DNA of 64,000 nucleotides from Bacteroidota bacterium. GTDB taxonomy: Bacteria > Bacteroidota > Bacteroidia > CAIKAF01. The stretch is taken from positions 1 through 64,000 of the forward strand of contig VGMT01000001.1 of NCBI GenBank assembly GCA_016866335.1, read 5' to 3'. The notes below the pieces were generated by a model. The model did no database searches and was not told where the DNA came from. It saw only the letters and a list, made by a program, of their open reading frames with translations. Shown here in pieces: positions 1 to 64,000 of the stretch (position 1 is the first letter of the stretch; each line of letters opens with the position of its first letter). Made by a program: the position numbers and the translations under genes.

Positions 1-2238
1 GCTGATCTGAGCATCCCAATTGATTAAGTGTTGAATGCGGTACTTTAAAATACCAGGGTCAGCACCTGAATTTACCGAGGTGTTGCTGTACGATATGGCA
101 ATGGTGTCGTAGGTTGTTGGGAAAACATTGTTTACTTTAACTATATTCTGGCCAAACTCGTAGTTTGAATCCAACGATATGGGCATGGTGTAGGTGTATC
201 CGAAATTAAAATCGACCGACCAATATTTGGCGGGTTGGTATTGCAAATATGCAATGGCTTCGAGCCCGGTAATGCGGGCTGGCCCGGTATTGAAAAACTT
301 AAAGCCTTTGATTAGGGAATCCGTTGGATTCAAATTTGAATTAAAGAATCCAACAAAGGCGAATTCCACATAATCGGTGTACTCTTGCCAAAATCCCGAG
401 AAGTCAACAAAACCTCGAATTTTCTTACCCATTTTGTAAAGCTGCTTGATCCCAAGCTCAGCACTCCAGCTTGTTTCAGGCCTTAAATTGGGATTGGCAA
501 AGAAACCGCTGCCACCGCTGGTGGTCGAAATATACCGTTCGCCGATGGTTGGGAATCGAAAGCCTTGGCCCCAAGAACCACGAATGTAGGTGCCCTCGCT
601 GGCTCTGAAATTGGCTCCTACACGAAACACGGGCTTGTTGTCGGTTACCTCATTGACCTTAAAATACTCCCAACGCGCTCCGCCCGTTACTGTAAGCCGT
701 TTGAAAAATTTCTTTTCCAATTGCAGGTATCCAGCCGCGTTCAGGGCAATGCTCGTTGAATCGCCGGTTCCATTGTCGCTAAATACCCCTCCGGTACTCC
801 AGGTGTGGGTAAATGATACCCCTGCTGTTACGCTCAAATCTTTGGTTAAAAAGGGTAGGGCGGTAGATTTGCTGAAATCTTTGTTGAATTGGTATTCGGC
901 AAAACTGGTTCTGGAGCGGCTGTCTTGAACATTTTGGGCGGGTTTGGGCCCCACATCTCCGTCAGAAATGCTTCCAAAAAGCCGCCCCCTAAGCACGTGC
1001 CGGCTGCCTTTGCTGCCTCCGTAGGTGATGTAAGGGTCTAAGTAGAAAAAAACATTGCTGAAATTGGTCAGGCTGCCCGGTGCCATTTTAAAAATATTGG
1101 TGTCGGCATCTTGCCAAAAAAAAGATTGTGATTCGTTCATCAACATGGCGTTTCCATTCAATCCAAAAGAAAGTCCCTCGATCGACTTGATTCGGAAACG
1201 GGTATTGAAATTGGCACGAACGCTGTGCTCGTATTCTCCGTCGTTTATGCGTGAGGTGTCAAAGTCCCCAGGCAGAGATTTAAGAGGCTCGCCACCCTTA
1301 AACCCTTGGTCGTAAATGGCTTGGGCTCCTACCACCAAATCCATTTCCCATTTTTCGTTTTTGGGTTTAATGATGCGCGAATGCAGCACATTCATTCCTG
1401 ATTTCATGTTGTTGAATGATTTTCCTTGCCAGGGCGAAGCAGCAGGTCCAGAGGGTTCGCTATACATTCCAGAAAATAGGCTGATTTTGGTTTGGGGCTT
1501 TTGGCTGGGGAAAGCAGTCCGGATGTTGATGACACCATTGGAAGCACCTGAGCCGTAAAGGACTGAAGATGCTCCTTTTACTACCTCAATTTGTGAGGTA
1601 TTTTCCATGGGATAGAAGCTCCACATGGGTCGCCCGGCATCGGCCCGAAGAATGGGCATATCGTCGATTAAAACCAAAACCCGGCTTCCAAGTCCAGAGC
1701 TCCACCCGCTGCCTCCACGCACCTGTGGTTCGGCATCAATAATAGAAACACCCGGAATTTGTTCAATAACCAAATCGGCGCTAATGGCATTCCTGGCCTG
1801 AATTAGTTCTGGTTTGATAAGCGAAACCGAAACGGTGGCTTCTTCAATTTTTTGAGGACTTCGGTTTTCTGAATATATCACCTCGTTTAATTCTAAAACC
1901 GAAGATTCCAGTTTGACGTTCAGTTTGACGGTTTTTCCCGCATTCAGCTCTACGGTTTCTGTTTTTGATGTAAAGCCAACCGCCGAAAAATGGACGATAA
2001 AGGTGCCCGGTTTCGATTCCAGTTTGTAATTCCCATTAAAATCGGTTACCGCTCCTTTGACATTCGACAAATCGCTTGATTTTTGTCCTGGGGTCGTCAA
2101 ATAAATAGTAACCAAGGGGACGGGCTCCCCGGTTTCATCGCTGTTGACCTTTCCTTCAACATAACCAATTTGGGCTTGTACTCCAATCGAAAATAAACAC
2201 GCCAACAGTGCAGTAAAAAAGGATATTCCGTACTTCAT
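1..2238 (-). CDS. TonB-dependent outer-membrane receptor (3' end outside window)
   Basis: This gene is missing from the ORF track because it runs off the left edge. I translated it from the ATG at 2238 and found 746 codons without a stop. It starts with a Sec signal peptide ending VQAQ. Residues about 27-115 form a carboxypeptidase-like regulatory beta-sandwich, and residues about 125-240 a plug domain with QVRGG, VLVLIDDMP and ASSVLYGSGASNGVINI. The rest is a beta-barrel rich in aromatic/polar strands. Such receptors import iron chelates, heme, cobalamin or glycans using TonB energy; the substrate is not evident. The wording RNAISADLVIEQIPGV resembles colicin/ferrichrome-type receptors rather than SusC. 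A perfect palindrome lies 33 bp upstream, which would fit metal-dependent control (inference). The missing part should be the last barrel strands. Confidence 0.93.
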   Translation of the reverse strand, partial: MKYGISFFTALLACLFSIGVQAQIGYVEGKVNSDETGEPVPLVTIYLTTPGQKSSDLSNVKGAVTDFNGNYKLESKPGTFIVHFSAVGFTSKTETVELNAGKTVKLNVKLESSVLELNEVIYSENRSPQKIEEATVSVSLIKPELIQARNAISADLVIEQIPGVSIIDAEPQVRGGSGWSSGLGSRVLVLIDDMPILRADAGRPMWSFYPMENTSQIEVVKGASSVLYGSGASNGVINIRTAFPSQKPQTKISLFSGMYSEPSGPAASPWQGKSFNNMKSGMNVLHSRIIKPKNEKWEMDLVVGAQAIYDQGFKGGEPLKSLPGDFDTSRINDGEYEHSVRANFNTRFRIKSIEGLSFGLNGNAMLMNESQSFFWQDADTNIFKMAPGSLTNFSNVFFYLDPYITYGGSKGSRHVLRGRLFGSISDGDVGPKPAQNVQDSRSRTSFAEYQFNKDFSKSTALPFLTKDLSVTAGVSFTHTWSTGGVFSDNGTGDSTSIALNAAGYLQLEKKFFKRLTVTGGARWEYFKVNEVTDNKPVFRVGANFRASEGTYIRGSWGQGFRFPTIGERYISTTSGGSGFFANPNLRPETSWSAELGIKQLYKMGKKIRGFVDFSGFWQEYTDYVEFAFVGFFNSNLNPTDSLIKGFKFFNTGPARITGLEAIAYLQYQPAKYWSVDFNFGYTYTMPISLDSNYEFGQNIVKVNNVFPTTYDTIAISYSNTSVNSGADPGILKYRIQHLINWDAQIS

Positions 2239-2270
2239 GCATTCTAAATCTCGGGTAAAAAAAACGATTA

Positions 2271-2290
2271 TTGCCTTAACGTTAAGGCAA
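2271..2290. promoter_or_regulatory. Perfect 20-bp palindrome upstream of TonB receptor
   Basis: TTGCCTTAACGTTAAGGCAA is an uninterrupted inverted repeat centred between the MBL-fold gene stop (2315) and the TonB receptor start (2238). Its size and symmetry fit a dimeric repressor operator. The TTGCCTTAA half-site recalls DtxR/MntR-type boxes, but this is only resemblance. A terminator is less likely: the stem would have no natural loop, and the T-run on the minus strand begins several bases after it. Confidence 0.5.
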
Positions 2291-2314
2291 AACGAAGTCA
2301 AAGATGTACGTTTT

Positions 2315-3025
2315 TTAAGGAATTTGGAAATATTCGCCCGCCGAAAGTGGAAGGCATCGTGGATCTTGAAGCAGGATACTCCATTGTTTTTCAGTGGGTT
2401 GTTCAGATTTTCCGAACCGAGACACCAATCCTTTACCCGGTTTTTGAATGTCGTGGGTTCGGGTAAAATACCGGGGCTTTAGTTTTGCCAAGGTTTGTTG
2501 GTGGTACTTAAATCCTAAAGCTATTTCACCGCCCAACCAAAAAGGCAATTTGTATCCACCCACAGCCGAAATCCACACATCAATTTGGTCGGGCATGCTG
2601 GGGTTGTCAGCATGAAAGCCGTGAGGCGTATAAAAAATCCGTTTCCCCTCGGCCTGAATAAGCCAACCGGAGTGTAAAAAATGACGGCCTACCTTTTCAC
2701 AGGTAAAGGGGCCTATGCTGCCTTTGTGTGAAATTTGCTTAGAAAAAGCCTTGGGCCCCTTGAAGCCAAGCACAATTTCAGCCCCTTTCATCTTGAGTTT
2801 ATTTAAGGTGTCCAGGTGGAAATGGTCGGAAAAAGGGAAGGCCACAAAAACCGAAAAATTCCCAGGTAAGGCCTGATATCCAGGAGAATAATCGGGCAGC
2901 CATTGGGTATTAAACCAAGCCGGTCCGTTGCTTTGAACTCCCTGAAACCAAGGATCCAAAACCAAATGGCCTTGGTCGGTTGAAATCAACCAACTGGAAT
3001 CCGAATTTAGCCGTTGAATCAGCAT
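2315..3025 (-). CDS. MBL-fold (UlaG-like) metallo-hydrolase family protein
   Basis: 236 aa, cytoplasmic, no signal peptide. The N-terminus (LNSDSSWLIST...LVLDPWF) and the following FPFSDHFHLDTL segment match the UlaG/YcbX-like branch of the metallo-beta-lactamase fold, where a beta strand leads into HxHxDH. Here the motif reads HFHLDT, so the last metal-binding His is Thr. A later histidine-rich stretch (YTPHGFHADN) and RYFTRTHD near the C-terminus could supply other ligands. The substrate is unknown and a full two-metal site is doubtful. The gene is downstream of the DUF1295 gene on the same strand, but repeat copy A lies between them. Start ATG 3025 is the first available. Confidence 0.7.
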   Translation of the reverse strand: MLIQRLNSDSSWLISTDQGHLVLDPWFQGVQSNGPAWFNTQWLPDYSPGYQALPGNFSVFVAFPFSDHFHLDTLNKLKMKGAEIVLGFKGPKAFSKQISHKGSIGPFTCEKVGRHFLHSGWLIQAEGKRIFYTPHGFHADNPSMPDQIDVWISAVGGYKLPFWLGGEIALGFKYHQQTLAKLKPRYFTRTHDIQKPGKGLVSRFGKSEQPTEKQWSILLQDPRCLPLSAGEYFQIP

Positions 3026-3089
3026 GCCAATGGCGTTTTTGGGTGATTGGAATAACCTAAAACGAAGGGTTTAGGATTTTGTAGGGTTT

Positions 3090-3235
3090 GCGGTAGGGAT
3101 TGAGCCGGGTAGCGCGCAAAGGGCGAAGTGCGGGGTTCCGCGTGCTGCGGAGGCGACTTCAGGAGCCACCGCAAAGCCGCTGGACCCCCCACTGAGCCCT
3201 GCGTACTACCGGTGAAAGCCCGCAACCGCCCCCCC
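3090..3235 (-). repeat. Dispersed covarying hairpin repeat, copy A
   Basis: One of seven related intergenic elements. Strand is given so that the element reads GGGCGG...CGGGCTTTCACCGGTAG...CTACCCGG...CAATCCC. It begins about 10 bp after the DUF1295 stop codon and is preceded (in its own direction) by a T7 run. Its variable third stem pairs GGGCTCAGTGGGGGGTCC with GGAACCCCGCACTTCGCCC imperfectly. The apical stem is GCGG.GGC/GCC.CCGC. Track ORFs 3019..3252 and 3128..3325 are translations of this element and are not genes. Confidence 0.88.
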
Positions 3236-3244
3236 AAAAAAACC

Positions 3245-4201
3245 TTATTCACCGTTGGAACTTCGAAATGGGAACAACATAGGCACGCGCTTGCGGTAAT
3301 CTTGATAGTCCTTTTTGCGGCTTAACTGCCTGTTTTCCATCATGGGAATGCTGGCCAGCAGAATCAACAAGGTTATGCCAAGTGCGCCTGAAAATGTCCA
3401 CCAATAATCGGGAGAACTTGCCATGCCAAACAAGAAAATTCCCCACCAAAAAGCAATTTCGCCGAGGTAATTGGGGTGGCGAGAAATACTCCACAAACCA
3501 GTTTTAAAGGTCTCGTCGGGCGAAAGTTTGCCCGAAATGCTCGCCATAAAACGTTGGTCGTCGGCCACCGTTTCAAGCAAAATGCCACCCATGGTTAGAA
3601 CGATAGCAATGCCATCGATAAAGTTAAGTTGATGGCCAGAAATGCTGGGCGAAAAAACAGCTTGAAAAGGAGTGCAGGCAAGGAATACAAACAACGTTGG
3701 AATCAAATGCAGGCTTAAAAAAGAAATGGGCCAATAGGCTTTTTTAAACTTTAAACGCATGGAAACATAGCGAAAATCTTCGTGTTGAAACCCACGCCAA
3801 GATCGAGCCCAATTGTAGGTGAGCCTCCAGGCCCAAAATGAAACCAACATGAACACAATTCCGGCCCGCACCAAAGCATGAGGGGGAGCCTGGGCCAACA
3901 GCCCCGAATCGGCCTGACCATACCAAAACATAAAAAGAAGTGGAGGGGCCACACTCCAATACGCGTCGTACATACTGGAGTTGTTAAAACCCAAGCTGAA
4001 AAAATAGATGATGACCGTTGCTGTAATATCGACCAGCAGCAATTGAAGCAAGGGGTGAATGTCGTTTAAATAGGGAAGGGCTACGCCGGCCCCAACTATG
4101 GCCGAAAGGTAGGCCATGGCGACCCAAAACAAATCGGTTTCTTTTCGAATGGAACTCAGTTCAGGGTTTGATTTCAAAGTTGAAGGCATTTTTAAGGTCA
4201 A
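3245..4201 (-). CDS. DUF1295 / steroid 5-alpha-reductase-like membrane protein
   Basis: 318 aa with about seven hydrophobic segments. The C-terminal part has the family signature GLWSISRHPNYLGEI followed by WWGIFLFG, typical of DUF1295 and of isoprenylcysteine methyltransferase/steroid reductase-like folds, where the Arg-His-Pro-Asn-Tyr motif binds cofactor. A reaction cannot be assigned; relatives act on lipids or steroid-like compounds with NAD(P)H. It overlaps the 3' end of dnaX by 41 bp if the first ATG (4201) is used, or 29 bp if the ATG at 4189 is used. Either way translation is probably coupled to dnaX. Confidence 0.8.
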   Translation of the reverse strand: MTLKMPSTLKSNPELSSIRKETDLFWVAMAYLSAIVGAGVALPYLNDIHPLLQLLLVDITATVIIYFFSLGFNNSSMYDAYWSVAPPLLFMFWYGQADSGLLAQAPPHALVRAGIVFMLVSFWAWRLTYNWARSWRGFQHEDFRYVSMRLKFKKAYWPISFLSLHLIPTLFVFLACTPFQAVFSPSISGHQLNFIDGIAIVLTMGGILLETVADDQRFMASISGKLSPDETFKTGLWSISRHPNYLGEIAFWWGIFLFGMASSPDYWWTFSGALGITLLILLASIPMMENRQLSRKKDYQDYRKRVPMLFPFRSSNGE

Positions 4202-6206
4202 GTAAACTGGGGTTTGTTTCGGCCATTGCGTTGAATTTCTCTTCGGCTGTGTAGGGTTTAGTAGTTTGTTCGCTGAGCTTTATCTCGCTAATCAATTCGA
4301 TAAAATCGTTTTCAAGGTTGCTGCGCAGGTGCTGCAACAAATCAGCGCCGATTTCCACAAACGTGGTTTGCAAACCGGCATGCGGTATGTAAAACACCAA
4401 TGAGGTAGGCGATGTTTGCTCCATTTCTACGCGACTAAGCATTTGGGCGGCAACCATTTTGCCCTGGGTACTTAAGATTTGAGAAAAGGCCAAAACAGAC
4501 TCCTGCAATTCGGCCAACGAAAAGGGCTTGTTCGCTTGAGGAATAAAAACCTCTTGGCTGGTATTTTGCCGGGCGTTTTCGTCTAAAATCGACAGGGTTC
4601 CCGTGTTGAACTGACCTCGGCGGCGCAGGAGTTTGGGCGCCTCTTCGCTTGCGCCTTCTGCAGGTTTTGCCGTTCCAGAATCCGAACTGGGCGAATCCAA
4701 AGGAAGGGTGGTTTCGGTTTGAACAGGCTGGGGAGCCAATTCAGGCTCGACCTGAGTAATCAGCGCATCGTTGACAGGTTGGTCCACGTATTTTTCACCC
4801 GGATCTAAATTAACAAGGGAATCGGATTCTGCGGTTTGGTTGGCCGGTGCATCGGAATGAACCGCCGGAGCCGGCGTTGATTCCACAGATTGAATTTCAG
4901 CTGTTGGGCTTAAAATCTCAGAACTGCTGGGTGGAGGATTGGCAGGGGAAGGACTTGCTACGCCGGCCAAGGACTCCGCCTGAACGGGCTTTGAAGTTTG
5001 GGCGGAAGGGGCTTGAGCTTGAGCGGCTGAAGAAGGTGCCGAGCCTGTTTGGCTTGGTTTTGAAGCAGAAGGGCTTGCTTGTTCTGATCCATTGCCGGGA
5101 CCTTGAGGACTGGTTTGCAAAAGGGCGGCCAGCTTTAACAGCGAAAGTTCAAGGTGAAGGCGCTTGTTGTTGGCCAGGCGGTATTGGGCATCGGACTGGT
5201 TCATTAGATCTAACACCGCCAGTTTGGTTTCAAGTGAAAACAAATTAGACTGTTCAACGTACCGTTCGCGAAGAGCCTCGGTGGCTTCCAGTAGTTTTAC
5301 CGTTGCCGGTGAATGCACCACAAGCAGGTTTCTTAGGTGTTCGCATAGCCCTCCCAGCAGGTATGCCCCGTCAAAACCAAGCTGCAAAATTTCATCTAGT
5401 TTTAAAAGAAGTTCCGAGGTTTGATTGGTTCGGCCCATTTCCAACAGCTGAAAATGGTAATCGTAATCCAGAATATTCAGGTTTTCAATCACTTCCTTGT
5501 ATCCGAATCGGTTGCCCGAGAAGGTAACAATGCGGTCGAAAATGGACAGGGCATCGCGCAGCGCCCCGTCGGCTTTCATGGCAATGACATGCAGCCCACC
5601 TTCCTCGGCCTCAATGCCTTCCTTCATGGCAATTTTCATCAGGTGGCCGGTAATATCGTCTACCGTAATGCGCCTGAAATCAAAAATTTGGCAACGCGAA
5701 AGAATGGTAGGCAGGATTTTGTGTTTTTCGGTGGTAGCCAAAATGAAGACCGCGTGGGCGGGCGGTTCTTCCAGCGTTTTCAAAAAAGCATTGAAGGCAG
5801 CCGCAGAAAGCATGTGTACCTCATCGATAATGTACACCGAATGGGAACCCACTTGGGGCGGAATTCGTACCTGACCTATTAAATCACGAATGCCTTCAAC
5901 GCTGTTGTTGGAAGCGGCATCCAGTTCATGGATGTTAAAGGAATGAGAGGTTTGAAAGCCAACGCAGGAATCGCAGGTGCCGCAGGGCTCCATCTCGGGG
6001 CTGGGTTTCATGCAATTTATTGATTTTGCAAGGATTCTAGCGCAGGTGGTTTTGCCCACCCCTCTAGGTCCGCAAAACAACAGTGCATGAGGTATTTTTT
6101 TGTTGGTCAGTGCATTGCGAAGGGTCCCTGTGATGTGCAGTTGCCCAACCACATCGTCGAAAGATAAGGGGCGGTATTTTCGAGCTGAAACAATAAAATC
6201 TTCCAT
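4161..6206 (-). CDS. dnaX: DNA polymerase III subunit gamma/tau
   Basis: Clamp-loader ATPase of the replicative polymerase. I start at ATG 6206 (MEDFIVSARKYRP), which matches the family N-terminus; the track start at 6290 adds 28 unlikely residues. The product is 681 aa. It shows Walker A GPRGVGKTT, the four-Cys zinc module (C...CGTCDSC), DEVHML Walker B, TTEKHKILPTILSRCQ sensor/Arg-finger region, then domain III. From about residue 370 there is a Pro/Ala/Ser/Gln-rich linker of roughly 180 residues, then a conserved Bacteroidota tau-like C-terminal domain (FSLAELQESVLAF...). I saw no slippery A-run for programmed frameshifting, so probably one product is made. Confidence 0.96.
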   Translation of the reverse strand: MEDFIVSARKYRPLSFDDVVGQLHITGTLRNALTNKKIPHALLFCGPRGVGKTTCARILAKSINCMKPSPEMEPCGTCDSCVGFQTSHSFNIHELDAASNNSVEGIRDLIGQVRIPPQVGSHSVYIIDEVHMLSAAAFNAFLKTLEEPPAHAVFILATTEKHKILPTILSRCQIFDFRRITVDDITGHLMKIAMKEGIEAEEGGLHVIAMKADGALRDALSIFDRIVTFSGNRFGYKEVIENLNILDYDYHFQLLEMGRTNQTSELLLKLDEILQLGFDGAYLLGGLCEHLRNLLVVHSPATVKLLEATEALRERYVEQSNLFSLETKLAVLDLMNQSDAQYRLANNKRLHLELSLLKLAALLQTSPQGPGNGSEQASPSASKPSQTGSAPSSAAQAQAPSAQTSKPVQAESLAGVASPSPANPPPSSSEILSPTAEIQSVESTPAPAVHSDAPANQTAESDSLVNLDPGEKYVDQPVNDALITQVEPELAPQPVQTETTLPLDSPSSDSGTAKPAEGASEEAPKLLRRRGQFNTGTLSILDENARQNTSQEVFIPQANKPFSLAELQESVLAFSQILSTQGKMVAAQMLSRVEMEQTSPTSLVFYIPHAGLQTTFVEIGADLLQHLRSNLENDFIELISEIKLSEQTTKPYTAEEKFNAMAETNPSLLDLKNAFNFEIKP

Positions 6207-6342
6207 GTAAAAAGTGCTTACAACAAAGATAGCATTTCCTTGAGCGAAAGAAATGCATACCGGGCTCGTAAGATGCGATTGAAAATGCAAAGGCGAAAGG
6301 GTATCGGCTTTGAGCTAAGTTTGATTTTGGTTCTTTTATTGT

Positions 6343-6485
6343 GGGCGGCAAACGGGCTTTCGCGGGTTGTCCGCGGGTGCCGTAAGGCGGGCCCAGCGGG
6401 CTTGCGGTGGCTCCTAAAGTCGCCTCCGCGCCGCGCGGGCCCGGCTACGGCACCCTTGCGGGCAACCCTGCTCAATCCCTGCCGC
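6343..6485 (+). repeat. Dispersed covarying hairpin repeat, copy B
   Basis: Element in the gap between the symporter 3' end and dnaX start, antisense to both. Third-stem arms are GGGTGCCGTA and TACGGCACCC, perfectly complementary, flanking GGGCCC/GGGCCC. The second stem is GGGTTG...CAACCC instead of GGTAG...CTACC, a compensatory change. The 3' outer arm TGCCGC is followed by an extra GGGCGGC. Track ORFs 6218..6529 and 6240..6497 are spurious. Nothing else is visible in the 6207-6584 gap. Confidence 0.9.
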
Positions 6486-6584
6486 GGGCGGCTTTGAATG
6501 AAAACCTGAGGCCTTAAACCAGAATGCAAGGAAATAGAATAATCCTATGGTTTAATCAGTGAAAATTGGGCCCAATTGACGAAC

Positions 6585-8294
6585 CTAGAATTTCTGGGAA
6601 CTCCTTAGATTAAAGTAAAGCTGAAAAACCGCGGCAAGCCCCATGGTCAGTAAGCAGCCAATCGGATTTAACCACAAATAGGCCAAACCTGAAACGTGGT
6701 TTGGAAGAATATGGGTATCAAAATACAAGAATAGCACCACGGCTTCGCTAATCAAACCCGCCAGCAGTAGGGCCCTTCCTTGTACAAACCGCAAGAAAAA
6801 TGCCGTACAAAAAATACCCAAAATGGTTCCATAAAAAAGGGAACCAATAATATTTACCGCTTCAATTAGGTTGTCGAACAAAGAAAAAATCAAAGCAAAA
6901 AAGATGGCAACCACTCCCCAAGCGGCCGTTGCCAGCCTGTTGGCCATTAATTGCCCAGAATCTGATTTAGGTAATATCCCCATTGGCCTTAGAAAATCCA
7001 TTGCGGTTACAGAACCTAAGGCGCTTAATTCTCCCGATGTGGACGACATAGCAGCCGCAAATATCATGGCAAGCAATAAACCCACCAACCCGATTGGCAA
7101 ATAACCCATTATAAACGATAAGAATATGTAGTCTCCGTCGTTGCTGTCTTCCTGGGGAAGATGTTTTTTCATTAAGACCTTTACCGATTCCCTTAATTTT
7201 TTCTCTGATTCAAGGCTGTTCAAATACGATTCTTTAAATTCCGGTTCAGGAATGCTACCTGCCGACCAAGAACGAATGCTTTTTTGCCGCTCTTGGTTTA
7301 AATTTTGGTATTCGTTGTTTAAAACCGTCAAAGAATCTTTGGCGGCAGATTTCTGCAATTCCGACCATTGAACGGAATTAAAATGCAAGGGTTGGGGGTT
7401 GAATTGAAAAAAAATAAAAACCAAAACACCAACAAACAGAACTAAAAACTGCATCGGAATTTTAAATACCCCATTGAACAATAATCCTAAGCGGCCTTCA
7501 CGAACATTCTTGCCCACCAAATACCTTCCAACCTGCGATTGGTCGGTACCGAAATAACTTAGGGAAAGAAAAAAACCGCCAAGTAAACCACTCCAAATGG
7601 TATATCGATTTGATAAATCGGGTGTCCAATCAATGGCATTCATTTTGCCGGCCATTCCTGCCAATTCTAGTCCCTGAGAAAGGGGAATATGTTTTTGAAT
7701 GTACACCAAGAGCAAAGCCAATGCTACCAAAAGCCCGCCAAGCATAACAGCCATTTGTTGTTTCTGGGTAATGGCCACAGCTCGGCTACCTCCAGTGGTG
7801 GTGTAGGCAATAACCAGCAAGCCAATGCAGATGTTGGTTAGGCTTAAATTTAATCCCAATAAGGTGCTTAAAACAATGGACGGGGCATAAATGGTAATTC
7901 CAGCAGCCAAGCCACGTTGAATCAAAAACAAAAAAGCAGTGTACCATCGAGCCCATTTTCCAAATCGGTGCTCTAAAAATTCGTAGGCAGTGTACACCTG
8001 CATTTTATAATACAGAGGGATAAACACAGCCGAAACGACCAAAATAGCCAAAGGCATCCCTAAATAAAATTGAATAAAGCCCAAACCGTCTTGGTAGGCT
8101 TTTCCTGGAACCGAAATAAAAGTAACCGCCGAGGCTTGGGTTGCCATGACAGAAATTCCTATGGTCCACCAAGGCATTTGTCGGTTGCCCAGCAAATACG
8201 ATTCAGCGTCCATTTGCTTGCGGGTTGCGTACATCCCATAAGCCACAATGCCTAAAAGGGTGCCCAGCAAAACAAACCAGTCTAACCAATGCAT
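6585..8294 (-). CDS. Sodium:solute symporter (SSS family)
   Basis: 569 aa, about 13 transmembrane helices of the LeuT-type SSS fold. Family features include the N-terminal YLLGNRQMPWWTIGISVMAT segment (non-bilayer loop and Na-site helix TM1), TTGGSRAVAITQ, and GTDQSQVGRYLVGKN. A hydrophilic insert of about 80 residues (roughly 305-385, SELQKSAAKDSL...QEDSNDGD) separates two membrane blocks, as in several Bacteroidota SSS members. Transported solute is unknown (sugars, acids, amino acids or sialic acid in relatives). A 37-aa membrane peptide gene ends one base before its start codon, suggesting a coupled accessory subunit. Confidence 0.9.
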   Translation of the reverse strand: MHWLDWFVLLGTLLGIVAYGMYATRKQMDAESYLLGNRQMPWWTIGISVMATQASAVTFISVPGKAYQDGLGFIQFYLGMPLAILVVSAVFIPLYYKMQVYTAYEFLEHRFGKWARWYTAFLFLIQRGLAAGITIYAPSIVLSTLLGLNLSLTNICIGLLVIAYTTTGGSRAVAITQKQQMAVMLGGLLVALALLLVYIQKHIPLSQGLELAGMAGKMNAIDWTPDLSNRYTIWSGLLGGFFLSLSYFGTDQSQVGRYLVGKNVREGRLGLLFNGVFKIPMQFLVLFVGVLVFIFFQFNPQPLHFNSVQWSELQKSAAKDSLTVLNNEYQNLNQERQKSIRSWSAGSIPEPEFKESYLNSLESEKKLRESVKVLMKKHLPQEDSNDGDYIFLSFIMGYLPIGLVGLLLAMIFAAAMSSTSGELSALGSVTAMDFLRPMGILPKSDSGQLMANRLATAAWGVVAIFFALIFSLFDNLIEAVNIIGSLFYGTILGIFCTAFFLRFVQGRALLLAGLISEAVVLFLYFDTHILPNHVSGLAYLWLNPIGCLLTMGLAAVFQLYFNLRSSQKF

Positions 8295-8295
8295 G

Positions 8296-8409
8296 CTAAC
8301 GGTAATATGAGGATAAACAATGCAAGCCTACCACAATGATTATTTCAATAATTAAAAGCAGCAGGTACCAAGGCCAAAATCGCGAATTTGGTTCAGAAGG
8401 GTGCTGCAT
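8296..8409 (-). CDS. Small single-span membrane protein upstream of SSS symporter
   Basis: 37 aa, too short for the ORF track. Reading from ATG 8409 gives MQHPSEPNSRFWPWYLLLLI and then IEIIIVVGLHCL with a short polar tail, ending at TAG 8296-8298. There is one strong hydrophobic span with a short polar N-terminus. The stop lies one base from the symporter ATG (8294), so translation is likely coupled. Several SSS transporters have tiny partner proteins (for example DUF485/DUF997-type), but I cannot show homology. Support comes from position, hydrophobicity and the absence of another explanation for the gap. Confidence 0.6.
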   Translation of the reverse strand: MQHPSEPNSRFWPWYLLLLIIEIIIVVGLHCLSSYYR

Positions 8410-8442
8410 ATTTCAAAAGTAAAAGCCTTGGGTTTCCATTTT

Positions 8443-8982
8443 TTACAAATCCGTCTTTTCCGGATTACGAAACCAGTTGGCATATTTTGGATACCGCTCA
8501 ACCGTACCTATCAAAATCGTTTCAATTTCTTCGGGCTTTAATTCCCGCAGAGGTTTTGCGGGAATTCCTGCATAAATCCAACCTGATTTTAGGTGGGCGC
8601 GCTCAGGAACTAGAGCTCCAGCAGCAACCAAGCAATTGGATTCAATAACAGCATGGTCCATTACAATGGCTCCCATGCCTACCAAAACCCGGTCATGTAT
8701 GCGGCAACCATGAACCATGGCTCTGTGGCCAAGAGAAACGTCTGAGCCAATATACAGCCCTGCTTTTTCAAAGGTGCCATGCAAAATGGCACCGTCTTGA
8801 ATATTAACTCTGTCCCCAATTCGAATTTCGTGAACATCTGCCCGCACCACCGATTGGAACCAAAACGTGCAATCTGAGCCAGATTGAACATTTCCGACGA
8901 TGGTAGCGTTTGGAGCCACCCAATTGTTTGGCCCCAGTTGGGGGCTAAAACCGCGTACCGGTAAAATTAAAGGTCCATTCAT
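8443..8982 (-). CDS. Gamma-carbonic anhydrase family hexapeptide-repeat protein
   Basis: 179 aa from ATG 8982 (MNGPLILPVRG). The upstream part of the track ORF overlaps rsmG and is not protein-like for this family. The chain is a left-handed beta helix with hexapeptide repeats, and it retains the three metal-binding histidines in ILHGT and LGHRAMVHGC, plus the RADVHEIRIGDRVNIQD segment seen in Cam/CamH and YrdA-type proteins. Catalysis of CO2 hydration is possible but many members are inactive or act as other enzymes. Start and rsmG stop overlap as ATGA, indicating coupling. A distant paralogue of the PaaY type is at 43712. Confidence 0.88.
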   Translation of the reverse strand: MNGPLILPVRGFSPQLGPNNWVAPNATIVGNVQSGSDCTFWFQSVVRADVHEIRIGDRVNIQDGAILHGTFEKAGLYIGSDVSLGHRAMVHGCRIHDRVLVGMGAIVMDHAVIESNCLVAAGALVPERAHLKSGWIYAGIPAKPLRELKPEEIETILIGTVERYPKYANWFRNPEKTDL

Positions 8983-9614
8983 TCTAGTAAATCGTTTTGA
9001 AGTGGAACATGCCAAACCCATTTTTCTTCGAAATAGGGCTCTTTGAACCATTGGCTTACAGGGCTTGAGGTGGGTTGCCGCCTAAACCCTGAGAATGCCG
9101 CCGAGCCTATGTCGGGGCCTTTTAAATAATACAATCCATGTTGAGCTTTGCCCTTTTTGATTAAAAGGTGTTTTGCCCGGTTGTAAAAGTCTGGCAAAGG
9201 CTCAACTGCGCGCCCGGTAATGTATTCAGCGGTTAATTTCAAGGCTTCTATTCTGCTGTTTACCACTTCAACATTGTTCAGTTCTAAGGCCTCAACAACG
9301 GCTTGAGCCACCGTTAATTTTTTTTGAATGGAATCAACCAGCACAAACGAGACTTCAGGCATGGCAATGGCCAGTGGTATTCCTGGAAAGCCGCCACCGG
9401 TGCCCAGGTCAATACAGCGTGAGCCAGATTCAAATGGATGTGCCTTATATATGGCTAAGCTGTGCAAAAAATGGTGCAATTCTATGTTGTCGATGTCTTT
9501 TCTTGAAATAACATTGATCTTTTGATTCCATTCTATGTACTGTGCCGCAGCCTGCTCGAATTGTTGGCATTGTTCTTTCGAAAATTCGGTAAAGTATGAC
9601 TTCAGGGTATTCAT
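8979..9614 (-). CDS. rsmG: 16S rRNA (guanine527-N7)-methyltransferase RsmG
   Basis: 211 aa. SAM-binding Rossmann methyltransferase that methylates N7 of G527 in 16S rRNA. Diagnostic features are EWNQKINVISRKD near the N-terminus, IELHHFLHSL, and the SAM loop IDLGTGGGFPGIPLAI, then VEVVNSRIEAL and GRAVEPLP. Length is typical. Start ATG 9614 lies 3 bp from the sigma-factor stop, and its stop overlaps the next gene as ATGA, so it is in a three-gene unit with the sigma factor and the hexapeptide protein. Confidence 0.95.
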   Translation of the reverse strand: MNTLKSYFTEFSKEQCQQFEQAAAQYIEWNQKINVISRKDIDNIELHHFLHSLAIYKAHPFESGSRCIDLGTGGGFPGIPLAIAMPEVSFVLVDSIQKKLTVAQAVVEALELNNVEVVNSRIEALKLTAEYITGRAVEPLPDFYNRAKHLLIKKGKAQHGLYYLKGPDIGSAAFSGFRRQPTSSPVSQWFKEPYFEEKWVWHVPLQNDLLE

Positions 9615-9617
9615 ATA

Positions 9618-10187
9618 TTATTGTGGCCGGCTCCGGGTTAGTTTTTGCTGCAAGGCAACTCTGGCTCTGCTTAAATTTGCTTTTACTGTACCTGTTGGCC
9701 TTTTTGTTTTTTCAGCAATTTCTTCAATGCTAAGTCCTTCAAAATAAAATAGTTCCACAACTATCTTAAAGTCCGGCTTTAGGTCAGCAACCAAAGCCCG
9801 AATTTCGGCATGCTTTTGATCGCGGATTAAATTTTGTTCAGGGTTCAGGTCTTGATCTGGAATGGGAAACTCGCGAATCCTATCTGGATGCTCCAATTTG
9901 GGTTGCAAGGGTTGGGTGGGCAATGTGCGCTTGCGGCCAAAGTCGATGGCGGTATTTTTTGCAATGGTAAACAGCCAGGTAGAAAAGGTGAAATCGGGCC
10001 TGTAGTTAGGCAGATTTCGAAAGGCCTTTTCAAAAGAGAGGTTGGTTAGATCTTCAGCATCATCAAGATTTTGCACTAGGCGTATTAAAAAAACCCGAAT
10101 GGGTTCTCGGTACCTTTTCATCAATTCCGAAAATGCAGTTTGGTCGTTCAGCTTTACAGCCCTTTGAATCAATTCCATGTCGGTCAT
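9618..10187 (-). CDS. ECF-type RNA polymerase sigma factor
   Basis: 189 aa. Sigma region 2 spans about residues 15-90 (LMKRYREPIRVFLIRLV, DAEDLTNLSFEKAF, FSTWLFTIAKNTAIDF), and region 4 spans about 130-185 (LKPDFKIVVELFYFEGLSIEEIA, TGTVKANLSRARVALQQKL). No region 1.1 or 3, so group IV. No anti-sigma gene is adjacent; the downstream gene is rsmG. An RBS-like AGAGAGGA precedes the ATG at 10187. Regulon unknown. Confidence 0.93.
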   Translation of the reverse strand: MTDMELIQRAVKLNDQTAFSELMKRYREPIRVFLIRLVQNLDDAEDLTNLSFEKAFRNLPNYRPDFTFSTWLFTIAKNTAIDFGRKRTLPTQPLQPKLEHPDRIREFPIPDQDLNPEQNLIRDQKHAEIRALVADLKPDFKIVVELFYFEGLSIEEIAEKTKRPTGTVKANLSRARVALQQKLTRSRPQ

Positions 10188-10264
10188 TCCTCTCTACCCT
10201 TGTATTGTTCAACTAAGGTAAACCTGAATTCCAAAACCCTTTGCACCCAAATCAATTTCATAAT

Positions 10265-11362
10265 TTAAGAATTGGAATTCCAGGTTTTACTTGTATTGGT
10301 AGGTTTTTGAAGCAAAATCAAAACTGGAACAAAAATAGCCAATAATTCGGCCATTAAATAAACCCATAGTGCCTTCGGGGTGGGTTTGCGGATTGAAGCA
10401 AAGACATAGACCCAGAGAAAGGTTGAAAACAGCTGAATACTCCAGCCTGCCAAAACCAAACCCATTGCAATTTTAGAGTGGAAAAATGGGAGGACAATTA
10501 ATCCTAAGGTGTTTGCCCCAAGCAAAAGCCAGCGTAACACAAAAACAGCTTTTATAGGGAAAGGATAATGGGGAGCTGTTTTCCAATGCCTTTGTTTTTG
10601 AAGCGCCCAATCTTGAAATGTGGCAGGAGCATCCGACAAGGTGCTGGGTTTATATCCAAACCGTTTGTTTTGACACCGGCTAACTAAAAAAGGCAAGCCA
10701 AGGTCATCGTCTCCTCCGGCGGTGCCAAATTTTTTGGAATAGCGAAGGGCGGCCAACCCTGTTTCTTTGGGGTAGGCCATATTCCGTCCAACGGCGGTTG
10801 TAAAGCCAATCCAAGGTAATCCTGAAAAATTCATCCTAGCCAAGCGGTCGGCCTCGGCCATGGCTACATTTGAAGCCAAGCTGTTGCTTGAGATCAACAA
10901 TCCATTCCCTACAAAAAGGGCAGGCTCAGCACCCAAAATGTCCATGAGTTCCTGAAGAAAGGTTGGGGAATCAGGCCTGCAATCGGCATCGGTTACAAAA
11001 ACCTGCTGGAATTTTGCCTGACTTAATCCCAAGGCTAGCGCATCGCGCTTCCCTGGACTGGATTTTGAATCGATGGACAATACCCGAACCCGCCCCTCTT
11101 GACAGGCCAATGAATTCAAAAAGGCAAGGCTGGCATCGGTTGAGGCATCGTCGATCAAAACAAACTCGACCGGTTGTGTGGTTTTGCAGGCCAACCATAA
11201 ATCAAGATTTCGTTTCCAATCAAATTCGGCATTCCGGCCGCAAACAACCACCGATAAACCTGGGCAGGTTCCATGCCCAACTTTTGGTCGAAAGAAAAAT
11301 AGGGCACCTTGCACCAAAACCTGAACAAATCCAGCCAAACCAAGCAGGTATTCCAATATCAT
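10265..11362 (-). CDS. Membrane-associated family 2 glycosyltransferase
   Basis: 365 aa. One N-terminal hydrophobic segment (MILEYLLGLAGFVQVLVQGA) is followed by a GT-A fold: LSVVVCGRNAE, EFVLIDDASTDASL, GKRDALALGL and the metal-binding DADCRPD. Three further transmembrane spans are at the C-terminus (about 270-355). This arrangement is typical of integral GT2 enzymes that work at the inner face of the cytoplasmic membrane on lipid-linked acceptors. Sugar and acceptor are unknown. It is divergent from tgt with only 41 bp between starts. Confidence 0.88.
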   Translation of the reverse strand: MILEYLLGLAGFVQVLVQGALFFFRPKVGHGTCPGLSVVVCGRNAEFDWKRNLDLWLACKTTQPVEFVLIDDASTDASLAFLNSLACQEGRVRVLSIDSKSSPGKRDALALGLSQAKFQQVFVTDADCRPDSPTFLQELMDILGAEPALFVGNGLLISSNSLASNVAMAEADRLARMNFSGLPWIGFTTAVGRNMAYPKETGLAALRYSKKFGTAGGDDDLGLPFLVSRCQNKRFGYKPSTLSDAPATFQDWALQKQRHWKTAPHYPFPIKAVFVLRWLLLGANTLGLIVLPFFHSKIAMGLVLAGWSIQLFSTFLWVYVFASIRKPTPKALWVYLMAELLAIFVPVLILLQKPTNTSKTWNSNS

Positions 11363-11403
11363 TCCACAAATATTAACGAAAAATACGGACTTTTGCCTCC
11401 ACG

Positions 11404-12540
11404 ATGCATGTTTTTATAATAGAAAAGAAGGCCGAGGGGTCTCAGGCAAGGGCTGGCGTTTTATCGACGGGACATGGAGAAATCCCAACTCCAATTTTTA
11501 TGCCTGTGGGTACCTTAGGTACGGTTAAGGCCATTCACCAACGGGAATTGAAAGCCGATATAGATGCCAAAATTATTTTAGGAAACACCTACCATTTGTA
11601 TTTAAGACCTGGCACGGAAATTTTAAATGCAGCTGGGGGACTTCATTCTTTTATGAATTGGGATCGACCAATTCTTACAGATTCAGGAGGTTATCAGTTG
11701 TTCTCCCTAACCAATATGCGTAAAATCAGCGAACAGGGAGCTGTTTTCCAATCGCATATTGATGGCTCAAAACATACCTTCAGTCCAGAGTCTGTCATTG
11801 ATATTCAACGGAAAATTGGGGGAGACATTATTATGGCCTTCGATGAATGTCCCCCTTATCCTGCCTCGCACGATTACGTAAAAAAAAGCCTTGAATTGAC
11901 TCAGCGCTGGTTGGTTCGTTGCAGGCAGCAAATGGATTCAACCGAGCCGTTGTACGGACATCATCAAGCTCTTTTTCCTATTGTTCAAGGGGGAGTTTAT
12001 TCAGATTTACGGAAGCAAAGCGCCGCTTTTATTGCCGATTTGCCAAATGTAGAGGGGGTTGCAATTGGAGGTTTATCGGTGGGAGAGCCGGCAGAAATGA
12101 TGTATGAGCAGATTGAACATGTTTGCCCCTTGCTGCCAGAAAACAAACCGAGGTATTTAATGGGAGTGGGAACACCTGAAAATCTTTTGGAAGGGATTGA
12201 GAGGGGAATAGACATGTTTGATTGTGTTATGCCTGCCCGAAATGGCCGAAATGGAATGCTTTTTACCTGGAAAGGAATTTTCAATATGAAAAACAAAAAA
12301 TGGGAAAAAGATTTCAGCCCCATTGATGAGACGAGTTCTCTGTTCTCTGATCAGGAGTACAGCAAAGCCTATTTACGGCATTTATTTACGGTGAATGAAC
12401 GTCTGGCCGCTCAAATTGCTACCTTACACAATCTTCATTTTTATTTAGACCTAATGAAGCAAGCTCGTTTGGAAATTTTGGCTGGCACTTTCGCTCAATG
12501 GAAAAAGACCATGCTTCCCATACTGAATTTTAGAAACTAA
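11404..12540 (+). CDS. tgt: Queuine/preQ1 tRNA-guanine transglycosylase
   Basis: 378 aa. Exchanges guanine-34 in tRNAs with GUN anticodons for preQ1. Catalytic Asp regions are present: LTDSGGYQLFSL and MFDCVMPARNGRNG; substrate loop AFDECPPYPA. The usual zinc site (CxCxxC before YSRAYLHHL) is absent: the corresponding stretch reads PIDETSSLFSDQEYSKAYLRHL with no cysteine, although the later LHNLHFY histidine remains. First gene of a plus-strand operon; lptF/G follows after 5 bp. Confidence 0.95.
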   Translation: MHVFIIEKKAEGSQARAGVLSTGHGEIPTPIFMPVGTLGTVKAIHQRELKADIDAKIILGNTYHLYLRPGTEILNAAGGLHSFMNWDRPILTDSGGYQLFSLTNMRKISEQGAVFQSHIDGSKHTFSPESVIDIQRKIGGDIIMAFDECPPYPASHDYVKKSLELTQRWLVRCRQQMDSTEPLYGHHQALFPIVQGGVYSDLRKQSAAFIADLPNVEGVAIGGLSVGEPAEMMYEQIEHVCPLLPENKPRYLMGVGTPENLLEGIERGIDMFDCVMPARNGRNGMLFTWKGIFNMKNKKWEKDFSPIDETSSLFSDQEYSKAYLRHLFTVNERLAAQIATLHNLHFYLDLMKQARLEILAGTFAQWKKTMLPILNFRN

Positions 12541-12545
12541 GCGTT

Positions 12546-13643
12546 TTGGGGGTTTTCGGCAAAATAGACAGGTACATTATTCGGCAGTTTTTGCAGACCT
12601 TCTTCGTGGCCATTCTTTTGATTTTATCTATAACCGTAGTTTTCGACTTTAGCGAAAAGTTAGATGGATTTATGGGAAAATACGGTTCTGTACCCACCAC
12701 TTTCGACATCGTTTGGAAGTATTACGCCAACTTCATTCCTTTTTTCGGCAATTTGTTTAGTCCTCTATTTGTCTTTATTTCTGTTATCTACTTTACCTCC
12801 AGAATGGCTTACCGCATGGAAATCATTGCCATTCTTAACTCTGGCTGGAGTTATTGGCGCTTGCTTTTTCCATTTATGTTAGCGGCTACTGTTGTTGCAA
12901 GCCTTAGCTATGCTCTAACCAATTTTGTTATTCCCCAAGCAAATAAAGAAAGGTTGGCCTTTGAATCTACTTACTTTCGTAAAGGAGTAGGGGCAAGTCC
13001 CAATTTTCACCTTCAGCTTAGCCCTGGAGAGTTCGTTTTCACCGATATGTATACCGATCACCGAAAATCAGCAGGTCGATTTACTTATGAACGCATAGAC
13101 AGCAATTTTAACCTCAAATACAAGGTGCTTTCAAAAGAAGGATTTTACGACAGCTTAACTGGTGCATGGCGTTTTTATTTAGGAGTATCTAGGCGCTGGC
13201 ATGACAATGGAACGGTGGAGACCCGTGAGTTTGAAAACTGGGACACCATTTTACCCATTACACCCAAAATGCTGCAACGCGACATTAAAATTGTCGAGGC
13301 TTTAGGTAACAAGGAACTTGACGAATTTATTGAACAACAAACCCTGAGCGGCTCCATTTATCTGCCCTTCTACCTCATTGAAAAGCACGGACGCCAAGCC
13401 AATCCTATTTCGGCCCTCATTTTAACTTTTATCGCTTTTCCTATAAGTTCACGAAAGGCTAGGGGAGGTATTGGAATTCAATTGGCGGCGGGCGTTACCC
13501 TTGCTTTCGCCTACATTTTCCTTCAAAAAATGACCGTGAGCTTTGCATTGAATGGAGTTATGTCTCCTTGGCTTGGAGTTTGGTTGCCAAATTTCATCTA
13601 TATAGGCATAGGATTTATTTTGGCTAAATTTGCCCAACGTTAA
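12546..13643 (+). CDS. LptF/LptG-type permease (LPS export)
   Basis: 365 aa. Six transmembrane helices in two sets of three with a periplasmic beta-jellyroll domain between (about 130-270), the YjgP/YjgQ architecture. N-terminal [20 protein letters not shown] and [14 protein letters not shown] are characteristic. Forms with LptB the ABC motor moving lipopolysaccharide to the outer membrane. The start is unusual: an in-frame TAG at 12531 and no early ATG leave TTG at 12546 as the only conventional start, 5 bp after the tgt stop, consistent with coupling. Whether F or G cannot be told. Confidence 0.9.
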
Positions 13644-13654
13644 TTGCGTTTTTT

Positions 13655-14608
13655 ATGAATTACTTAGATTTTGAAGGGCCCATTCAACAATTGGAAGATG
13701 AATTAACCCGTCTTCGAGAAACGGCTCTATCTACTTCGACCGACCTAAATCCGGCCATTGCTGAATTGGAAGAACAAATTCGTGAAAAAACGAAGGAGAT
13801 TTTTAAATCGCTGACTCCCTGGCAACGGGTTCAACTTAGCCGACATCCTGACCGCCCATACACCTTGGCCTACATACAAGCCATATCGAATGGAACATTT
13901 CAAGAATTGCACGGAGACCGAAATGTTAAGGACGACAAAGCCATGATTGGAGGTTTTGGCAATTTGGGAAATTACAATTGCATGTTTATCGGTCAGCAAA
14001 AAGGAATCAATACCAAAATGCGCCAATACCGCAATTTTGGCATGGCCAATCCCGAAGGGTACCGAAAAGCGTTAAGGTTAATGAAAATGGCCGAAAAATT
14101 CGGACTGCCCATTGTTTGCCTCATCGATACTCCCGGAGCCTTCCCAGGCCTTGAGGCCGAAGAACGTGGTCAAGGCGAAGCCATTGCCCGAAACCTGATC
14201 GAAATGTTCCAATTAACTGTCCCTGTTATTTGCATTGTAATTGGCGAAGGCGCCTCAGGAGGCGCCTTAGGTATTGGTATCGGGGATAGGGTGTATATGC
14301 TTGAAAATACTTGGTATTCCGTGATTTCACCCGAATCATGCTCTTCCATCCTTTGGAGAACTTGGGACAACAAAGAACAGGCCGCATCGGCCCTTAAATT
14401 AACGGCCGAAGATATGCTTGGCCTTAAATTGATAGATGGTATTATTCAAGAGCCCTTGGGTGGAGCCCACCGTGACCAACAAGGAGCTTTTGACCAAGTC
14501 AAAAAGACCATTTTGGAACAGCTCCCCAAGTTGCTTAAAATGAATCCGGAAAAGCGCATTAAGGAGCGAATTCAAAAGTTTGAATCCATGGGGGTGTTCA
14601 ATGAATGA
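13655..14608 (+). CDS. accA: Acetyl-CoA carboxylase carboxyltransferase subunit alpha
   Basis: 317 aa. Transfers the carboxyl group from biotin to acetyl-CoA to give malonyl-CoA, the first step in fatty-acid synthesis; works with AccD. Clear motifs are [49 protein letters not shown] and [13 protein letters not shown] (oxyanion holes). Length is normal. It sits 11 bp after lptF/G and its end overlaps the flavin-reductase start. Confidence 0.97.
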
Positions 14609-15494
14609 TTTCTTAAGCATTATTCCTGGGGAAGTCCCGGTTGCTGAACTTCACGGGCATCTGCTCTCGGGAGTTTCACCTAGGCCCATAGCTTTTGTCT
14701 CTTCCATTGATTCCAAAGGCCAGGTCAACCTTAGTCCCTACAGTTTTTTTAATGTTTTTGGAGCCAATCCTCCTATTGCAATTTTTTCTCCTGCCCGAAG
14801 GGTACGCGACAATACCATTAAGCACACCCTTGAAAACGCCGTTGAAACCCGCGAGGTGGTGATCAATATTGTTGATTTCTCTATGGTTCAGCAGGTTTCT
14901 CTTTCCAGTGTGGAATACCCCAAAGGAGTCAATGAATTTATAAAAGCCGGATTCACCATGCTTCCCTCCGATTTGGTAAGCCCACCAAGGGTCGCTGAAT
15001 CCCCATTTCAGCTCGAAGCCAAAGTGATAAATGTAATTGAAACGGGTCAAGAGGGCGGTGCAGGTAATTTGGTCGTTTGCCAAATTCTAAAGATACATTT
15101 GGCCAAGCGAATTTTAGATGAAAACAACAGGATTAATCCATTTAAACTGGATGCTGTAGCGCGCGCAGGAGGAAACTGGTATGTTCGGGCTCAAGGCGAT
15201 GCCTTATTTGAAGTGCCAAAACCTGCCGGACCCCAAGGAATTGGAATTGATGCTCTTCCTGCTTTTATCCGAAACCATTCCGTATTAACAGGAAATCACC
15301 TTGGAAAACTTGGAAACCTAGAACGTTTGCCTACGCTTGAACAAGCATTTGAGTTGGCCAAAACCCCAACCTATGTTCGTTTAATTCAAGAAAAATCCCA
15401 GCTAAGTCCCCTTGAAATTGTTTTAGATTTACTAGACAAAAACGCCATTCAAGAAGCCCTCGTTTTTTTGCTTACAAATCAAAACGACCTTTAA
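14601..15494 (+). CDS. Flavin reductase family (FMN-binding split-barrel) protein
   Basis: 297 aa from ATG 14601 ([11 protein letters not shown]), preferred over the track start because it follows accA with an 8-bp overlap. Residues about 10-200 match flavin-reductase-like domains: [43 protein letters not shown]-like [12 protein letters not shown]. It probably binds FMN. A C-terminal extension of about 90 residues is present in Bacteroidota members. Substrate and partner enzyme are unknown. Confidence 0.85.
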
Positions 15495-15830
15495 ATGAGA
15501 ATGTATAACGTTACCGTGCATGTCGAAGCCAGCATCGAAACTACTTGGCTAGATTACATGATGAATCGGCACATTCCAGATGTGATGAATACGGGCTGCT
15601 TTATTGAAGCACGCATCAGTAAGTTGGAATCGGACGAAGACCGCGGCGGACTAACCTTTTCCATTCAATACGGCGCCGAATCCAAAGAAAAATTAAGAGA
15701 ATACCAGCAAAATTTTGCACCCACCTTACAAGCTGAGCATCTTCAAAAGTTTGGTCAAAAATGCCTTGCCTTTCGAACAGAAATGGATGTGCTAGCTAAA
15801 TTTGTATCAAATTCAAATGAACATGACTGA
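15495..15830 (+). CDS. DUF4286 family protein
   Basis: 111 aa, cytoplasmic. The order YNVTVHVEASIETTWLDYM, HIPDVMNTGCF, and FSIQYGAES fits DUF4286, a small alpha/beta (ferredoxin-like) family common in Bacteroidota with no known role. Its ATG follows the flavin-reductase TAA with no spacer, and its end overlaps the DinB-family gene, so it belongs to the tgt operon. Confidence 0.85.
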   Translation: MRMYNVTVHVEASIETTWLDYMMNRHIPDVMNTGCFIEARISKLESDEDRGGLTFSIQYGAESKEKLREYQQNFAPTLQAEHLQKFGQKCLAFRTEMDVLAKFVSNSNEHD

Positions 15831-16314
15831 AGCTCAAACTTGGGTTTTTATGCTACAGAAAACCAGGGAACAAACCCTTGGTTACCTGGATAAACTTTCT
15901 GGAGAAAATCTCCACCGCTCCTATCACCTTGAAGGGAGCACCATGAACAGCGTTTTTTGGATAGCGGCTCATTTGGCCGTTTCGGCTAATTTTCTTTTGC
16001 TGCACGCTACCGGTTCTGAACGTTTAAAACTTCCATGGGCACGGGCCTATGGTTTGGGGGGAAATGGCCTCCCAGAATCAGAGGCTCCACCAATTTCTGA
16101 GGTCATGGAAGCCTTAAACGAAATTCAAATCAGAGCGGAAAAATTCCTAAGCCCTTTGACGGAATTGGATTTGTCTCAGCCAACAGCAACCGGAACCAAC
16201 TTTGGAGGAGAAGATTCCATTCGAGCCATCATTGCCCACCACATTCGTCACGAAAATGCCCACGCAGGTCAATTGGGCCTCATCTGCAAAGCTTTAGGAA
16301 AGCCAACCATTTAA
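15817..16314 (+). CDS. DinB/YfiT-like four-helix-bundle protein
   Basis: 165 aa from ATG 15817 (the track used a TTG at 15802); ATG 15823 is also possible. Three histidines suited to metal binding lie in FWIAAHLAVSANF and HHIRHENAHAGQL, the DinB-like pattern. The family includes metal-dependent thiol-S-transferases (bacillithiol, mycothiol or glutathione users), but the specific reaction is unknown. The start overlaps the DUF4286 gene by 14 bp. Confidence 0.82.
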   Translation: MNMTEAQTWVFMLQKTREQTLGYLDKLSGENLHRSYHLEGSTMNSVFWIAAHLAVSANFLLLHATGSERLKLPWARAYGLGGNGLPESEAPPISEVMEALNEIQIRAEKFLSPLTELDLSQPTATGTNFGGEDSIRAIIAHHIRHENAHAGQLGLICKALGKPTI

Positions 16315-16316
16315 GT

Positions 16317-16973
16317 ATGCAAAATACCTCTGTTATTCGCATTTTCATAGCCGACAGCCATTTTTTGGTACGGCAAGGCTTAAAGACAATTTTTTCTGCA
16401 CAAAAGGGGTTTGAGGTGGTTGCAGAGTCGGAGGATTTAGCCAATTCCCTAGAACTTGTAGAAGAAACCCAAGCGGACGTTGTGGTAGTTGGGCTAAATA
16501 TTCAAGGGGTTTCGGTGGTAGAAACCATTGAAGATTTAAGGCAAAGACATCCATTTAAAAAGATACTGGTTTTAGATACCAATGAAGATGCCAATGAAAT
16601 TATCAGGCTTTTAAGCATGGGAGTTCATGGATACATATTGAAGCAATGCGATCACCAAGAAATTATTGACGCGGTAACTACCATAATGCAGGGGAAGAAT
16701 TTTTTCTGTTCCAACGTTCTAAAGCTTAATAAAACCCCAGTTAAATCATTGTCTCAGGTTGATTCAGAAAGTGCCATTCGGCTTTCTAGCCGTGAGATTG
16801 AAATTCTTGAACTTATTTCGCAAGGTCTTACAAACAATGAAATTGCCGATAAGACGTATATTTCAGCCCACACGGTTGCTTCGCATCGAAAAAGCCTGAT
16901 GAAAAAATTCGGGGCACGCAACAATGTGGATTTGGTCATTTCGGCCATAAAGGAAAATTTCATTGCGTTTTAG
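16317..16973 (+). CDS. NarL/LuxR-type regulator with degenerate receiver domain
   Basis: 218 aa. Residues 1-125 have a CheY-like receiver and 150-215 a LuxR helix-turn-helix (LSSREIEILELISQGLTNNEIA, TYISAHTVASHRKSLMKKF). The acceptor Asp expected at the end of beta-3 (VVLLDLxMP) is Gly here: DVVVVGLNIQG. The acidic pair is reduced to one residue (FIADSH), while the beta-5 Lys remains (GYILK). It therefore probably acts without phosphorylation. No histidine kinase is adjacent. It ends the tgt operon, and repeat copy C begins 19 bp after its stop. Confidence 0.9.
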   Translation: MQNTSVIRIFIADSHFLVRQGLKTIFSAQKGFEVVAESEDLANSLELVEETQADVVVVGLNIQGVSVVETIEDLRQRHPFKKILVLDTNEDANEIIRLLSMGVHGYILKQCDHQEIIDAVTTIMQGKNFFCSNVLKLNKTPVKSLSQVDSESAIRLSSREIEILELISQGLTNNEIADKTYISAHTVASHRKSLMKKFGARNNVDLVISAIKENFIAF

Positions 16974-16992
16974 TCTTCTTTTTTAATTTTTT

Positions 16993-17132
16993 GGGCGGCA
17001 GCCGGGCTTTCACCGGTAGTCCTCAGCAAAAGGGGCTGGGGCAGCGGTCTTGCGTTGGCTCCCAAGGTCGCCTCCGCGCCACGCGCCCCAGGCCCTTTCG
17101 CTATGCGGGCTACCGCGTTCAATCCCTGCCGC
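16993..17132 (+). repeat. Dispersed covarying hairpin repeat, copy C
   Basis: Reads in the direction of flanking genes, just after the LuxR-type gene, preceded by two T6 runs. Outer stem GGGCGGCA/TGCCGC; second stem GGTAGTCC/GGGCTACC; third-stem arms AGCAAAAGGGGCTGGGGC and GCCCCAGGCCCTTTCGCT are complementary apart from small bulges. Track ORF 17055..17276 is spurious. Confidence 0.9.
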
Positions 17133-17191
17133 TTTCAAAACCATAATGCGTCGTGTGGCTGTTTTCAGGGCCATTCATCTCCTGTAGGTTT

Positions 17192-17205
17192 TGCCATAAT
17201 GTCAG
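17192..17205 (+). promoter_or_regulatory. TGYCATWATGTCAG motif, distal copy
   Basis: TGCCATAATGTCAG. The same 14-base pattern with two substitutions recurs at 17798 immediately before a TATAAT sequence upstream of dnaK. It may be a stress-regulator site, but only two copies are visible. Confidence 0.3.
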
Positions 17206-17251
17206 CCCTCACCAGGGAGCCCAAAACGCCAACAACGACTTTTAGAGCCGC

Positions 17252-17274
17252 ATCCTACTTTGAAAAAGTAGGAT
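17252..17274. other. Short perfect hairpin in dnaK upstream region
   Basis: ATCCTACTTT, loop GAA, AAAGTAGGAT: a 10-bp perfect stem with three-base loop. No T-run follows closely, so it is not a typical terminator. Function unknown. Confidence 0.5.
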
Positions 17275-17341
17275 AGACTCCTGTGGACAAGTCCTTTTTT
17301 CCAGCCATCGATGTTTCATTGTTTGCTTTAGGATTCTTTAG

Positions 17342-17515
17342 GCCATTAACCTTATTCATTCTCGTCTAAACCAAACCGAACTCACCGTCCTAATTCGAAA
17401 AAGGGTGCGCTGCCACATCACCCATCTCAAACCCGATATTCCCGCTTTCCATTTCATCAAAGTTACCTTTGAATCAAAAGAAAGCACCTTTGAGATCCCC
17501 AGGGTGGATTATTAA
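17342..17515 (+). pseudogene. Possible gene remnant (57 codons, no start)
   Basis: An open frame with protein-like composition (HSRLNQTELTVLIRKRV..., ending FEIPRVDY and TAA at 17513-17515) follows an in-frame TAG at 17339 and contains no ATG or GTG near its beginning. It may be the 3' end of a lost gene or chance. I do not recognise the family. This is the only coding-like stretch in the roughly 800 bp between repeat C and dnaK. Confidence 0.25.
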
Positions 17516-17576
17516 AACACCTGCCGGCGTTTCTTTAATTCACCATCTAACTTCACTCTAAAAAGCCCGAAGTATT

Positions 17577-17602
17577 CTTCGCCACCCCAATACGTGGCGA
17601 AG
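17577..17602. other. 9-bp-stem hairpin before dnaK
   Basis: CTTCGCCAC and GTGGCGAAG separated by eight bases; a T6 run follows about 12 bases later on the plus strand (TCAATTTTTT). It could be a weak terminator or leader structure. The rest of 17603-17797 shows nothing clear. Confidence 0.4.
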
Positions 17603-17797
17603 CTTAATTCATCAATTTTTTACACGTGCTCTGCGAAGTTACAGGAACAATTCTGGTTTGTCAAGGTCCATTTACATTTTTTTTGAAATTTGTATCAAAC
17701 GTCAATACAATGCCTTTTAGATGACGGAATGAAGCGCTGTTAAATATGGCAATGGGTTGCAAATTGCCCTTGAAATCTGGCGTATCTACGGGACAGG

Positions 17798-17817
17798 TGT
17801 CATTATGTCAGTATAAT
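17798..17817 (+). promoter_or_regulatory. TGTCATTATGTCAG motif adjoining TATAAT upstream of dnaK
   Basis: TGTCATTATGTCAGTATAAT lies about 120 bp before the dnaK ATG. The TGTCA direct repeat matches the distal motif at 17192, and the adjoining TATAAT could be a -10 element. Position suggests control of dnaK by a heat-shock or stress regulator (inference). Confidence 0.4.
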
Positions 17818-17936
17818 TAGAGTCAATTCAGACAAAAATGATACGAAAAGAAAGAGATTGCGTCAATTTATGTATGCTCTGGCCTATGGAATGATTTTGG
17901 TAAGAGAAATGGAAATTTTCATTAAAAAAAACACTT

Positions 17937-19829
17937 ATGGGAAAGATTATTGGAATCGACCTTGGCACAACAAATTCTTGTGTTGCCGTTATGGAAGGAA
18001 ATCAACCCGTCGTAATACCCAATAGCGAAGGGAAACGTACGACACCCTCGATTGTTGCCTTTTTAGATAACGGTGAGCGAAAGGTAGGAGATGCCGCGAA
18101 GCGGCAAGCGATTACCAACCCTGAACGAACCATTTATTCTATAAAGCGCTTTATAGGTAGCCGTTTTGCGGAGGTAAGTGCCGAGTTTTCACGCGTACCC
18201 TACAAAATGGTGAAGGGAGATAATGACACGCCAAGGGTATCCATTGGCGATAGAAATTACACTCCCCAAGAAATTTCGGCCATGATTCTTCAAAAAATGA
18301 AGCAAACGGCAGAAGATTATTTAGGTACTACAGTAACAGAAGCTGTTATTACTGTTCCAGCCTATTTTAATGATGCCCAAAGGCAAGCCACGAAAGAGGC
18401 TGGTGAAATTGCAGGCCTTACCGTTAAGAGAATCATTAATGAGCCTACGGCAGCAGCTTTGGCCTATGGCCTCGACAAGCAAAACAAGGACATGAAAGTT
18501 GTTGTTTTTGATTGCGGCGGTGGTACTCATGACGTTTCAATTTTAGAACTTGGCGATGGGGTTTTTGAGGTTAAATCAACCGACGGAGATACCCACCTTG
18601 GGGGAGACGATTTTGATCAAAAGATCATTGATTGGTTGGCAGATGAATTCAAATCAGATGAGGGCATCGATTTACGAAAAGACCCAATGGCACTTCAGCG
18701 CTTAAAAGAAGCAGCTGAAAAGGCAAAAATTGAACTTTCCAGTTCCACCGAAACAGAAATCAATCTTCCTTACATCATGCCTGTTGATGGAGTTCCTAAA
18801 CACTTGGTAAGGAAACTAACTCGTGCCAAATTCGAGCAATTGGCCGACGATTTAATTCGCAGGACCATTGAACCTTGCAAGTCGGCCTTGAAAAATGCCA
18901 ACATGTCGGCCTCAGATATCGATGAAATTATTTTGGTGGGAGGGTCAACCCGAATTCCAGCGATTCAAGCTGCTGTTGAAAACTTCTTCGGAAAGTCTCC
19001 TAGCAAAGGGGTTAATCCAGATGAGGTGGTAGCTATTGGCGCAGGAATACAAGGTGGTGTGCTTTCAGGTGATGTTAAAGATGTACTTCTTTTGGATGTA
19101 ACCCCTTTAAGTCTTGGTATTGAAACCATGGGTGGAGTTATGACTCGCCTCATTGAGTCTAATACCACCATTCCATCTAGAAAATCTGAGGTTTTCTCAA
19201 CCGCAAGCGACAATCAGCCTTCTGTTGAAATACATGTGCTTCAAGGGGAACGCCCAATGGCCAACCAAAACAAAACCATAGGACGCTTTGTATTAGCAGA
19301 CATTCCACCTTCACCTCGAGGAATTCCTCAAATTGAGGTAACCTTTGATATTGATGCCAATGGCATTCTTCAGGTATCGGCCAAAGATAAAGCAACCGGT
19401 AAAGAACAATCCATTCGTATTGAAGCTTCCAGCGGTTTGTCAGATGAGGAAATTGCAAAAATGAAAGCCGAAGCGGAAGCCAATGCAGACGCTGATAAAA
19501 AGGCTAAGGAGCGGGCTGAGAAGCTCAATGCCGCCGATGGTCTTATTTTTCAGGTTGAAAAGTTTATGCGAGAAAGCGGGGACAAAGTACCTGAAGATAA
19601 AAAGTCGGGAATAAATGAGGCACTTGAAAGCCTTAAAACAGCCCACAAATCAGAGGACCTGGCCTCCATTGATACGGCCATGGAAAACTTGAATAAGGTT
19701 TTCGGGGAAGTAGCATCTGCCATGTATGCAAATGAAAATGCAGGAAGTGCAGGAAATCCAGGTTCAGATTCATCTGGAAAAGATGGAACCGATGATGTAA
19801 CAGATGTTGACTTCGAGGAGGTCAAGTAA
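17937..19829 (+). CDS. dnaK: Chaperone protein DnaK (Hsp70)
   Basis: 630 aa. ATP-dependent chaperone working with DnaJ and GrpE. The N-terminus has [18 protein letters not shown], then the phosphate loop [32 protein letters not shown], and [14 protein letters not shown] of the nucleotide-binding domain. The substrate-binding domain starts at about 390 ([18 protein letters not shown]), with the lid after about 505. It ends in [12 protein letters not shown], a typical DnaK tail close to EEVK/EEVD. The strong terminator after it and its own long leader suggest a single-gene transcript. Confidence 0.98.
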
Positions 19830-19846
19830 GAATTGTCAGTTGAATC

Positions 19847-19870
19847 AAGGGGGCTTAGGCCCCCTTTTTT
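19847..19870 (+). terminator. Rho-independent terminator after dnaK
   Basis: AAGGGGGC, loop TTAG, GCCCCCTT, immediately followed by T4 after the stem T pair. The 8-bp GC-rich stem plus T-run 18 bp beyond the dnaK stop is a clear intrinsic terminator. Confidence 0.93.
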
Positions 19871-19883
19871 ATTTTAGATTCTA

Positions 19884-19914
19884 TTGACAAGGTTCATACT
19901 CCTGCGTACTTTTG
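19884..19914 (+). promoter_or_regulatory. Bacteroidota-type promoter of rnhA
   Basis: TTG at 19884-19886 (in TTGACA), 20 bases, then TACTTTTG at 19907-19914, matching the TTG / TAnnTTTG consensus. The rnhA ATG begins five bases later, about where transcription should start, so the mRNA is predicted to be leaderless. Confidence 0.7.
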
Positions 19915-19918
19915 AGGG

Positions 19919-20392
19919 ATGGTTCAAATTTTTACAGACGGAGCAGCCAGGGGCAATCCAGGCCCTGGTGGATTGGGGGTTGTAATGCTTTTTAATGGGC
20001 ATAGGAAGGAACATTCAGAAGGGTACCGCAGAACAACCAACAACAGAATGGAACTGTTGGCTGTGATTCGGGCTTTAGAATTCTTAAAAACCGCGGCTCA
20101 TCCGGTTCATGTTTATTCCGACAGCAAATACGTGATAAATTCAATTACCAAGGGCTGGCTGAAAACCTGGATAAAAACTGGGTTTAAAGGAAAGAAGAAC
20201 AAGGATTTATGGCTTAGATACCACGCCATTGCGCCCCAATTTCAGCTCACCTTCCATTGGGTAAAAGGCCATGCTGACAACAAAGAAAACAACCGTTGCG
20301 ATGAACTTGCTGTCGCGGCCCGGCGAAAGCCAAACCTTCCTATTGATAAAGGCTACGAAGCTTCCAAATCGTCCAACAACGAACTATGGTGA
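19919..20392 (+). CDS. rnhA: Ribonuclease HI
   Basis: 157 aa. Cleaves RNA in RNA-DNA hybrids. Catalytic acidic residues are in FTDGAARGNPGPGG, NNRMELLA, YSDSKYV and CDELAVAA. The GWLKTWIKTGFKGKKNKDLW segment is the basic substrate-binding handle, and HWVKGHA carries the conserved His. Length is typical. Its end overlaps the GSCFA gene start by 7 bp. Confidence 0.97.
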   Translation: MVQIFTDGAARGNPGPGGLGVVMLFNGHRKEHSEGYRRTTNNRMELLAVIRALEFLKTAAHPVHVYSDSKYVINSITKGWLKTWIKTGFKGKKNKDLWLRYHAIAPQFQLTFHWVKGHADNKENNRCDELAVAARRKPNLPIDKGYEASKSSNNELW

Positions 20393-21324
20393 AATTTAGG
20401 ACGGAATTTCCAGCATTTAAACTGCCCCCTTTGGATTATCAGCATCCGATTTTGGTGGCGGGTAGTTGTTTTGCCGAGCTAATTGAGGCTAAACTTAGGA
20501 TGGGAGGGTTTCATGTGCCTGTTCCTTCTCATGGGATATTGTACCATCCATTTGCTTTATCGACAATGCTTCAAACTTGGTGTGAAATTCCTTCAGAATG
20601 GCCGGTTTTAGAAAACCATGACAATCGGTGGATTAGTTTGGATCACCATGGTTCCTTTTCTTCTTTTAGCGAAGAAGAGGCAAAAACTGGAATGTTGATG
20701 GCTCGTGAAAATTGTGCTTTGGCGCTTAAAGAAGCTCATTTTCTTTTTCTTAGCTTGGGGACAGCACATTATTTTCAGGATAAGGTTTCGGGAAAGGCAG
20801 TAGGGAATTGCCACAAACTGCCAGCGGATCGCTTTATAAGAAACCGTTCTACGGTAACTGAAATTGTAGATTCCCTAAATTTTACTGTTCAAAACCTAAG
20901 GGAAATAAATCCGCAACTAACCGTTATTCTTAGTGTGAGCCCGGTGAAACATCTTCGCGATGGCCTCGCAGAAAATTCCCTAAGCAAATCAATTTTAAGG
21001 GTAGCTACCGATATTCTTTGTTCCCAAAATTCTAATGTTCACTATTTCCCTGCCTACGAGATTCTAACGGAAGATTTGCGGGATTATAGATTTTACAGTG
21101 AAGATTTGGCTCACCCGTCAAAAGCAGCTCAAGACTATATTTTTCAATATTTTTCATCGGCCTGCTTTTCCATTGATACTCTTGAGGTATTCAAACAGGT
21201 TTCAGCCTTTAGGAATTTGGAACGCCATTTTTCAAAGTCAAACCCAATTTTGCATCTTGACGCCGTTGAAAAAGAGAAGGAACGGTTAGTCGTCAGATTT
21301 CCTTTTTTAAGCGGCAGGTTATAA
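20386..21324 (+). CDS. GSCFA-domain (SGNH hydrolase-like) protein
   Basis: 312 aa. The family-naming motif appears as VAGSCFAELI near residue 28, with later blocks SHGILYHPFALS, LFLSLGTAHYF, VTVILSVSPVKHLRDG (here LTVILSVSPVKH) and DLAHPSKAAQDYI. The fold is related to GDSL/SGNH esterases; in this family the Ser of GSCFA and the late D-x-x-H are the expected catalytic residues. Substrate is unknown, possibly cell-surface acyl groups. It overlaps rnhA by 7 bp and is followed after 19 bp by a GT39 gene. Confidence 0.9.
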   Translation: MVKFRTEFPAFKLPPLDYQHPILVAGSCFAELIEAKLRMGGFHVPVPSHGILYHPFALSTMLQTWCEIPSEWPVLENHDNRWISLDHHGSFSSFSEEEAKTGMLMARENCALALKEAHFLFLSLGTAHYFQDKVSGKAVGNCHKLPADRFIRNRSTVTEIVDSLNFTVQNLREINPQLTVILSVSPVKHLRDGLAENSLSKSILRVATDILCSQNSNVHYFPAYEILTEDLRDYRFYSEDLAHPSKAAQDYIFQYFSSACFSIDTLEVFKQVSAFRNLERHFSKSNPILHLDAVEKEKERLVVRFPFLSGRL

Positions 21325-21343
21325 CCGGAAAAAAACAATTGGG

Positions 21344-23026
21344 ATGCAGAACCAAAACAGGACATCTTCTTCTGGTAAAAAAATGAGGTTCATTCGTTGG
21401 ACTCTGTATCTGCTGTGGACTGTGGGATTGATTTGGTCTGCTATTTTCACGGAATTGCTTGACGACGAGGCCTATTATTGGGTTTATTCCCAAAATTTAT
21501 CGTTGGGCTATCACGACCACCCGCCTTTAATAGCTTGGAGTATTTACATAGGTTTTTCACTCTTTAAGTCGGAATTTGGAGTTAGGCTTGCAATGATTTT
21601 ATTTCACCTACTTACCATTCGAGTCCTTGAATACCTTATTTCTCCAAAATCTATCGTCTTATTTTTTGCCGTTTTGGTAAGTATTCCGGTTTTTCAATTT
21701 TCTGGATTTTGGGCGGTTCCTGACACACCTTTTCTTTTTGCATGCACCGTATTGCTGCTTGCTATTAAAAGGTTTAGTGAAAAATCAAGTTTAACCAATG
21801 CCATTTTTCTTGGAATTGTTGCAGCAATGGTATTGTTTGCAAAGTACCATGGGGCCTTGTTTATTTTTTTCTTATTGCTGTATGGGAATAAAATGTTCAG
21901 AAAGCCAACTTTTTATATATCCATTGCCGTAGGAATAGCTTTGTATTTACCCCATCTAATCTGGCTAATTGAGCATGATTTTCCAACATTTGTGTATCAT
22001 TTTGGCTACCGAAATGCGAAAGCTTATGAATGGCAGCAAACACTTTCATTTCTTGGTGGGCAATTTTTACTTTGGGGGCCAATTGCTGGATTTTTGGTTT
22101 TGAAGGCCTTATTTTATCGCAGCCCTCATGATTATTTAAGATCAATTTTCATAAAAACATCCATTTCAGTCTATGCTTTTCTATTTGTTTTCTCCTTTTT
22201 TGGACATGTAGAAGGGAATTGGTCTTTGGGGGTATTCCCTCTAATGATTACCGCATTATTCAAAAACTGGGAGGAGGAACCTAAAACAAATAGAATTTTA
22301 CTAAAGGGACTGTGGATCAGTGTTCCATTGCTTTTAATTGGACGCCTGATTTTGGTTTTTGATATAGTGCCTTTCGATGTCCCTTTTTTGAAACAGTTTT
22401 ATGGACAAAAAGAATGGGTCGAAAAAGTGGATAGTTTGGCCGGAGACCGTCCGGTTGTTTTTATGAATTCATATCAAAAGGCATCAAAGTTCTGGTTCTA
22501 CGCCCAAAAACCTTCAACTACCCTAAGCAATATTCAAGGGCGCCGCAGTCAATTTGATTTACTAAATCTACATGAATCGTGGTTGGGCAAACCTGTTTTG
22601 ATGCAAGTCAATTGGGCTTCAAGTAAATTAGATTCTATTGAAACGAAAGGAATTGGGATGTTTTATTATTCTAACGATTCATCGTTTTGGTATTTTCCTG
22701 AAGCCCAAATTGTGCCATTGGACTTGCCTGAATATTGGCAAGAAAATCAGACAAAGGAAGTCGAAGTTTCCATTCATCGACCTGAAATGAAAAGAGAACT
22801 ACATCCTCCCCAACTTGATGTTTCCTACAGTTTTATGCAAAATGGACAACGGGTTGCTGGAAATTGTCTAAAAGGGGTTTGGAATCCACAGAAAACCAAT
22901 TGCAGGCTAGTAATTCCAATTCGTGCTCCGGAAAAACAGGGAAAGTATCAACTCATTTTTTCGATTGAACGACGATGGATGCCAATGGGTATAAACAGCA
23001 GAAGGCATGATGTAATTGTTGAATAG
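21344..23026 (+). CDS. GT39/ArnT-like membrane glycosyltransferase
   Basis: 560 aa. About nine to ten transmembrane helices fill residues 20-345. The first periplasmic loop has DDEAYYWVYSQNLSLGYHDHPPLIAW, the acidic motif of polyprenyl-phosphate-sugar-dependent transferases (PMT/ArnT family). The C-terminal 200 residues are a soluble periplasmic domain. It should transfer a sugar from a lipid carrier to a surface acceptor; lipid A, protein and glycan are all possible. Placement after a GSCFA gene suggests envelope modification. Confidence 0.85.
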   Translation: MQNQNRTSSSGKKMRFIRWTLYLLWTVGLIWSAIFTELLDDEAYYWVYSQNLSLGYHDHPPLIAWSIYIGFSLFKSEFGVRLAMILFHLLTIRVLEYLISPKSIVLFFAVLVSIPVFQFSGFWAVPDTPFLFACTVLLLAIKRFSEKSSLTNAIFLGIVAAMVLFAKYHGALFIFFLLLYGNKMFRKPTFYISIAVGIALYLPHLIWLIEHDFPTFVYHFGYRNAKAYEWQQTLSFLGGQFLLWGPIAGFLVLKALFYRSPHDYLRSIFIKTSISVYAFLFVFSFFGHVEGNWSLGVFPLMITALFKNWEEEPKTNRILLKGLWISVPLLLIGRLILVFDIVPFDVPFLKQFYGQKEWVEKVDSLAGDRPVVFMNSYQKASKFWFYAQKPSTTLSNIQGRRSQFDLLNLHESWLGKPVLMQVNWASSKLDSIETKGIGMFYYSNDSSFWYFPEAQIVPLDLPEYWQENQTKEVEVSIHRPEMKRELHPPQLDVSYSFMQNGQRVAGNCLKGVWNPQKTNCRLVIPIRAPEKQGKYQLIFSIERRWMPMGINSRRHDVIVE

Positions 23027-23071
23027 GGTTTTTAAGAGCTATAAATTCAGCCATTGCACATATTGGCTTTG

Positions 23072-23079
23072 TATATTTG
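23072..23079 (+). promoter_or_regulatory. TAnnTTTG -7 element of leuS
   Basis: TATATTTG ends four bases before the leuS ATG (23084). A clear TTG at the usual 20-base distance is not present. The placement again predicts a leaderless transcript. Confidence 0.5.
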
Positions 23080-23083
23080 TGCT

Positions 23084-25852
23084 ATGAAATACGATTTCAG
23101 GGAGATTGAGCTAAATGCCAAGGTTAAATGGCAAGAACAAGAAGCCTATGCGGTTAAGGAAGACCCAACAAAACCACCTTTCTATGTGCTGGATATGTTT
23201 CCTTATCCTTCGGGTGCAGGATTGCATGTTGGACATCCACTAGGATATATAGCCTCAGATATATTGGCTCGTTACAAAGTAATGATGGGGTATAGTGTCC
23301 TACATCCTATGGGTTTTGACGCTTTTGGCTTACCGGCCGAACAATACGCCATTCAAACCAATCGGCATCCTGAGGAAACGACCAGAGAAAACATTGAAAG
23401 GTATAGGCAACAATTGGAATTGCTAGGATTGGGGTACGATTGGAATCGATCTGTTACAACCTCAGATTCCGACTATTATAAATGGACACAGTGGATATTT
23501 CTTCAGTTATTCAATCATTGCTATCATAGTAAAATTCAAAAGCCTGTTCCTATTGAGAAGGTTTCTGAATATTTTGAACAATGTGGAACCAAGGATGCCC
23601 CATTTTTTGGAAACCCTCACGAAGAGTTCACACCGAAAGAATGGTTGGCATTTAGTAAAGAAAAGCAATCGGATGTTTTGATGCATTACCGAATGGCGTA
23701 TCAAGCAGATGCTTGGGTTAATTGGTGTGAGGCCTTGGGAACCGTTTTGGCCAACGATGAGGTCAAAGATGGATTTTCAGAACGTGGAGGCCATCCGGTG
23801 GAAAGGAAAAGATTGAAGCAATGGTTTTTAAGAATTTCGGCTTATGCTGACCGCCTGCTCCTTGACCTAGAAGAATTGAATTGGTCGGCAGCTATGAAGG
23901 AAATGCAATCCAATTGGATTGGCAAATCAGAGGGTGCATCGCTTGCATTTAAGGTTGCAAATTCTGATTTGATGTTAGAGGTGTTTACCACACGACCAGA
24001 CACTTTGTTCGGGGTCAGTTTTATGGTTTTAGCCCCAGAGATTGCAATGCTACCGGAATTGGTTAAACCTGGGTTTGAACAGGCTTTGGACTATGCTAAA
24101 CAGGCTTCAAATCGGTCAGAGCGAGAAAGGCAGGCCGGTTCCGAGCAGGTAACAGGAGCTTTTACAGGTTCGTATGCAGTGCATCCCATTTCTGGGAAAG
24201 AGTTGCCAATTTGGGTTGGTGATTATGTTTTGGCAGGGTATGGGACTGGAGCTGTAATGGCTGTCCCAGCTCACGATGCTAGGGACTTCAAATTTGCAAA
24301 AGCATTTGATTTGCCGATTGTTCCTGTTGTTGAAATTCCTGAAGGCGAATCGCTTCCTTATGAAAGCAAGGATGGGGAAATAATGAATTCCGAATTCCTG
24401 AATGGTTTTCAGGTGAAGGAGGCTATTTCGGCCATGTTGGCCCATTTAGAGGAAAAGAAATTGGGCTACAGAACGGTGAATTACCGTCTTAGAGATGCCA
24501 ATTTTAGTAGGCAAAGGTATTGGGGAGAACCTTTCCCTATTGTGTATACGAAGGGAATTGCCACCGGGGTGCCTGAGCAGTGTTTGCCAGTAGAACTTCC
24601 CCACATGGACGATTTTAAGCCAACAGGTAGGCCCGAATCACCGCTTAACAAAGCCAAGGAATGGACAAATTTGCCTCATGGTATTCGGGAAACCGACACC
24701 ATGCCGGGGTTTGCTGGAAGCAGTTGGTACTTTCTTCGGTACATGGACCCAAAGAATCAAAATCAATTTGCTTCAGGCTCAGCCTTATCATATTGGAAAC
24801 AGGTTGACGTGTATATAGGAGGGACAGAACATGCGGTTGGTCATTTGCTGTATGCCCGTTTTTGGCACAAGTTTTTGTATGACTTAGGATATTTGCCTGT
24901 TAATGAGCCTTTCAAGCGATTGGTAAATCAAGGTATGATTTTAGGTCGGTCCAATTTGGTTTATAGAGAAACGGCAACTGGAAGATTTGTTTCTGCCGGT
25001 CTGGTCCCATCATCGAAAAAGGGATTTCAATCCTTGCATGTGGATGTAAATGCCGTACAGGATGATGCCTTACTGCCCGAACAGGTTTTGGCAATATTCC
25101 CTGATGCAAGGCCTCATTTATTGGTTTTGGAAGACGGTGTATTGAAATGTGGGGTTGAAATCGAGAAAATGTCAAAAAGCAAATTCAACGTTGTTAATCC
25201 AGATGCCATCGTTGAAGATTATGGTGCCGATACCTTGAGAATGTATGAAATGTTTTTGGGGCCGATCGAACAATCTAAACCCTGGAATACCCAAGGCATT
25301 GAAGGGGTGAATAAATTCCTGCGCAGGGTTTGGAGGCATTGTATTTCTGAAGAGGGACATTGTATTTTGGATTCTGGGCATGCTGAACCCGCTGCCTTGA
25401 AGTCATTGCATACGCTGCTCAAAAGGTTGCATCAAGATATTGAGTCAATGTCAATGAATACCTGCATAAGTGCATTTATGATTTGCTTAAATGAATTGTT
25501 GGATCAAAATTGCAAGTCGATAGATGTATTTAGGCCTTTTAGTTTAGCACTTTCGCCTTTTGCACCATTTATTGCTGAATCGTTATGGGAAAAAATGGGC
25601 GGAGTTGGATTGGCATGCAAACAAGAGTTTCCTAAGGTTGAGGAAAAGTACCTGATTGAAGAGAATTTCATTTATCCCGTTTCTTTTAATGGAAAAAAAC
25701 GATTTGAAATTTCCTTGCCCCTTTCTTTAGGTGTGAGTGAAATAGAACAAGAAGTCCTATCAATTGCTGAAACGAAAAAGTGGATGGAAGGTCAAACACT
25801 TCGAAAAGTAATTGTAGTTCCAGGACGAATTGTAAATATCGTTCTAGGATGA
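23084..25852 (+). CDS. leuS: Leucyl-tRNA synthetase
   Basis: 922 aa from ATG 23084 (MKYDFREIELNAKVKWQEQ); the track start adds ten residues upstream of the promoter element. Class I signatures: HIGH box as HVGHPLGY after FPYPSGAGL, and KMSKSKFNVVNPD. The CP1 editing domain includes TTRPDTLFGVSFMVLAPE and GTGAVMAVPAHDARDF with the deacylation Asp. LPETDTMPGFAGSSWYFLRY-like text (RETDTMPGFAGSSWYFLRY) is also canonical. Stop overlaps the ABC transporter start as ATGA. Confidence 0.97.
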   Translation: MKYDFREIELNAKVKWQEQEAYAVKEDPTKPPFYVLDMFPYPSGAGLHVGHPLGYIASDILARYKVMMGYSVLHPMGFDAFGLPAEQYAIQTNRHPEETTRENIERYRQQLELLGLGYDWNRSVTTSDSDYYKWTQWIFLQLFNHCYHSKIQKPVPIEKVSEYFEQCGTKDAPFFGNPHEEFTPKEWLAFSKEKQSDVLMHYRMAYQADAWVNWCEALGTVLANDEVKDGFSERGGHPVERKRLKQWFLRISAYADRLLLDLEELNWSAAMKEMQSNWIGKSEGASLAFKVANSDLMLEVFTTRPDTLFGVSFMVLAPEIAMLPELVKPGFEQALDYAKQASNRSERERQAGSEQVTGAFTGSYAVHPISGKELPIWVGDYVLAGYGTGAVMAVPAHDARDFKFAKAFDLPIVPVVEIPEGESLPYESKDGEIMNSEFLNGFQVKEAISAMLAHLEEKKLGYRTVNYRLRDANFSRQRYWGEPFPIVYTKGIATGVPEQCLPVELPHMDDFKPTGRPESPLNKAKEWTNLPHGIRETDTMPGFAGSSWYFLRYMDPKNQNQFASGSALSYWKQVDVYIGGTEHAVGHLLYARFWHKFLYDLGYLPVNEPFKRLVNQGMILGRSNLVYRETATGRFVSAGLVPSSKKGFQSLHVDVNAVQDDALLPEQVLAIFPDARPHLLVLEDGVLKCGVEIEKMSKSKFNVVNPDAIVEDYGADTLRMYEMFLGPIEQSKPWNTQGIEGVNKFLRRVWRHCISEEGHCILDSGHAEPAALKSLHTLLKRLHQDIESMSMNTCISAFMICLNELLDQNCKSIDVFRPFSLALSPFAPFIAESLWEKMGGVGLACKQEFPKVEEKYLIEENFIYPVSFNGKKRFEISLPLSLGVSEIEQEVLSIAETKKWMEGQTLRKVIVVPGRIVNIVLG

Positions 25853-27627
25853 GTGAAGCAAAACAACCGGTAAAAGTGAAGGTAAGTCGAGCTGCCCTAT
25901 TAAGGTCAACAAGGCTTTTTAAATACATTCAACCGTACCGCCTGACCTTTGGGTTGGGATTGCTTGCCCTTTTGGTATCTAGTGTTTCTGGGTTGGTATT
26001 GTTCTCGTCGTTGGGAGATTTGATTGATGTTCAGACCGATCAATTGAATAATGAAATAGGAAAAATTACGCTTTTTTTATTGGGCATTTTAGTGCTTCAA
26101 GGCCTAACTTCTTTCGTTCGAATTTATACGTTTTCCTTTGTTACCGAACGGAGCATGGCTAGGTTAAGGCAAGATGTATTTGCTTCGTTGCTAACACTTC
26201 CTATGGAATGGTTTTCAGATCGCACAACCGGAGAAATTTCAAGTAGAATAAGTGCGGACATATCGTCAGTTCAAAGTACACTGACAACCTATTTGGCAGA
26301 ATTTGTAAGGCAAGTAATTACGGTTGTTGGTACCATTGTAATTTTAATGGGGACCTCATTTAAACTAGCCTTATTTATGGTTGGCACATTGCCAGCCATG
26401 GCCGTTCTAGCTGTTGTTTTTGGCCGATATGTTCGGAAATTGGGAAAGAAGGCCCAGGAAGAGGTTGCTGAGTCAACGGCTTTGTTGGAAGAGGTATTGA
26501 ATGGCATTGCAACGGTTAAGGCATTTACTACCGAATGGTGGGAATTTTCCAAATACAGGGAAAAGACAGACCGGGTTGTTAAAACAGGGATGAAAAACGC
26601 CATTGCCCGGGGAACCTTTGCTACGTTTATCGTTGTTTTTATTTTTGGCAGTATTGTGGGATTGGTATGGTTTGGAGGTCGTTTGGTTGCATCAGGAGAG
26701 ATAAGCACGGGCGAATTGTTTCGATTTTTCATGTTAAGTGCACTAATGGCTGGGTCTGCCGGAGGTTTAGCCGAAACCTACGCTCAACTTCAAAAATCCA
26801 TTGGTGCCACCGAGCATTTGCTTGATATAATGGAAGCCACCCCAGAAATTCCAAAACCGATTGCCTTAAAAGCCAAGGTAGCGGCTCCAAAAGGTTCAAT
26901 CCGTTTTTCAAATGTTTCTTTTGAATATCTGAGTAGGAAAGGCGTATTGGTTTTGAAAGACTTTAATCTAGAAATTCCAGAAGGAAAAACAACGGCATTG
27001 GTTGGCAGAAGTGGGGCAGGAAAATCAACTATAGCTTATTTGTTGCTTCGGTTTTACCAGCCCCAATCGGGATTGGTTTATTGGGGCGAAGAGCCTGTTG
27101 AACAAATGGAATTGCTTATTTACCGTAGTTTTATTGGATATGTACCTCAAGAAGTAATGCTATTTAGTGGGAGCATTGCTGAAAACATACGCTATGGCTC
27201 GGTGCATGCAAGCAAAGATGAGGTTGAGCAGGCCGCCCGGTTGGCAAATGCGCATGAGTTTATTTCTGAATTTCCAGATGGCTATGAAACGAAGGTAGGG
27301 GAGCGGGGAATGAGATTGAGTGGAGGGCAACGGCAGCGAATCGCTATTGCAAGGGCCATGCTTGCGAATCCCGCTCTCTTGATTTTAGATGAAGCTACAA
27401 GTAGCTTAGACAATGCATCGGAAGGTTTGGTTCGTGAGGCATTGGACAGATTGATGCAAAATCGGACCTCGCTTGTTATTGCGCATCGCTTATCAACAAT
27501 TAAACATGCCGATTCTATTGTGGTTTTGGAAAAGGGACAAATTATTGAGCAGGGGAATCATTATGAATTGTTGCAGCGAAGCGGTTTTTATGCTCATTTA
27601 CTAAAAACAGGGCTTGATGCAGAGTGA
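25849..27627 (+). CDS. ABC transporter, fused permease/ATPase (exporter)
   Basis: 592 aa from ATG 25849, which overlaps the leuS stop. A six-helix type IV exporter membrane domain spans about 30-325 (FSDRTTGEISSRISADISSVQ is its coupling region), and the ATPase about 350-585: Walker A GRSGAGKST, Q-loop YVPQEVMLF, signature LSGGQRQRIAIARAM, Walker B LLILDEATSSLD, H-loop IAHRLST. It works as a homodimer or with another half. The family covers lipid and drug exporters (MsbA, BmrA); the cargo cannot be inferred. Confidence 0.93.
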   Translation: MSEAKQPVKVKVSRAALLRSTRLFKYIQPYRLTFGLGLLALLVSSVSGLVLFSSLGDLIDVQTDQLNNEIGKITLFLLGILVLQGLTSFVRIYTFSFVTERSMARLRQDVFASLLTLPMEWFSDRTTGEISSRISADISSVQSTLTTYLAEFVRQVITVVGTIVILMGTSFKLALFMVGTLPAMAVLAVVFGRYVRKLGKKAQEEVAESTALLEEVLNGIATVKAFTTEWWEFSKYREKTDRVVKTGMKNAIARGTFATFIVVFIFGSIVGLVWFGGRLVASGEISTGELFRFFMLSALMAGSAGGLAETYAQLQKSIGATEHLLDIMEATPEIPKPIALKAKVAAPKGSIRFSNVSFEYLSRKGVLVLKDFNLEIPEGKTTALVGRSGAGKSTIAYLLLRFYQPQSGLVYWGEEPVEQMELLIYRSFIGYVPQEVMLFSGSIAENIRYGSVHASKDEVEQAARLANAHEFISEFPDGYETKVGERGMRLSGGQRQRIAIARAMLANPALLILDEATSSLDNASEGLVREALDRLMQNRTSLVIAHRLSTIKHADSIVVLEKGQIIEQGNHYELLQRSGFYAHLLKTGLDAE

Positions 27628-27700
27628 TATAAAATCAAAGAAAGCGATGGAACGCTTAAATCTATTTTTCATTACCTTCAAAGAAGCAAATAATACCGGT

Positions 27701-29236
27701 ATGAAATCGAATGCCATTTTTTGTCTTAGGCTTGCTTTATTGTCTTTGACGGTAGGGCTTAGTGGATTAGGTTTATGTCAACGGGTAGCAATTGGAGATA
27801 CTTCGTTGGGAATTGTTCCAACGGCAAGTTTTCAATTATTGGATACAAGTCGAGGTTTTATGATTAATCGATTAACAACGGCCCAAAGAAATGCAATTGC
27901 AAATCCTGCTACTGGATTGCAAATATTTAATGTTAACAATCGATGTTTGGAGATTTTTTTTCCTGGAACAGGATGGAAGAGTATTTCTTGTGAATGTACG
28001 GTAGCGCCGCTTGCTCCAGCAAGCATACAAGGCCCTGCTCAAGTTTGCCCAGGCGATACGGTTTTGTTTTCCATTCTTGCAGTATCGGGAGCCACTCAAT
28101 ACCAATGGTCAATTCCAAGTGGCAGTATTGTTGTTTCAGGAGCTGGCACGGATAGTATCCGTGTTAAATTGGGGCAAAACTCTGGGATTGTGTCTGTAAT
28201 AGCTCAAAATGGTTGTGGAAATTCAGCGTTAACCAGCCGTTCAATAACCGTAGCATTTCCCGATAGCACTTTTACGGTAAACCCACAAAGTCCATCCATT
28301 AATAGTCAGGCGCTATTTACAGCATTGCAGATAGGAGCGAGTTATTCTTGGACTTTTTCAAGCGGGACGCCGGCAACTTCAACCCAAGCCAGTCAAGGTG
28401 TTACTTGGTCTCAGGCAGGAAATTACAATGTAGGATTAACGGTAACTCTTTACCCAGGTTGTTTTTCATCTTCAAGCCAAAATATAACCGTGAATGCCTG
28501 TCCGCCACCGCTTCAAAGTTCGGTGTCATTTTCCTACACCGGCTCGGTTCAAAGCTGGACCGTGCCAGCCTGCGCCACTTCGATTCGTATTCAGGCTGCA
28601 GGAGGTCAAGGAGGGAATTCTCAGGGAGGTAGTCCGGGGCAAGGAGGTTTAGGTGCAAGAATGCAGGGTGATTTTCAGGTGAATCCAGGCACTGTTTTAA
28701 CCATAATCGTTGGAAAACAAGGAAATACAAATGGAGCTTCGGGTGGGGGCGGAGGAGGGTCGGGAGTTCTTGTTCAAGGAAGTCCATGGATTATTGCCGG
28801 AGGCGGTGGTGGTATTAATAATGCCCAGAATTATGGGGGCTTGGCTGGAACCACATCAACGTCTGGTTCTACGGGTGAATATGGAGGAGGAGCAGGGGGA
28901 AGCAATGGAGGAGATGGGGGTGGGACTGTTTATTCAGGCAGTAATTTCGCTTATGGAGGAAAAGGTTTAAATGCTGGGGCAAACGGATCAACCGGAACCA
29001 ATGGAGTTTCAAATTTGACTACTACAACCCAGGGAGTTTATGGTTTGGGTGGAGGTGGAGGGTCGGTAGGTGGAGGGTACTGCAATTGTGGTGGGGGAGG
29101 TGGAGGCTACTCTGGTGGCGGTGCTGGAGGAGTAAATGGGTCAGGCGGAGGAGGAGGAAGTTACAATAACGGCAGCAACCAGATCAACCAAGGTGGTATT
29201 CAGAGTGGAAATGGGCAGGTGGTCATTTTGTATTAG
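27701..29236 (+). CDS. Secreted PKD plus glycine-rich-domain protein
   Basis: 511 aa from ATG 27701, chosen because it yields a signal peptide ending GLGLCQ; the track ATG at 27614 would bury it. Residues about 25-105 hold the LTTAQRNAIANPATGLQIFN module common in Bacteroidota secreted proteins. Next comes an Ig/PKD-like pair (about 115-300; CPGDTVLFSILAVSGATQYQW, FTALQIGASYSWTFSSGTPA). The last 210 residues are a glycine-rich domain with repeated GGGGG runs and a terminal GNGQVVILY, like the glycine-rich region of ALK-type receptors. No T9SS sorting tail is evident, unlike many secreted relatives. Role: surface or secreted, binding function unknown. Confidence 0.82.
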   Translation: MKSNAIFCLRLALLSLTVGLSGLGLCQRVAIGDTSLGIVPTASFQLLDTSRGFMINRLTTAQRNAIANPATGLQIFNVNNRCLEIFFPGTGWKSISCECTVAPLAPASIQGPAQVCPGDTVLFSILAVSGATQYQWSIPSGSIVVSGAGTDSIRVKLGQNSGIVSVIAQNGCGNSALTSRSITVAFPDSTFTVNPQSPSINSQALFTALQIGASYSWTFSSGTPATSTQASQGVTWSQAGNYNVGLTVTLYPGCFSSSSQNITVNACPPPLQSSVSFSYTGSVQSWTVPACATSIRIQAAGGQGGNSQGGSPGQGGLGARMQGDFQVNPGTVLTIIVGKQGNTNGASGGGGGGSGVLVQGSPWIIAGGGGGINNAQNYGGLAGTTSTSGSTGEYGGGAGGSNGGDGGGTVYSGSNFAYGGKGLNAGANGSTGTNGVSNLTTTTQGVYGLGGGGGSVGGGYCNCGGGGGGYSGGGAGGVNGSGGGGGSYNNGSNQINQGGIQSGNGQVVILY

Positions 29237-29288
29237 TAGGCATAAACAGAAGAATATGGATTAGGATTAATTTTCCTTTATGCGGCTT

Positions 29289-29431
29289 GCGGGCGGGATT
29301 GAACTAGGTAGCTGACCCTATGGAAAGCCTAGGGCCCGCGTGCTGTGCAGGCGACTTTAGGAGCCCGCGCAAAGCCGCTGGGCCCTTGGCTTTTTGAGGG
29401 GCACTACCTGTGAAAGCCCGAGAGCCCGCCC
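29289..29431 (-). repeat. Dispersed covarying hairpin repeat, copy D
   Basis: Lies between convergent genes. In its own direction: T6, GGGCGGG outer stem, CGGGCTTTCAC, AGGTAGT, third-stem arms CCCCTCAAAAAGCCAAGGGCCC-like and GGGCCCTAGGCTTTCCATAG-like, and TTCAATCCCGCCCGC at the 3' end. Apical stem GCGCGGGC/GCCTGCAC has one mismatch. No separate terminator is seen for either flanking gene, so the element may serve as one. Confidence 0.9.
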
Positions 29432-29515
29432 AAAAAATCGGTACAAGGTTAAAAAGGAACAGCGTCAGCGGCCAATTAGGAGGCCAATTAAGCTGAGAAA
29501 GCAGGAAATAATGCC

Positions 29516-30247
29516 TTAAAAATTAGGTTTAAGGGTGTACTTGCTGTAGAAATCGTTAATGATTTTCACTGCCTCATCGGCGGTGTCTGCCACATGGAAT
29601 AAATCCAAATCTTGAGGACTAATGTTGCCTTCGGCCTCAAGCAGCGATTTTTTAATCCAGTCAATTAAGCCAGCCCAGTAATCGGAACCCATTAGAACGA
29701 TGGGGAATTTGCCGATTTTGTACGTTTGAATGAGGGTTAGGGATTCAAACAATTCGTCTAGGGTGCCGAACCCACCGGGCAGCACAATAAAACCTTGCGA
29801 ATATTTAACAAACATAACCTTACGAACGAAGAAATAATCAAAGTTCAAATTTTTATCGGAATCGATGTAAGGATTAGGTTCTTGTTCAAATGGAAGTTCA
29901 ATATTAAGTCCAACGGATTTTCCGCCGCCTTCTTTGGCGCCTTTGTTTGCGGCTTCCATAATTCCAGGGCCACCGCCCGAAATAATGCCATAACCTTGTT
30001 TGGTCAACTTTAAAGCCACTTCGGTAGCCAAAGGGTAGTATTTGTTGTTGGGTTTGGTTCGAGCCGATCCAAAAATGGATACACAGGGACCGATTTTGCT
30101 CATTTTTTCAAAACCTTCTACAAATTCAGCCATAATTTTAAAAAGGGCCCAGGAATCGTTGGTTCTGATTTCTGTCCAGTCCTTTTCTTTGAATGCATTT
30201 TTGATTTTTTCTTCGCCGCTGCGTGCGTACTCTTCATTTTCAGTCAT
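29516..30247 (-). CDS. LOG-family (TIGR00730) nucleotide 5'-monophosphate hydrolase-like protein
   Basis: 243 aa, cytosolic Rossmann fold. The hallmark PGGFGTLDELFE is present, as is GGGPGIMEAANKGA and the Arg-bearing FGSARTKPNNKYY. Family members remove the base from nucleoside monophosphates (cytokinin activation in LOG; AMP or pyrimidine nucleotides in bacterial relatives). An N-terminal extension of about 50 residues precedes the core. It follows uvrA by 23 bp and ends a long minus-strand block. Confidence 0.9.
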   Translation of the reverse strand: MTENEEYARSGEEKIKNAFKEKDWTEIRTNDSWALFKIMAEFVEGFEKMSKIGPCVSIFGSARTKPNNKYYPLATEVALKLTKQGYGIISGGGPGIMEAANKGAKEGGGKSVGLNIELPFEQEPNPYIDSDKNLNFDYFFVRKVMFVKYSQGFIVLPGGFGTLDELFESLTLIQTYKIGKFPIVLMGSDYWAGLIDWIKKSLLEAEGNISPQDLDLFHVADTADEAVKIINDFYSKYTLKPNF

Positions 30248-30270
30248 AATCTGCTATTAGGGGTGAAAGA

Positions 30271-33090
30271 TCATAATTCTTTTGCTAAAAAACGAGCCGT
30301 TTGGTTGTTGTGTAAGGAAACCAATGCTTCTGGCAAACCTTGAAAAAGCACTTGGCCTCCCTGGTCTCCGCCTTCTGGTCCTAAATCAATAAGGTAATCG
30401 GCCGATTTAATAACATCCATATTGTGTTCAATGACCAAAACGGTGTTTCCTTTATCTACCAATTTGTTTAGGACATTTAGCAAAAGGCGGACATCTTCAA
30501 AATGCAATCCCGTGGTTGGTTCATCTAGGATGTAGAGGGTGTTTCCGGTTCCGGGCCGTTGCAGTTCGGAGGCCAGTTTAACCCGTTGAGCTTCGCCGCC
30601 CGACAGTGTTGTAGAGCGTTGTCCTAGGGTTAGGTAACCCAGTCCAATTTCGTTTAAAACTGAGATTTTTTTAAAGATGGCGGGGATGTGTTCGAAGAAT
30701 TCAACGGCCTTTTCAAGGGTTAGATCAAGTACATCTGAAATTGAAGCACCCTTGTACCTTACCTCAAGGGTTTCGGAGTTGTAACGTTTGCCTTGACATG
30801 TTGGGCACATAACCTCAACGTTGGGTAAAAAGTTCATTTCAATGACTTCAACACCGCCTCCACCGCAGGTTTCGCAGCGCCCCCCTTTCACATTAAACGA
30901 AAATCGGCCTGGGGAATAACCTCGTATTTTAGATTCGGGAAGTTGGGCAAAGAGTTGTCGAATGTCGTTAAAAACGCCGGTGTAGGTTGCAGGATTGCTG
31001 CGAGGGGTTCTACCGATTGGCGATTGGTCAACTCGAATGACTTTGTCAAGGTGATTTACTCCCTTAATTGAATCAAAAGGGAGATGAGATAATTCGGCTC
31101 TATTGAGGGTGTTGGCCAAATAGGGGTACAGGGTTTCATTAATAAGGGAGGATTTACCGCTTCCAGAAACGCCGGTAACACAAATAAAGCAACCCAAGGG
31201 AAAGCGTGCATTGGCTGATTTTAAGTTATGACCGGAGGCCCCAAAAATTTCAAGGCAATTTCCATTTCCTGTCTTTCTAATCTCGGGGACGGCAAGGTTT
31301 TTTTTGCCTGACAAGAATTGGGCAGTAATGGAATTTAGTTGCATTATTTCTTGGGGACTACCTGAAGCCACAATTTGCCCCCCATGAATGCCGGCACCTG
31401 GTCCAACATCTAGAATGAAATCAGATTCAAGCATGATGTCTTTATCGTGCTCAACCACCAAAATAGAATTACCTGTATCTCGAAGGGTTTTCAGTGCTTG
31501 AATCAAGCGGTGGTTGTCGCGTTGATGCAGTCCAATTGAAGGTTCATCAAGGATATACAATACCCCGACCAGCTTAGAACCGATTTGAGTAGCGAGGCGA
31601 ATGCGTTGAGCTTCGCCGCCGGAAAGGCTTCGTGCGCTGCGGTTCAGTGTTAAATAACCCAGTCCCACGTCAAGTAAAAATGAAATTCGGTGTTGAAGTT
31701 CCTTTAAAACCTCATTGGCAATGGCGGTTTGTTTGGAATTTAGCGAAGCTGGCAACTCTTTAATGAAATGCTGTAGGTCTAGAATGCTTTTTTGACCTAA
31801 TTCAACGATGGAAGCTCCGTTCAAAATAAAGTAATGAACATCGGGTTTAAGCCTACTTCCATTGCAATCTGGACAATCTTGGAATTCCATGAATCCCTTT
31901 GCCCAGCGGTTTAGTCGGCTGCTGTGTTCGTTTTCAGCTTGTTCAATAATAAAAGAAGCGATTCCATCGAATCGGAAGCTGCCACTGATTCCAGAAATGG
32001 GGCTTTTAAACTTAAGTGGCTCAGGATGTCCGTTAAGGAGGGTTGAAATAACTTCATTTGAAAGGTCTGAAATTGGGCTATCCAACGTAAAACCTAAGGC
32101 CCAACTCAATTGCTCAAGTTGTTTGAACATCCAACCATTTTTCTGGGTTCCAAGGGGAGCAATTCCCCCTTTTTTGATAGATAATAGGGGATCAGGGAAG
32201 ATTTTTTCTTGGGCAACCACGTTTACTTGGCCAATACCGTTGCATTTAGCACAAGCACCGTATGGGCTATTAAATGAGAATAGATTGGGCGCTGGCTCAT
32301 CGAATGAAATTCCGGAGGTGGGGCACATTAAATTTTTAGAGAAGAAAATGGGGGATTCTTGGTCTTTTTCAATGACCAAGGCGCTACCTTTCCCAAGTTT
32401 AAGGGCTGTTTCAAGGGAGCGTTCCAATCGCTTCATTTTAAGTGGATCAACATCGAGGGCATCAATGGCAATTTCAATATCGTGAACCTTGTAGCGATCT
32501 AATTTAAGGCCGTGCGTAATTTCACGGAATTGACCGTCAATTCTAACTTTTAAAAATCCCAGTTTGGCACAGCGTTCAAAAAGTTCACGGTAATGCCCTT
32601 TTCTACCTTTAACAAGGGGAGCCAGCAATTGAATTGATTTACCTTGAAATCGGTCTAAAATAGCCTCTTGCATTTGCTTTTGGCTGTAGCGAACCATGGG
32701 CTCTCCTGTAACGGGCGAAATGGCTGTAGCAGCCCTGGCGTATACTACGCGTAGGAAATCATAAATTTCAGTAATGGTACCCACGGTTGACCTTGGGTTT
32801 TTATTCGTTGTTTTTTGTTCAATGGCAACAACGGGGCTTAAGCCGGTAATTCGGTCAACATCAGGCCGTTCCAGGTTGCCTAAAAATTGCCGAACGTAAG
32901 AAGAGAAACTTTCAAGGTAGCGTCGTTGGCCTTCGGCATAAATGGTATCAAAGGCGAGTGACGATTTACCTGAGCCGGAGAGGCCAGTAATAACAACCAG
33001 AGAATTTCGAGGAAATTCAACATCTATGTTTTTTAGATTGTGCTCACGGGCTCCTTCAACCTTTAGGGTTGGCTTAAAGTTGTTCATCAT
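30271..33090 (-). CDS. uvrA: Excinuclease ABC subunit A
   Basis: 939 aa. Damage-recognition ATPase of nucleotide excision repair. Two ABC modules: Walker [15 protein letters not shown] and [14 protein letters not shown]; signatures [12 protein letters not shown] and [12 protein letters not shown]; Walker [13 protein letters not shown] and [12 protein letters not shown]. The C-terminal zinc finger is complete (CETCGGGG...CPTC), but the first one reads CPTSGIS...CAKC, with the second Cys replaced. A WVD insert ([11 protein letters not shown] region) is present. 48 bp follow the WecA-like gene. Confidence 0.97.
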
Positions 33091-33138
33091 TACATAACCT
33101 GATATACACCAAAATGTTCAAGACCTTTCAAGGTACTT

Positions 33139-34230
33139 TCAAGTTGACCTGGTTGCGGTTTTTTTTTCCCTTCTAGTTAAGCTGTAAATAATAGAGCTAA
33201 GGCTTAAAAGTAAGGCAGCAATTCCGAGGAAATAGGTCAAATTTAACCAGCTGAAAGAATAAAGAACAACAATTCCGGTAAAAGAGCAGACCAAAGAAAT
33301 AAAAGAAAAAATAGCGGCTGTTTGGCGCTCAGAAAATCCAAAGTAGACCATATGATGGGTTGTATGGTCGCGCCCACCTACAAAGGGAGATTTGCCCGAT
33401 AATATCCTGTTTATAGTAACCGTAGCTGTATCGGTAATTGGAATAAAAAAGAAAAGGTAAATAAGGAGGAAAGCCCAGTGAGCATTGCCCAAGAAAAACC
33501 CCGAATTTAATGGACTGGCATTTCCATTCCAAACAATAGGAATGCTAAGGCCGCCAATAAAAACGCCAAGAAACATACTTCCCGTATCGCCCATAAACAT
33601 TTTGGATGGAGACCAGTTGTAGAACAAAAAGGCAAGAAGAGCCGCTCCAATGCCTGCTATTAAAGGGAAGTATAAAGCATTGCTTCCGGGGATGGAACGC
33701 ACGGTCATTAAACCGGCTAATCCCAGCAAAATTATAAAGGAAACGGAACCCGTAATTCCATCCATGTTATCGAGCATATTTAAGGAATTCATAATTCCAA
33801 CGATCCAAAGAATGGTGAGTGCGGAATCAAGTAAGACGTTGTTAAAGAGATGAATTTGCAAGCCTGAGGTGGTAAGAATAATTCCACAAAGAAATTGACC
33901 TAAAAACTTAAGCCAAGGTTTGGTATTGTAAGCATCATCGGCCAGTCCAATTAAAAACCCCAAGGTTACCGAACCGGTTAGGCCCAAAACTTCGGGCTTA
34001 ACGATATCGTTGGGATACATAACCATAGAAAAAACCAAAGAAGTTAAGAAAACGATGAAAAAGCCTATTCCACCAACAGAAGGTTTAACGGTGGTCGACC
34101 ATCGAATTAAATTGCCTTGATTTCGGTTGCCAAGGTTTGAAGAAAACTTAAGAAGTAATGCATATAATAACAGAGCAAGGCTTCCGCTAAAAACGACAAA
34201 CAGGCTGTAAACAACTTCAGGTTGAAACAC
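33139..34230 (-). CDS. WecA/MraY-family undecaprenyl-phosphate sugar-1-phosphate transferase
   Basis: 363 aa, about eleven transmembrane helices. The signature cytoplasmic loops are GLADDAYNTKPWLKFLGQ, NMLDNMDGITG, MFMGDTGSMFLG and GGRDHTTHHMVYFG, as in WecA/TagO/Rfe enzymes, which attach GlcNAc-1-P (or a related sugar) to undecaprenyl phosphate. This is the initiating step for a lipid-linked glycan, consistent with the polysaccharide genes upstream. It is the last glycan gene of the block, 9 bp after rfbC. Confidence 0.93.
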   Translation of the reverse strand: MFQPEVVYSLFVVFSGSLALLLYALLLKFSSNLGNRNQGNLIRWSTTVKPSVGGIGFFIVFLTSLVFSMVMYPNDIVKPEVLGLTGSVTLGFLIGLADDAYNTKPWLKFLGQFLCGIILTTSGLQIHLFNNVLLDSALTILWIVGIMNSLNMLDNMDGITGSVSFIILLGLAGLMTVRSIPGSNALYFPLIAGIGAALLAFLFYNWSPSKMFMGDTGSMFLGVFIGGLSIPIVWNGNASPLNSGFFLGNAHWAFLLIYLFFFIPITDTATVTINRILSGKSPFVGGRDHTTHHMVYFGFSERQTAAIFSFISLVCSFTGIVVLYSFSWLNLTYFLGIAALLLSLSSIIYSLTRREKKTATRST

Positions 34231-34239
34231 GGGCCAAAG

Positions 34240-34785
34240 TTAAATGAAAGGAGAAATAAAATTCATGAAAAATGGTGCAATTTTATCTTTTTCGGACAAA
34301 ATAGGTTGCTCAATCCCCCAAGCGATATTAAACTGAGGGTCGTTCCAACGCAATCCATCTTCGGCATCTTTGCAGTAAAAATTAGAACATTTGTAAGAAA
34401 AAAGGGTAGGGGTTTCAAGCGCTAAGAATCCGTGTGCAAATCCTTCTGGAATAAACAGCAATTCCTTTTTTTTATCGTCAAGGGTAAAGACCCTGTGCTG
34501 TCCGAATGTAGGTGAGGAAGTGCGTAAATCAACCACCACATCTAACGCAGCGCCACGAATTACCCGGACAAGTTTAGCTTGGGCATGGGGAGGTTTTTGA
34601 AAATGTAAGCCACGCAGAACGCCTTTTTCAGATTGGGATTCGTTGTCTTGTACAAAGTGAACAGGTACACCAAGGTTTTCAAAAACGGAAGTGTTAAAAC
34701 TTTCCATAAAATATCCCCTGTCGTCTTGAAAAATTCGAGGTTTGAGCAGGATAAGGCCCTCAATTCCTGTTTCAATTTTTTCCAT
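34240..34785 (-). CDS. rfbC: dTDP-4-dehydrorhamnose 3,5-epimerase
   Basis: 181 aa, cupin fold. Conserved text includes DDRGYFMESFN, FVQDNESQSEKGVLRGLHFQ with the catalytic His, KLVRVIRGAALDVVVDLR with the paired Asp, and IPEGFAHGFLAL. It makes dTDP-4-keto-L-rhamnose. rfbA, rfbB and rfbD are not in the window, so either the rest of the pathway is elsewhere or the enzyme serves a related sugar. Spacing of 15 bp and 9 bp to its neighbours indicates an operon. Confidence 0.93.
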   Translation of the reverse strand: MEKIETGIEGLILLKPRIFQDDRGYFMESFNTSVFENLGVPVHFVQDNESQSEKGVLRGLHFQKPPHAQAKLVRVIRGAALDVVVDLRTSSPTFGQHRVFTLDDKKKELLFIPEGFAHGFLALETPTLFSYKCSNFYCKDAEDGLRWNDPQFNIAWGIEQPILSEKDKIAPFFMNFISPFI

Positions 34786-34800
34786 TCCGCAAAACCTCCA

Positions 34801-37302
34801 TTAATCGTTTCTGTGTCTGCGTTTTTTTGATGGGAAGAGTCGTCTGCTTAAACCCGCCCAACTCATCGGATTGTTTCGAGCCCTTCGTTTGCGGATTTCC
34901 TCCTCGTTATCGTCGCTGGTATAGCCATATCCATACCCATATCCATATCCATATCCGTACCCATAACCGTACCCATATCCATAGGCATAACCGTATCCAT
35001 AACCGTACCCGTACCCACTGCCTTTTTTACGGAAGGGAGGTAAGCCGTTTATCACATAGCTTATTTTTTGAATTTGGTTGGTATCGTGAAGACGTTCGAG
35101 GTTATTGATAAAGAACTTTCTTGAATACGAGGCCCTGAACACATAGATAGGATAATCGGCTCTTCGCAGTACAAAAACGCCGTCGGTAACAATACCAACG
35201 GGAGGGTTATCAACAACGATGTAATCGTAGGTTTTTTGAAGTTCATCCAGCATTTCATCCATCCGATGTCCCATAATCAATTCAGATGGGTTTGGAGGAA
35301 TAGGGCCGGCTGTGATGTAATCCAGGTTATCGATTTCAGAGGTTTGAACGCAATCTTCAAAAGTGTCTCGTCCAATTAAAATGGTGCTAAGTCCCTTTTT
35401 ATTAGGAGAATTGAATCCGAGGTGGATTTTAGGCTTTCGCATATCGCCGTCAATAACCACGACTTTTTTACCTGCCAAAGCTAGAATTCCCGCAATATTT
35501 AAGGCAATAAACGTTTTTCCCTCGCCTGAAATGGTACTGGTAACCGCTATTAATTTGCTTCCGGGGTCCGAATTGATAAAATCGAGGTTGGCCCGAATAT
35601 TTCGAAAGGCTTCGGCAATAGTGGATTTGGGTTTTTTATCTACAATCAACTGAGAAATAGGAAGGCCAATTTTATATTGAAAAACAATTCCAAGGAAAGG
35701 CACGGAGGTATGTTTGCCAACATCGGCAATGGATAAAATTTGATTAAAGAGCAAATACCGAACAACCACAATTAAAAAACTGATAACGAACCAACCCACA
35801 AAGCTGCCGCCAACCACCAATTTTTTGTTTGGAGAAACGGGAGTGTCGTTAGGACGGCTGTAGCGTAAAAGACGGTAATCGGGGGCGTAGCCTTCTCTAG
35901 CCAAAGAAAATTCAGCTTTTTGTTGAATAAGTTCGTCGTAATATTTCTCATTCACCTCGTAAACCCGTTCGAGCCTAGCCAATTCAATTTGATCGGCAAT
36001 GCTTTTTTCGATGAATAATTTGCTTTCAAGGTCTTTGATGCGTTGTTGGGCCTCCTTGACTTTAAAATCAAGACTTTCGACTTGGTATTCAACTGCCTTG
36101 GCCATTCTGCCGCGAATAACATCAATATGAAAATCAAGCCTTTTGATTTGATTGCTGGATTCTTGAAAATTATACTGCATTAACTCACGTTGCAGCAGCA
36201 TATTTTGAATTTGTTGCACCAATGAGGCGACTCCTGGGCTATTTTGTACCTGGCTGGCAAGAATAATGGATTCACCTACAGGGATATTTTTATCGAGAAT
36301 TTTTTGGTAAACGGTACGGGTAACTTGTAGGGTTATCAAAAGTTCTTGAACCTGCTTTTCCAGTTCAAGAAGTTTGCCGAAATCGCCGGCGGTACTGAGC
36401 TCGGATGTTGGCCCATCTAAGCCATACTTTTTTTGGTAGGATTTTAGACTTGAGTCGGCCTCTTCCAATTTGTCTTTAACCAAGCCAAGAGTTTCATCGA
36501 TGTAGGTTAGCATTTTGTTGGCGCTTTCCTGTTTTGAATCGATGTAAAAGCTTTCATAGGCCATGGCTACCGCATTTACCATATCAGAAGCTCTGAAGGA
36601 GTTTACGTCGGTGTAGGCAATTTTAATGGTTTTAGCTTCTTCATTTTCAATTTCGATTTCAAGTCCTGGAAGGTACTTTCCGTTTATGGATTCAGGATCA
36701 TTAACTATGAAATAATGAAAATGGTTGGTTTCGTAATAAAAATCTGGGGCACGCCAAACTACCGACAATTCAAAATACCCAAACTTTTTGGTGGTATTTA
36801 AAGGAATGGTTGAAGACTCCTTGGTTTCATCGATTTCAAAACGGACGGTGCAGGTTCTGTCTTCATTAAAGTCAACGTGAATAGGAACACCATAAGTTAA
36901 GGGGTTGACTTTGTCAACTTTAATAAAATAGGGTGCTTTGTTGTAGTTGTCGGACGACATTATGGCTCCTTTCCGATAATAGGTGATGGAAAGGGGCAAG
37001 GTGTCAATAACGCGCTGCAAGAAAACAGGAGATCGAAGCAACTCAAGTTCTCTGGCAAGGTTTAAATCGAAAAAATTTCCTTGGTTTAAATAATCCTTTT
37101 TTTCTTCATCGGCCTTGGTAAGCTGAATAACGCTAAAGGTCTCAAATGTTGGAGTTGTGTATCTTAAAAAAAGGAAAGCGGAAGCGGCGGCAATGACACC
37201 CAAAAGCAAAATAATCCACAAAGACCTTCTGAAAATCATGCCCAGCAATGCTGGGTCTAGGTCTTGATTAATTGCAGTTACGGGCCGACGCTCTTCGCTC
37301 AT
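34801..37302 (-). CDS. Wzc-type polysaccharide co-polymerase / tyrosine autokinase
   Basis: 833 aa. Wzz-type chain-length domain with transmembrane helices near residues 30 and 510, a periplasmic region with extended coiled coil (about 250-470), then a cytoplasmic BY-kinase: Walker A STISGEGKT, A' VVVIDGDMRKPKIH, Walker B YDYIVVDNPP. The C-terminal tyrosine cluster is remarkable: 16 Tyr alternating with Gly (one Ala) at about residues 763-794, followed by a basic tail (RKRRARNN...KKRRHRND). The cluster is autophosphorylated in trans in this family and controls oligomer state and chain length. It starts 3 bp after the Wza-like gene. Confidence 0.95.
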   Translation of the reverse strand: MSEERRPVTAINQDLDPALLGMIFRRSLWIILLLGVIAAASAFLFLRYTTPTFETFSVIQLTKADEEKKDYLNQGNFFDLNLARELELLRSPVFLQRVIDTLPLSITYYRKGAIMSSDNYNKAPYFIKVDKVNPLTYGVPIHVDFNEDRTCTVRFEIDETKESSTIPLNTTKKFGYFELSVVWRAPDFYYETNHFHYFIVNDPESINGKYLPGLEIEIENEEAKTIKIAYTDVNSFRASDMVNAVAMAYESFYIDSKQESANKMLTYIDETLGLVKDKLEEADSSLKSYQKKYGLDGPTSELSTAGDFGKLLELEKQVQELLITLQVTRTVYQKILDKNIPVGESIILASQVQNSPGVASLVQQIQNMLLQRELMQYNFQESSNQIKRLDFHIDVIRGRMAKAVEYQVESLDFKVKEAQQRIKDLESKLFIEKSIADQIELARLERVYEVNEKYYDELIQQKAEFSLAREGYAPDYRLLRYSRPNDTPVSPNKKLVVGGSFVGWFVISFLIVVVRYLLFNQILSIADVGKHTSVPFLGIVFQYKIGLPISQLIVDKKPKSTIAEAFRNIRANLDFINSDPGSKLIAVTSTISGEGKTFIALNIAGILALAGKKVVVIDGDMRKPKIHLGFNSPNKKGLSTILIGRDTFEDCVQTSEIDNLDYITAGPIPPNPSELIMGHRMDEMLDELQKTYDYIVVDNPPVGIVTDGVFVLRRADYPIYVFRASYSRKFFINNLERLHDTNQIQKISYVINGLPPFRKKGSGYGYGYGYGYAYGYGYGYGYGYGYGYGYGYGYTSDDNEEEIRKRRARNNPMSWAGLSRRLFPSKKRRHRND
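34921..35016 (-). repeat. In-frame Gly-Tyr codon repeat in Wzc tail
   Basis: 96 bp of alternating GGN and TAY codons (one GCC) encode (GY)16. The DNA is a degenerate 6-bp repeat (GGATAT / GGGTAC variants), prone to gain or loss of whole units without frameshift. Confidence 0.95.
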
Positions 37303-37305
37303 GAT

Positions 37306-38154
37306 TTATTTTAAGTTGGCAACAACAATAATTGTGGTAACAGAACTTGCCACAAAACTAAGCGCTGTTAGATATGGGTTAATGGCGGCAAAGAAGGTTT
37401 CAACTGGGCGAATTCTAGGTTCAATGTAAACAATATCGTTGGGTTGCAGGGTTAAATCTGCCATTTTCATGCCTTCAAGGGTAGATATGTCTAACAAATA
37501 AACCTGAGGATCCTTTAGGTCGCCTCGAATCACCTTAATTCTATGCGCCTTACCGTTGGGAGAAATGCCCCCTGACATAGCAATAACCTCAAACAAATTC
37601 ATGTTTTCTAGAACGAGAGGAATTACCTGAGTTCCTGCTCCATCTCCGTTAAACAATAGAATTCTTCTGTTTCCAACCGATACTTGAACAAAAGGGTTTT
37701 TAATTTCCAATTGCTTGTAAAGACCTTCCAAATAGGCTTCAGCTTCTCTGTTGGTCATTCCCGCCAGTGGGACCCTTCCCACGATTGGAAGTTTACAGGT
37801 GCCGTCGAACTCAACTAGAGCAGAAAATCCACCTCCGCCACCTATTCCCATAATGCCTGCACCGTTTCCGTTATTGTTGTTCATTCCACCGCCGAAACCG
37901 CCGCCGAAACCACCGCCGAAACCACCGCCGAAACCACCATTGCTAATCATAGGTGCCCCATAATCGCCTAGAATAGAAAAATTAAGGACATCGTTTACAG
38001 CCAATCTGTAAACGGTGTCAACTTTTTCAGGTATTTCATCAAATTGATAATCGGCCGGAGTCCGAAGCATGAAATTCGGTTGAAAAAGACGACAACTGCT
38101 AAATCCAGCTAGCATAAAGCCCCACAAAAGGAAGGATTTGGTCGTGAATTTCAT
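37306..38154 (-). CDS. Wza-like polysaccharide export lipoprotein
   Basis: 282 aa. Signal peptide with lipobox GFSSC (Cys about 21). Poly_export domain with YRLAVNDVLNFSILG, then the SLBB-like region CKLPIVGRVPLAGMTNREAEAYLEGLYKQ and VSVGNRRILLFNGDG. A glycine/phenylalanine insert (GGFGGGFGGG..., then NNNNGNG) interrupts the export domain at about residues 72-105. A C-terminal hydrophobic segment (ALSFVASSVTTIIVVANL) could be the outer-membrane helix. It partners with the downstream Wzc-like kinase; the genes are 3 bp apart. Confidence 0.92.
   Translation of the reverse strand: MKFTTKSFLLWGFMLAGFSSCRLFQPNFMLRTPADYQFDEIPEKVDTVYRLAVNDVLNFSILGDYGAPMISNGGFGGGFGGGFGGGFGGGMNNNNGNGAGIMGIGGGGGFSALVEFDGTCKLPIVGRVPLAGMTNREAEAYLEGLYKQLEIKNPFVQVSVGNRRILLFNGDGAGTQVIPLVLENMNLFEVIAMSGGISPNGKAHRIKVIRGDLKDPQVYLLDISTLEGMKMADLTLQPNDIVYIEPRIRPVETFFAAINPYLTALSFVASSVTTIIVVANLK
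37887..37938 (-). repeat. 12-bp tandem repeat encoding GGGF units
   Basis: About four tandem copies of a 12-mer like GGTGGTTTCGGC inside the Wza-like gene, giving (GGGF)4. Unit length is a multiple of three, so copy-number change keeps the frame. Confidence 0.9.
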
Positions 38155-38195
38155 TCAGAATGGTCTTGGCGCAAAGGTAGGAATTATTATCAAGG

Positions 38196-39416
38196 TTAAA
38201 TTGCATTTAGCATGTGGGTTCTATGGCCTTTTTGATCAAGCAATTCCTCGTATAAATTTTTAACGTCTTTTACCAATCTGGAATAATGGAAACGATTGCT
38301 GACCCAATCCCAACCCAATTCACCAATGGTACCCCTCACCATAGAATCAGAAACCAAAACCAACATATTTTCGACAAAAGCATCTAAGTCGCCGGGCTCA
38401 GACAAAAGGGCTGTTTTTCCGGGCAAAACCACGTTTTCAATTCCGCCAACGCGGGTTGAAACGATTGGTTTTCCGGAGGCTTGAGCCTCAATTAGGCTTA
38501 CTGGCGTGCCCTCGTTTAAAGAAGTTAATGCCACGATATCGAGGCCGGCATTAATTACATCAATATCTTTTTGCCACCCTGCAAAAACAACATCAACCTG
38601 CGAGGCCAATTCAGGGGTTGAAGTATAGGTTAATTCCAATTTCTGGCATTGTTTTTCCAATTCATTCCTAAGCTCTCCGTCCCCAATAATAATTGCTTTA
38701 ATAGGTTTTTGAGTGCGTTTTTTCAATTCTGCGATGGCCTGCAAAAAGAAAATGTGATTTTTAATTGGAACCAACCTTCCAATAATTCCAATGGCAATGG
38801 TGTTTTCTTTCAACAAGAATGACTGCCTAAACGCAATGCGTTTTTCAAATCGGTTTTCTTGAAAACGAAACAAATCAAAGCCCAAAGGGATAACTGAAAT
38901 TTTCTCTTCCTCGCAAATGCGATGTTCGTCCACCAACTCGTGCTTTTGCAACTCAGAAAGAGCAATAATTCGATCGGTCTTTTTAGCCAATCTACGTTCA
39001 ACAGATTTGAAAATATGCGTTTTCGCTTTGTTGAAATACGAATGGAATACGTGGCCGTGAAAGGTATGAACGACAATTGGGACTCCTGAAGCAAAAGCTG
39101 CCATGCGACCTAGTCCGCCCGCTTTTGAAGCATGAGTATGAACTATGTCCGGTTTAAATCGCTCAATAATGGACTTGATTTTAAAATAGGCCTTTATGTC
39201 GTTGTTGTAATGCAGCGCCCTTTGCATTTCCGGTATCAGCAATGGGTGAACCCCAACCTGCCTAAGAATAAAATCAGAAGAATCTTCGCTGTCTTCTTTT
39301 TGCCCCCCAATGAGCAGTGAAGTATAATCTCCCCCCAAGTGTTTGGTTAAATAGGCGGCATTGTAGGTTGGCCCTCCTAAATTAAATCGATTTATTATCC
39401 GCAGAACCTTGGGCAT
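38196..39416 (-). CDS. Family 4 glycosyltransferase
   Basis: 406 aa, GT-B fold. The N-terminal half starts VLRIINRFNLGGPTYNAAYL with a glycine-rich acceptor loop and HTHASKAGGLGRMAA. The C-terminal half has IGIIGRLVPIKNH, IIGDGELRNELEK, and SLNEGTPVSLIEAQASGKPIVSTRVGGI with the EX7E pair that binds the sugar nucleotide. It likely builds the polysaccharide exported by the adjacent Wza/Wzc genes. Sugar is unknown. Confidence 0.93.
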   Translation of the reverse strand: MPKVLRIINRFNLGGPTYNAAYLTKHLGGDYTSLLIGGQKEDSEDSSDFILRQVGVHPLLIPEMQRALHYNNDIKAYFKIKSIIERFKPDIVHTHASKAGGLGRMAAFASGVPIVVHTFHGHVFHSYFNKAKTHIFKSVERRLAKKTDRIIALSELQKHELVDEHRICEEEKISVIPLGFDLFRFQENRFEKRIAFRQSFLLKENTIAIGIIGRLVPIKNHIFFLQAIAELKKRTQKPIKAIIIGDGELRNELEKQCQKLELTYTSTPELASQVDVVFAGWQKDIDVINAGLDIVALTSLNEGTPVSLIEAQASGKPIVSTRVGGIENVVLPGKTALLSEPGDLDAFVENMLVLVSDSMVRGTIGELGWDWVSNRFHYSRLVKDVKNLYEELLDQKGHRTHMLNAI

Positions 39417-39461
39417 TTTCCAAAAAATGGAATTTGTTCCATCATTAAGACAAAAATAGCA

Positions 39462-41354
39462 TTATTCTTTAAAAAAGGTTTTGTCATACCATGTTTGCCA
39501 AACAAATAAACTCCATAAAATAAAAGGTAATTCCCCTGATTTCATGGAATCTAGACGATTCAGTTGGATTTGAACGGCCGTTGGGTTTAACACTTTTTGT
39601 GCATGAATTTTTTCCAGATTCAAGGTTTCAATGAGCAAACCATTTAATTCATTTTTAAACCAGGGCAGCAAAGGCACTTCAAATCCTTGCTTGCGCCTAT
39701 TCCATACCTCTAGGGGCAGTTCTCCAATAAAGGCGTCAATAAGGAGTTTTTTCTTTCTTTTTCCGTCAATTTTGTACGAAGGGGGGAGGCCATGTACATA
39801 GTTTATTAAGCGATAATCAAGAAGCGGCACCCGAACCTCCAATGAATTGGCCATGCTCATTAAATCAACCTTGGTCAACATATCAAAGGGCAGAACCATT
39901 TGAAGGTCGGCCGCCAAAAACCCATTGAAATCTGAATGCAAAACACCCTTAGGGTCGATCAAAGGAAGCAAAAGTTGGCACTCCTGCTCAGGCGAGCCAG
40001 GGTCCAAAACCAATTCTTCAATCCATGCGTCGTCAACTACTCCAGACCAGCTGCGGTAACGCTCAACGGCATCAAGTCGGCTCCCCTCTCTAAACTTTTT
40101 AAGTTGCCTTATTTTATTTTCAAATGCATTTCCTCGGCCTCCGGAAAAGCCACCAAGAAACGGATATAGAACTTCAGATAGCCATTTCTTTTTCCAGTCG
40201 TTACGCACAGCCCATTCGCCGGCATGTTTATGGTATCCGCTAAACAATTCATCGCCGCCATCGCCCGATAAGGCCACGGTTACATGCTTTCTGGTTTCCT
40301 TGCACAGTATGTAAACGGGCAATGCTGAACTATCGGCAAAGGGCATGTCCATTTGATCTAGCATTCCTGGCAAATGATTCAATAAATCATCGTTGCTCAG
40401 CGAAAAGGTTGTATGCTCAGTATTAAAGCGCGTTGCTACTTGCTCGGCAAATCGGGTTTCATCAAAATACGGTTGGTCTTTAAATCCAATACTGAATGTA
40501 TGAAGTTGTTTTACCTTTTGCGAGGCTACGGCTACCACCAAACTGGAATCAACCCCTCCACTTAAAAAACTCCCTAAGGGCACATCGCTGATCAGCCGGT
40601 CGGTTACGGAAGCCTCTACCAGTTCCCGAACCTTTGATGCGGCAACCTGATAGCTAGGAATGGTATCTACTTCTGAATTTAAAGTTGAGGGTAAGTTCCA
40701 CCAAGCCTGTGGTTTTTCAAATCCCTTTTCGCTTAGTTTAACCCAATGTCCTGGCATTAATTGCTGCCCGTTTTTAAAAACCGAAATAGGGCCAGGAATG
40801 TAACCCATTCTAAAGTAACATCGAAGGGCAGTGGGGTTCAGTTCTGGTCCCAAGCCCAAGGGATTTAAGGCTTTGTGTTCAGACGCAAAAAAATGGCCAA
40901 ACTGATTGCTGCATAGCCAGAGTGGCTTAATTCCCATCCGGTCTCTGGCCAAAAAGCAGATTTTTTGAACATGGTCAAAAAAAGCAAACGCGAAAAATCC
41001 ATTCAGTCGGGGAAGCAGTTCCATGCCCCAATGCTTTAGTCCATTCAGCAAGACCTCCGTATCGCTATCGGAACCGAAGCTGTATCCAAGTTGAAGGAGC
41101 TCTGCCCTCAAGGATTTGTAGTTGTAAATTTCTCCATTAAAAACAATGGAAAAATTCCCACAAGAGCTCAGCATAGGTTGATGCCCATTGGCGCTCAAAT
41201 CTAAAATAGAGAGCCGAGCATGCCCTAGGAACCAGGGATTAAAAAATCGAACATCTTGGTGGTCGGGGCCTCGACGATGCAGGGCTTTAACCGATGCTTG
41301 AGCGGCCTGTTTGTCAACCTCCTGAATGAAAATTCCTCCCGATATGCCGCACAC
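39462..41354 (-). CDS. asnB: Asparagine synthase (glutamine-hydrolysing)
   Basis: 630 aa. Class II glutaminase domain with the nucleophile Cys2 (MCGISGG), LSILDLSANGHQPM and GEIYNYKSLR; synthetase domain with the pyrophosphate loop FLSGGVDSSLV and SGDGGDELFSGYHKH. Although named AsnB, homologues in glycan clusters often amidate sugar acids, and the location among polysaccharide genes makes that plausible. It begins 12 bp after lpd and precedes the GT4 gene by 45 bp. Confidence 0.93.
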   Translation of the reverse strand: MCGISGGIFIQEVDKQAAQASVKALHRRGPDHQDVRFFNPWFLGHARLSILDLSANGHQPMLSSCGNFSIVFNGEIYNYKSLRAELLQLGYSFGSDSDTEVLLNGLKHWGMELLPRLNGFFAFAFFDHVQKICFLARDRMGIKPLWLCSNQFGHFFASEHKALNPLGLGPELNPTALRCYFRMGYIPGPISVFKNGQQLMPGHWVKLSEKGFEKPQAWWNLPSTLNSEVDTIPSYQVAASKVRELVEASVTDRLISDVPLGSFLSGGVDSSLVVAVASQKVKQLHTFSIGFKDQPYFDETRFAEQVATRFNTEHTTFSLSNDDLLNHLPGMLDQMDMPFADSSALPVYILCKETRKHVTVALSGDGGDELFSGYHKHAGEWAVRNDWKKKWLSEVLYPFLGGFSGGRGNAFENKIRQLKKFREGSRLDAVERYRSWSGVVDDAWIEELVLDPGSPEQECQLLLPLIDPKGVLHSDFNGFLAADLQMVLPFDMLTKVDLMSMANSLEVRVPLLDYRLINYVHGLPPSYKIDGKRKKKLLIDAFIGELPLEVWNRRKQGFEVPLLPWFKNELNGLLIETLNLEKIHAQKVLNPTAVQIQLNRLDSMKSGELPFILWSLFVWQTWYDKTFFKE

Positions 41355-41366
41355 GTTTTGTTCGAA

Positions 41367-42755
41367 TCAAAGGTGAATCACCTCGCCATAGGCTGCGGCC
41401 GCAGCTTCCATAACGGCCTCAGACATAGTAGGGTGGGGGTGTATTGCCGTAATAATTTCGTGTCCTGTGGTTTCGAGTTTTCTAGCCATGACAATTTCGG
41501 CAATCATTTCGGTTACGTTGGCTCCAACCATGTGTGCTCCTAAAAGTTCGCCGTACTTCTCGTCAAAAATCAATTTTACAAATCCATCTTTCGCTCCCGC
41601 AGCGCTGGCCTTGCCTGAGGCACTAAAGGGGAATTTTCCCACTTTTATGCTGTACCCGGCTTCTTTGGCTGATTTTTCGGTGTAGCCCACCGAAGCTACT
41701 TCTGGATACGTATAGGTGCAACCGGGAATGTTTGTGTAATCAATGGGGTGTGGATTTTTGCCTGCGATTTTTTCAACGCACACAATGGCCTCATGCGAAG
41801 CAAGGTGAGCTAAGGCTGGACCTGGAATTAGATCGCCGATGGCATAAATCCCCGAAACATTGGTTTCGTAAAAGGCATTCACCACTACTTTTCCTTTTTC
41901 TACTTTAATGCCAAGCTTTTCCAATCCCAAATTTTCAATATTGGCTTCAATACCAACGGCAGAAAGCACTACATCGGCCGTCAAGGTTTCTTTTTTCCCG
42001 TCTTTAGATATATGCACTTCCACTTCGTTGCCTTTAACCGCTGCTTTTTCAACACTGGTCCCGGTGTGGATGGTGATGCCCTGCTTTTTAAAAATCTTCT
42101 CCATGGTTTTTGAGCTTTCCTCGTCTTCAACCGGAAGAATGTTGGGCATGTATTCAATTAAAGTTACCTGGGTGCCTATGGAGTTATAGAAGTACGAAAA
42201 CTCGCTGCCAATGGCTCCTGAGCCAACCACAATCATGCGTTTGGGTTGTTCTTTTAATGTCATGGCCTCGCGGTAGCCAATAATGCGTTTTCCGTCTTGA
42301 GGAATGCTGTCAATTTTCCTTGAACGGGCACCGGTAGCAAGAATGATGTGTTTTGCCTGATGCAAAACGGAGATACCCGACTCGTCGGTAACGGTAACTG
42401 CACCTTTGCCCTCCAATTTACCCGTGCCCATAAGGACTTCAATTTTATTTTTACGCATAAGGAACTGGACTCCTTTTGACATTCCATCGGCCACCTGCCG
42501 TGAACGGGCAACCATATCTGAGAACTGAGCTTCAACTTGAGCTACCTTAACGCCGTATTCTGCAGCATGCTTTATGTAATCGTAAACTTGGGCGCTTTTC
42601 AAAAGGGCTTTGGTGGGAATACAACCCCAGTTTAGGCAAATTCCGCCCAAATTTTCGCGTTCAACCACAGCTACCTTTAAACCCAATTGAGCTGCCCGAA
42701 TGGCTGCTACGTAACCGCCGGGGCCACTTCCAATTACAAGTACATCGTAAGTCAT
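41367..42755 (-). CDS. lpdA: Dihydrolipoyl dehydrogenase
   Basis: 462 aa from ATG 42755 (MTYDVLVIGSGPGGYVAAI). The redox disulfide is in GGICLNWGCIPTKALL, the FAD and NAD sites are GSGPGG and VVGSGAIGSEF, and the C-terminal interface has HAHPTMSE-like text (AIHPHPTMSEAV) with the catalytic His-Glu. It reoxidises lipoamide in pyruvate, 2-oxoglutarate and glycine complexes. No other complex subunit is nearby. Upstream sits repeat copy E. Confidence 0.97.
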   Translation of the reverse strand: MTYDVLVIGSGPGGYVAAIRAAQLGLKVAVVERENLGGICLNWGCIPTKALLKSAQVYDYIKHAAEYGVKVAQVEAQFSDMVARSRQVADGMSKGVQFLMRKNKIEVLMGTGKLEGKGAVTVTDESGISVLHQAKHIILATGARSRKIDSIPQDGKRIIGYREAMTLKEQPKRMIVVGSGAIGSEFSYFYNSIGTQVTLIEYMPNILPVEDEESSKTMEKIFKKQGITIHTGTSVEKAAVKGNEVEVHISKDGKKETLTADVVLSAVGIEANIENLGLEKLGIKVEKGKVVVNAFYETNVSGIYAIGDLIPGPALAHLASHEAIVCVEKIAGKNPHPIDYTNIPGCTYTYPEVASVGYTEKSAKEAGYSIKVGKFPFSASGKASAAGAKDGFVKLIFDEKYGELLGAHMVGANVTEMIAEIVMARKLETTGHEIITAIHPHPTMSEAVMEAAAAAYGEVIHL

Positions 42756-42935
42756 TGTTCGTTTATTTAATGCGACCAAGGTACACAATTTACCCGAATT
42801 TGGGCTGGAATTTTCCTTGAATTGCCGAAGGGAAACCCTGTTTAAGGCTGGCGAAATGGGTTTGGAAGGTCTTTGAAATCGGAGTTTTCAGCGCATTTTA
42901 TTCATGCTGAACCTTGAAAGGTTTTGCATGGCTTA

Positions 42936-43078
42936 GCGGGCGGGATTGAACCAGGTTGCCCGCAAGGCCAAAAGCCAAAGGGCCCGCGAGCTGCGCAGGC
43001 GACTTCAGGAGCCCGCGCAAAGCCGCTGGGGCCTAGGCTTTTGGCCGCGGACTACCGGTGAAAGCCCGAAACCCGCCC
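42936..43078 (-). repeat. Dispersed covarying hairpin repeat, copy E
   Basis: Best-preserved copy. Located between divergent lpd and DUF4199 genes. Outer stem GGGCGGG/CCCGCCC is perfect; second stem ACCGGTAGTCCGC against GCGGGCAACCTGGT has one mismatch; third-stem arms GGCCAAAAGCC and GGCTTTTGGCC are perfect; apical stem GCGCGGGC/GCCTGCGC is intact around loop TCCTGAAGTC. A T7 run precedes it. Track ORF 42946..43134 is spurious. Confidence 0.93.
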
Positions 43079-43130
43079 AACAAAAAAACCATTCCAACCC
43101 TTATACCTTAAATTTAAAAGGCGGAACTCC

Positions 43131-43161
43131 TTGACGGATTGATTCAACCTGCGTATTTTTG
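43131..43161 (+). promoter_or_regulatory. Bacteroidota-type promoter of DUF4199 gene
   Basis: TTG at 43131-43133, 20 bases, then TATTTTTG at 43154-43161, matching TTG / TAnnTTTG. The start codon is 23 bp further on. Confidence 0.65.
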
Positions 43162-43184
43162 ATGCCTTGGACTTCGGAAATGCC

Positions 43185-43700
43185 ATGAAACTGCTAAATT
43201 ATACCTTAGAAATCAAATGGGCTCTGCTCTTTATCCTTGTTTTTTTGCTCTGGATGCTGGGCGAAAAAGGTGCCGGCCTACACGATGTGCACATTGAATG
43301 GCATCCTATTTTAACCAATCTGTTTGCAATTCCGGCCATTGCTATGTACGTTTTAGGCTTAGCTAATTTTAAAAACGACCTGTCGTTCAATCGACTGTCT
43401 TTTTTGCAGGGGTTTTTGTTTGGGCTGCGAACCACCTTGTTGATTACCCTGCTTTCTCCCTTGATGCAATGGATTGTAAGCGAAATTATTACGCCCGATT
43501 TTTTTAATAATGCAATACACTATACCGTTCAGCATGGCATGAAAACCCAACTTGAAGCCGAACAGTACTTTAATTTGAAAAGTTATTTGTTGATGAGTGT
43601 AATTGGAAACCTGATAATGGGCATTTTTGTTTCTGCCATGGTTGCCGCAGGATTCAGTCTCTGTAGATCCTCTAAACCAACATCGAATGAATTCTTTTAA
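43185..43700 (+). CDS. DUF4199-like membrane protein
   Basis: 171 aa from ATG 43185 (MKLLNYTLEIKW); the track uses an upstream TTG at the predicted transcription start. Four hydrophobic segments with the spacing of DUF4199 proteins, Bacteroidota inner-membrane proteins of unknown role. Good promoter upstream; the PaaY-like gene follows 11 bp later. Confidence 0.7.
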   Translation: MKLLNYTLEIKWALLFILVFLLWMLGEKGAGLHDVHIEWHPILTNLFAIPAIAMYVLGLANFKNDLSFNRLSFLQGFLFGLRTTLLITLLSPLMQWIVSEIITPDFFNNAIHYTVQHGMKTQLEAEQYFNLKSYLLMSVIGNLIMGIFVSAMVAAGFSLCRSSKPTSNEFF

Positions 43701-43711
43701 ACCAACATCGA

Positions 43712-44350
43712 ATGCAAAAAGAATCTGATTCGGGGCCCTATTATTCCTTCGAGGGACATATTCCCGCTGTTCACCCTTCGGCTTTTGTGCATCCGAACGC
43801 CACGGTTATAGGAAGGGTTTGGATTGGCAAAGATGTGTACATAGGCCCGGGTGCCGTGCTGCGGGGCGATTTTGGAATAATTGAAGTGGGTGAGGGAGCC
43901 AATATTCAAGACAATTGCGTTGTTCATATGTTCCCCGGCGAAACGGTTAGCATAGCCGCTGGTGCCCACATTGGGCATTCAGCCATTGTGCACGGTGCTT
44001 GCATAGGCAAAAACGCCTTGATTGGCATGTCGGCTGTTTTGATGGACCATGTTGTGGTAGGCGAGGAAGCCATTGTGGGGGCCTTGGCTTTTGTGCCCAC
44101 AGGCATGGAAATTCCCGATAGAAAGTTGGCCGTCGGAAACCCCGCCAAGGCTATTAAGGACGTTTCGCCCGAAATGGTAAAATGGAAAACCCTTGGAACT
44201 CAGTTGTATCAAAAGCTTCCTGAACGTTGCCAGCAAACCCTGAATGCCACTGCAGCAAGAATTTGCACAGAGAATCCAAGCTTTAGCCTAGAAAATGGCC
44301 TGGCTCGGACCGAATACCTAACTTGGAAACAGACACAGCAGCAAGATTAG
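43712..44350 (+). CDS. PaaY/CaiE-type hexapeptide-repeat protein
   Basis: 212 aa. Left-handed beta helix with regular hexapeptides from VHPNATVIGRVWIGKDVYIGPGAVLRGDFG. Three metal-binding histidines remain (VVHMFPG, GHSAIVHG). The long C-terminal helix (KWKTLGTQLYQKLPERCQQTL) is typical of PaaY and CaiE rather than Cam. PaaY acts as a thioesterase in phenylacetate breakdown, but no paa genes are nearby. Start ATG 43712. Confidence 0.87.
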   Translation: MQKESDSGPYYSFEGHIPAVHPSAFVHPNATVIGRVWIGKDVYIGPGAVLRGDFGIIEVGEGANIQDNCVVHMFPGETVSIAAGAHIGHSAIVHGACIGKNALIGMSAVLMDHVVVGEEAIVGALAFVPTGMEIPDRKLAVGNPAKAIKDVSPEMVKWKTLGTQLYQKLPERCQQTLNATAARICTENPSFSLENGLARTEYLTWKQTQQQD

Positions 44351-44372
44351 TTTAAAATTTGGGGCAATAACC

Positions 44373-44380
44373 TATATTTG
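44373..44380 (+). promoter_or_regulatory. Candidate -7 element TATATTTG before DUF4476 gene
   Basis: TATATTTG fits TAnnTTTG, 72 bp before the ATG. No good TTG at the usual distance, so support is weak. Confidence 0.35.
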
Positions 44381-44452
44381 GCATAACTTTTGTCTTCGTT
44401 GAAGCGTAAAAAACAACCGTAGAGGCCCTTTCAAAAAATAAATCATAAAACT

Positions 44453-45565
44453 ATGAAAATGAGATTTTTAACATTGATTTTTTCAAGCCTTACTTTATTT
44501 GCTGTTGCTCAAAATTGCACTGTACCTATGTCGAGCGTCGCCTTTCAACAAGGCCTAACCCGGATAAAATCCGCTGGAAACGAGCTTGGCATGAGTCAGG
44601 CCGCAGCAGCATTAGCAAACCAGTGTTTGAGTTCCGACCAAGTTAAGGCGGTGGTTATGGCATTGCCCAGCGACCAGAGCCGCTACGATTTTGCATTGTT
44701 GGCTTATCCAAAGACCGTTGATAAAGTTAATTTTTACGACGTGTACGACGGTTTTGCCTACTTCTCAACCGTTTTTCGCCTGCACGATGCAACCGCCACC
44801 ATTGGGCAACCCGTTCCACAGCCCAGCACGCCCAAAATCGAGATTAAGCAACCCAATATAGTAATTGAAACGCCAAAAAAGCGAAACTGGCCTGCCTTAA
44901 GTTACCCATCGATCGACAATTACCTTGGAAACACAGGTTGCAGTGAACCTATGCCTGAACCCAATTTTGATCAAATCACCAAAGACCTACCTGCAACCAT
45001 GGTTGAAGAGCAAGCCCAAGAGCTTTGCCGCAATCTTTTGAACAAAAATCAATGCCTTTCTACTGCACAAATCATGAAATTGGCTACCTTAATGAATTCA
45101 CAAACAAACCGTTTGAATTTTTTGAAAGATGCCTACAATGTGGTGTACGATCAAGACAATTTTGGCCGCTGCGGAGATGTATTGGCCTTGGCCAATTTAA
45201 AAAAGGACTTCAGTGTGTTTGTTAACGGTAGGCCCAATCCCAATACGGTAACTCCTGTGGCCCCCGTGTGTACGGTTTCGGTTGCAGAACAAAAAGAAGT
45301 GGTTGACGCTCTGTCAAAAATTTCATTTTCGAATACCAAGGTTACGTTAGCCAAACAGGTTATTGCCTCAAAAAAATGCTTCACTACCAATCAAATAATG
45401 GAGATTCTTAACCTGTTTGTTTACGAACAAGATAAGTTGAATATGGCGAAATATGCGTATGCCTTCTGCATTGATAAAGGTAATTACTTTAAAGTCAATG
45501 GTTTATTCAGCTACAGTTCAAGCAAAGAGGACCTGTCCAAATTTGTGAGCAACGCTGGCCAATAA
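44453..45565 (+). CDS. Secreted protein with three DUF4476 repeats
   Basis: 370 aa with a signal peptide ending FAVAQ. Three copies of a small helical domain at about 30-115, 165-260 and 275-365, each with a CL/CF(S/T)xxQ(I/V) motif (CLSSDQVKAVVMAL, CLSTAQIMKLATLM, CFTTNQIMEILNLF) followed by a YDF/LNFLKDAYxxVxDxxNF block. This is DUF4476, of unknown function and frequent in Bacteroidota. Proline-rich linker between copies 1 and 2. Likely periplasmic or surface. Confidence 0.88.
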   Translation: MKMRFLTLIFSSLTLFAVAQNCTVPMSSVAFQQGLTRIKSAGNELGMSQAAAALANQCLSSDQVKAVVMALPSDQSRYDFALLAYPKTVDKVNFYDVYDGFAYFSTVFRLHDATATIGQPVPQPSTPKIEIKQPNIVIETPKKRNWPALSYPSIDNYLGNTGCSEPMPEPNFDQITKDLPATMVEEQAQELCRNLLNKNQCLSTAQIMKLATLMNSQTNRLNFLKDAYNVVYDQDNFGRCGDVLALANLKKDFSVFVNGRPNPNTVTPVAPVCTVSVAEQKEVVDALSKISFSNTKVTLAKQVIASKKCFTTNQIMEILNLFVYEQDKLNMAKYAYAFCIDKGNYFKVNGLFSYSSSKEDLSKFVSNAGQ

Positions 45566-45574
45566 ACATAAAAA

Positions 45575-46081
45575 ATGCCCGCTCCTGCTGTTCTGCCCTT
45601 GAATCAACGGCCCTTCGACCGTTTTTTTATCGTCGCATTTTCGCTGTTCTTCATCACATCGATGATTTCAGATTCCATTCCAACGGTGCTTGGAGAGCCA
45701 ATGGTGGCAGATAGTCCCAACATCTTGGTCAGGTGGAATTACAGCTATGCTTATCAATGCGACCCCTTGTTTTTAAATCCGCCGCACTGGATGCGCATGG
45801 TTACTGGGCTTAGTGCGTTTGTGTATGGCCCTTTTTACTTGGTTTTGGTGTATGCCCTTTGGAAAGGGAAGAATTGGATCCACGTGCCTGCCATTATGTA
45901 TGCCACGGCCATTTCGGTAATTACAGGGGTAATCGTGTTTGGGGTTGAGTTTTTTGGGGAGCCGGAGTGGCGCTGTCAAAATCTGGGGCGTTTTTTGCCT
46001 TTGAATCTTCCTTATGTGCTGATTCCCTTGCTATTGCTGATCCGCATGCGGCATCCCTTTCCCTTTTCCAGAAAATTTTAA
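45575..46081 (+). CDS. EXPERA/EBP-like membrane protein
   Basis: 168 aa, four transmembrane segments. The layout RPFDRFFIVAFSLFFITSMISD, YAYQCDPLFLNPPHWMRMVTGLSAFVYGPFYL, and NWIHVPAIMYATAI matches the EXPERA domain (sterol isomerase EBP, TM6SF2, sigma-2 receptor). In bacteria its substrate is unknown. It follows the DUF4476 gene by 9 bp. Confidence 0.72.
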   Translation: MPAPAVLPLNQRPFDRFFIVAFSLFFITSMISDSIPTVLGEPMVADSPNILVRWNYSYAYQCDPLFLNPPHWMRMVTGLSAFVYGPFYLVLVYALWKGKNWIHVPAIMYATAISVITGVIVFGVEFFGEPEWRCQNLGRFLPLNLPYVLIPLLLLIRMRHPFPFSRKF

Positions 46082-46171
46082 GGCAAATTTCGCCTCTAAA
46101 TTTTGCATCGCGAAAAAAAAGCATACATTTGCACTCCCGATTTCGTTTGAAATCTTGGTTCTTTATCAGTC

Positions 46172-46245
46172 GGTCCGGTAGTTCAGTTGGTTAGAATACA
46201 TGCCTGTCACGCATGGGGTCGCGGGTTCGAGTCCCGTCCGGACCG
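46172..46245 (+). tRNA. tRNA-Asp (anticodon GTC)
   Basis: Cloverleaf by eye: acceptor GGTCCGG pairs with CCGGACC, discriminator G at 46245; anticodon stem CATGC/GCATG around loop CTGTCAC with anticodon GTC; T arm GCGGG TTCGAGT CCCGT. No CCA is encoded. It is located 43 bp before repeat copy F. Confidence 0.97.
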
Positions 46246-46287
46246 CTTCAAAACTTCAAGGATTTCCTTGGAGTTTTTTTTGTTTTT

Positions 46288-46429
46288 GGGCGGGTGCGGG
46301 CTTTCAGAGCTAGTCCGCCGTCTGCAGTCCCGGTTGCAGCGGGCTCAGGGTAGCTCCCAAGGTCGCTCCCTGCTCCACGCGCAACCCGGCCAGCATCCGT
46401 TTCGGGCTAGCCTCTTCAATCCCTCCCGC
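46288..46429 (+). repeat. Dispersed covarying hairpin repeat, copy F
   Basis: Most divergent full copy. It keeps GGGCGGGTGCGGGCTTTC and TTCAATCCCTCCCGC, but stem sequences differ with matching changes: AGAGCTAG against CTAGCCTCT where others have ACCGGTAG against CTACCNGGT, and apical CAGGGTAGC/GCTCCCTG where others have GGC/GCC. T8 and T5 runs precede it. Confidence 0.88.
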
Positions 46430-46506
46430 GGGCGGCTCATGGCATTTACCATCTCCAACAACCAAAGGAATAAGGGCGGAAATAAAACCAAAATACCCAG
46501 GAAATA

Positions 46507-46899
46507 CTAAGGGACGACTGTAAACTCAATCACCGAAATAAACCGTACTCCAGTTGAAGCAGCCACGGTGGTGCCCGCATTTAACCACAATGGAAATGCA
46601 CAGGTTGGGCCTGTAAACGACTTCCATGAACCATCGTAAAATCGAATTGCCTGAATGTAGGTAATGTTGCCGTCAATCAAAATGGATTGAACCGCTTCTA
46701 CATAGGGATTGGCTTGGGTCCATGCGCCGGCTCCATGTATTGGATCGTTTTTGTAAGGTGCCGAAACCAATTTCCAAACTTTGTTCGCTGGAACGGTATC
46801 TAAAGTGGTAACTTTTTTTACTTGGCTGAATTGAAGGGTTTGAGCGTTCATAGTGGTTATAGCCGAAACCAAAACAAGGCAGAACAAAATGGTTTTCAT
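46507..46899 (-). CDS. Small secreted protein of unknown function
   Basis: 130 aa with a signal peptide ending TTMNAQ. The mature part is about 110 residues, with predicted beta strands (VWKLVSAPYK, ITYIQAIRFYDGSW, VRFISVIEFTVVP) and one Cys. I do not recognise the family. TAGTTTTG, fitting the -7 consensus, lies 42 bp upstream at 46941-46948. It is convergent with the tRNA/repeat F. Confidence 0.7.
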   Translation of the reverse strand: MKTILFCLVLVSAITTMNAQTLQFSQVKKVTTLDTVPANKVWKLVSAPYKNDPIHGAGAWTQANPYVEAVQSILIDGNITYIQAIRFYDGSWKSFTGPTCAFPLWLNAGTTVAASTGVRFISVIEFTVVP

Positions 46900-47023
46900 A
46901 AGGTAGGTTTTAGTATAAATGGCTGAAAAAGCAACACGAACAAAACTACAAATAAGAATGGGCTAGGCTGCCTAAATATGTCCTTGTTTTCTGTGTTTTA
47001 ATGTTTAATTAAAAGGGGGGGAC

Positions 47024-47137
47024 ATGTATTTAGTGGTATTCCATTTTTCAGATGGAAGATTGGAGAAAGCAATGTTGTTTTTTGAAGAGAAATACAGCGC
47101 CGTAGAATCCGATCTGTCGGGACTTTTACCGGCATAA
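47024..47137 (+). CDS. Possible 37-aa small protein
   Basis: ATG 47024 to TAA 47135-47137, giving MYLVVFHFSDGRLEKAMLFF plus a 17-residue polar tail. A purine-rich AAAAGGGGGGG ends 3 bp before the ATG, looking like a ribosome site. It is isolated between two minus-strand genes. It could be a real small protein, the start of a decayed gene or chance. Confidence 0.3.
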   Translation: MYLVVFHFSDGRLEKAMLFFEEKYSAVESDLSGLLPA

Positions 47138-47156
47138 TCCATTTTCATTCAACGAT

Positions 47157-47573
47157 TTAGGGAACTGCATCAATGAAATGGGAGTTTAGGCGCAGACGGT
47201 GAAAGAGCAGGTGTCGGATTTCTGCATCTGGGTGCAAAGGGAATTCCAAGGCCTCTTGAGCCTGAGTTAATGGAAGATTGTTTACCCAATGGTTTTCGAG
47301 GGGTAAAAACAGCTCTGACCGAAGGGTCTGTTCAAAGCGTTCGGTTTCTTCCTTGCGTAGGTCAATAATCCAAAGCGTAGGAGCCGCCGAAAAGCCGGTG
47401 ATGGCATCGAAACTGCCACGGACCTCACGCATTTGAACCCAAAACCCCTTTTGATAGCACGCCAATAAAAAAGCTTCGGCCGCTGTTTTATCGCCGTATT
47501 CTCCAATGCCAACCCATTCCTTTTTTTTCTTTCCTAAAATACCAAATAACCAGTTTGTTATGCTGCTTAACAT
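47157..47573 (-). CDS. Hypothetical protein, 138 aa
   Basis: Short hydrophobic/basic N-terminus (SSITNWLFGILGKKKKEW), then an alpha/beta segment (GEYGDKTAAEAFLLACYQKGFWVQMREV) loosely like DUF2007 signal-transducer-type domains, and a polar C-terminus with several His/Arg. No confident family. It follows the secreted T9SS protein by 4 bp on the same strand. Confidence 0.65.
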   Translation of the reverse strand: MLSSITNWLFGILGKKKKEWVGIGEYGDKTAAEAFLLACYQKGFWVQMREVRGSFDAITGFSAAPTLWIIDLRKEETERFEQTLRSELFLPLENHWVNNLPLTQAQEALEFPLHPDAEIRHLLFHRLRLNSHFIDAVP

Positions 47574-47577
47574 AAAC

Positions 47578-49002
47578 CTAAGGTTTTATTGCTTTAATCC
47601 ATTGATTGCCTAAGCCTATAAGGTAAATACCGGAAGGCAAATGGGGTTGGGGTCGGATGAAAATGCTAGCGGCATGGATTTCCATATTATACTCTAATGC
47701 ATTGCCCCTCAAATCGGAAAGAGAAAGGCGAGCGGGGTCAAAAGCTTGTTCGTTTAACATGAGTTCCCAGGCCATTTTATGGGCCATCCATTGCACAGAA
47801 AGTATTGATTTTATTGAAGATGCATTGGTTAACAGAGCTTCAAATTGCCCATCTAAATCAACCAAGGAATCTTCCGATAACTTCCAAACAAAATGCTTTT
47901 GGTCAAAGCTGCCTGTTGCATATAAAAATTGGCTAGGGTCGCGGGTTAGTCCATACGCAATTCCTATTCCCGAACCGCTTAGGCTGGCATACCGACCTCC
48001 TGAAAAGGATTTATCTACTTTGGCAACATAAGGGTTTATGGGTAATCCTGGGTAAAATGTAGTGCTGTAGCCTGAAATAATTAGGGAATCATCTGCACTG
48101 CAAATCAGGGCAAATCCGGCCTCGGTGCCTGTGCCCCCCAAATACCCCCAACGCTGAACATGGCCAGCAGAATTGGTTGCCACCAAGAAAACATCAAAAG
48201 CAGGTCCGGAATTGGTTGTGGATTCACCTGCCATGAAAATTTGGCCAGATTGGTCAATCTCCAGTACATAGTTGCCATTTGCATTGGCGTCAGAAATTAA
48301 AGTGTCGTTAAGCCATTGGCCTTGAGAGTCAATAAATGCTAGGTAATTTCCGTATGAGCTGGTTTCAAAATCGCCAGAAATGGCCCAAGCCTGTTTTGCG
48401 GTGTGCCAGCGAATTCCGTGTCCAACGTCGTTGGCAGGTCCACCTAGGGTTCTTTCCCATTCTATGTTCCCTGTTGAATCAAGTTGAGCTATCCAAATAT
48501 CGCTGCTGGTGTTTTGGGTTGAAGTTCGGTATCCAACCAATCCAATTTTCCCATTGGGACCGGTACTTATTCGTTTGATGCTACTGGAACCGAAAAAAAC
48601 GGGGAAAGAATTGGTTTTAAGGGTGTCGCCTTGATCATCAAGCCAAAGCAAAAGACCAACGGATGCTCCAGAAGGAAGGTAGTAGCCACCGCAAGCCAAA
48701 AAAGAATGCCCATTAAAAAGCGGTTGAATTGTTCCTGGAAAAGCCGGGCCAGGAAAAAGGAATGTTCTTTTAGATAAAGCGGTTAATTGGGTATCTATAT
48801 GGTAAACAACCAAACCGTCGGACGCGTTGGCATCTGCGCGTTCGGCGCCAAAGAATAAAAAGCCATTTTGGTTGGCATTCCAAACCATATTTCGGCCTTG
48901 ACAAAAACCTTGGTCGGGACCAAAAATCCTTAATTGAGCATAGGTTCCATGAAAAAAAAAGCCGGCGTACAAGCAGGTAGAAAATAGAAAAGGAAACCTC
49001 AT
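47578..49002 (-). CDS. Secreted beta-propeller-like protein with T9SS sorting tail
   Basis: 474 aa from ATG 49002, which overlaps the M15 stop as TAATG; the track ATG at 49017 is an alternative. A signal peptide ending GTYAQ is followed by about 350 residues of repeated WD/propeller-like strands (GFLFFGAERADANASDG, GKIGLVGYRTSTQNTSSDIWIAQLDSTGNIEWERTLGG), the pattern of Bacteroidota SBBP/Delta-type repeat proteins. The last 70 residues (LSDLRGNALEYN...LPSGIYLIGLGNQWIKAIKP) resemble a type A T9SS sorting domain. Secreted or surface anchored. Confidence 0.82.
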   Translation of the reverse strand: MRFPFLFSTCLYAGFFFHGTYAQLRIFGPDQGFCQGRNMVWNANQNGFLFFGAERADANASDGLVVYHIDTQLTALSKRTFLFPGPAFPGTIQPLFNGHSFLACGGYYLPSGASVGLLLWLDDQGDTLKTNSFPVFFGSSSIKRISTGPNGKIGLVGYRTSTQNTSSDIWIAQLDSTGNIEWERTLGGPANDVGHGIRWHTAKQAWAISGDFETSSYGNYLAFIDSQGQWLNDTLISDANANGNYVLEIDQSGQIFMAGESTTNSGPAFDVFLVATNSAGHVQRWGYLGGTGTEAGFALICSADDSLIISGYSTTFYPGLPINPYVAKVDKSFSGGRYASLSGSGIGIAYGLTRDPSQFLYATGSFDQKHFVWKLSEDSLVDLDGQFEALLTNASSIKSILSVQWMAHKMAWELMLNEQAFDPARLSLSDLRGNALEYNMEIHAASIFIRPQPHLPSGIYLIGLGNQWIKAIKP

Positions 49003-49766
49003 TATTGTTTTGTACAAATTGAATTTAAGCCTAGAACATAGTTTTCAATCGCACCAATTTTAATGGCGGTTTCGTAACCCAAAAAGCCGGAAATATCTTG
49101 GTTTGAAATCAGATTTTGGTATTCTTGAGTAAAAGGAATGGCCAAAGGCAGAAAACTCCAATGCCATTTTTCTTCCTGGTACCCACTTCGCCCTGATTTT
49201 TGTTTTGGGCTATAAACTTGGCAAAAACCGAATTCATGGGCGTGATCGAGCAGCCAATCGTAAACTCGGCAGCCCTGCTCGGTTTTGAAATAAGCCTCAT
49301 CAACGCTGTTTATGTCCAAATCGGTGCCCCAATGGTGCCTTGAAGTGCCGGGCATGCTTGAAAACCGCATAATGAGTTTGGCCTTTTCCGCTGGATTCAA
49401 CCTTGATTTACTCAAATCGCGCCCCTCAACTTTCCGAACTCCGGTCCATTTGTCTTCCCAAATTTTTTTTTGACGGTAAAAGGAACGGGTTGAACTGACT
49501 GCCTTGAGTTCAATTCCTTGATTCTGGGCTGCCATAGCCATGTCGATAAAAGCCTGAGCTGCCTGAATTCTAAGCCACTGTTCACCAACGCAGTACTTGG
49601 AAGGCAGCAAACTAAAATACTCGGGTAGGGCAGCAGGTTCAAATTTTCCGGTTAGGTAATCTTTAGGGGCGAGGTCAGCAAACAAGGTGTCGGTTGTTTG
49701 AGGCCAAAGCGATGATACAGCGAGAGGCAAAACCAGGCTGAAAACCATAGAACAGATTCCTTTCAT
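49002..49766 (-). CDS. M15-family D-Ala-D-Ala carboxypeptidase (VanY-like)
   Basis: 254 aa with a signal peptide (MKGICSMVFSLVLPLAVSSL). The zinc and catalytic motifs of M15B are present: SRHHWGTDLDIN (HxxxxxxD) and EKWHWSF. It likely trims peptidoglycan stem peptides in the periplasm. The stop overlaps the next gene start as TAATG. Divergent from the 49806 lipoprotein gene with 39 bp between starts. Confidence 0.9.
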   Translation of the reverse strand: MKGICSMVFSLVLPLAVSSLWPQTTDTLFADLAPKDYLTGKFEPAALPEYFSLLPSKYCVGEQWLRIQAAQAFIDMAMAAQNQGIELKAVSSTRSFYRQKKIWEDKWTGVRKVEGRDLSKSRLNPAEKAKLIMRFSSMPGTSRHHWGTDLDINSVDEAYFKTEQGCRVYDWLLDHAHEFGFCQVYSPKQKSGRSGYQEEKWHWSFLPLAIPFTQEYQNLISNQDISGFLGYETAIKIGAIENYVLGLNSICTKQ

Positions 49767-49792
49767 GCTATAAAGATGAGAATTCTTTGAGT

Positions 49793-49800
49793 TACCTTTG
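49793..49800 (+). promoter_or_regulatory. -7 element TACCTTTG of lipoprotein gene
   Basis: TACCTTTG fits TAnnTTTG and ends five bases before ATG 49806, again predicting an almost leaderless mRNA. The -33 TTG is not clear. Confidence 0.45.
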
Positions 49801-49805
49801 AATCA

Positions 49806-51251
49806 ATGAGATTTTTTAGAACCAAAACAATGCCAATGTATGGTTTAAGCATGCCCGCATTAGGATTGCTTTTGGTAGTGGTTGGCTGCAATTTGAACGA
49901 TTCAGAAGTGGAGGAAGAAGAAAGCCCCTTTGATTACAGGTCTTTGGTAGCAATGGTCCCCGACACGTTTATTCGGCCCGGTATGCAATGGGTAAGTTCA
50001 TATCGATTGCCCAGCGAACAGTATGGTTTTTCAAAGGCTTTTGATGGGTCCGATTCTACCTATTGGAGTACTGCCCCGGGCTTGAATAATTTAGAAGGAT
50101 TTGAGTGGCGATTTGATGAACCCTTGACTTTAGGCAAAATTGGCATTAAACCTATGAAGGGGGCAATGTTTGCCTATCCAGATCGAGTTTTGGTTTATAC
50201 AGACCGGGGGAATTTAGAAGCCGTTCCTTCAGGAACGTTAAATTTGCCCGATTCAATTCGTTGGTTGAAGGTTGTCTTTATGGTCGATCGGAATTGGAGT
50301 AGGGTAGTGCTGCCTTTAGAGAATACGGCTTTTTCTTCTATGGTTCGGGTACGCAAGGGGTTTTCGACCTTATTTGAATCAAAACCGCTTGGAATTTCAG
50401 AAATTCAAATGGAGTGTTCAAAAGGTACAGTTGCCCCATTTTTGAGCAGCGACGGATTTTCTCGTATTACGGAGCAGCAGCAGGCAAATCAACGCTTTGA
50501 TTTAAACGATGGCCGAAGCTTTTCCTCTCTTCACATAAATCAAAGCATTCCTGAGCGAAGAATTTTTTATCAATTCCCAAATTTAAGGGCCATTTTAGGC
50601 TTTCGCTTGCGTTCAGAAAACAGCGAATCAGCATGCCTGCAATTGGCATGGCATAAACCCAACGGGTCAAGTGTTTTTTACGATGTAAACCAGGGGGATT
50701 GGAGCCATAAATTGGGTTCAGACACCCTTGCAACGAAAAACATATCCTTCAGCCTTAGGTTGGTAGAGGGTAAGGAAATTTCCATATCCGAGTTTGACTT
50801 TTGGGATGGAGCCAGGTGGTTTCGTTTACAGGAAGATTCCGTGCAAAAGAAACTGGAGTTTATATTGCCCTATGGAACAACTCCGGAACAATGGCCATTG
50901 AATAAATCCATATTGTTCGACGAAGGTTTTGCAAAAAAAACCGTTGAGGCACTGGATTGGGAAACCGAACGGGATGCATCGGCGGTGCCCACCACTTCCA
51001 AAAGGGTCATTGCATTGTTTAGATCAAATGGACTTTTTGAATTGCTTTGGACCAGTGAAACCGAAAAAAACGGGAGTCAACCTTACGCTGTTTTTTCTGG
51101 AAATTGGATTTGGAATCAAGGGAAACTTGAATTGAAGGGCATGGTTTGGGAATCAGATGGGGTGCGTCAAAGGACCATGGAGTACACTTCCAAAGGAAAC
51201 CGATTGATTCCTTTGTTGGTGGGATTCCCTGAATTTGATTATACCTACTAA
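49806..51251 (+). CDS. Lipoprotein with discoidin-like (F5/8C) domain
   Basis: 481 aa. Lipobox LLLVVVGC near residue 28. Residues about 60-140 (YGFSKAFDGSDSTYWSTAPG...FEWRFDEPLTLGKIGI) match the discoidin/NADase-type carbohydrate-binding pattern, and a similar segment recurs around 230-330 (FDLNDGRSFSSLHINQ). The C-terminal 100 residues (IALFRSNGLFELLWTSE...YAVFSGNWIWNQGKLEL) look like a separate beta domain. Probably a surface or periplasmic glycan-binding lipoprotein. It ends one base from the convergent yidC. Confidence 0.75.
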   Translation: MRFFRTKTMPMYGLSMPALGLLLVVVGCNLNDSEVEEEESPFDYRSLVAMVPDTFIRPGMQWVSSYRLPSEQYGFSKAFDGSDSTYWSTAPGLNNLEGFEWRFDEPLTLGKIGIKPMKGAMFAYPDRVLVYTDRGNLEAVPSGTLNLPDSIRWLKVVFMVDRNWSRVVLPLENTAFSSMVRVRKGFSTLFESKPLGISEIQMECSKGTVAPFLSSDGFSRITEQQQANQRFDLNDGRSFSSLHINQSIPERRIFYQFPNLRAILGFRLRSENSESACLQLAWHKPNGSSVFYDVNQGDWSHKLGSDTLATKNISFSLRLVEGKEISISEFDFWDGARWFRLQEDSVQKKLEFILPYGTTPEQWPLNKSILFDEGFAKKTVEALDWETERDASAVPTTSKRVIALFRSNGLFELLWTSETEKNGSQPYAVFSGNWIWNQGKLELKGMVWESDGVRQRTMEYTSKGNRLIPLLVGFPEFDYTY

Positions 51252-51252
51252 A

Positions 51253-53193
51253 TTAATTTTTTCGACGTCCTTGTCGATTTTTTGGGGCGGATTGCTGTTT
51301 TACCTGCTGCTCACGCATGCGTTGAGCGTCTTCAAGCCTTTGCATCCATTTGCTTTTCTTTTGGGGTTTTGCCTTATGGGCTTCCATTTTCAGCCTTAGT
51401 TTATTTTCATCAATGAAGAGATACCGAATTGCTAGGTAGATTAAAATGGAAACTACGTTCGACAAGAAGTAGTAGTAATTCAACCCCGCACTGTAGCTGT
51501 TTAAAACACCCAAAAACACAATCGGCATAATGTACATCATTATCTTCATTTGCTGCATGTTTGCGCCGGTCTGCATTTGAGAGCTATTTAAGTGGGTGTA
51601 CAGGATTGTGGTTGCAGTCATTAATAGGGTGAAAAGGCTAACATGCGAACCATAAAATGGAATTTCAAAAGGAAGATTTAAGATGCTGTCGTAGGTTGAC
51701 AAATCTTCTGCCCATAAAAAGCCTTGTTGCCTCAGTTCAATTGCCGATGGGAAGAAACTAAACATGGCAAGCAAAAAAGGCATTTGAACCAGCATAGGTA
51801 AACAGCCTGCCAATGGGTTAACTCCAGCCTGACGGTAAAGCTGCATTACGGCCTGTTGTTTTTTCAATGCCTCATCGGGTTTGAATTTGGCATTAAGTTC
51901 GTCTAATTCAGGTTTTAGAAGCCGAATTTTGGCGGAAGAAACGAACATTTTGAAATTCAAGGGCGAAAGCAACACTTTAATAATTAGGGTCAGTAATAGA
52001 ATAATTATTCCATAGCCTAAGCCCAGTTGGTCAAAAAAGTTAAATACCGGAATAACCAGATATCGGTTGATAAGGGAGAACAGACCGATGTATCCCAAAT
52101 CGATTTGCTCTTCTAATCCCATGTTCATGGATGCAAGGGTTTGAAAGTGCAGGGGAGCAAAAATCCACTCCATTGAAACAGAAGATGCCGAAGAATAGCC
52201 GTATGGAACCGATAAAAAAGCGTTGTAGGCTAAATTAACGCTGCTGTCGGCCCAACCGGGCAATTGGGTTTGTGCTTGAACGGGGCGTTTAAATTGACCA
52301 TTTTTAAAAATTAAAGAATTGAAGAAAAATTGCTGTTTAAATGAAATCCATTCGACGGCCTCTTCAATTTCTTCTGAATTTTCACCTCCCCGGCCAATTC
52401 TGGAAACAGAACCACTTTCAGTTTTGTAATAAATGGTTGAGGTGGCTCGTTCGTTCGATAAATTCAATTCCTGCCTTGGGGCAATTTGAGACCATATTAA
52501 TGGAATGTCGCTTTGGCCGCGATCAATAACCGTTTCTAACCCAACAAAACTCAAATCTACTTTTAAGGCATAACTGTTGGCGTCAAGGGAATACGACCAT
52601 TGAATGTAGCCGGCAGAATCGTTGGTGTAGGCACGCAACACTAGGGTTTGGCTTGTAGCCTTGGCAACGCTGAAGTATAGATTTTTTGATTCTATGCGTT
52701 GGTTGTTGTGGTAGAATTCAAGATTCATTGAGGCAGAATCGGAATACACCAAATCCAGGTCGGCTTTTTGACTGGAATCTTCTAAAAATCGATTTTGGTA
52801 GGTTTGCTCCCCAAGAATTTTGGCTGAAACCAACGACCCCCCTTTGGAATGAAAGCTCAAAGAAATTTTTTCGTTGGATAGAGACACTTTTTCAGGATTG
52901 CCTGCGGCAGCATTTGAAAAAACACCGAACTGTTTAGTAAGAAGAGCGTTTTCTTTCGTGGTAACCTGAGAATCTGCTGAAAGGGAATCGGCATCAACCA
53001 AAGCCAGCTCAGATTTATTTTGCAGGGTATCGATTGGGGTTAAGGCTTCGGCAGCCGCCAAGGTATCAACCGTTGTTTTTAATGAATCTACCTTGGTTAA
53101 ATCGGCATCTGTTTTGGGTTTGTTGAAAATCAAAAAGTAGGCGACCATAAGGCCACTTAAAAGCAACAACCCGGTTAACTGTTTTTTGTCCAT
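51253..53193 (-). CDS. yidC: Membrane protein insertase YidC
   Basis: 646 aa from ATG 53193 (MDKKQLTGLLLLSGLM). N-terminal anchor helix, a large periplasmic beta domain (about 100-370), and the conserved insertase core from about 390 (YGIIILLLTLIIKVLLSPLNFKMFVSSAKIRLLKPELDEL) with the hydrophilic-groove Lys in that helix, QMPFLLAMFSFFP, and a basic C-terminal tail (KNRQGRRKN). Inserts inner-membrane proteins with or without SecYEG. Confidence 0.96.
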   Translation of the reverse strand: MDKKQLTGLLLLSGLMVAYFLIFNKPKTDADLTKVDSLKTTVDTLAAAEALTPIDTLQNKSELALVDADSLSADSQVTTKENALLTKQFGVFSNAAAGNPEKVSLSNEKISLSFHSKGGSLVSAKILGEQTYQNRFLEDSSQKADLDLVYSDSASMNLEFYHNNQRIESKNLYFSVAKATSQTLVLRAYTNDSAGYIQWSYSLDANSYALKVDLSFVGLETVIDRGQSDIPLIWSQIAPRQELNLSNERATSTIYYKTESGSVSRIGRGGENSEEIEEAVEWISFKQQFFFNSLIFKNGQFKRPVQAQTQLPGWADSSVNLAYNAFLSVPYGYSSASSVSMEWIFAPLHFQTLASMNMGLEEQIDLGYIGLFSLINRYLVIPVFNFFDQLGLGYGIIILLLTLIIKVLLSPLNFKMFVSSAKIRLLKPELDELNAKFKPDEALKKQQAVMQLYRQAGVNPLAGCLPMLVQMPFLLAMFSFFPSAIELRQQGFLWAEDLSTYDSILNLPFEIPFYGSHVSLFTLLMTATTILYTHLNSSQMQTGANMQQMKIMMYIMPIVFLGVLNSYSAGLNYYYFLSNVVSILIYLAIRYLFIDENKLRLKMEAHKAKPQKKSKWMQRLEDAQRMREQQVKQQSAPKNRQGRRKN

Positions 53194-53352
53194 GGTAATA
53201 AATCCTGAAAGCGAGCAAAGGTAGGGCATTGAATTTAAAGTCCCAATGAAATTCAAATAAGAATTCCTACAGGGCCAAAATGCTCTGGTTTAAGATCAAC
53301 ATAAACGAAAATGGAACTTTAAGGTTTAACCTTTATTGTGAGGGGCAAATCC

Positions 53353-53383
53353 TTGGTGATTAGATGAATCAATGGTACCTTTG
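53353..53383 (+). promoter_or_regulatory. Bacteroidota-type promoter of TonB receptor
   Basis: TTG at 53353-53355, 20 bases, then TACCTTTG at 53376-53383, matching TTG / TAnnTTTG. Predicted transcription start lies about 10 bp before ATG 53403. Confidence 0.7.
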
Positions 53384-53402
53384 TACAGCTTAAAAATCGT
53401 AC

Positions 53403-55709
53403 ATGAGAAATGCAGTCTGGTTGTTGTTGGGTTTTGGTTTAAATCTCTCCGTTCTTGCCCAAAATTCTGCCACCATTAAAGGGATTGTTCAACAAACGAA
53501 TTCAAGGGAGGCGATTCCTTTTGCCTCTGTTGTAATCAAAGAAAAGACAATTGGGACAACCACAGACAACAACGGCTTTTTTTCAATTACTAAAATACCG
53601 TCGGGCAAATTTACCGTTCTGGTTTCGGCCGTAGGCTATGAAACCTTTATTCAAGAGGTTCAATTGGTCGAAGGGCAAATTCTGCAATTAAAACCCCTGT
53701 TAAAAAACAAAACCACCCTGATTAAGGATTACGAATACACAGCCGATAAGATTCAAGAAAAGAAAGAAAACACCGGGGTTTCTGTTATAAAAATCACTCC
53801 TGAAGAAATGAAACGCATGCCCACTTATGGGGGAGAAGCGGACGTTGCCCAGATGATGCAAATTATTCCAGGTGTAATTACCACCGGCGACCAAGGTGGT
53901 CAACTCTTTATACGTGGTGGGCCGCCGGTCCAAAATAAAGTTTTGATGGACGGAGCTGTAATTTACAATCCCTTTCATTCCATCGGTTTTTTCTCGGTGT
54001 TTGATACGGACGTGTTAAGCAATATGGATGTGTATGCAGGTGGATTTTCGGCAGAATATGGAGGCAGAATCAGTTCCATCATGGATTTGTCGACCCGCGA
54101 TGGAAACAGAACCCGCTTTTCGGGCCGCACGAACATCAATTCTTTTACCGGGAAGGTATTGCTTGAGGGGCCCATGGGCCCTTTAAGAAATGGCGCTGCG
54201 AACGCCACATTTTTATTGAGTGCAAAGGGTTCCTTTTTAAAGCAAAGCTCTACCACATTTTATCCCTATGTTGATAGTTTGGGCTTACCGTTTAATTTTT
54301 TCGACGGGTATGGAAAAATGACCTTGTATGTGGGTGACAATGGATCGAAACTGAACTTTTTTGGATTTTCGCACAACGACTGGGTCAACTTTAACCAAAA
54401 TTCAGATTTGCAATGGAAGTCGGGTGGTGGTGGTGCCAATTTCTTTTTGATTCCAGGCGAGGCGAACGTAAATATAGATGGGGTATTTAGTTACTCAAAC
54501 TATGAAATAGGTTTAAATGAAGCGGTGAGCCCCCCCCGCAGATCGGTAGTGAATGGGTTTAATTTCAATGTGAATTTCCATCAATACTACGGAACCAATC
54601 GGTTGACCTACGGAATTGAAGCTAGCGGCTATTCAACCAATTTCGAATACACCAACGGTCAATACCGTAAAATTGACCAAAAAGACAATACAACGGAATT
54701 TGCCTTATTTACAAGGTATAAGTTTATGGTAGGGCGGTTTATTTTTGACCCAAGCTTCCGTCTTCACTACTACGCTTCTTTGTCGGAGGTTTCGCCCGAA
54801 CCACGATTGTCTATAAAATTCAACGTTTCAGAGCATTTTAGATTAAAAATGGCAGGGGGGCTGTATTCGCAGAATTTAATTGCCGCCAATTCCGATAGAG
54901 ATGTGGTTAATTTATTCTATGGGTTCTTATCGGCAGGCGATATTGGCATGCCAAAGAATTTTAAAGGAGAACCTGTAGGCAGCGATTTGCAAAAGGCTAG
55001 GCATGCCATTTTTGGTGCTGAATTTGAATTGTTTAAGAACCTCGAATTCAATGTTGAAGGATATTACATGGATTTCTTTCAGCTCATAAGCATGAACAGA
55101 GATAAGTTGTACGAAGACAGTCCTGGCAACTCAGCTATTCCCGATTATCAAAAAAAGGATTTGATACGAGAGCGTGGTTGGAGTGCCGGGCTGGATGTTC
55201 TTTTAAAAGCAGAAATAAAGAACCTTTATATTTGGGTTGGTTATTCCTTGATGGCATTGGAACGTTCCGATGAGGTTAGAGATTACGTACCTCATTTTGA
55301 TCGCCGGCACAATATGAACTTTGTAGCCTCCTACCAATTTGGTAAAAACAAAGAATGGGAGGTCAATGCCCGATGGAATTTTGGCACAGGATTCCCCTTT
55401 ACCCAAACCCAGGGATTCTATGAAAATCTAGGGTTCGATGGCAACATCAATGGAAATTACACCGACCAAAACGGGGATTTAGGAATTGAACTCGGTCAAA
55501 TTAACCTTGGAAGGCTGCCCAATTACCACAGGCTGGATTTCAATGTGAAACGAAGATTTAATCTTGGCGAAAACACAAAATTAGAGGTGAATGTTGGTGC
55601 TACGAATGTGTACAACCGGAACAATATCTTTTACATTGATCGAATCACCTTCAATAGGGTGGACCAGCTGCCAATTATTCCCACCATTGGATTGAATTTT
55701 TCGTTTTAA
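53403..55709 (+). CDS. TonB-dependent receptor with carboxypeptidase-like domain
   Basis: 768 aa. Signal peptide ending LSVLAQ; CarboxypepD_reg-like domain about 22-105 (IKGIVQQTNSREAIPFASVVI, TTTDNNGFFSITKIPSGKF); plug about 115-225 (MMQIIPGVITTGDQGGQLFIRGG, NKVLMDGAVIYNPFHSIGFFSVFD); barrel to the C-terminal Phe. The type is that of Bacteroidota receptors often followed by a surface partner gene. Here the following gene is cut to a signal-peptide stub by repeat copy G. Substrate unknown. Confidence 0.94.
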   Translation: MRNAVWLLLGFGLNLSVLAQNSATIKGIVQQTNSREAIPFASVVIKEKTIGTTTDNNGFFSITKIPSGKFTVLVSAVGYETFIQEVQLVEGQILQLKPLLKNKTTLIKDYEYTADKIQEKKENTGVSVIKITPEEMKRMPTYGGEADVAQMMQIIPGVITTGDQGGQLFIRGGPPVQNKVLMDGAVIYNPFHSIGFFSVFDTDVLSNMDVYAGGFSAEYGGRISSIMDLSTRDGNRTRFSGRTNINSFTGKVLLEGPMGPLRNGAANATFLLSAKGSFLKQSSTTFYPYVDSLGLPFNFFDGYGKMTLYVGDNGSKLNFFGFSHNDWVNFNQNSDLQWKSGGGGANFFLIPGEANVNIDGVFSYSNYEIGLNEAVSPPRRSVVNGFNFNVNFHQYYGTNRLTYGIEASGYSTNFEYTNGQYRKIDQKDNTTEFALFTRYKFMVGRFIFDPSFRLHYYASLSEVSPEPRLSIKFNVSEHFRLKMAGGLYSQNLIAANSDRDVVNLFYGFLSAGDIGMPKNFKGEPVGSDLQKARHAIFGAEFELFKNLEFNVEGYYMDFFQLISMNRDKLYEDSPGNSAIPDYQKKDLIRERGWSAGLDVLLKAEIKNLYIWVGYSLMALERSDEVRDYVPHFDRRHNMNFVASYQFGKNKEWEVNARWNFGTGFPFTQTQGFYENLGFDGNINGNYTDQNGDLGIELGQINLGRLPNYHRLDFNVKRRFNLGENTKLEVNVGATNVYNRNNIFYIDRITFNRVDQLPIIPTIGLNFSF

Positions 55710-55894
55710 TGATATGGATAAATGCCATACTCAAATTGAAATGGCAAATATTGGCCTTGTTCCTCTATGTGTTCTCATTCGGCCTTTTAGTCTCCGCTCA
55801 AACAGAAGACAACTTTAATCCCCGAAGCAGTTGGCGCGAGGAAGGCAAGGCGACCCCGGGAGCCACTGCCTGCCCGCTGCCAACAGCCTGTTGA
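55709..55894 (+). pseudogene. Truncated secreted-protein gene fused into repeat copy G
   Basis: Its ATG overlaps the TonB receptor stop as TAATG. The first 37 residues are a signal peptide plus mature start (ALFLYVFSFGLLVSAQTEDN), then at about 55818 the frame enters repeat G and ends at 55892. The tail after NFNP is repeat sequence, not protein-like. The remainder of the original gene is not found before the next gene (56033). So this is probably a partner gene of the receptor broken by deletion or element insertion. Confidence 0.6.
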
Positions 55895-55928
55895 CTGCGG
55901 ACTATAACGGAAAGCCCGTAACCCGCCC
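55818..55928 (-). repeat. Dispersed covarying hairpin repeat, copy G (3'-shortened)
   Basis: Retains the 5' part (GGGCGGGTTACGGGCTTTC, TAGTCCGC), a third stem with GTTGGC/GCCAAC and GCAGT/ACTGC, and an apical GGCAGTGGC / GCCTTGCC. The 3' block TTCAATCCC...GCCCGC is missing and replaced by the coding start of the stub gene. About 111 bp versus 140-146 bp elsewhere. Confidence 0.75.
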
Positions 55929-56032
55929 AAATACAGAAAGAAAAAGGATTGAATAGGGAAAAAGGGGGTTAAATCGAACACCCATTAGTTAACATAATAT
56001 AAATTATCGTATAAAAGAAATCCTCCTAAAAA

Positions 56033-56641
56033 TTAGGGTAATTGCTGAATAACCTGTTGAAGTTGCGACAGGAATGCATCGGGATTCAAATCGTTGGCGC
56101 GAAGCCCGAGCGAGCGATTCCAATGCCCTTTTTGAAATTCAGCAATGCTCTCATTTTTAAATTCAAAAAGCCTGTGCAGAAAAACCTTTACGCTTTGAGC
56201 CACCAATGGAGCGTTTCCGAACATGGTTTTAAAATACGAAGCAGAAAATCCCTGGACGCGTTTTGAATCTAATGCTTCTTTAATGGCAATGAGATTCTCC
56301 TTTGAAATGGGTTTCGGAAAAATTCCTGAAATACCTGCTCTAATAAGGTCTTGTACGTCGTATTCAAAAAATTGGGCTGAAATTCCGATAAAATGACCTG
56401 GGTAATCGGGCTTTGAGTCGAGGAAAGTTCGGAGCCATTTACCGCCTTTTTGGGCATCGAGGTGTTGGTCCAGCAGAATAAAATCGTAGCTGTGCTGATT
56501 TGAATTAAGCACCTTTTCCAATCTTTCGATGGATTCAGACCAATCGCATTTCCAGCCTAATTGTTCAGCTAGAAGTCGAATTAAAATGGCATTTAACTCG
56601 CTGTCTTCAACGACTAGGATTCGGCCTTTCCAGGCATCCAT
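56033..56641 (-). CDS. Response-regulator receiver protein with HPt-like tail
   Basis: 202 aa. Receiver about 5-120 with complete phosphorylation residues: VVEDSELNAI, phospho-acceptor in FILLDQHLD, GISAQ and FPKPIS. The remaining 80 residues are helical (FKTMFGNAPLVAQSVKVFLHRLFEF...) and resemble a histidine-phosphotransfer bundle without the active His. No DNA-binding domain. ATG overlaps the DUF5606 stop as TAATG. Confidence 0.85.
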   Translation of the reverse strand: MDAWKGRILVVEDSELNAILIRLLAEQLGWKCDWSESIERLEKVLNSNQHSYDFILLDQHLDAQKGGKWLRTFLDSKPDYPGHFIGISAQFFEYDVQDLIRAGISGIFPKPISKENLIAIKEALDSKRVQGFSASYFKTMFGNAPLVAQSVKVFLHRLFEFKNESIAEFQKGHWNRSLGLRANDLNPDAFLSQLQQVIQQLP

Positions 56642-57138
56642 TACTTTTTAGGAGCTTTGGCCTTAGCTGTAGTGCTTTTTGCTGGTTTTGAAACCGGGGT
56701 ATTTTGCTCTTCAGCTGGGCTTTCGGTTTGGGCAGTTTCTGTTTTGGTAAAGGTGTCTGCCGAATTAAACCCATTGGAAACCAATTGGTTGTACCATTTG
56801 AATACCTTGCGAATGTCGCCGTCATAGACCCTTTCGGTATCGTAATTGGGCAGCAATTCAGCGAAGATGGACTTTAATTCCTTCATGTCCGCTTTATGGG
56901 AAGGACCTTTCTGACCTTGGAATTTATTTGACAGAGAGGCGAAGACATTACGCAGGGGTTCTTCGCCTTCTTGGGTGTACATGCTGATGTCTTTAAGGGT
57001 ACTTACTTGTTCAGCGGGGCTTACGGCTTCGGGGCGTTTGGTGTCTAATGCTTTTGCAATGAGGCCATTTTTCCCTGTAGCGATAACGCTGAACAATGTT
57101 GGTTTGCCTACTCTGGCAATCAGGCTTTCAAAATCCAT
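56641..57138 (-). CDS. DUF5606 family protein
   Basis: 165 aa. The N-terminus has the family block LIARVGKPTLFSVIATGKNGLIAKALDTKRP and SMYTQEGEEPLRNVF, followed by a helical region (LLPNYDTERVYDGDIRKVFKWYNQL) and a Lys/Pro/Thr-rich low-complexity tail. DUF5606 is a Bacteroidota family of unknown role. It lies between a TPR protein and a response regulator, coupled to the latter. Confidence 0.87.
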   Translation of the reverse strand: MDFESLIARVGKPTLFSVIATGKNGLIAKALDTKRPEAVSPAEQVSTLKDISMYTQEGEEPLRNVFASLSNKFQGQKGPSHKADMKELKSIFAELLPNYDTERVYDGDIRKVFKWYNQLVSNGFNSADTFTKTETAQTESPAEEQNTPVSKPAKSTTAKAKAPKK

Positions 57139-57182
57139 AGTAAAAGGTTATAATAAAGTCGGTTGATTCGTGGAAAGGAGGA

Positions 57183-58619
57183 TTATTTTCCTCCTTCCAT
57201 TTCTGCTTTAATGGCGTTTCGTTTTGCGGTGTCTTCCAGTTTAGTGTACACTTGAAGAAGGGTTTTTTGGAAAGTTTCCATTCGGTTGGGATCGGCATCG
57301 GGTTTAGCCTTTTCTTTGGCATAGCCGGTTTCAAGAATTCCTGCACTGTTGGCAAAAAAGACCTTGGCTTCGTTTTTAAGCGCCTCGTATTCCTTTACTT
57401 TAGAGAGGTCGAGTTCATTGGCTTTTTTGATTAAGGCGTTGGCCTTCATGATTTCAGCGTTGGCCAATTGAAGGTAAGCCGCTGTATAATTCGGGTCCAA
57501 TTCGATGGTTTTTTCATAACCAATTTTAGCAGAAGCTCGGCGTTCAGCGATTTGTGCGGCGAAAGCTTTGGGGTCTTTTTTTTCTAGATTTTCGGCGATT
57601 TGGTCGTTGATAACGCCTTTGTTGAAATTCAAAACGAGCAGAATTGCAGGGTCTGCGGTAAAAGCCGCAATGGCTTGTTCAATAGCGCCTAGGGCTTTTT
57701 CATCGTTTCCTGAATTGAGGTAAAAGTTGACTTCTTCGAGAATAAACTCTGTTTTCAGATTGGGAAAATCGACTTTTCCCTTTTCGATAAGGGCGCCAGC
57801 CTTTTCGATATTTCCGCTTTCCATGGCTAGTTTTACCTCAATTAGTGCAAGGTCGGCCAAACTTCCGAAGCGTTTTTTGGCTGCGTCAATGGCGGTTTGG
57901 GCTTGAGGCATTTTTTGGGCGAAGATGTTGAGTTTAACCAAAGCTATGGCAAAGGCAGTATCATCGGGGGATAGGTCAACAGCACTTTGAGCGAACACCA
58001 AGGCTTCGTCAATTTTTTGACCTTCGGTAGCTGCAACAGACTGATAATAGCTAAAGTAGGCCATTTGGCGTTTCAAGCTATTGTTTTCAGGGTCTTGCTG
58101 AGCGAGGAGTTGCATGGCTACTTTAGCGGCTCCAAATTCCTGAATGGCTTCGTTGTATTTTTTTGCCTTTAGGTTCTTTTGAGCGGATTCGGCAAATCGG
58201 GCTCCAATGCTTAGCATTCTGTTTAAAATTTCGTCGGGTTCTTCAACTTTGGGTTTGCCGTTCGATTTAAATTCAACAACCAGAGCTCTTCCGTAGGAAT
58301 ACATTGCAGTGTCGAGGGCTCCTTTTCGGGCTAAGACCAACCGAGGACTTGGGTCGGTTCCAAGCAACCAGTACACATCTCCCCTACGCTTCCATGTTTT
58401 GGATTTTGCGATGGTAGATTCGTGAAGTGCTGCGGCATCCATTTCCTTTTTTGCCTCCATCAGGGCATCGATAGCGACTTGCTCGTTTACCTCGCGTTCG
58501 CGTTTAAAGGTGTTTAGGTGTTCCCAGGCGGTGAGGACAGCCGCATCTTGGCCTAAGCTAACAAGGCTGCTCGCAAACAGTCCTAAGGTGAAAAAATGGC
58601 GAAGGGTTTTCATACGCAT
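57183..58619 (-). CDS. Secreted/periplasmic TPR-repeat protein
   Basis: 478 aa with a signal peptide ending VSLGQ. Several tetratricopeptide-type helix pairs (KYNEAIQEFGAAKVAMQLLAQQDPENNSL, KIDEALVFAQSAVDLSPDDTAFAIALVKLN, KIGYEKTIELDPNYTAAYLQLANAEIMKAN) run through the chain. A scaffold role is likely; partners are unknown. It is 32 bp downstream of gyrA. Confidence 0.87.
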   Translation of the reverse strand: MRMKTLRHFFTLGLFASSLVSLGQDAAVLTAWEHLNTFKREREVNEQVAIDALMEAKKEMDAAALHESTIAKSKTWKRRGDVYWLLGTDPSPRLVLARKGALDTAMYSYGRALVVEFKSNGKPKVEEPDEILNRMLSIGARFAESAQKNLKAKKYNEAIQEFGAAKVAMQLLAQQDPENNSLKRQMAYFSYYQSVAATEGQKIDEALVFAQSAVDLSPDDTAFAIALVKLNIFAQKMPQAQTAIDAAKKRFGSLADLALIEVKLAMESGNIEKAGALIEKGKVDFPNLKTEFILEEVNFYLNSGNDEKALGAIEQAIAAFTADPAILLVLNFNKGVINDQIAENLEKKDPKAFAAQIAERRASAKIGYEKTIELDPNYTAAYLQLANAEIMKANALIKKANELDLSKVKEYEALKNEAKVFFANSAGILETGYAKEKAKPDADPNRMETFQKTLLQVYTKLEDTAKRNAIKAEMEGGK

Positions 58620-58651
58620 TGTTTAGTTGATAATAAACAAGAATAATGCCG

Positions 58652-61252
58652 TTAATCTTCAACGGGGTTATCGGTGCCGCCATCCGAAGGAGATTGATCG
58701 GTGGGATTTTCGTTGTTTAAGAGGCTATCCGGTTGAATATCGTCTTCGTTGGCATTGATTAATTCAGATTCATCAACGGCTTCTTTTTTAACCCTTGCAA
58801 CGGCGGCGATTTGATCGCCGTTTTTCAGGTTGATAAGTCGTACACCTTGGGTAGCCCTACCCATGACACGCATTTCATCGACAGCCATTCGGATTAATGT
58901 CCCTTTTAAGGTGATAATCATGAGGTGGTCGCCATCAACTACTGCTTTTAGGGCAATTAGGCTACCGGTTTTTTCGGTAACGTTGATGGTTCTGACCCCT
59001 TTTCCTCCGCGGTTTGTAATGCGGTATTCATCGAGGTTTGAACGCTTTCCGAACCCATTTTCGCTAACCACGAGGACCTCAGCGGGATCTTTGGGGTCCA
59101 TGGTAATTAAACCGATGACCTCATCGGTTTTTTCATCGGCGAGTCGAACTCCGCGTACCCCAGTAGCGGTTCTTCCCATGGGGCGCACTTTTTCTTCGGG
59201 GAACCGAATGGCGCGGCCGCTTTTCAGGGCCATCATTAATTCATGGCTGCCATCGGTCAGTTTGGCTTCAAGCAGTTCGTCGTCTTCGCGAACGGAGATG
59301 GCATTGATTCCACTGGCGCGTGGGCGGCTATAGGCTTCGAGTGTGGTTTTTTTGATGATGCCTTTTTTGGTGCACATCACAATGAAATTGCTTTCGGTGT
59401 ACTCTTTGTTGTCGAGGCCTTTTACGGCGATGTATGCCTTAACTCGATCGCCGGGTTCAATTTGAATTAAGTTTTGGATGGGTCGGCCTTTTGTGGCTTT
59501 TCCTCCTTCGGGGATTTCAAAAACCCTGAGCCAGAAGCATCTGCCTCGTTCGGTAAAGAACAGCATGTATGCGTGGGTATCGGCAATGAAGAGGTGTTCA
59601 AGGAAATCCTCATCGCGGGTAGCGGAACCTCGGGAGCCTACCCCCCCCCTACTCTGCTGTCGGTATTCTTGAAGTTGGGTTCGTTTAATGTAACCAAGGT
59701 GAGAAATGGTAACCACCACGGGTTCATCTGCGATAATGTCTTCGATTCTGAAATCTTCGGCAGAGAAAACAATTTCGGTGCGGCGTTCGTCTCCGTATTT
59801 TTCGCGAATTTCGGAGAGTTCGTCCTTAATGATTTGCATTCTTAGGGGTTCTTCGGCCAAAATGCGGTTCAGGTAGGCAATTTGCTCCATGATTTCGTTG
59901 TATTCGGCGCGGATTTTATCGCGTTCCATGCCTGTTAAACGTTGCAAGCGGAGTTCAAGGATGGCTTTGGCCTGAATTTCAGAAAGATTAAAATTGGTCA
60001 TGAGGCCCTCTTTCGCCTCATCGACGGTGGGGCTTTTTCGAATTAGGGCAATGACTTCGTCCAGGTGATCTAAGGCGATAAGGTAACCTTGTAAGATATG
60101 GGCGCGTTTTTCCGCCTGATCGAGTTCATACCGAGCGCGTCGAGTAACGACTTCGTGTCGGTGGCCAACGAATTCGCGGATCATATCCTTTAGGTTCAAC
60201 AGCATTGGTCGTCCTTTAACCAGGGCGATGTTGTTGACACTGAAGGAAGTTTGAAGTGAGGTGTATTTGTAAAGTTGGTTAAGAACAACGTTGGTTACGG
60301 CATCGCGTTTAAGTTCAAAAACAAGGCGCATACCATTTCTATCGGATTCGAGGCGGATATCAGAAATGCCCTCGATTTTCTTTTCATTTACCAGTTCGGC
60401 TGCCTTGATTTGAATTTCGGCAGGGTTAACTTGGTAAGGGACTTCGGTAACAATGATTTGTTCTTTACCGTTATCAAGGGTTTCAATGCCTGTTTTAGCG
60501 CGAATAACGATTCGGCCTCTGCCGGTTTCAAAGGCATCTTTAACTCCTTCGTATCCGTAAATAATACCACCAGTTGGGAAGTCTGGCGCTTTTACGTATT
60601 GCATAAGCCCTGCAACATCGATATCGGTATTATCGATATAGGCCATAATACCATCAATGACTTCGGTCAGGTTGTGGGGGGCCATGTTGGTGGCCATACC
60701 TACGGCGATGCCGGCTGCACCATTGACCAGCAAATTAGGAATGCGAGCAGGTAAAACTGTTGGTTCTTGAAGGGAGTCGTCGAAATTGAGTCTAAAATCA
60801 ATGGTATCTTTATCGATATCGGACAGCATTTCTTCGGCTGTCTTTTTCAATCGGGCTTCGGTGTACCTCATGGCGGCCGGGCTGTCGCCTTCCATAGAAC
60901 CAAAGTTACCTTGCCCATCCACAAGAGGATATCGAAGAGACCAATCTTGGGCCATACGGACCATGGCGTCGTAAACCGAGCTATCGCCGTGTGGGTGGTA
61001 TTTACCAAGAACCTCACCCACGATACGGGCGGATTTTTTATAAGGACGGTTTGAGAGTACACCAAGGTCTAGCATACCATACAAAACCCTTCTATGAACG
61101 GGTTTTAATCCATCTCGCACATCGGGAAGAGCTCTAGAAACAATAACAGACATCGAATAATCGATGTATGCTGACTTCATTTCCTCTTCAATGTTAATAG
61201 GAATAATGCGGCTTCCGCCTGCCGCGGGATCATTCAGATTTTCGTCTGCCAT
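58652..61252 (-). CDS. gyrA: DNA gyrase subunit A
   Basis: 866 aa. Breakage-reunion domain with [41 protein letters not shown] and the catalytic Tyr in [10 protein letters not shown]. Quinolone-site residues equivalent to Ser83 and Asp87 are unchanged. The C-terminal beta-pinwheel carries the GyrA box as NRGGKG, marking it as gyrase rather than topoisomerase IV. It ends in an acidic tail. Divergent from clpC. Confidence 0.95.
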
Positions 61253-61467
61253 TTTTTCAGTCGATTAGTTGGGCACAAATTTTGATTAATCAGTTAGCGA
61301 AAATACGCATAACCTTCTTTAAATCGTCGTAATTTGAACGAAAGATATGGACACAATGTTAACAACCTATAATTGGTCTGACGGATTATATAGGAAAATA
61401 GAAAAGCCGTACCTTGCATTCAAGTTTAATGCCCCCAATTTTAAGTAAACCGAATATTTAGATCGCT
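61253..61467. other. Divergent gyrA-clpC promoter region
   Basis: 215 bp between two start codons. It contains AT-rich stretches including CCTATAATTGG on the plus strand, but no TTG / TAnnTTTG pair with correct spacing was found on either strand, and the dnaK-type TGTCAG motif is absent. No repeat copy is present. Confidence 0.5.
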
Positions 61468-63972
61468 ATGGAAGCTCGATTTTCTCCCAGAGTTAAGGAT
61501 GTAATAACCTTCAGCCGAGAAGAAGCCCTGCGTTTGGGGCATGATTATATAGGAACGGAGCATTTGCTTTTGGGAATGATACGAGAGGGAGAAGGAATGG
61601 GCATTAAGATATTGAAATCGTTGGGGGTTCAAATGGAAGATTTGCGGAAAGAGGTTGAAACCTCAATTCGGCCTCATTCCAAGAATACGGTAAATATTGG
61701 CAACATTCCCTTGGTTAAGCAGGCCGAGAAAGCGCTGAAGGTAACCTATTTAGAGGCTAAGTTGTTTAATTCGGCCATTATTGGAACAGAGCATCTTTTG
61801 TTGGCCATTCTTAAGGATGAAGACAGCATTGTCACCCGTTTATTAAAAAGATACCAGGTAACGTATTCTACCGTAAAAGACGAGATTGATTTTATGTCGA
61901 ACGAAAAACCAAGAGCTGAAGCCCCTAGAAACGAACCAGAGGAAGAACCGGATGATATGGGAGGGGGATTTAAAAAAAGTTTAGATCCCAAGAGCAAAAC
62001 TCCTGTGTTGGACAATTTTGGCAGAGATTTGTCGAATTTGGCCGAAATGGGTAAACTGGATCCCATAATTGGTCGGGATAAAGAAATAGAACGGGTTTCT
62101 CAAATTTTATCAAGGAGAAAGAAGAACAATCCTATTTTGATTGGAGAACCTGGTGTGGGAAAATCTGCGATTGCTGAAGGGTTGGCCCTTCGAATTTCGC
62201 AAAAAAAGGTGGCTCGGAATTTATTTTCAAAGCGTGTTGTGTCCTTGGATTTGGGTTCTTTGGTGGCAGGCACAAAATACCGTGGGCAGTTTGAAGAGCG
62301 CATGAAGGCCTTGATGACCGAATTGGAGAAATCCCCTGATGTAATTTTGTTTATTGATGAGATACATACCATTATAGGAGCTGGAGGTGCTAGTGGTTCC
62401 TTGGATGCCTCGAACATGTTTAAACCCGCTTTAGCAAGGGGAGAAATTCAATGCATTGGAGCTACAACATTGGATGAATACCGTCAATTTATTGAAAAGG
62501 ATGGTGCGCTTGACAGAAGGTTTCAGAAGGTTATGGTTGAGCCCACCACCGAGGAAGAGACCTTACAGATATTAAACAACATTAAGGATAGGTACGAAGA
62601 TCACCACAATGTTACTTACACCGAAGATGCGCTAAAAGCCTGTGTTAGCTTAACCAGCAGGTACATAACCGACCGGTTTTTACCTGACAAAGCGATTGAT
62701 GCTTTGGATGAAGCTGGTGCCAGGGTACATATTACCAACATAAAGGTGCCCAAAGAAATTGAAGAAATTGAGAAAGAAATTGAAGTGGTAAAGGTTGAAA
62801 AAACACGGGTGGTAAAGAGTCAGCGCTATGAAAAGGCAGCTGAGCTAAGGGACAAAGAACGGCAGTTGGCAGAAAAGTTAGAAAATGCCAAAGCCAAATG
62901 GGATGAAGAAACACGTCAGCACCGTGAATTGGTTGGAGAAGATGAAGTTGCGCAAGTGGTTTCCATGATGACTGGAATTCCGGTTCAACGCGTAGCGCAG
63001 AGCGAGAGCAATGTTTTATCGAAAATGTACGACATGGTAAAGGGCCGTGTGATTGGACAAGATGATGCAGTAAAAAAGGTAGTACGTGCGATACAGCGAA
63101 ACAGAGCGGGGTTAAAAGATCCAAACAAACCCATAGGTAGTTTTATATTTTTAGGACCTACGGGGGTAGGTAAAACCCAGTTGGCGAAGGTGCTTTCCAA
63201 AACTCTTTTTAACAGTGAGGATTCCTTGATTCGCATTGACATGTCAGAATACATGGAGAAATTTGCTGTTTCTCGATTAATTGGAGCGCCTCCGGGCTAT
63301 GTGGGTTACGAAGAAGGGGGGCAATTGACAGAGAAGGTGCGTCGTAAACCATATTCCGTTGTCTTGCTTGATGAAATAGAAAAGGCTCACCCAGATGTTT
63401 TCAACTTATTGTTACAGGCCTTGGACGATGGGATTTTAACGGATTCATTGGGCAGAAAAATTGACTTCAAGAATACCATTATCATTATGACCTCAAATAT
63501 TGGGTCAAGAGATTTGAAAGAATTTGGTCAAGGTGTTGGATTCAAAACGGCTGCCCGCGAAAAGCAATCGGACGAGTATTCCAGTTCGGTCATTCAAAAC
63601 GCCCTTAAAAAAGCCTTTGCTCCCGAGTTTTTAAATCGGATTGACGATGTTATTGTTTTCAGTTCTCTGAACCAAGAAGACATCCATAAAATCATAGAGT
63701 TGGAGCTTTCGGCGCTAATTCAACGTATTGAAAGCAATGGATACAAAATTAACATCAGTCCAGAAGCCAAAGATTTCATTGCACAAAAGGGATTTGACCC
63801 ACAGTATGGGGCAAGGCCATTGAAAAGGGCTATTCAAAAATACATTGAAGATGGTTTAGCTGAAGAGATTATCAGCGGACGCGTTGTTGAGGGAGATCAG
63901 ATTTCAATTGACCTGGAAGATGGGGCTGTTAAAATCAATAAAATGAAGGTTCGCAAAAAGAAGAATTCATAA
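61468..63972 (+). CDS. clpC: ATP-dependent Clp protease ATP-binding subunit ClpC
   Basis: 834 aa. Two Clp_N repeats (about 5-145; FTPRVK-like start FSPRVKDVITFSREEA), AAA-1 with Walker A GEPGVGKSAI and DEIHTIIGAGG, a UVR/M-domain segment (RYEKAAELRDKERQLAEKLE) that defines ClpC over ClpA/ClpB, and AAA-2 with GPTGVGKTQL and LLDEIEKAHPDVFN. The ClpP-binding loop lies after this second AAA core. A hexameric unfoldase feeding ClpP. Ends 28 bp before the window edge. Confidence 0.96.
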   Translation: MEARFSPRVKDVITFSREEALRLGHDYIGTEHLLLGMIREGEGMGIKILKSLGVQMEDLRKEVETSIRPHSKNTVNIGNIPLVKQAEKALKVTYLEAKLFNSAIIGTEHLLLAILKDEDSIVTRLLKRYQVTYSTVKDEIDFMSNEKPRAEAPRNEPEEEPDDMGGGFKKSLDPKSKTPVLDNFGRDLSNLAEMGKLDPIIGRDKEIERVSQILSRRKKNNPILIGEPGVGKSAIAEGLALRISQKKVARNLFSKRVVSLDLGSLVAGTKYRGQFEERMKALMTELEKSPDVILFIDEIHTIIGAGGASGSLDASNMFKPALARGEIQCIGATTLDEYRQFIEKDGALDRRFQKVMVEPTTEEETLQILNNIKDRYEDHHNVTYTEDALKACVSLTSRYITDRFLPDKAIDALDEAGARVHITNIKVPKEIEEIEKEIEVVKVEKTRVVKSQRYEKAAELRDKERQLAEKLENAKAKWDEETRQHRELVGEDEVAQVVSMMTGIPVQRVAQSESNVLSKMYDMVKGRVIGQDDAVKKVVRAIQRNRAGLKDPNKPIGSFIFLGPTGVGKTQLAKVLSKTLFNSEDSLIRIDMSEYMEKFAVSRLIGAPPGYVGYEEGGQLTEKVRRKPYSVVLLDEIEKAHPDVFNLLLQALDDGILTDSLGRKIDFKNTIIIMTSNIGSRDLKEFGQGVGFKTAAREKQSDEYSSSVIQNALKKAFAPEFLNRIDDVIVFSSLNQEDIHKIIELELSALIQRIESNGYKINISPEAKDFIAQKGFDPQYGARPLKRAIQKYIEDGLAEEIISGRVVEGDQISIDLEDGAVKINKMKVRKKKNS

Positions 63973-64000
63973 TCAAAGTGGATTTGTATCTTTGACGTAA

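Follow-up and report, generated by a model that had tools for sequence, protein, structure and literature searches.

Seven copies (A-G) of a GC-rich, imperfect hairpin of 143 nt, all of them between genes, lie in the window, by which we mean the whole analysed stretch of 64,000 nt. When folded as DNA, each of the six intact copies forms a single long hairpin (z from -2.1 to -7.1 relative to shuffled sequences), and copy D also belongs to this set. The copies are as follows, with their covariance-model scores and the state of the orthologous sites in the sister species G001, G003 and G004:

3090 to 3232, minus strand: copy A; 133.6 bits; orthologs in G001 and G003, with a different core in G001
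6343 to 6485, plus strand: copy B, the finding under study; 143 nt, fold z -7.1; orthologs in G001, G003 and G004
16993 to 17132, plus strand: copy C; 127.3 bits; ortholog in G001, site without the element in G003 and G004
29289 to 29431, minus strand: copy D; 111.2 bits; orthologs in G001 and G003
42936 to 43078, minus strand: copy E; 139.7 bits; G003 site without the element
46288 to 46429, plus strand: copy F; 111.3 bits; G003 ortholog sharing the outer hairpin but not the core
55798 to 55928, minus strand: copy G, decayed, the right half of the stem gone; 25.7 bits; G003 ortholog intact

Anatomy and distribution of the hairpin

The hairpin begins 5' with a T-run followed by GGGCGG and ends 3' with CCGC. 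Inward of these ends follow, in order, a stem GGG/CCC, an internal loop, the outer stem, the middle stem, the inner stem and the apex. The fixed parts are the internal loop GCTTTC/TTCAATC, the bulges, the apex GCTCC-NNNN-GTCGC and the T-rich 5' flank, and a T.G mismatch inside the outer stem is retained by nearly all copies. The T-richness is part of the element, being equal in both gene contexts and absent after other stop codons. Complementarity between the outer flanks was not above that of shuffled sequences. The parts of copy B are located as follows:

6333 to 6342, plus strand: T-rich flank 5' of the hairpin; about 60% T and 3% C at -10 to -1 (128 copies, either gene context)
6357 to 6361, plus strand: left side of the internal loop, CTTTC, closed by G-C; invariant in alignments A1 and A3
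6362 to 6374, plus strand: left arm of the outer stem (helix 2), locus-specific between orthologs; two-sided changes in 8 of 13 pairs
6375 to 6384, plus strand: left arm of the variable middle stem (helix 3), GGGTGCCGTA; two-sided changes in 17 of 21 pairs
6389 to 6394, plus strand: left arm of the inner stem, GGGCCC, then a bulged A; from the fold
6410 to 6423, plus strand: apex, GCTCC-TAAA-GTCGC; nearly invariant, and found also in a Sphingobacteriaceae genome
6437 to 6442, plus strand: right arm of the inner stem, GGGCCC; from the fold
6446 to 6455, plus strand: right arm of the variable middle stem, TACGGCACCC; helix 3 covariation
6456 to 6457, plus strand: TT bulge next to the middle stem; retained by most copies in two alignments
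6458 to 6471, plus strand: right arm of the outer stem; helix 2 covariation, kept at orthologous loci
6472 to 6476, plus strand: right side of the internal loop, TCAAT (the loop is asymmetric, CTTTC/TTCAAT); invariant in A1 and A3

Copies A-G belong to a DNA hairpin repeat that is present between genes, in high copy number, in one genus of freshwater Flavobacteriales. Their own genome (G000, 2.45 Mb) holds at least 150 full-length copies among the covariance-model matches listed, and 184 copies by exact motif, or about one per 10 kb. Counts of the exact motif are about 184-197 per genome in three species of the genus, G000 included, and 143 in a fourth, the carriers including lake and Caspian Flavobacteriales MAGs. 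It was not found in two other species of the genus, and the further genera sampled in the class yielded a single match, in G263, which is due to chance. A distant relative of the hairpin is present in a groundwater MAG of the Sphingobacteriaceae, where at least seven copies share its internal loop and apex. Carriage by viruses was also considered, and viral contigs gave no match to the hairpin; a collapsed hairpin pattern gave no matches over 149 genomes of the class, and as the carrier G000 was among them this result is uninformative. The two other species of the genus have T-run hairpins with another apex; in G002 and G005, such hairpins share the outline of the window hairpin (L249 981-1130; L109 513-648; L110 422-568 and 5288-5423) and are probably a sister family.

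Pairing rules and genomic position

The preliminary description had proposed a middle stem that differs in sequence from copy to copy and is nevertheless self-complementary, an observation that we confirm in part and an interpretation that is supported in part. The two arms of the middle stem do pair in copy B, and the other copies carry different, yet self-complementary, sequences at this position. The first 40 copies were collected by similarity search with copy B and are biased toward B-like copies; an unbiased set of 28 copies was therefore drawn from 464 kb of DNA fetched without regard to the repeat. In this unbiased alignment, 94.3% of stem cells are paired (5.7% unpaired), against 74.3% after shuffling, and in none of the five covariation measures does any of 500 shuffles reach the observed value. 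The changes are two-sided in 211 cells and one-sided in six, and sliding the partner by one column lowers pairing to about 50% or less. Two-sided changes fall in 29 of the 43 pairs, and they do so in the outer, middle and inner stems alike, so that the middle stem is not the only variable one. Furthermore, the arms quoted earlier as the middle stem of copy F (GGTTGC/GCAACC, 46288) and of copy G (GTTGGC/GCCAAC, 55798) both belong to the inner stem; in copy G the right arm of the middle stem is lost.

The cells that depart from Watson-Crick pairing comprise 9 G-T, 19 A-C and 50 others. In tRNA stems of the same genomes the corresponding counts are 15, 0 and 2, a difference from the hairpin of p ~1e-9 in what is a small control of 15 tRNAs. 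Since G-T pairs are not favoured in the hairpin, unlike in tRNAs, the constraint on its stems looks to act at the DNA level.

An element working as RNA, transcribed as the 3' end of a gene and serving as a terminator, an RNase block or a structured RNA, is nonetheless the alternative with most in its favour, although we judge it unlikely. Its case lies in genomic position, for which gene neighbours were taken from simple ORF calls rather than curated annotation. Both neighbours are known for 115 copies, of which 37 are in convergent and 13 in divergent gaps, and the T-rich end is found a median of 20 nt past the stop codon of the co-oriented gene. This end is also the nearer one in 29 of the 37 convergent gaps, and all nine close copy pairs are arranged tail to tail. 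Other terminator-like hairpins follow 2 of 39 genes that have the element after them, as compared to 14 of 88 that do not, which is in the same direction but not significant (p 0.15). Proximity to stop codons is equally compatible with a role as RNA and counts against a folded-DNA reading. Against the RNA reading, however, an intrinsic terminator consists of a GC hairpin and then a T-run on the transcribed strand, whereas here the T-run precedes the hairpin and is on the wrong side. A structured RNA would show G-U above other mismatches, whereas G-T pairs are no commoner here than A-C; in addition, no curated covariance model in Rfam matches the hairpin, and orientation in tandem gaps is evenly split (33:32). 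The more specific proposal that the elements are strand-biased pieces of 3' UTRs was rejected, as tandem gaps lack an orientation bias. Copy F begins about 42 nt after a tRNA-Asp gene (window 46172-46429), and this arrangement is kept in G003.

Orthologous sites and replacement of the core

Aligned DNA identity in the window region is about 75-82% with G001 and about 63-81% with G003 and G004. For copies A, B, C, D and F, an ortholog occupies the corresponding site even where the flanks no longer align, and further orthologous loci were paired by their flanking DNA. The element is thus inherited vertically at orthologous sites, with occasional presence or absence: it is missing from the C site in G003 and G004 and from the E site in G003, where the flanks are too diverged for the junctions to be read. 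As precise insertion junctions were not obtained, the case for mobility rests on presence or absence at these two sites. In G003, an extra 3.5 kb (L101 3986-7557) adjoins the ortholog of copy D and carries another hairpin copy at 6567-6707. At a further locus, G001 has several copies of a palindromic repeat, GTAGAGACGCAAAATTTTGCGTCTCTAC (L122 2693-2840), where G000 has a hairpin (L024), which makes this gap a possible hotspot for repeats.

The close species G003 and G004 show few differences at their orthologous copies, each single and one-sided, and distant orthologs differ by two-sided changes. The earlier suggestion that the arms changed base pair by base pair is consequently supported for orthologs. 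One-sided divergence of a single ancestral stem, the contrary pattern named in the preliminary description, was seen only between very close orthologs.

A second kind of change is apparent when the core (both arms and the apex) is compared separately from the remainder, the outer hairpin. Orthologs at the locus L019 have an outer identity of 0.98 and a core identity of 0.62; the corresponding values are 0.95 and 0.70 at the locus 159k, 0.95 and 0.69 for copy F, and 0.91 and 0.66 at the locus 103k. Random pairs of copies give 0.79 and 0.68. With the outer hairpin near-identical and the core at the random level, the core has been exchanged as one block while the outer hairpin around it was conserved, and this is the case at four loci at least. 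Gene conversion, as invoked earlier, is supported in this form, the whole core being exchanged while the outer hairpin stays, and not as the renewal of an arm pair. Clustering of the arms over 166 copies from four species, a sample enriched for B-like copies, agrees: arms do match those of other copies, with 321 pairs of copies having both arms in common and no pair having one arm only. The statement that arms share no sequence between copies is accurate for the seven window copies but fails genome-wide, where 71 of the 166 cores form one family and 81 are unique. As close orthologs differ by one-sided changes and cores are swapped whole, the arms have come to differ by slow compensation together with abrupt block replacement. 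The two arms appear to stay matched because the structure is conserved and because the middle of the hairpin is swapped in one piece, so that their differences are not random and do not serve as addresses. The variable middle stem is, therefore, best read as that part of the replaceable core which evolves freely as long as the structure is kept, and not as a tag.

It is conceivable, if rather doubtful, that the outer hairpin serves as a docking site fixed in the chromosome and the inner one as a cassette, with a putative recombinase that acts on folded single strands exchanging whole inner hairpins among some 200 sites. If this were true, each site would keep its outer stem and gain new cores.

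A classic mobile MITE or REPIN whose RAYT or IS200/605 transposase was lost recently would fit the high copy number, the subfamilies, the presence or absence at two sites and the Y1 transposase genes of relatives. We nevertheless find it improbable. The Y1 (RAYT) transposase, PF01797, is absent from G000 and G001, each of which has about 190 copies, and the hairpin has no GTAG or CGTC end. Moreover, the Y1 genes of relatives mostly have other short palindromes as neighbours, GCTCCGTAGGAGC or GAGACGCACAATCGTGCGTCTC for example, although at one Y1 locus of G002 a related hairpin is also nearby. A RAYT was rejected as the mover on these grounds, there being none in the own genome and those of relatives keeping mostly other company. 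The palindromes found among the Y1 genes of sister species (L245, L246, L248 and L249), namely GCTCCGTAGGAGC, GAGACGCACAATCGTGCGTCTC and GACCTCGAAGAGGTC, are probably each the own REP family of these genes.

Two-sided change could also arise in one event if one arm served as the template for renewing its partner, whether through template switching or through hairpin-primed synthesis, as the hairpin copying of the preliminary description would have it. Near-identical copies do differ mostly by two-sided changes (226, versus 40 via G-T and 71 via A-C); however, many such pairs consist of one common core in different outer hairpins. Re-copying should also remove several features that nearly all copies, and swapped cores too, still have, namely the asymmetric loop CTTTC/TTCAAT, the bulges (TT and A) and the T.G mismatch, and the close orthologs in G003 and G004 have single-sided changes only. 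Hence, we consider arm renewal very unlikely. The suggestion that each stem is a copy-specific tag, an address pairing with an antisense target elsewhere, has the unique cores (81 of 166) to recommend it but is barely credible, since arms find matches of 11.4 nt in a search of the sampled genome with other element copies masked versus 11.0 nt for reversed controls, long matches are mainly other element copies plus a few coding stretches, one core is common to many loci, and cores change at orthologous loci.

Proposed recognition in folded form, and known systems

The reading that we prefer, with moderate confidence, is that of a RAYT-independent, REPIN-like DNA hairpin with a replaceable core, putatively recognised by a protein in its folded state, whose stems would need only Watson-Crick pairing. 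Its working form is likely to be one DNA strand folded as a hairpin, be it an extruded cruciform or the lagging-strand template, and the putative protein would recognise the parts that are fixed, namely loops, bulges and apex. Selection on loop recognition may keep the arms paired, the alternative being a bias of recombination by which the two arms always travel together, and the core blocks would move by recombination between copies. As to function, our best guess is that the hairpin is a site recognised as folded DNA at the 3' ends of genes.

Integron attC sites are recognised as folded single strands and combine variable stems with fixed extrahelical bases. The hairpin has similarly variable stems and fixed unpaired bases, and folded single-strand recognition is proposed for it here; unlike attC sites, its copies are dispersed rather than in a cassette array, and its ends lack RYYYAAC/GTTRRRY boxes, as judged by eye. 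ERIC sequences, described for enterobacteria and Vibrio, have to our knowledge no sequence relation to the hairpin (they are set apart here by description), and we know of no core swapping described in them. They are about 127 bp long, intergenic and predicted to form a single long stem-loop (PMC2267715), and by description the hairpin is like them in location, approximate length and shape.

The GTAG and CGTC REP families are 20-40 bp long, end in GTAG or CGTC and often show G-T pairs (PMC3733652). Their subfamilies with alternative complementary stem residues recall the hairpin (PMC3733652), which, however, has neither end motif (where some copies contain GTAG, it is internal to the outer stem) and does not favour G-T. 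The nearest likeness is to REPINs, for which the sections of Bertels and Rainey (2011; PMC3116915) drawn on here describe a variable spacer, with length and hairpin formation as the critical features and compensatory changes on either side common. On the same account, both are intergenic, occur in hundreds of copies and have conserved parts around a variable, self-complementary middle with compensatory changes, while the hairpin is 143 nt long and a REPIN consists of two short REPs. The hairpin differs further in its conserved internal loop and apex and in having two carrier genomes without a RAYT. For core block replacement at orthologous loci, a limited literature search found no counterpart in those sections of the REPIN description (PMC3116915). 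Since the hairpin behaves like a REPIN but lacks the RAYT and end-motif features, it seems to be a variant of the REPIN kind and not a member.

The hairpin offers a natural test case for the evolution of long DNA hairpins, with loops and pairing rules that can be followed over hundreds of copies and four species, and its orthologous sites let slow compensation be told from block exchange. REPIN-like behaviour is possible without a RAYT in the genome, which leads to the question as to what moves or maintains such repeats. Elsewhere in the window, at 34910-35029, lies a 12-base tandem repeat, TAYCCATAYCCA, in eight overlapping copies.

Follow-up and report, generated by a model that had tools for sequence, protein, structure and literature searches.

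Hairpin repeats of the ERIC/IRU, YPAL/RU-2 and CIR types occur in about 10^2 copies, and bcr1 of Bacillus cereus is a dispersed, structured element of about 155 nt. ERIC/IRU (127 bp), YPAL/RU-2 (168 bp) and the CIR of Caulobacter (about 110 bp) are intergenic repeats forming long hairpins (PMC2229807), while REPs have 20-40 bp and carry a GTAG tag (PMC3733652). Flavo-1 (RF01705), an element of the Bacteroidota, was listed by Weinberg et al. (PMC2864571) as a likely RNA that is not cis-regulatory. On Flavo-1 and Bacteroidota palindromes, our literature search gave nothing beyond the Rfam source and papers on REPs in general.

The element described here was found in a window of 64,000 nucleotides (the whole stretch of DNA analysed) from the 2.45 Mb genome of an uncultured lake bacterium of the Flavobacteriales (G000). 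It is 140-145 nt long, has about 60-77% G+C and the ends GGGCGG...CCGC, and resembles ERIC/IRU, YPAL/RU-2 and CIR in size, intergenic placement and long hairpin; most repeats of these types, however, are rich in A+T, end in TA and have target duplications. None of 189 copies overlaps a called gene, which is what is expected of an ERIC-like MITE, a short palindrome that is dispersed between genes and encodes none itself. The REP/BIME and RAYT systems share with it the dispersed extragenic palindromes, the conserved mismatches and the many copies, but differ in length, in the ends and in conservation in place. Measured against the REP/ERIC kind, the element is larger, G+C-rich, modular and unusually well kept in place. 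From bcr1 it differs in sequence and phylum, and its compensation avoids G.U. Identity with REP/RAYT was rejected, since no Y1 (PF01797) transposase was found in G000 and Y1 presence across relatives does not track the element; the other copy-rich genomes searched, G001 and G014, also gave no Y1 match.

No Rfam family is matched by the long element, whether in the window, at copy F or at further loci. Flavo-1 had no match in the window at the gathering threshold; relaxing the limit to E 10 for copy F and to E 1 for four other loci gave none either, and its 76 positions compare with 142 in the long family. Short G000 elements of the form CCGGGCTTTCCGCTGCAATGCC..GGCATTTCCACTGCAATCCC, at L002:1501-1562 and L003:1501-1569 (+) and L004:1501-1563 (-), match Flavo-1 at 28-30 bits, below the cut-off of 42. 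These three have the outer foot of the long family, CGGGCTTTC/AATCCC, and are probably a related shorter family.

Copies in the window and in related genomes

A covariance model built from six window copies (R1) was used to search G000, where at least 150 full-length copies were found (150 of 438 candidates were scored), and further copies lie outside those 150. In the window, copies are located at 3090-3231 (minus strand, 134.8 bits), 6343-6485 (plus strand, 142.8 bits), 16993-17132 (plus strand, 134 bits), 29289-29431 (minus strand, 127 bits) and 42936-43078 (minus strand, 148.5 bits), besides copy F at 46287-46429 (plus strand), which covers model positions 1-142 and reaches 119 bits with R1, a model partly built from it. 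By synteny, the sites of the second and fourth of these copies are also occupied in G003, the place syntenic to 16993-17132 is without a copy in G003, and at 42936-43078 G001 has a different version and G003 and G004 have none. The degenerate copy at 55798-55928 (minus strand, 28.9 bits), which lost its 3' part and whose counterparts in G001 and G003 are complete, is a rare case of decay in a family where fragments are nearly absent (1 of 202 profile hits).

The sister species G001 has 72 copies in 831 kb, corresponding by scaling to about 215. A second model (R2) found from 116 to at least 150 copies in each of five congeners, 147 in G014, from a sister genus, and 0-5 in the remaining family members; the family-level search covered 16 genomes, and the order-level search took in the same 16. 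Three species of the genus of G014 have 0-3 copies, suggesting a lineage-specific burst or acquisition. The related genomes are MAGs of uncultured Flavobacteriales or Bacteroidetes, whose isolate names point to lakes, an estuary or an inland sea. Some copies in G002 and G005 have the same architecture with different loop words.

Flanks were studied in 128 copies cut from G000, the sample also used for alignment. A T-rich tract precedes the element in all gene contexts, with T at 61-73% at positions -8 to -2. A terminator role was rejected, because this T-run precedes the hairpin and does not stand behind it. On the 3' side most copies show a weak (A/G)GG(C/G)C(C/G)C consensus at +1 to +7, which echoes the 5' GGGCGG start.

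Structure of copy F

Copy F lies directly downstream of a tRNA-Asp gene (46172-46245) and its terminator, whose T-run doubles as the T-rich tract of the element (46274-46287), and an ortholog is present behind the same tRNA-Asp in G001, G003 and G004. Folded alone, copy F gives one long hairpin (-71 kcal/mol, z -2.7). The outer stem pairs AGAGCTAG (46306-46313) with CTAGCCTCT (46407-46415, with one bulged C), as indicated by the sequence, the fold and the count of arms. On its outer side the stem is bordered by an internal loop whose two sides, CGGGCTTTC (46297-46305) and TTCAATCCC (46415-46423), are near-invariant in alignment A4. The apical stem (46346-46372), in which CAGGG..AGC (46346-46354) faces GCT..CCCTG (46365-46372), belongs to an exchangeable inner module.

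The first-pass annotation had proposed that both stems of copy F carry compensatory changes around unchanged loops, a pattern it took as typical of a functional fold. The sequence blocks and their coordinates agree with the letters, and the matching stem changes are real; the observation is, as a whole, partly confirmed. With respect to the ACCGGTAG type, one of 52 left arms and present in 13 of 127 copies, the outer stem does show matched pairing, but the change concerns three positions per arm, all three matched, and not five bases. When copy F was compared with the commonest pair at each of 47 reliable pairs, 27 were unchanged, 5 changed on one side and 15 on both (13 of them still Watson-Crick). 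Since copy F pairs exactly the claimed stretches when it is folded alone, the alignment is not the source of this pairing.

Among the 127 copies of G000 the outer arm of copy F is unique and 8/8 complementary to its partner. This arm is identical in four species (G000, G001, G003 and G004), which all keep the outer stem; in the middle stem, G000 and G001 differ from G003 and G004. F-type outer stems (CGGGCTTTCAGAGCTAGTCCGC) were also seen at L222, L223 and L225 in the G003 and G004 assemblies, beyond the tRNA-Asp site.

Covariation and rates of change

In the 128 aligned copies 94.2% of the cells are paired, against 77.4% after shuffling, and of the 51 pairs 40 show two-sided changes (948 such cells, where shuffling gives 271). 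The covariation score is 0.393, compared with 0.107 for shuffled and 0.03-0.06 for slid alignments. When divergent relatives were added, 49 of the 51 pairs showed two-sided changes. The values from both alignments are somewhat in favour of the model because the alignments were fitted to it. Covariation across the family is far beyond chance. For the outer stem, nearly all of the 52 different left arms in 127 copies have a matching partner about 105 nt away, with agreement at 5-8 of 8 positions. Close paralogs differ by 1.21 one-sided and 0.34 two-sided changes per pair; with growing distance the one-sided changes reach a plateau near 3, while the two-sided ones rise to 14.7. An excess of one-sided changes in close paralogs and of two-sided changes in distant ones is as compensatory evolution predicts.

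Conservation between species was evaluated at the 35 sites for which both flanks could be aligned in G001: 32 of them hold a copy in the same orientation. In vertical pairs substitutions amount to 1.5% in invariant loops, 5.7% in paired stems and 16% in variable unpaired positions, all of them lower bounds since the pairs were picked partly by high identity; the flanks differ by 14-39% according to the 10-bp bin, and genes by about 20%. It is a new observation that copies retain their place and orientation in a sister species and change less than genes do. Stem cells of orthologs show 52 one-sided and 24 two-sided changes; from the single-site rate about 3 two-sided ones would be expected. This excess and the low loop rate give good support to a fold that is maintained and has conserved loops. 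Where relatives have no copy, the site has diverged too far, carries an internal deletion or has been replaced, and a target duplication was not established. At the G001 counterpart (C46:2693-2840) of L137:2065-2207 the element is missing and A/T-containing inverted repeats (AGACGCAAAATTTTGCGTCTC) stand in its place.

Exchange of the inner hairpin

Several sites keep their outer frame from one species to the next but carry unrelated inner hairpins; at L154 2079-2221, for example, outer identity is 1.0 and inner identity 0.60. Within G000, 253 pairs of copies are alike in the inner part (at least 93%) and not in the outer one. This swapping of inner hairpins among copies that retain their outer frame is also new. 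Since a hairpin moved as a block carries both arms with it, covariation of the inner stem overstates compensatory mutation, and some of the apparent compensation stems from the exchange of modules. For the same reason the apical change of copy F, although matched, need not be a compensatory mutation, and the first-pass reading is partly supported. Clean compensatory evidence comes from the outer stem only, in which about 105 bases separate the two arms.

Gene context and arrangement

Between convergent genes we counted 66 copies, and between divergent genes 30, a preference for convergent neighbourhoods. Copies between tandem genes are sense in 47 cases and antisense in 46, indicating random orientation. 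Many copies lie 10-50 bp downstream of a stop codon on the same strand.

Neighbouring copies no more than 6 kb apart are opposite in orientation in 27 of 29 cases in G001, G003 and the window and in 28 of 34 in the G000 list, counts that are not fully independent because the pairs are partly orthologous. The bias, another new observation, weakens at larger distances, and its simplest reason is deletion between direct repeats. A regular spacing of copies was rejected, the gaps being about random (CV 0.98). No transposase was evident in the translated genes between close copy pairs, inspected by eye.

DNA or RNA

Covariation is usually taken as proof of a structured RNA, although the first-pass annotation named neither RNA nor DNA. 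Such an RNA, which might stabilise mRNA 3' ends or be a small RNA, in line with what is assumed for Flavo-1, has to be considered. It would account for stems that covary even with divergent relatives and for the copies shortly past stop codons, and it gains from the weak Flavo-1 matches of the short elements, Flavo-1 itself being listed as a likely RNA. With mismatches counted once per cluster on the plus strand, G.T:A.C was 25:63 in G000, 44:37 in G001 and 69:100 pooled, whereas tRNA stems of the same genomes gave 12:0 (Fisher p 4e-5 against the pooled counts). A minus-strand RNA, which the G000 asymmetry could have indicated, was rejected, because the asymmetry was not repeated in G001 and folding energies show no minus-strand preference. 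The minus-strand reading has a weak G.U excess that comes from G000 only; as the minus strand favours purine-purine mismatches and the pooled plus-strand counts have more A.C than G.T, a weak signal of a minus-strand RNA is possible.

The Bacteroidota-type promoter motif is not enriched on either side or strand of the copies, and copies at divergent gene pairs are equally well paired (0.953). Given that G.T is preferred on neither strand, the missing promoter enrichment and the random tandem orientation, selection at the RNA level is not supported. The mismatch, orientation and promoter results speak against an RNA function without excluding one, and the pattern of pairing in the copies suggests that selection acts on the structure in its DNA form rather than in an RNA. 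We thus regard the structured RNA as unlikely.

Mobility and host function

The copies could also be selfish, non-autonomous mobile elements like MITEs or REPs, of no function to the host and mobilised by a putative enzyme. Close paralogs of 97-99% identity at unrelated places, the high copy number and the burst in G014, not shared by three congeners, would fit, and from this patchiness together with paralogs up to 99% identical it follows that amplification happens. Old copies, however, are intact and in place, their loops are far more conserved than the flanks, decayed fragments hardly occur, and the Y1/RAYT transposase is absent in G000, G001 and G014. We consider a purely selfish origin of these properties improbable, although part of the conservation may be for spread rather than for host function. 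That two-sided changes arose mainly by block exchange and by repair templated from the other arm (quasi-palindrome correction), pairing itself being hardly selected, agrees with the swapping of inner modules as blocks and with two-sided changes that are almost always Watson-Crick, but is very doubtful, since correction would erase the mismatched loops, the most conserved part of the element, and since distant outer arms covary in 52 combinations.

The explanation that we prefer, and hold to be somewhat more probable than its negation, is a genus-level family of DNA hairpins (quasi-palindromes) dispersed between genes, of the REP/ERIC kind and acting as DNA in the form of chromosomal sites read by a protein. 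Its computed part is shown: Watson-Crick stems of a fixed 140-145 nt with sequence-conserved mismatched loops, kept in place, with exchange of the inner hairpin. The preference for convergent gene neighbourhoods, the signs of amplification and the mismatch asymmetry of the minus strand weigh against this explanation. The element would act as a cruciform, or as a hairpin formed when replication makes the DNA single-stranded, and the T-rich flank would ease cruciform extrusion. A putative host protein would recognise the shape made of stem and mismatches, each copy being a putative chromosomal binding site, as proposed for REP/BIME sites, with no gene product. Ectopic gene conversion would spread inner hairpins among copies, and direct-repeat deletion would remove copies, leaving close neighbours in opposite orientation.

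Implications

It is conceivable, and we propose it only tentatively, that the genus carries about 150-215 individually maintained hairpin sites, selected as folded DNA and read by a putative structure-specific protein, which would form a new architectural or replication-linked class; their outer stems would stay with the locus while inner hairpins are exchanged. A strongly covarying family without G.U preference, randomly oriented and with block exchange, is a warning that DNA hairpins can yield large covariation. The old question of the role of dispersed palindromes becomes testable here, as single copies are conserved better than genes and could be removed individually in a cultured relative.
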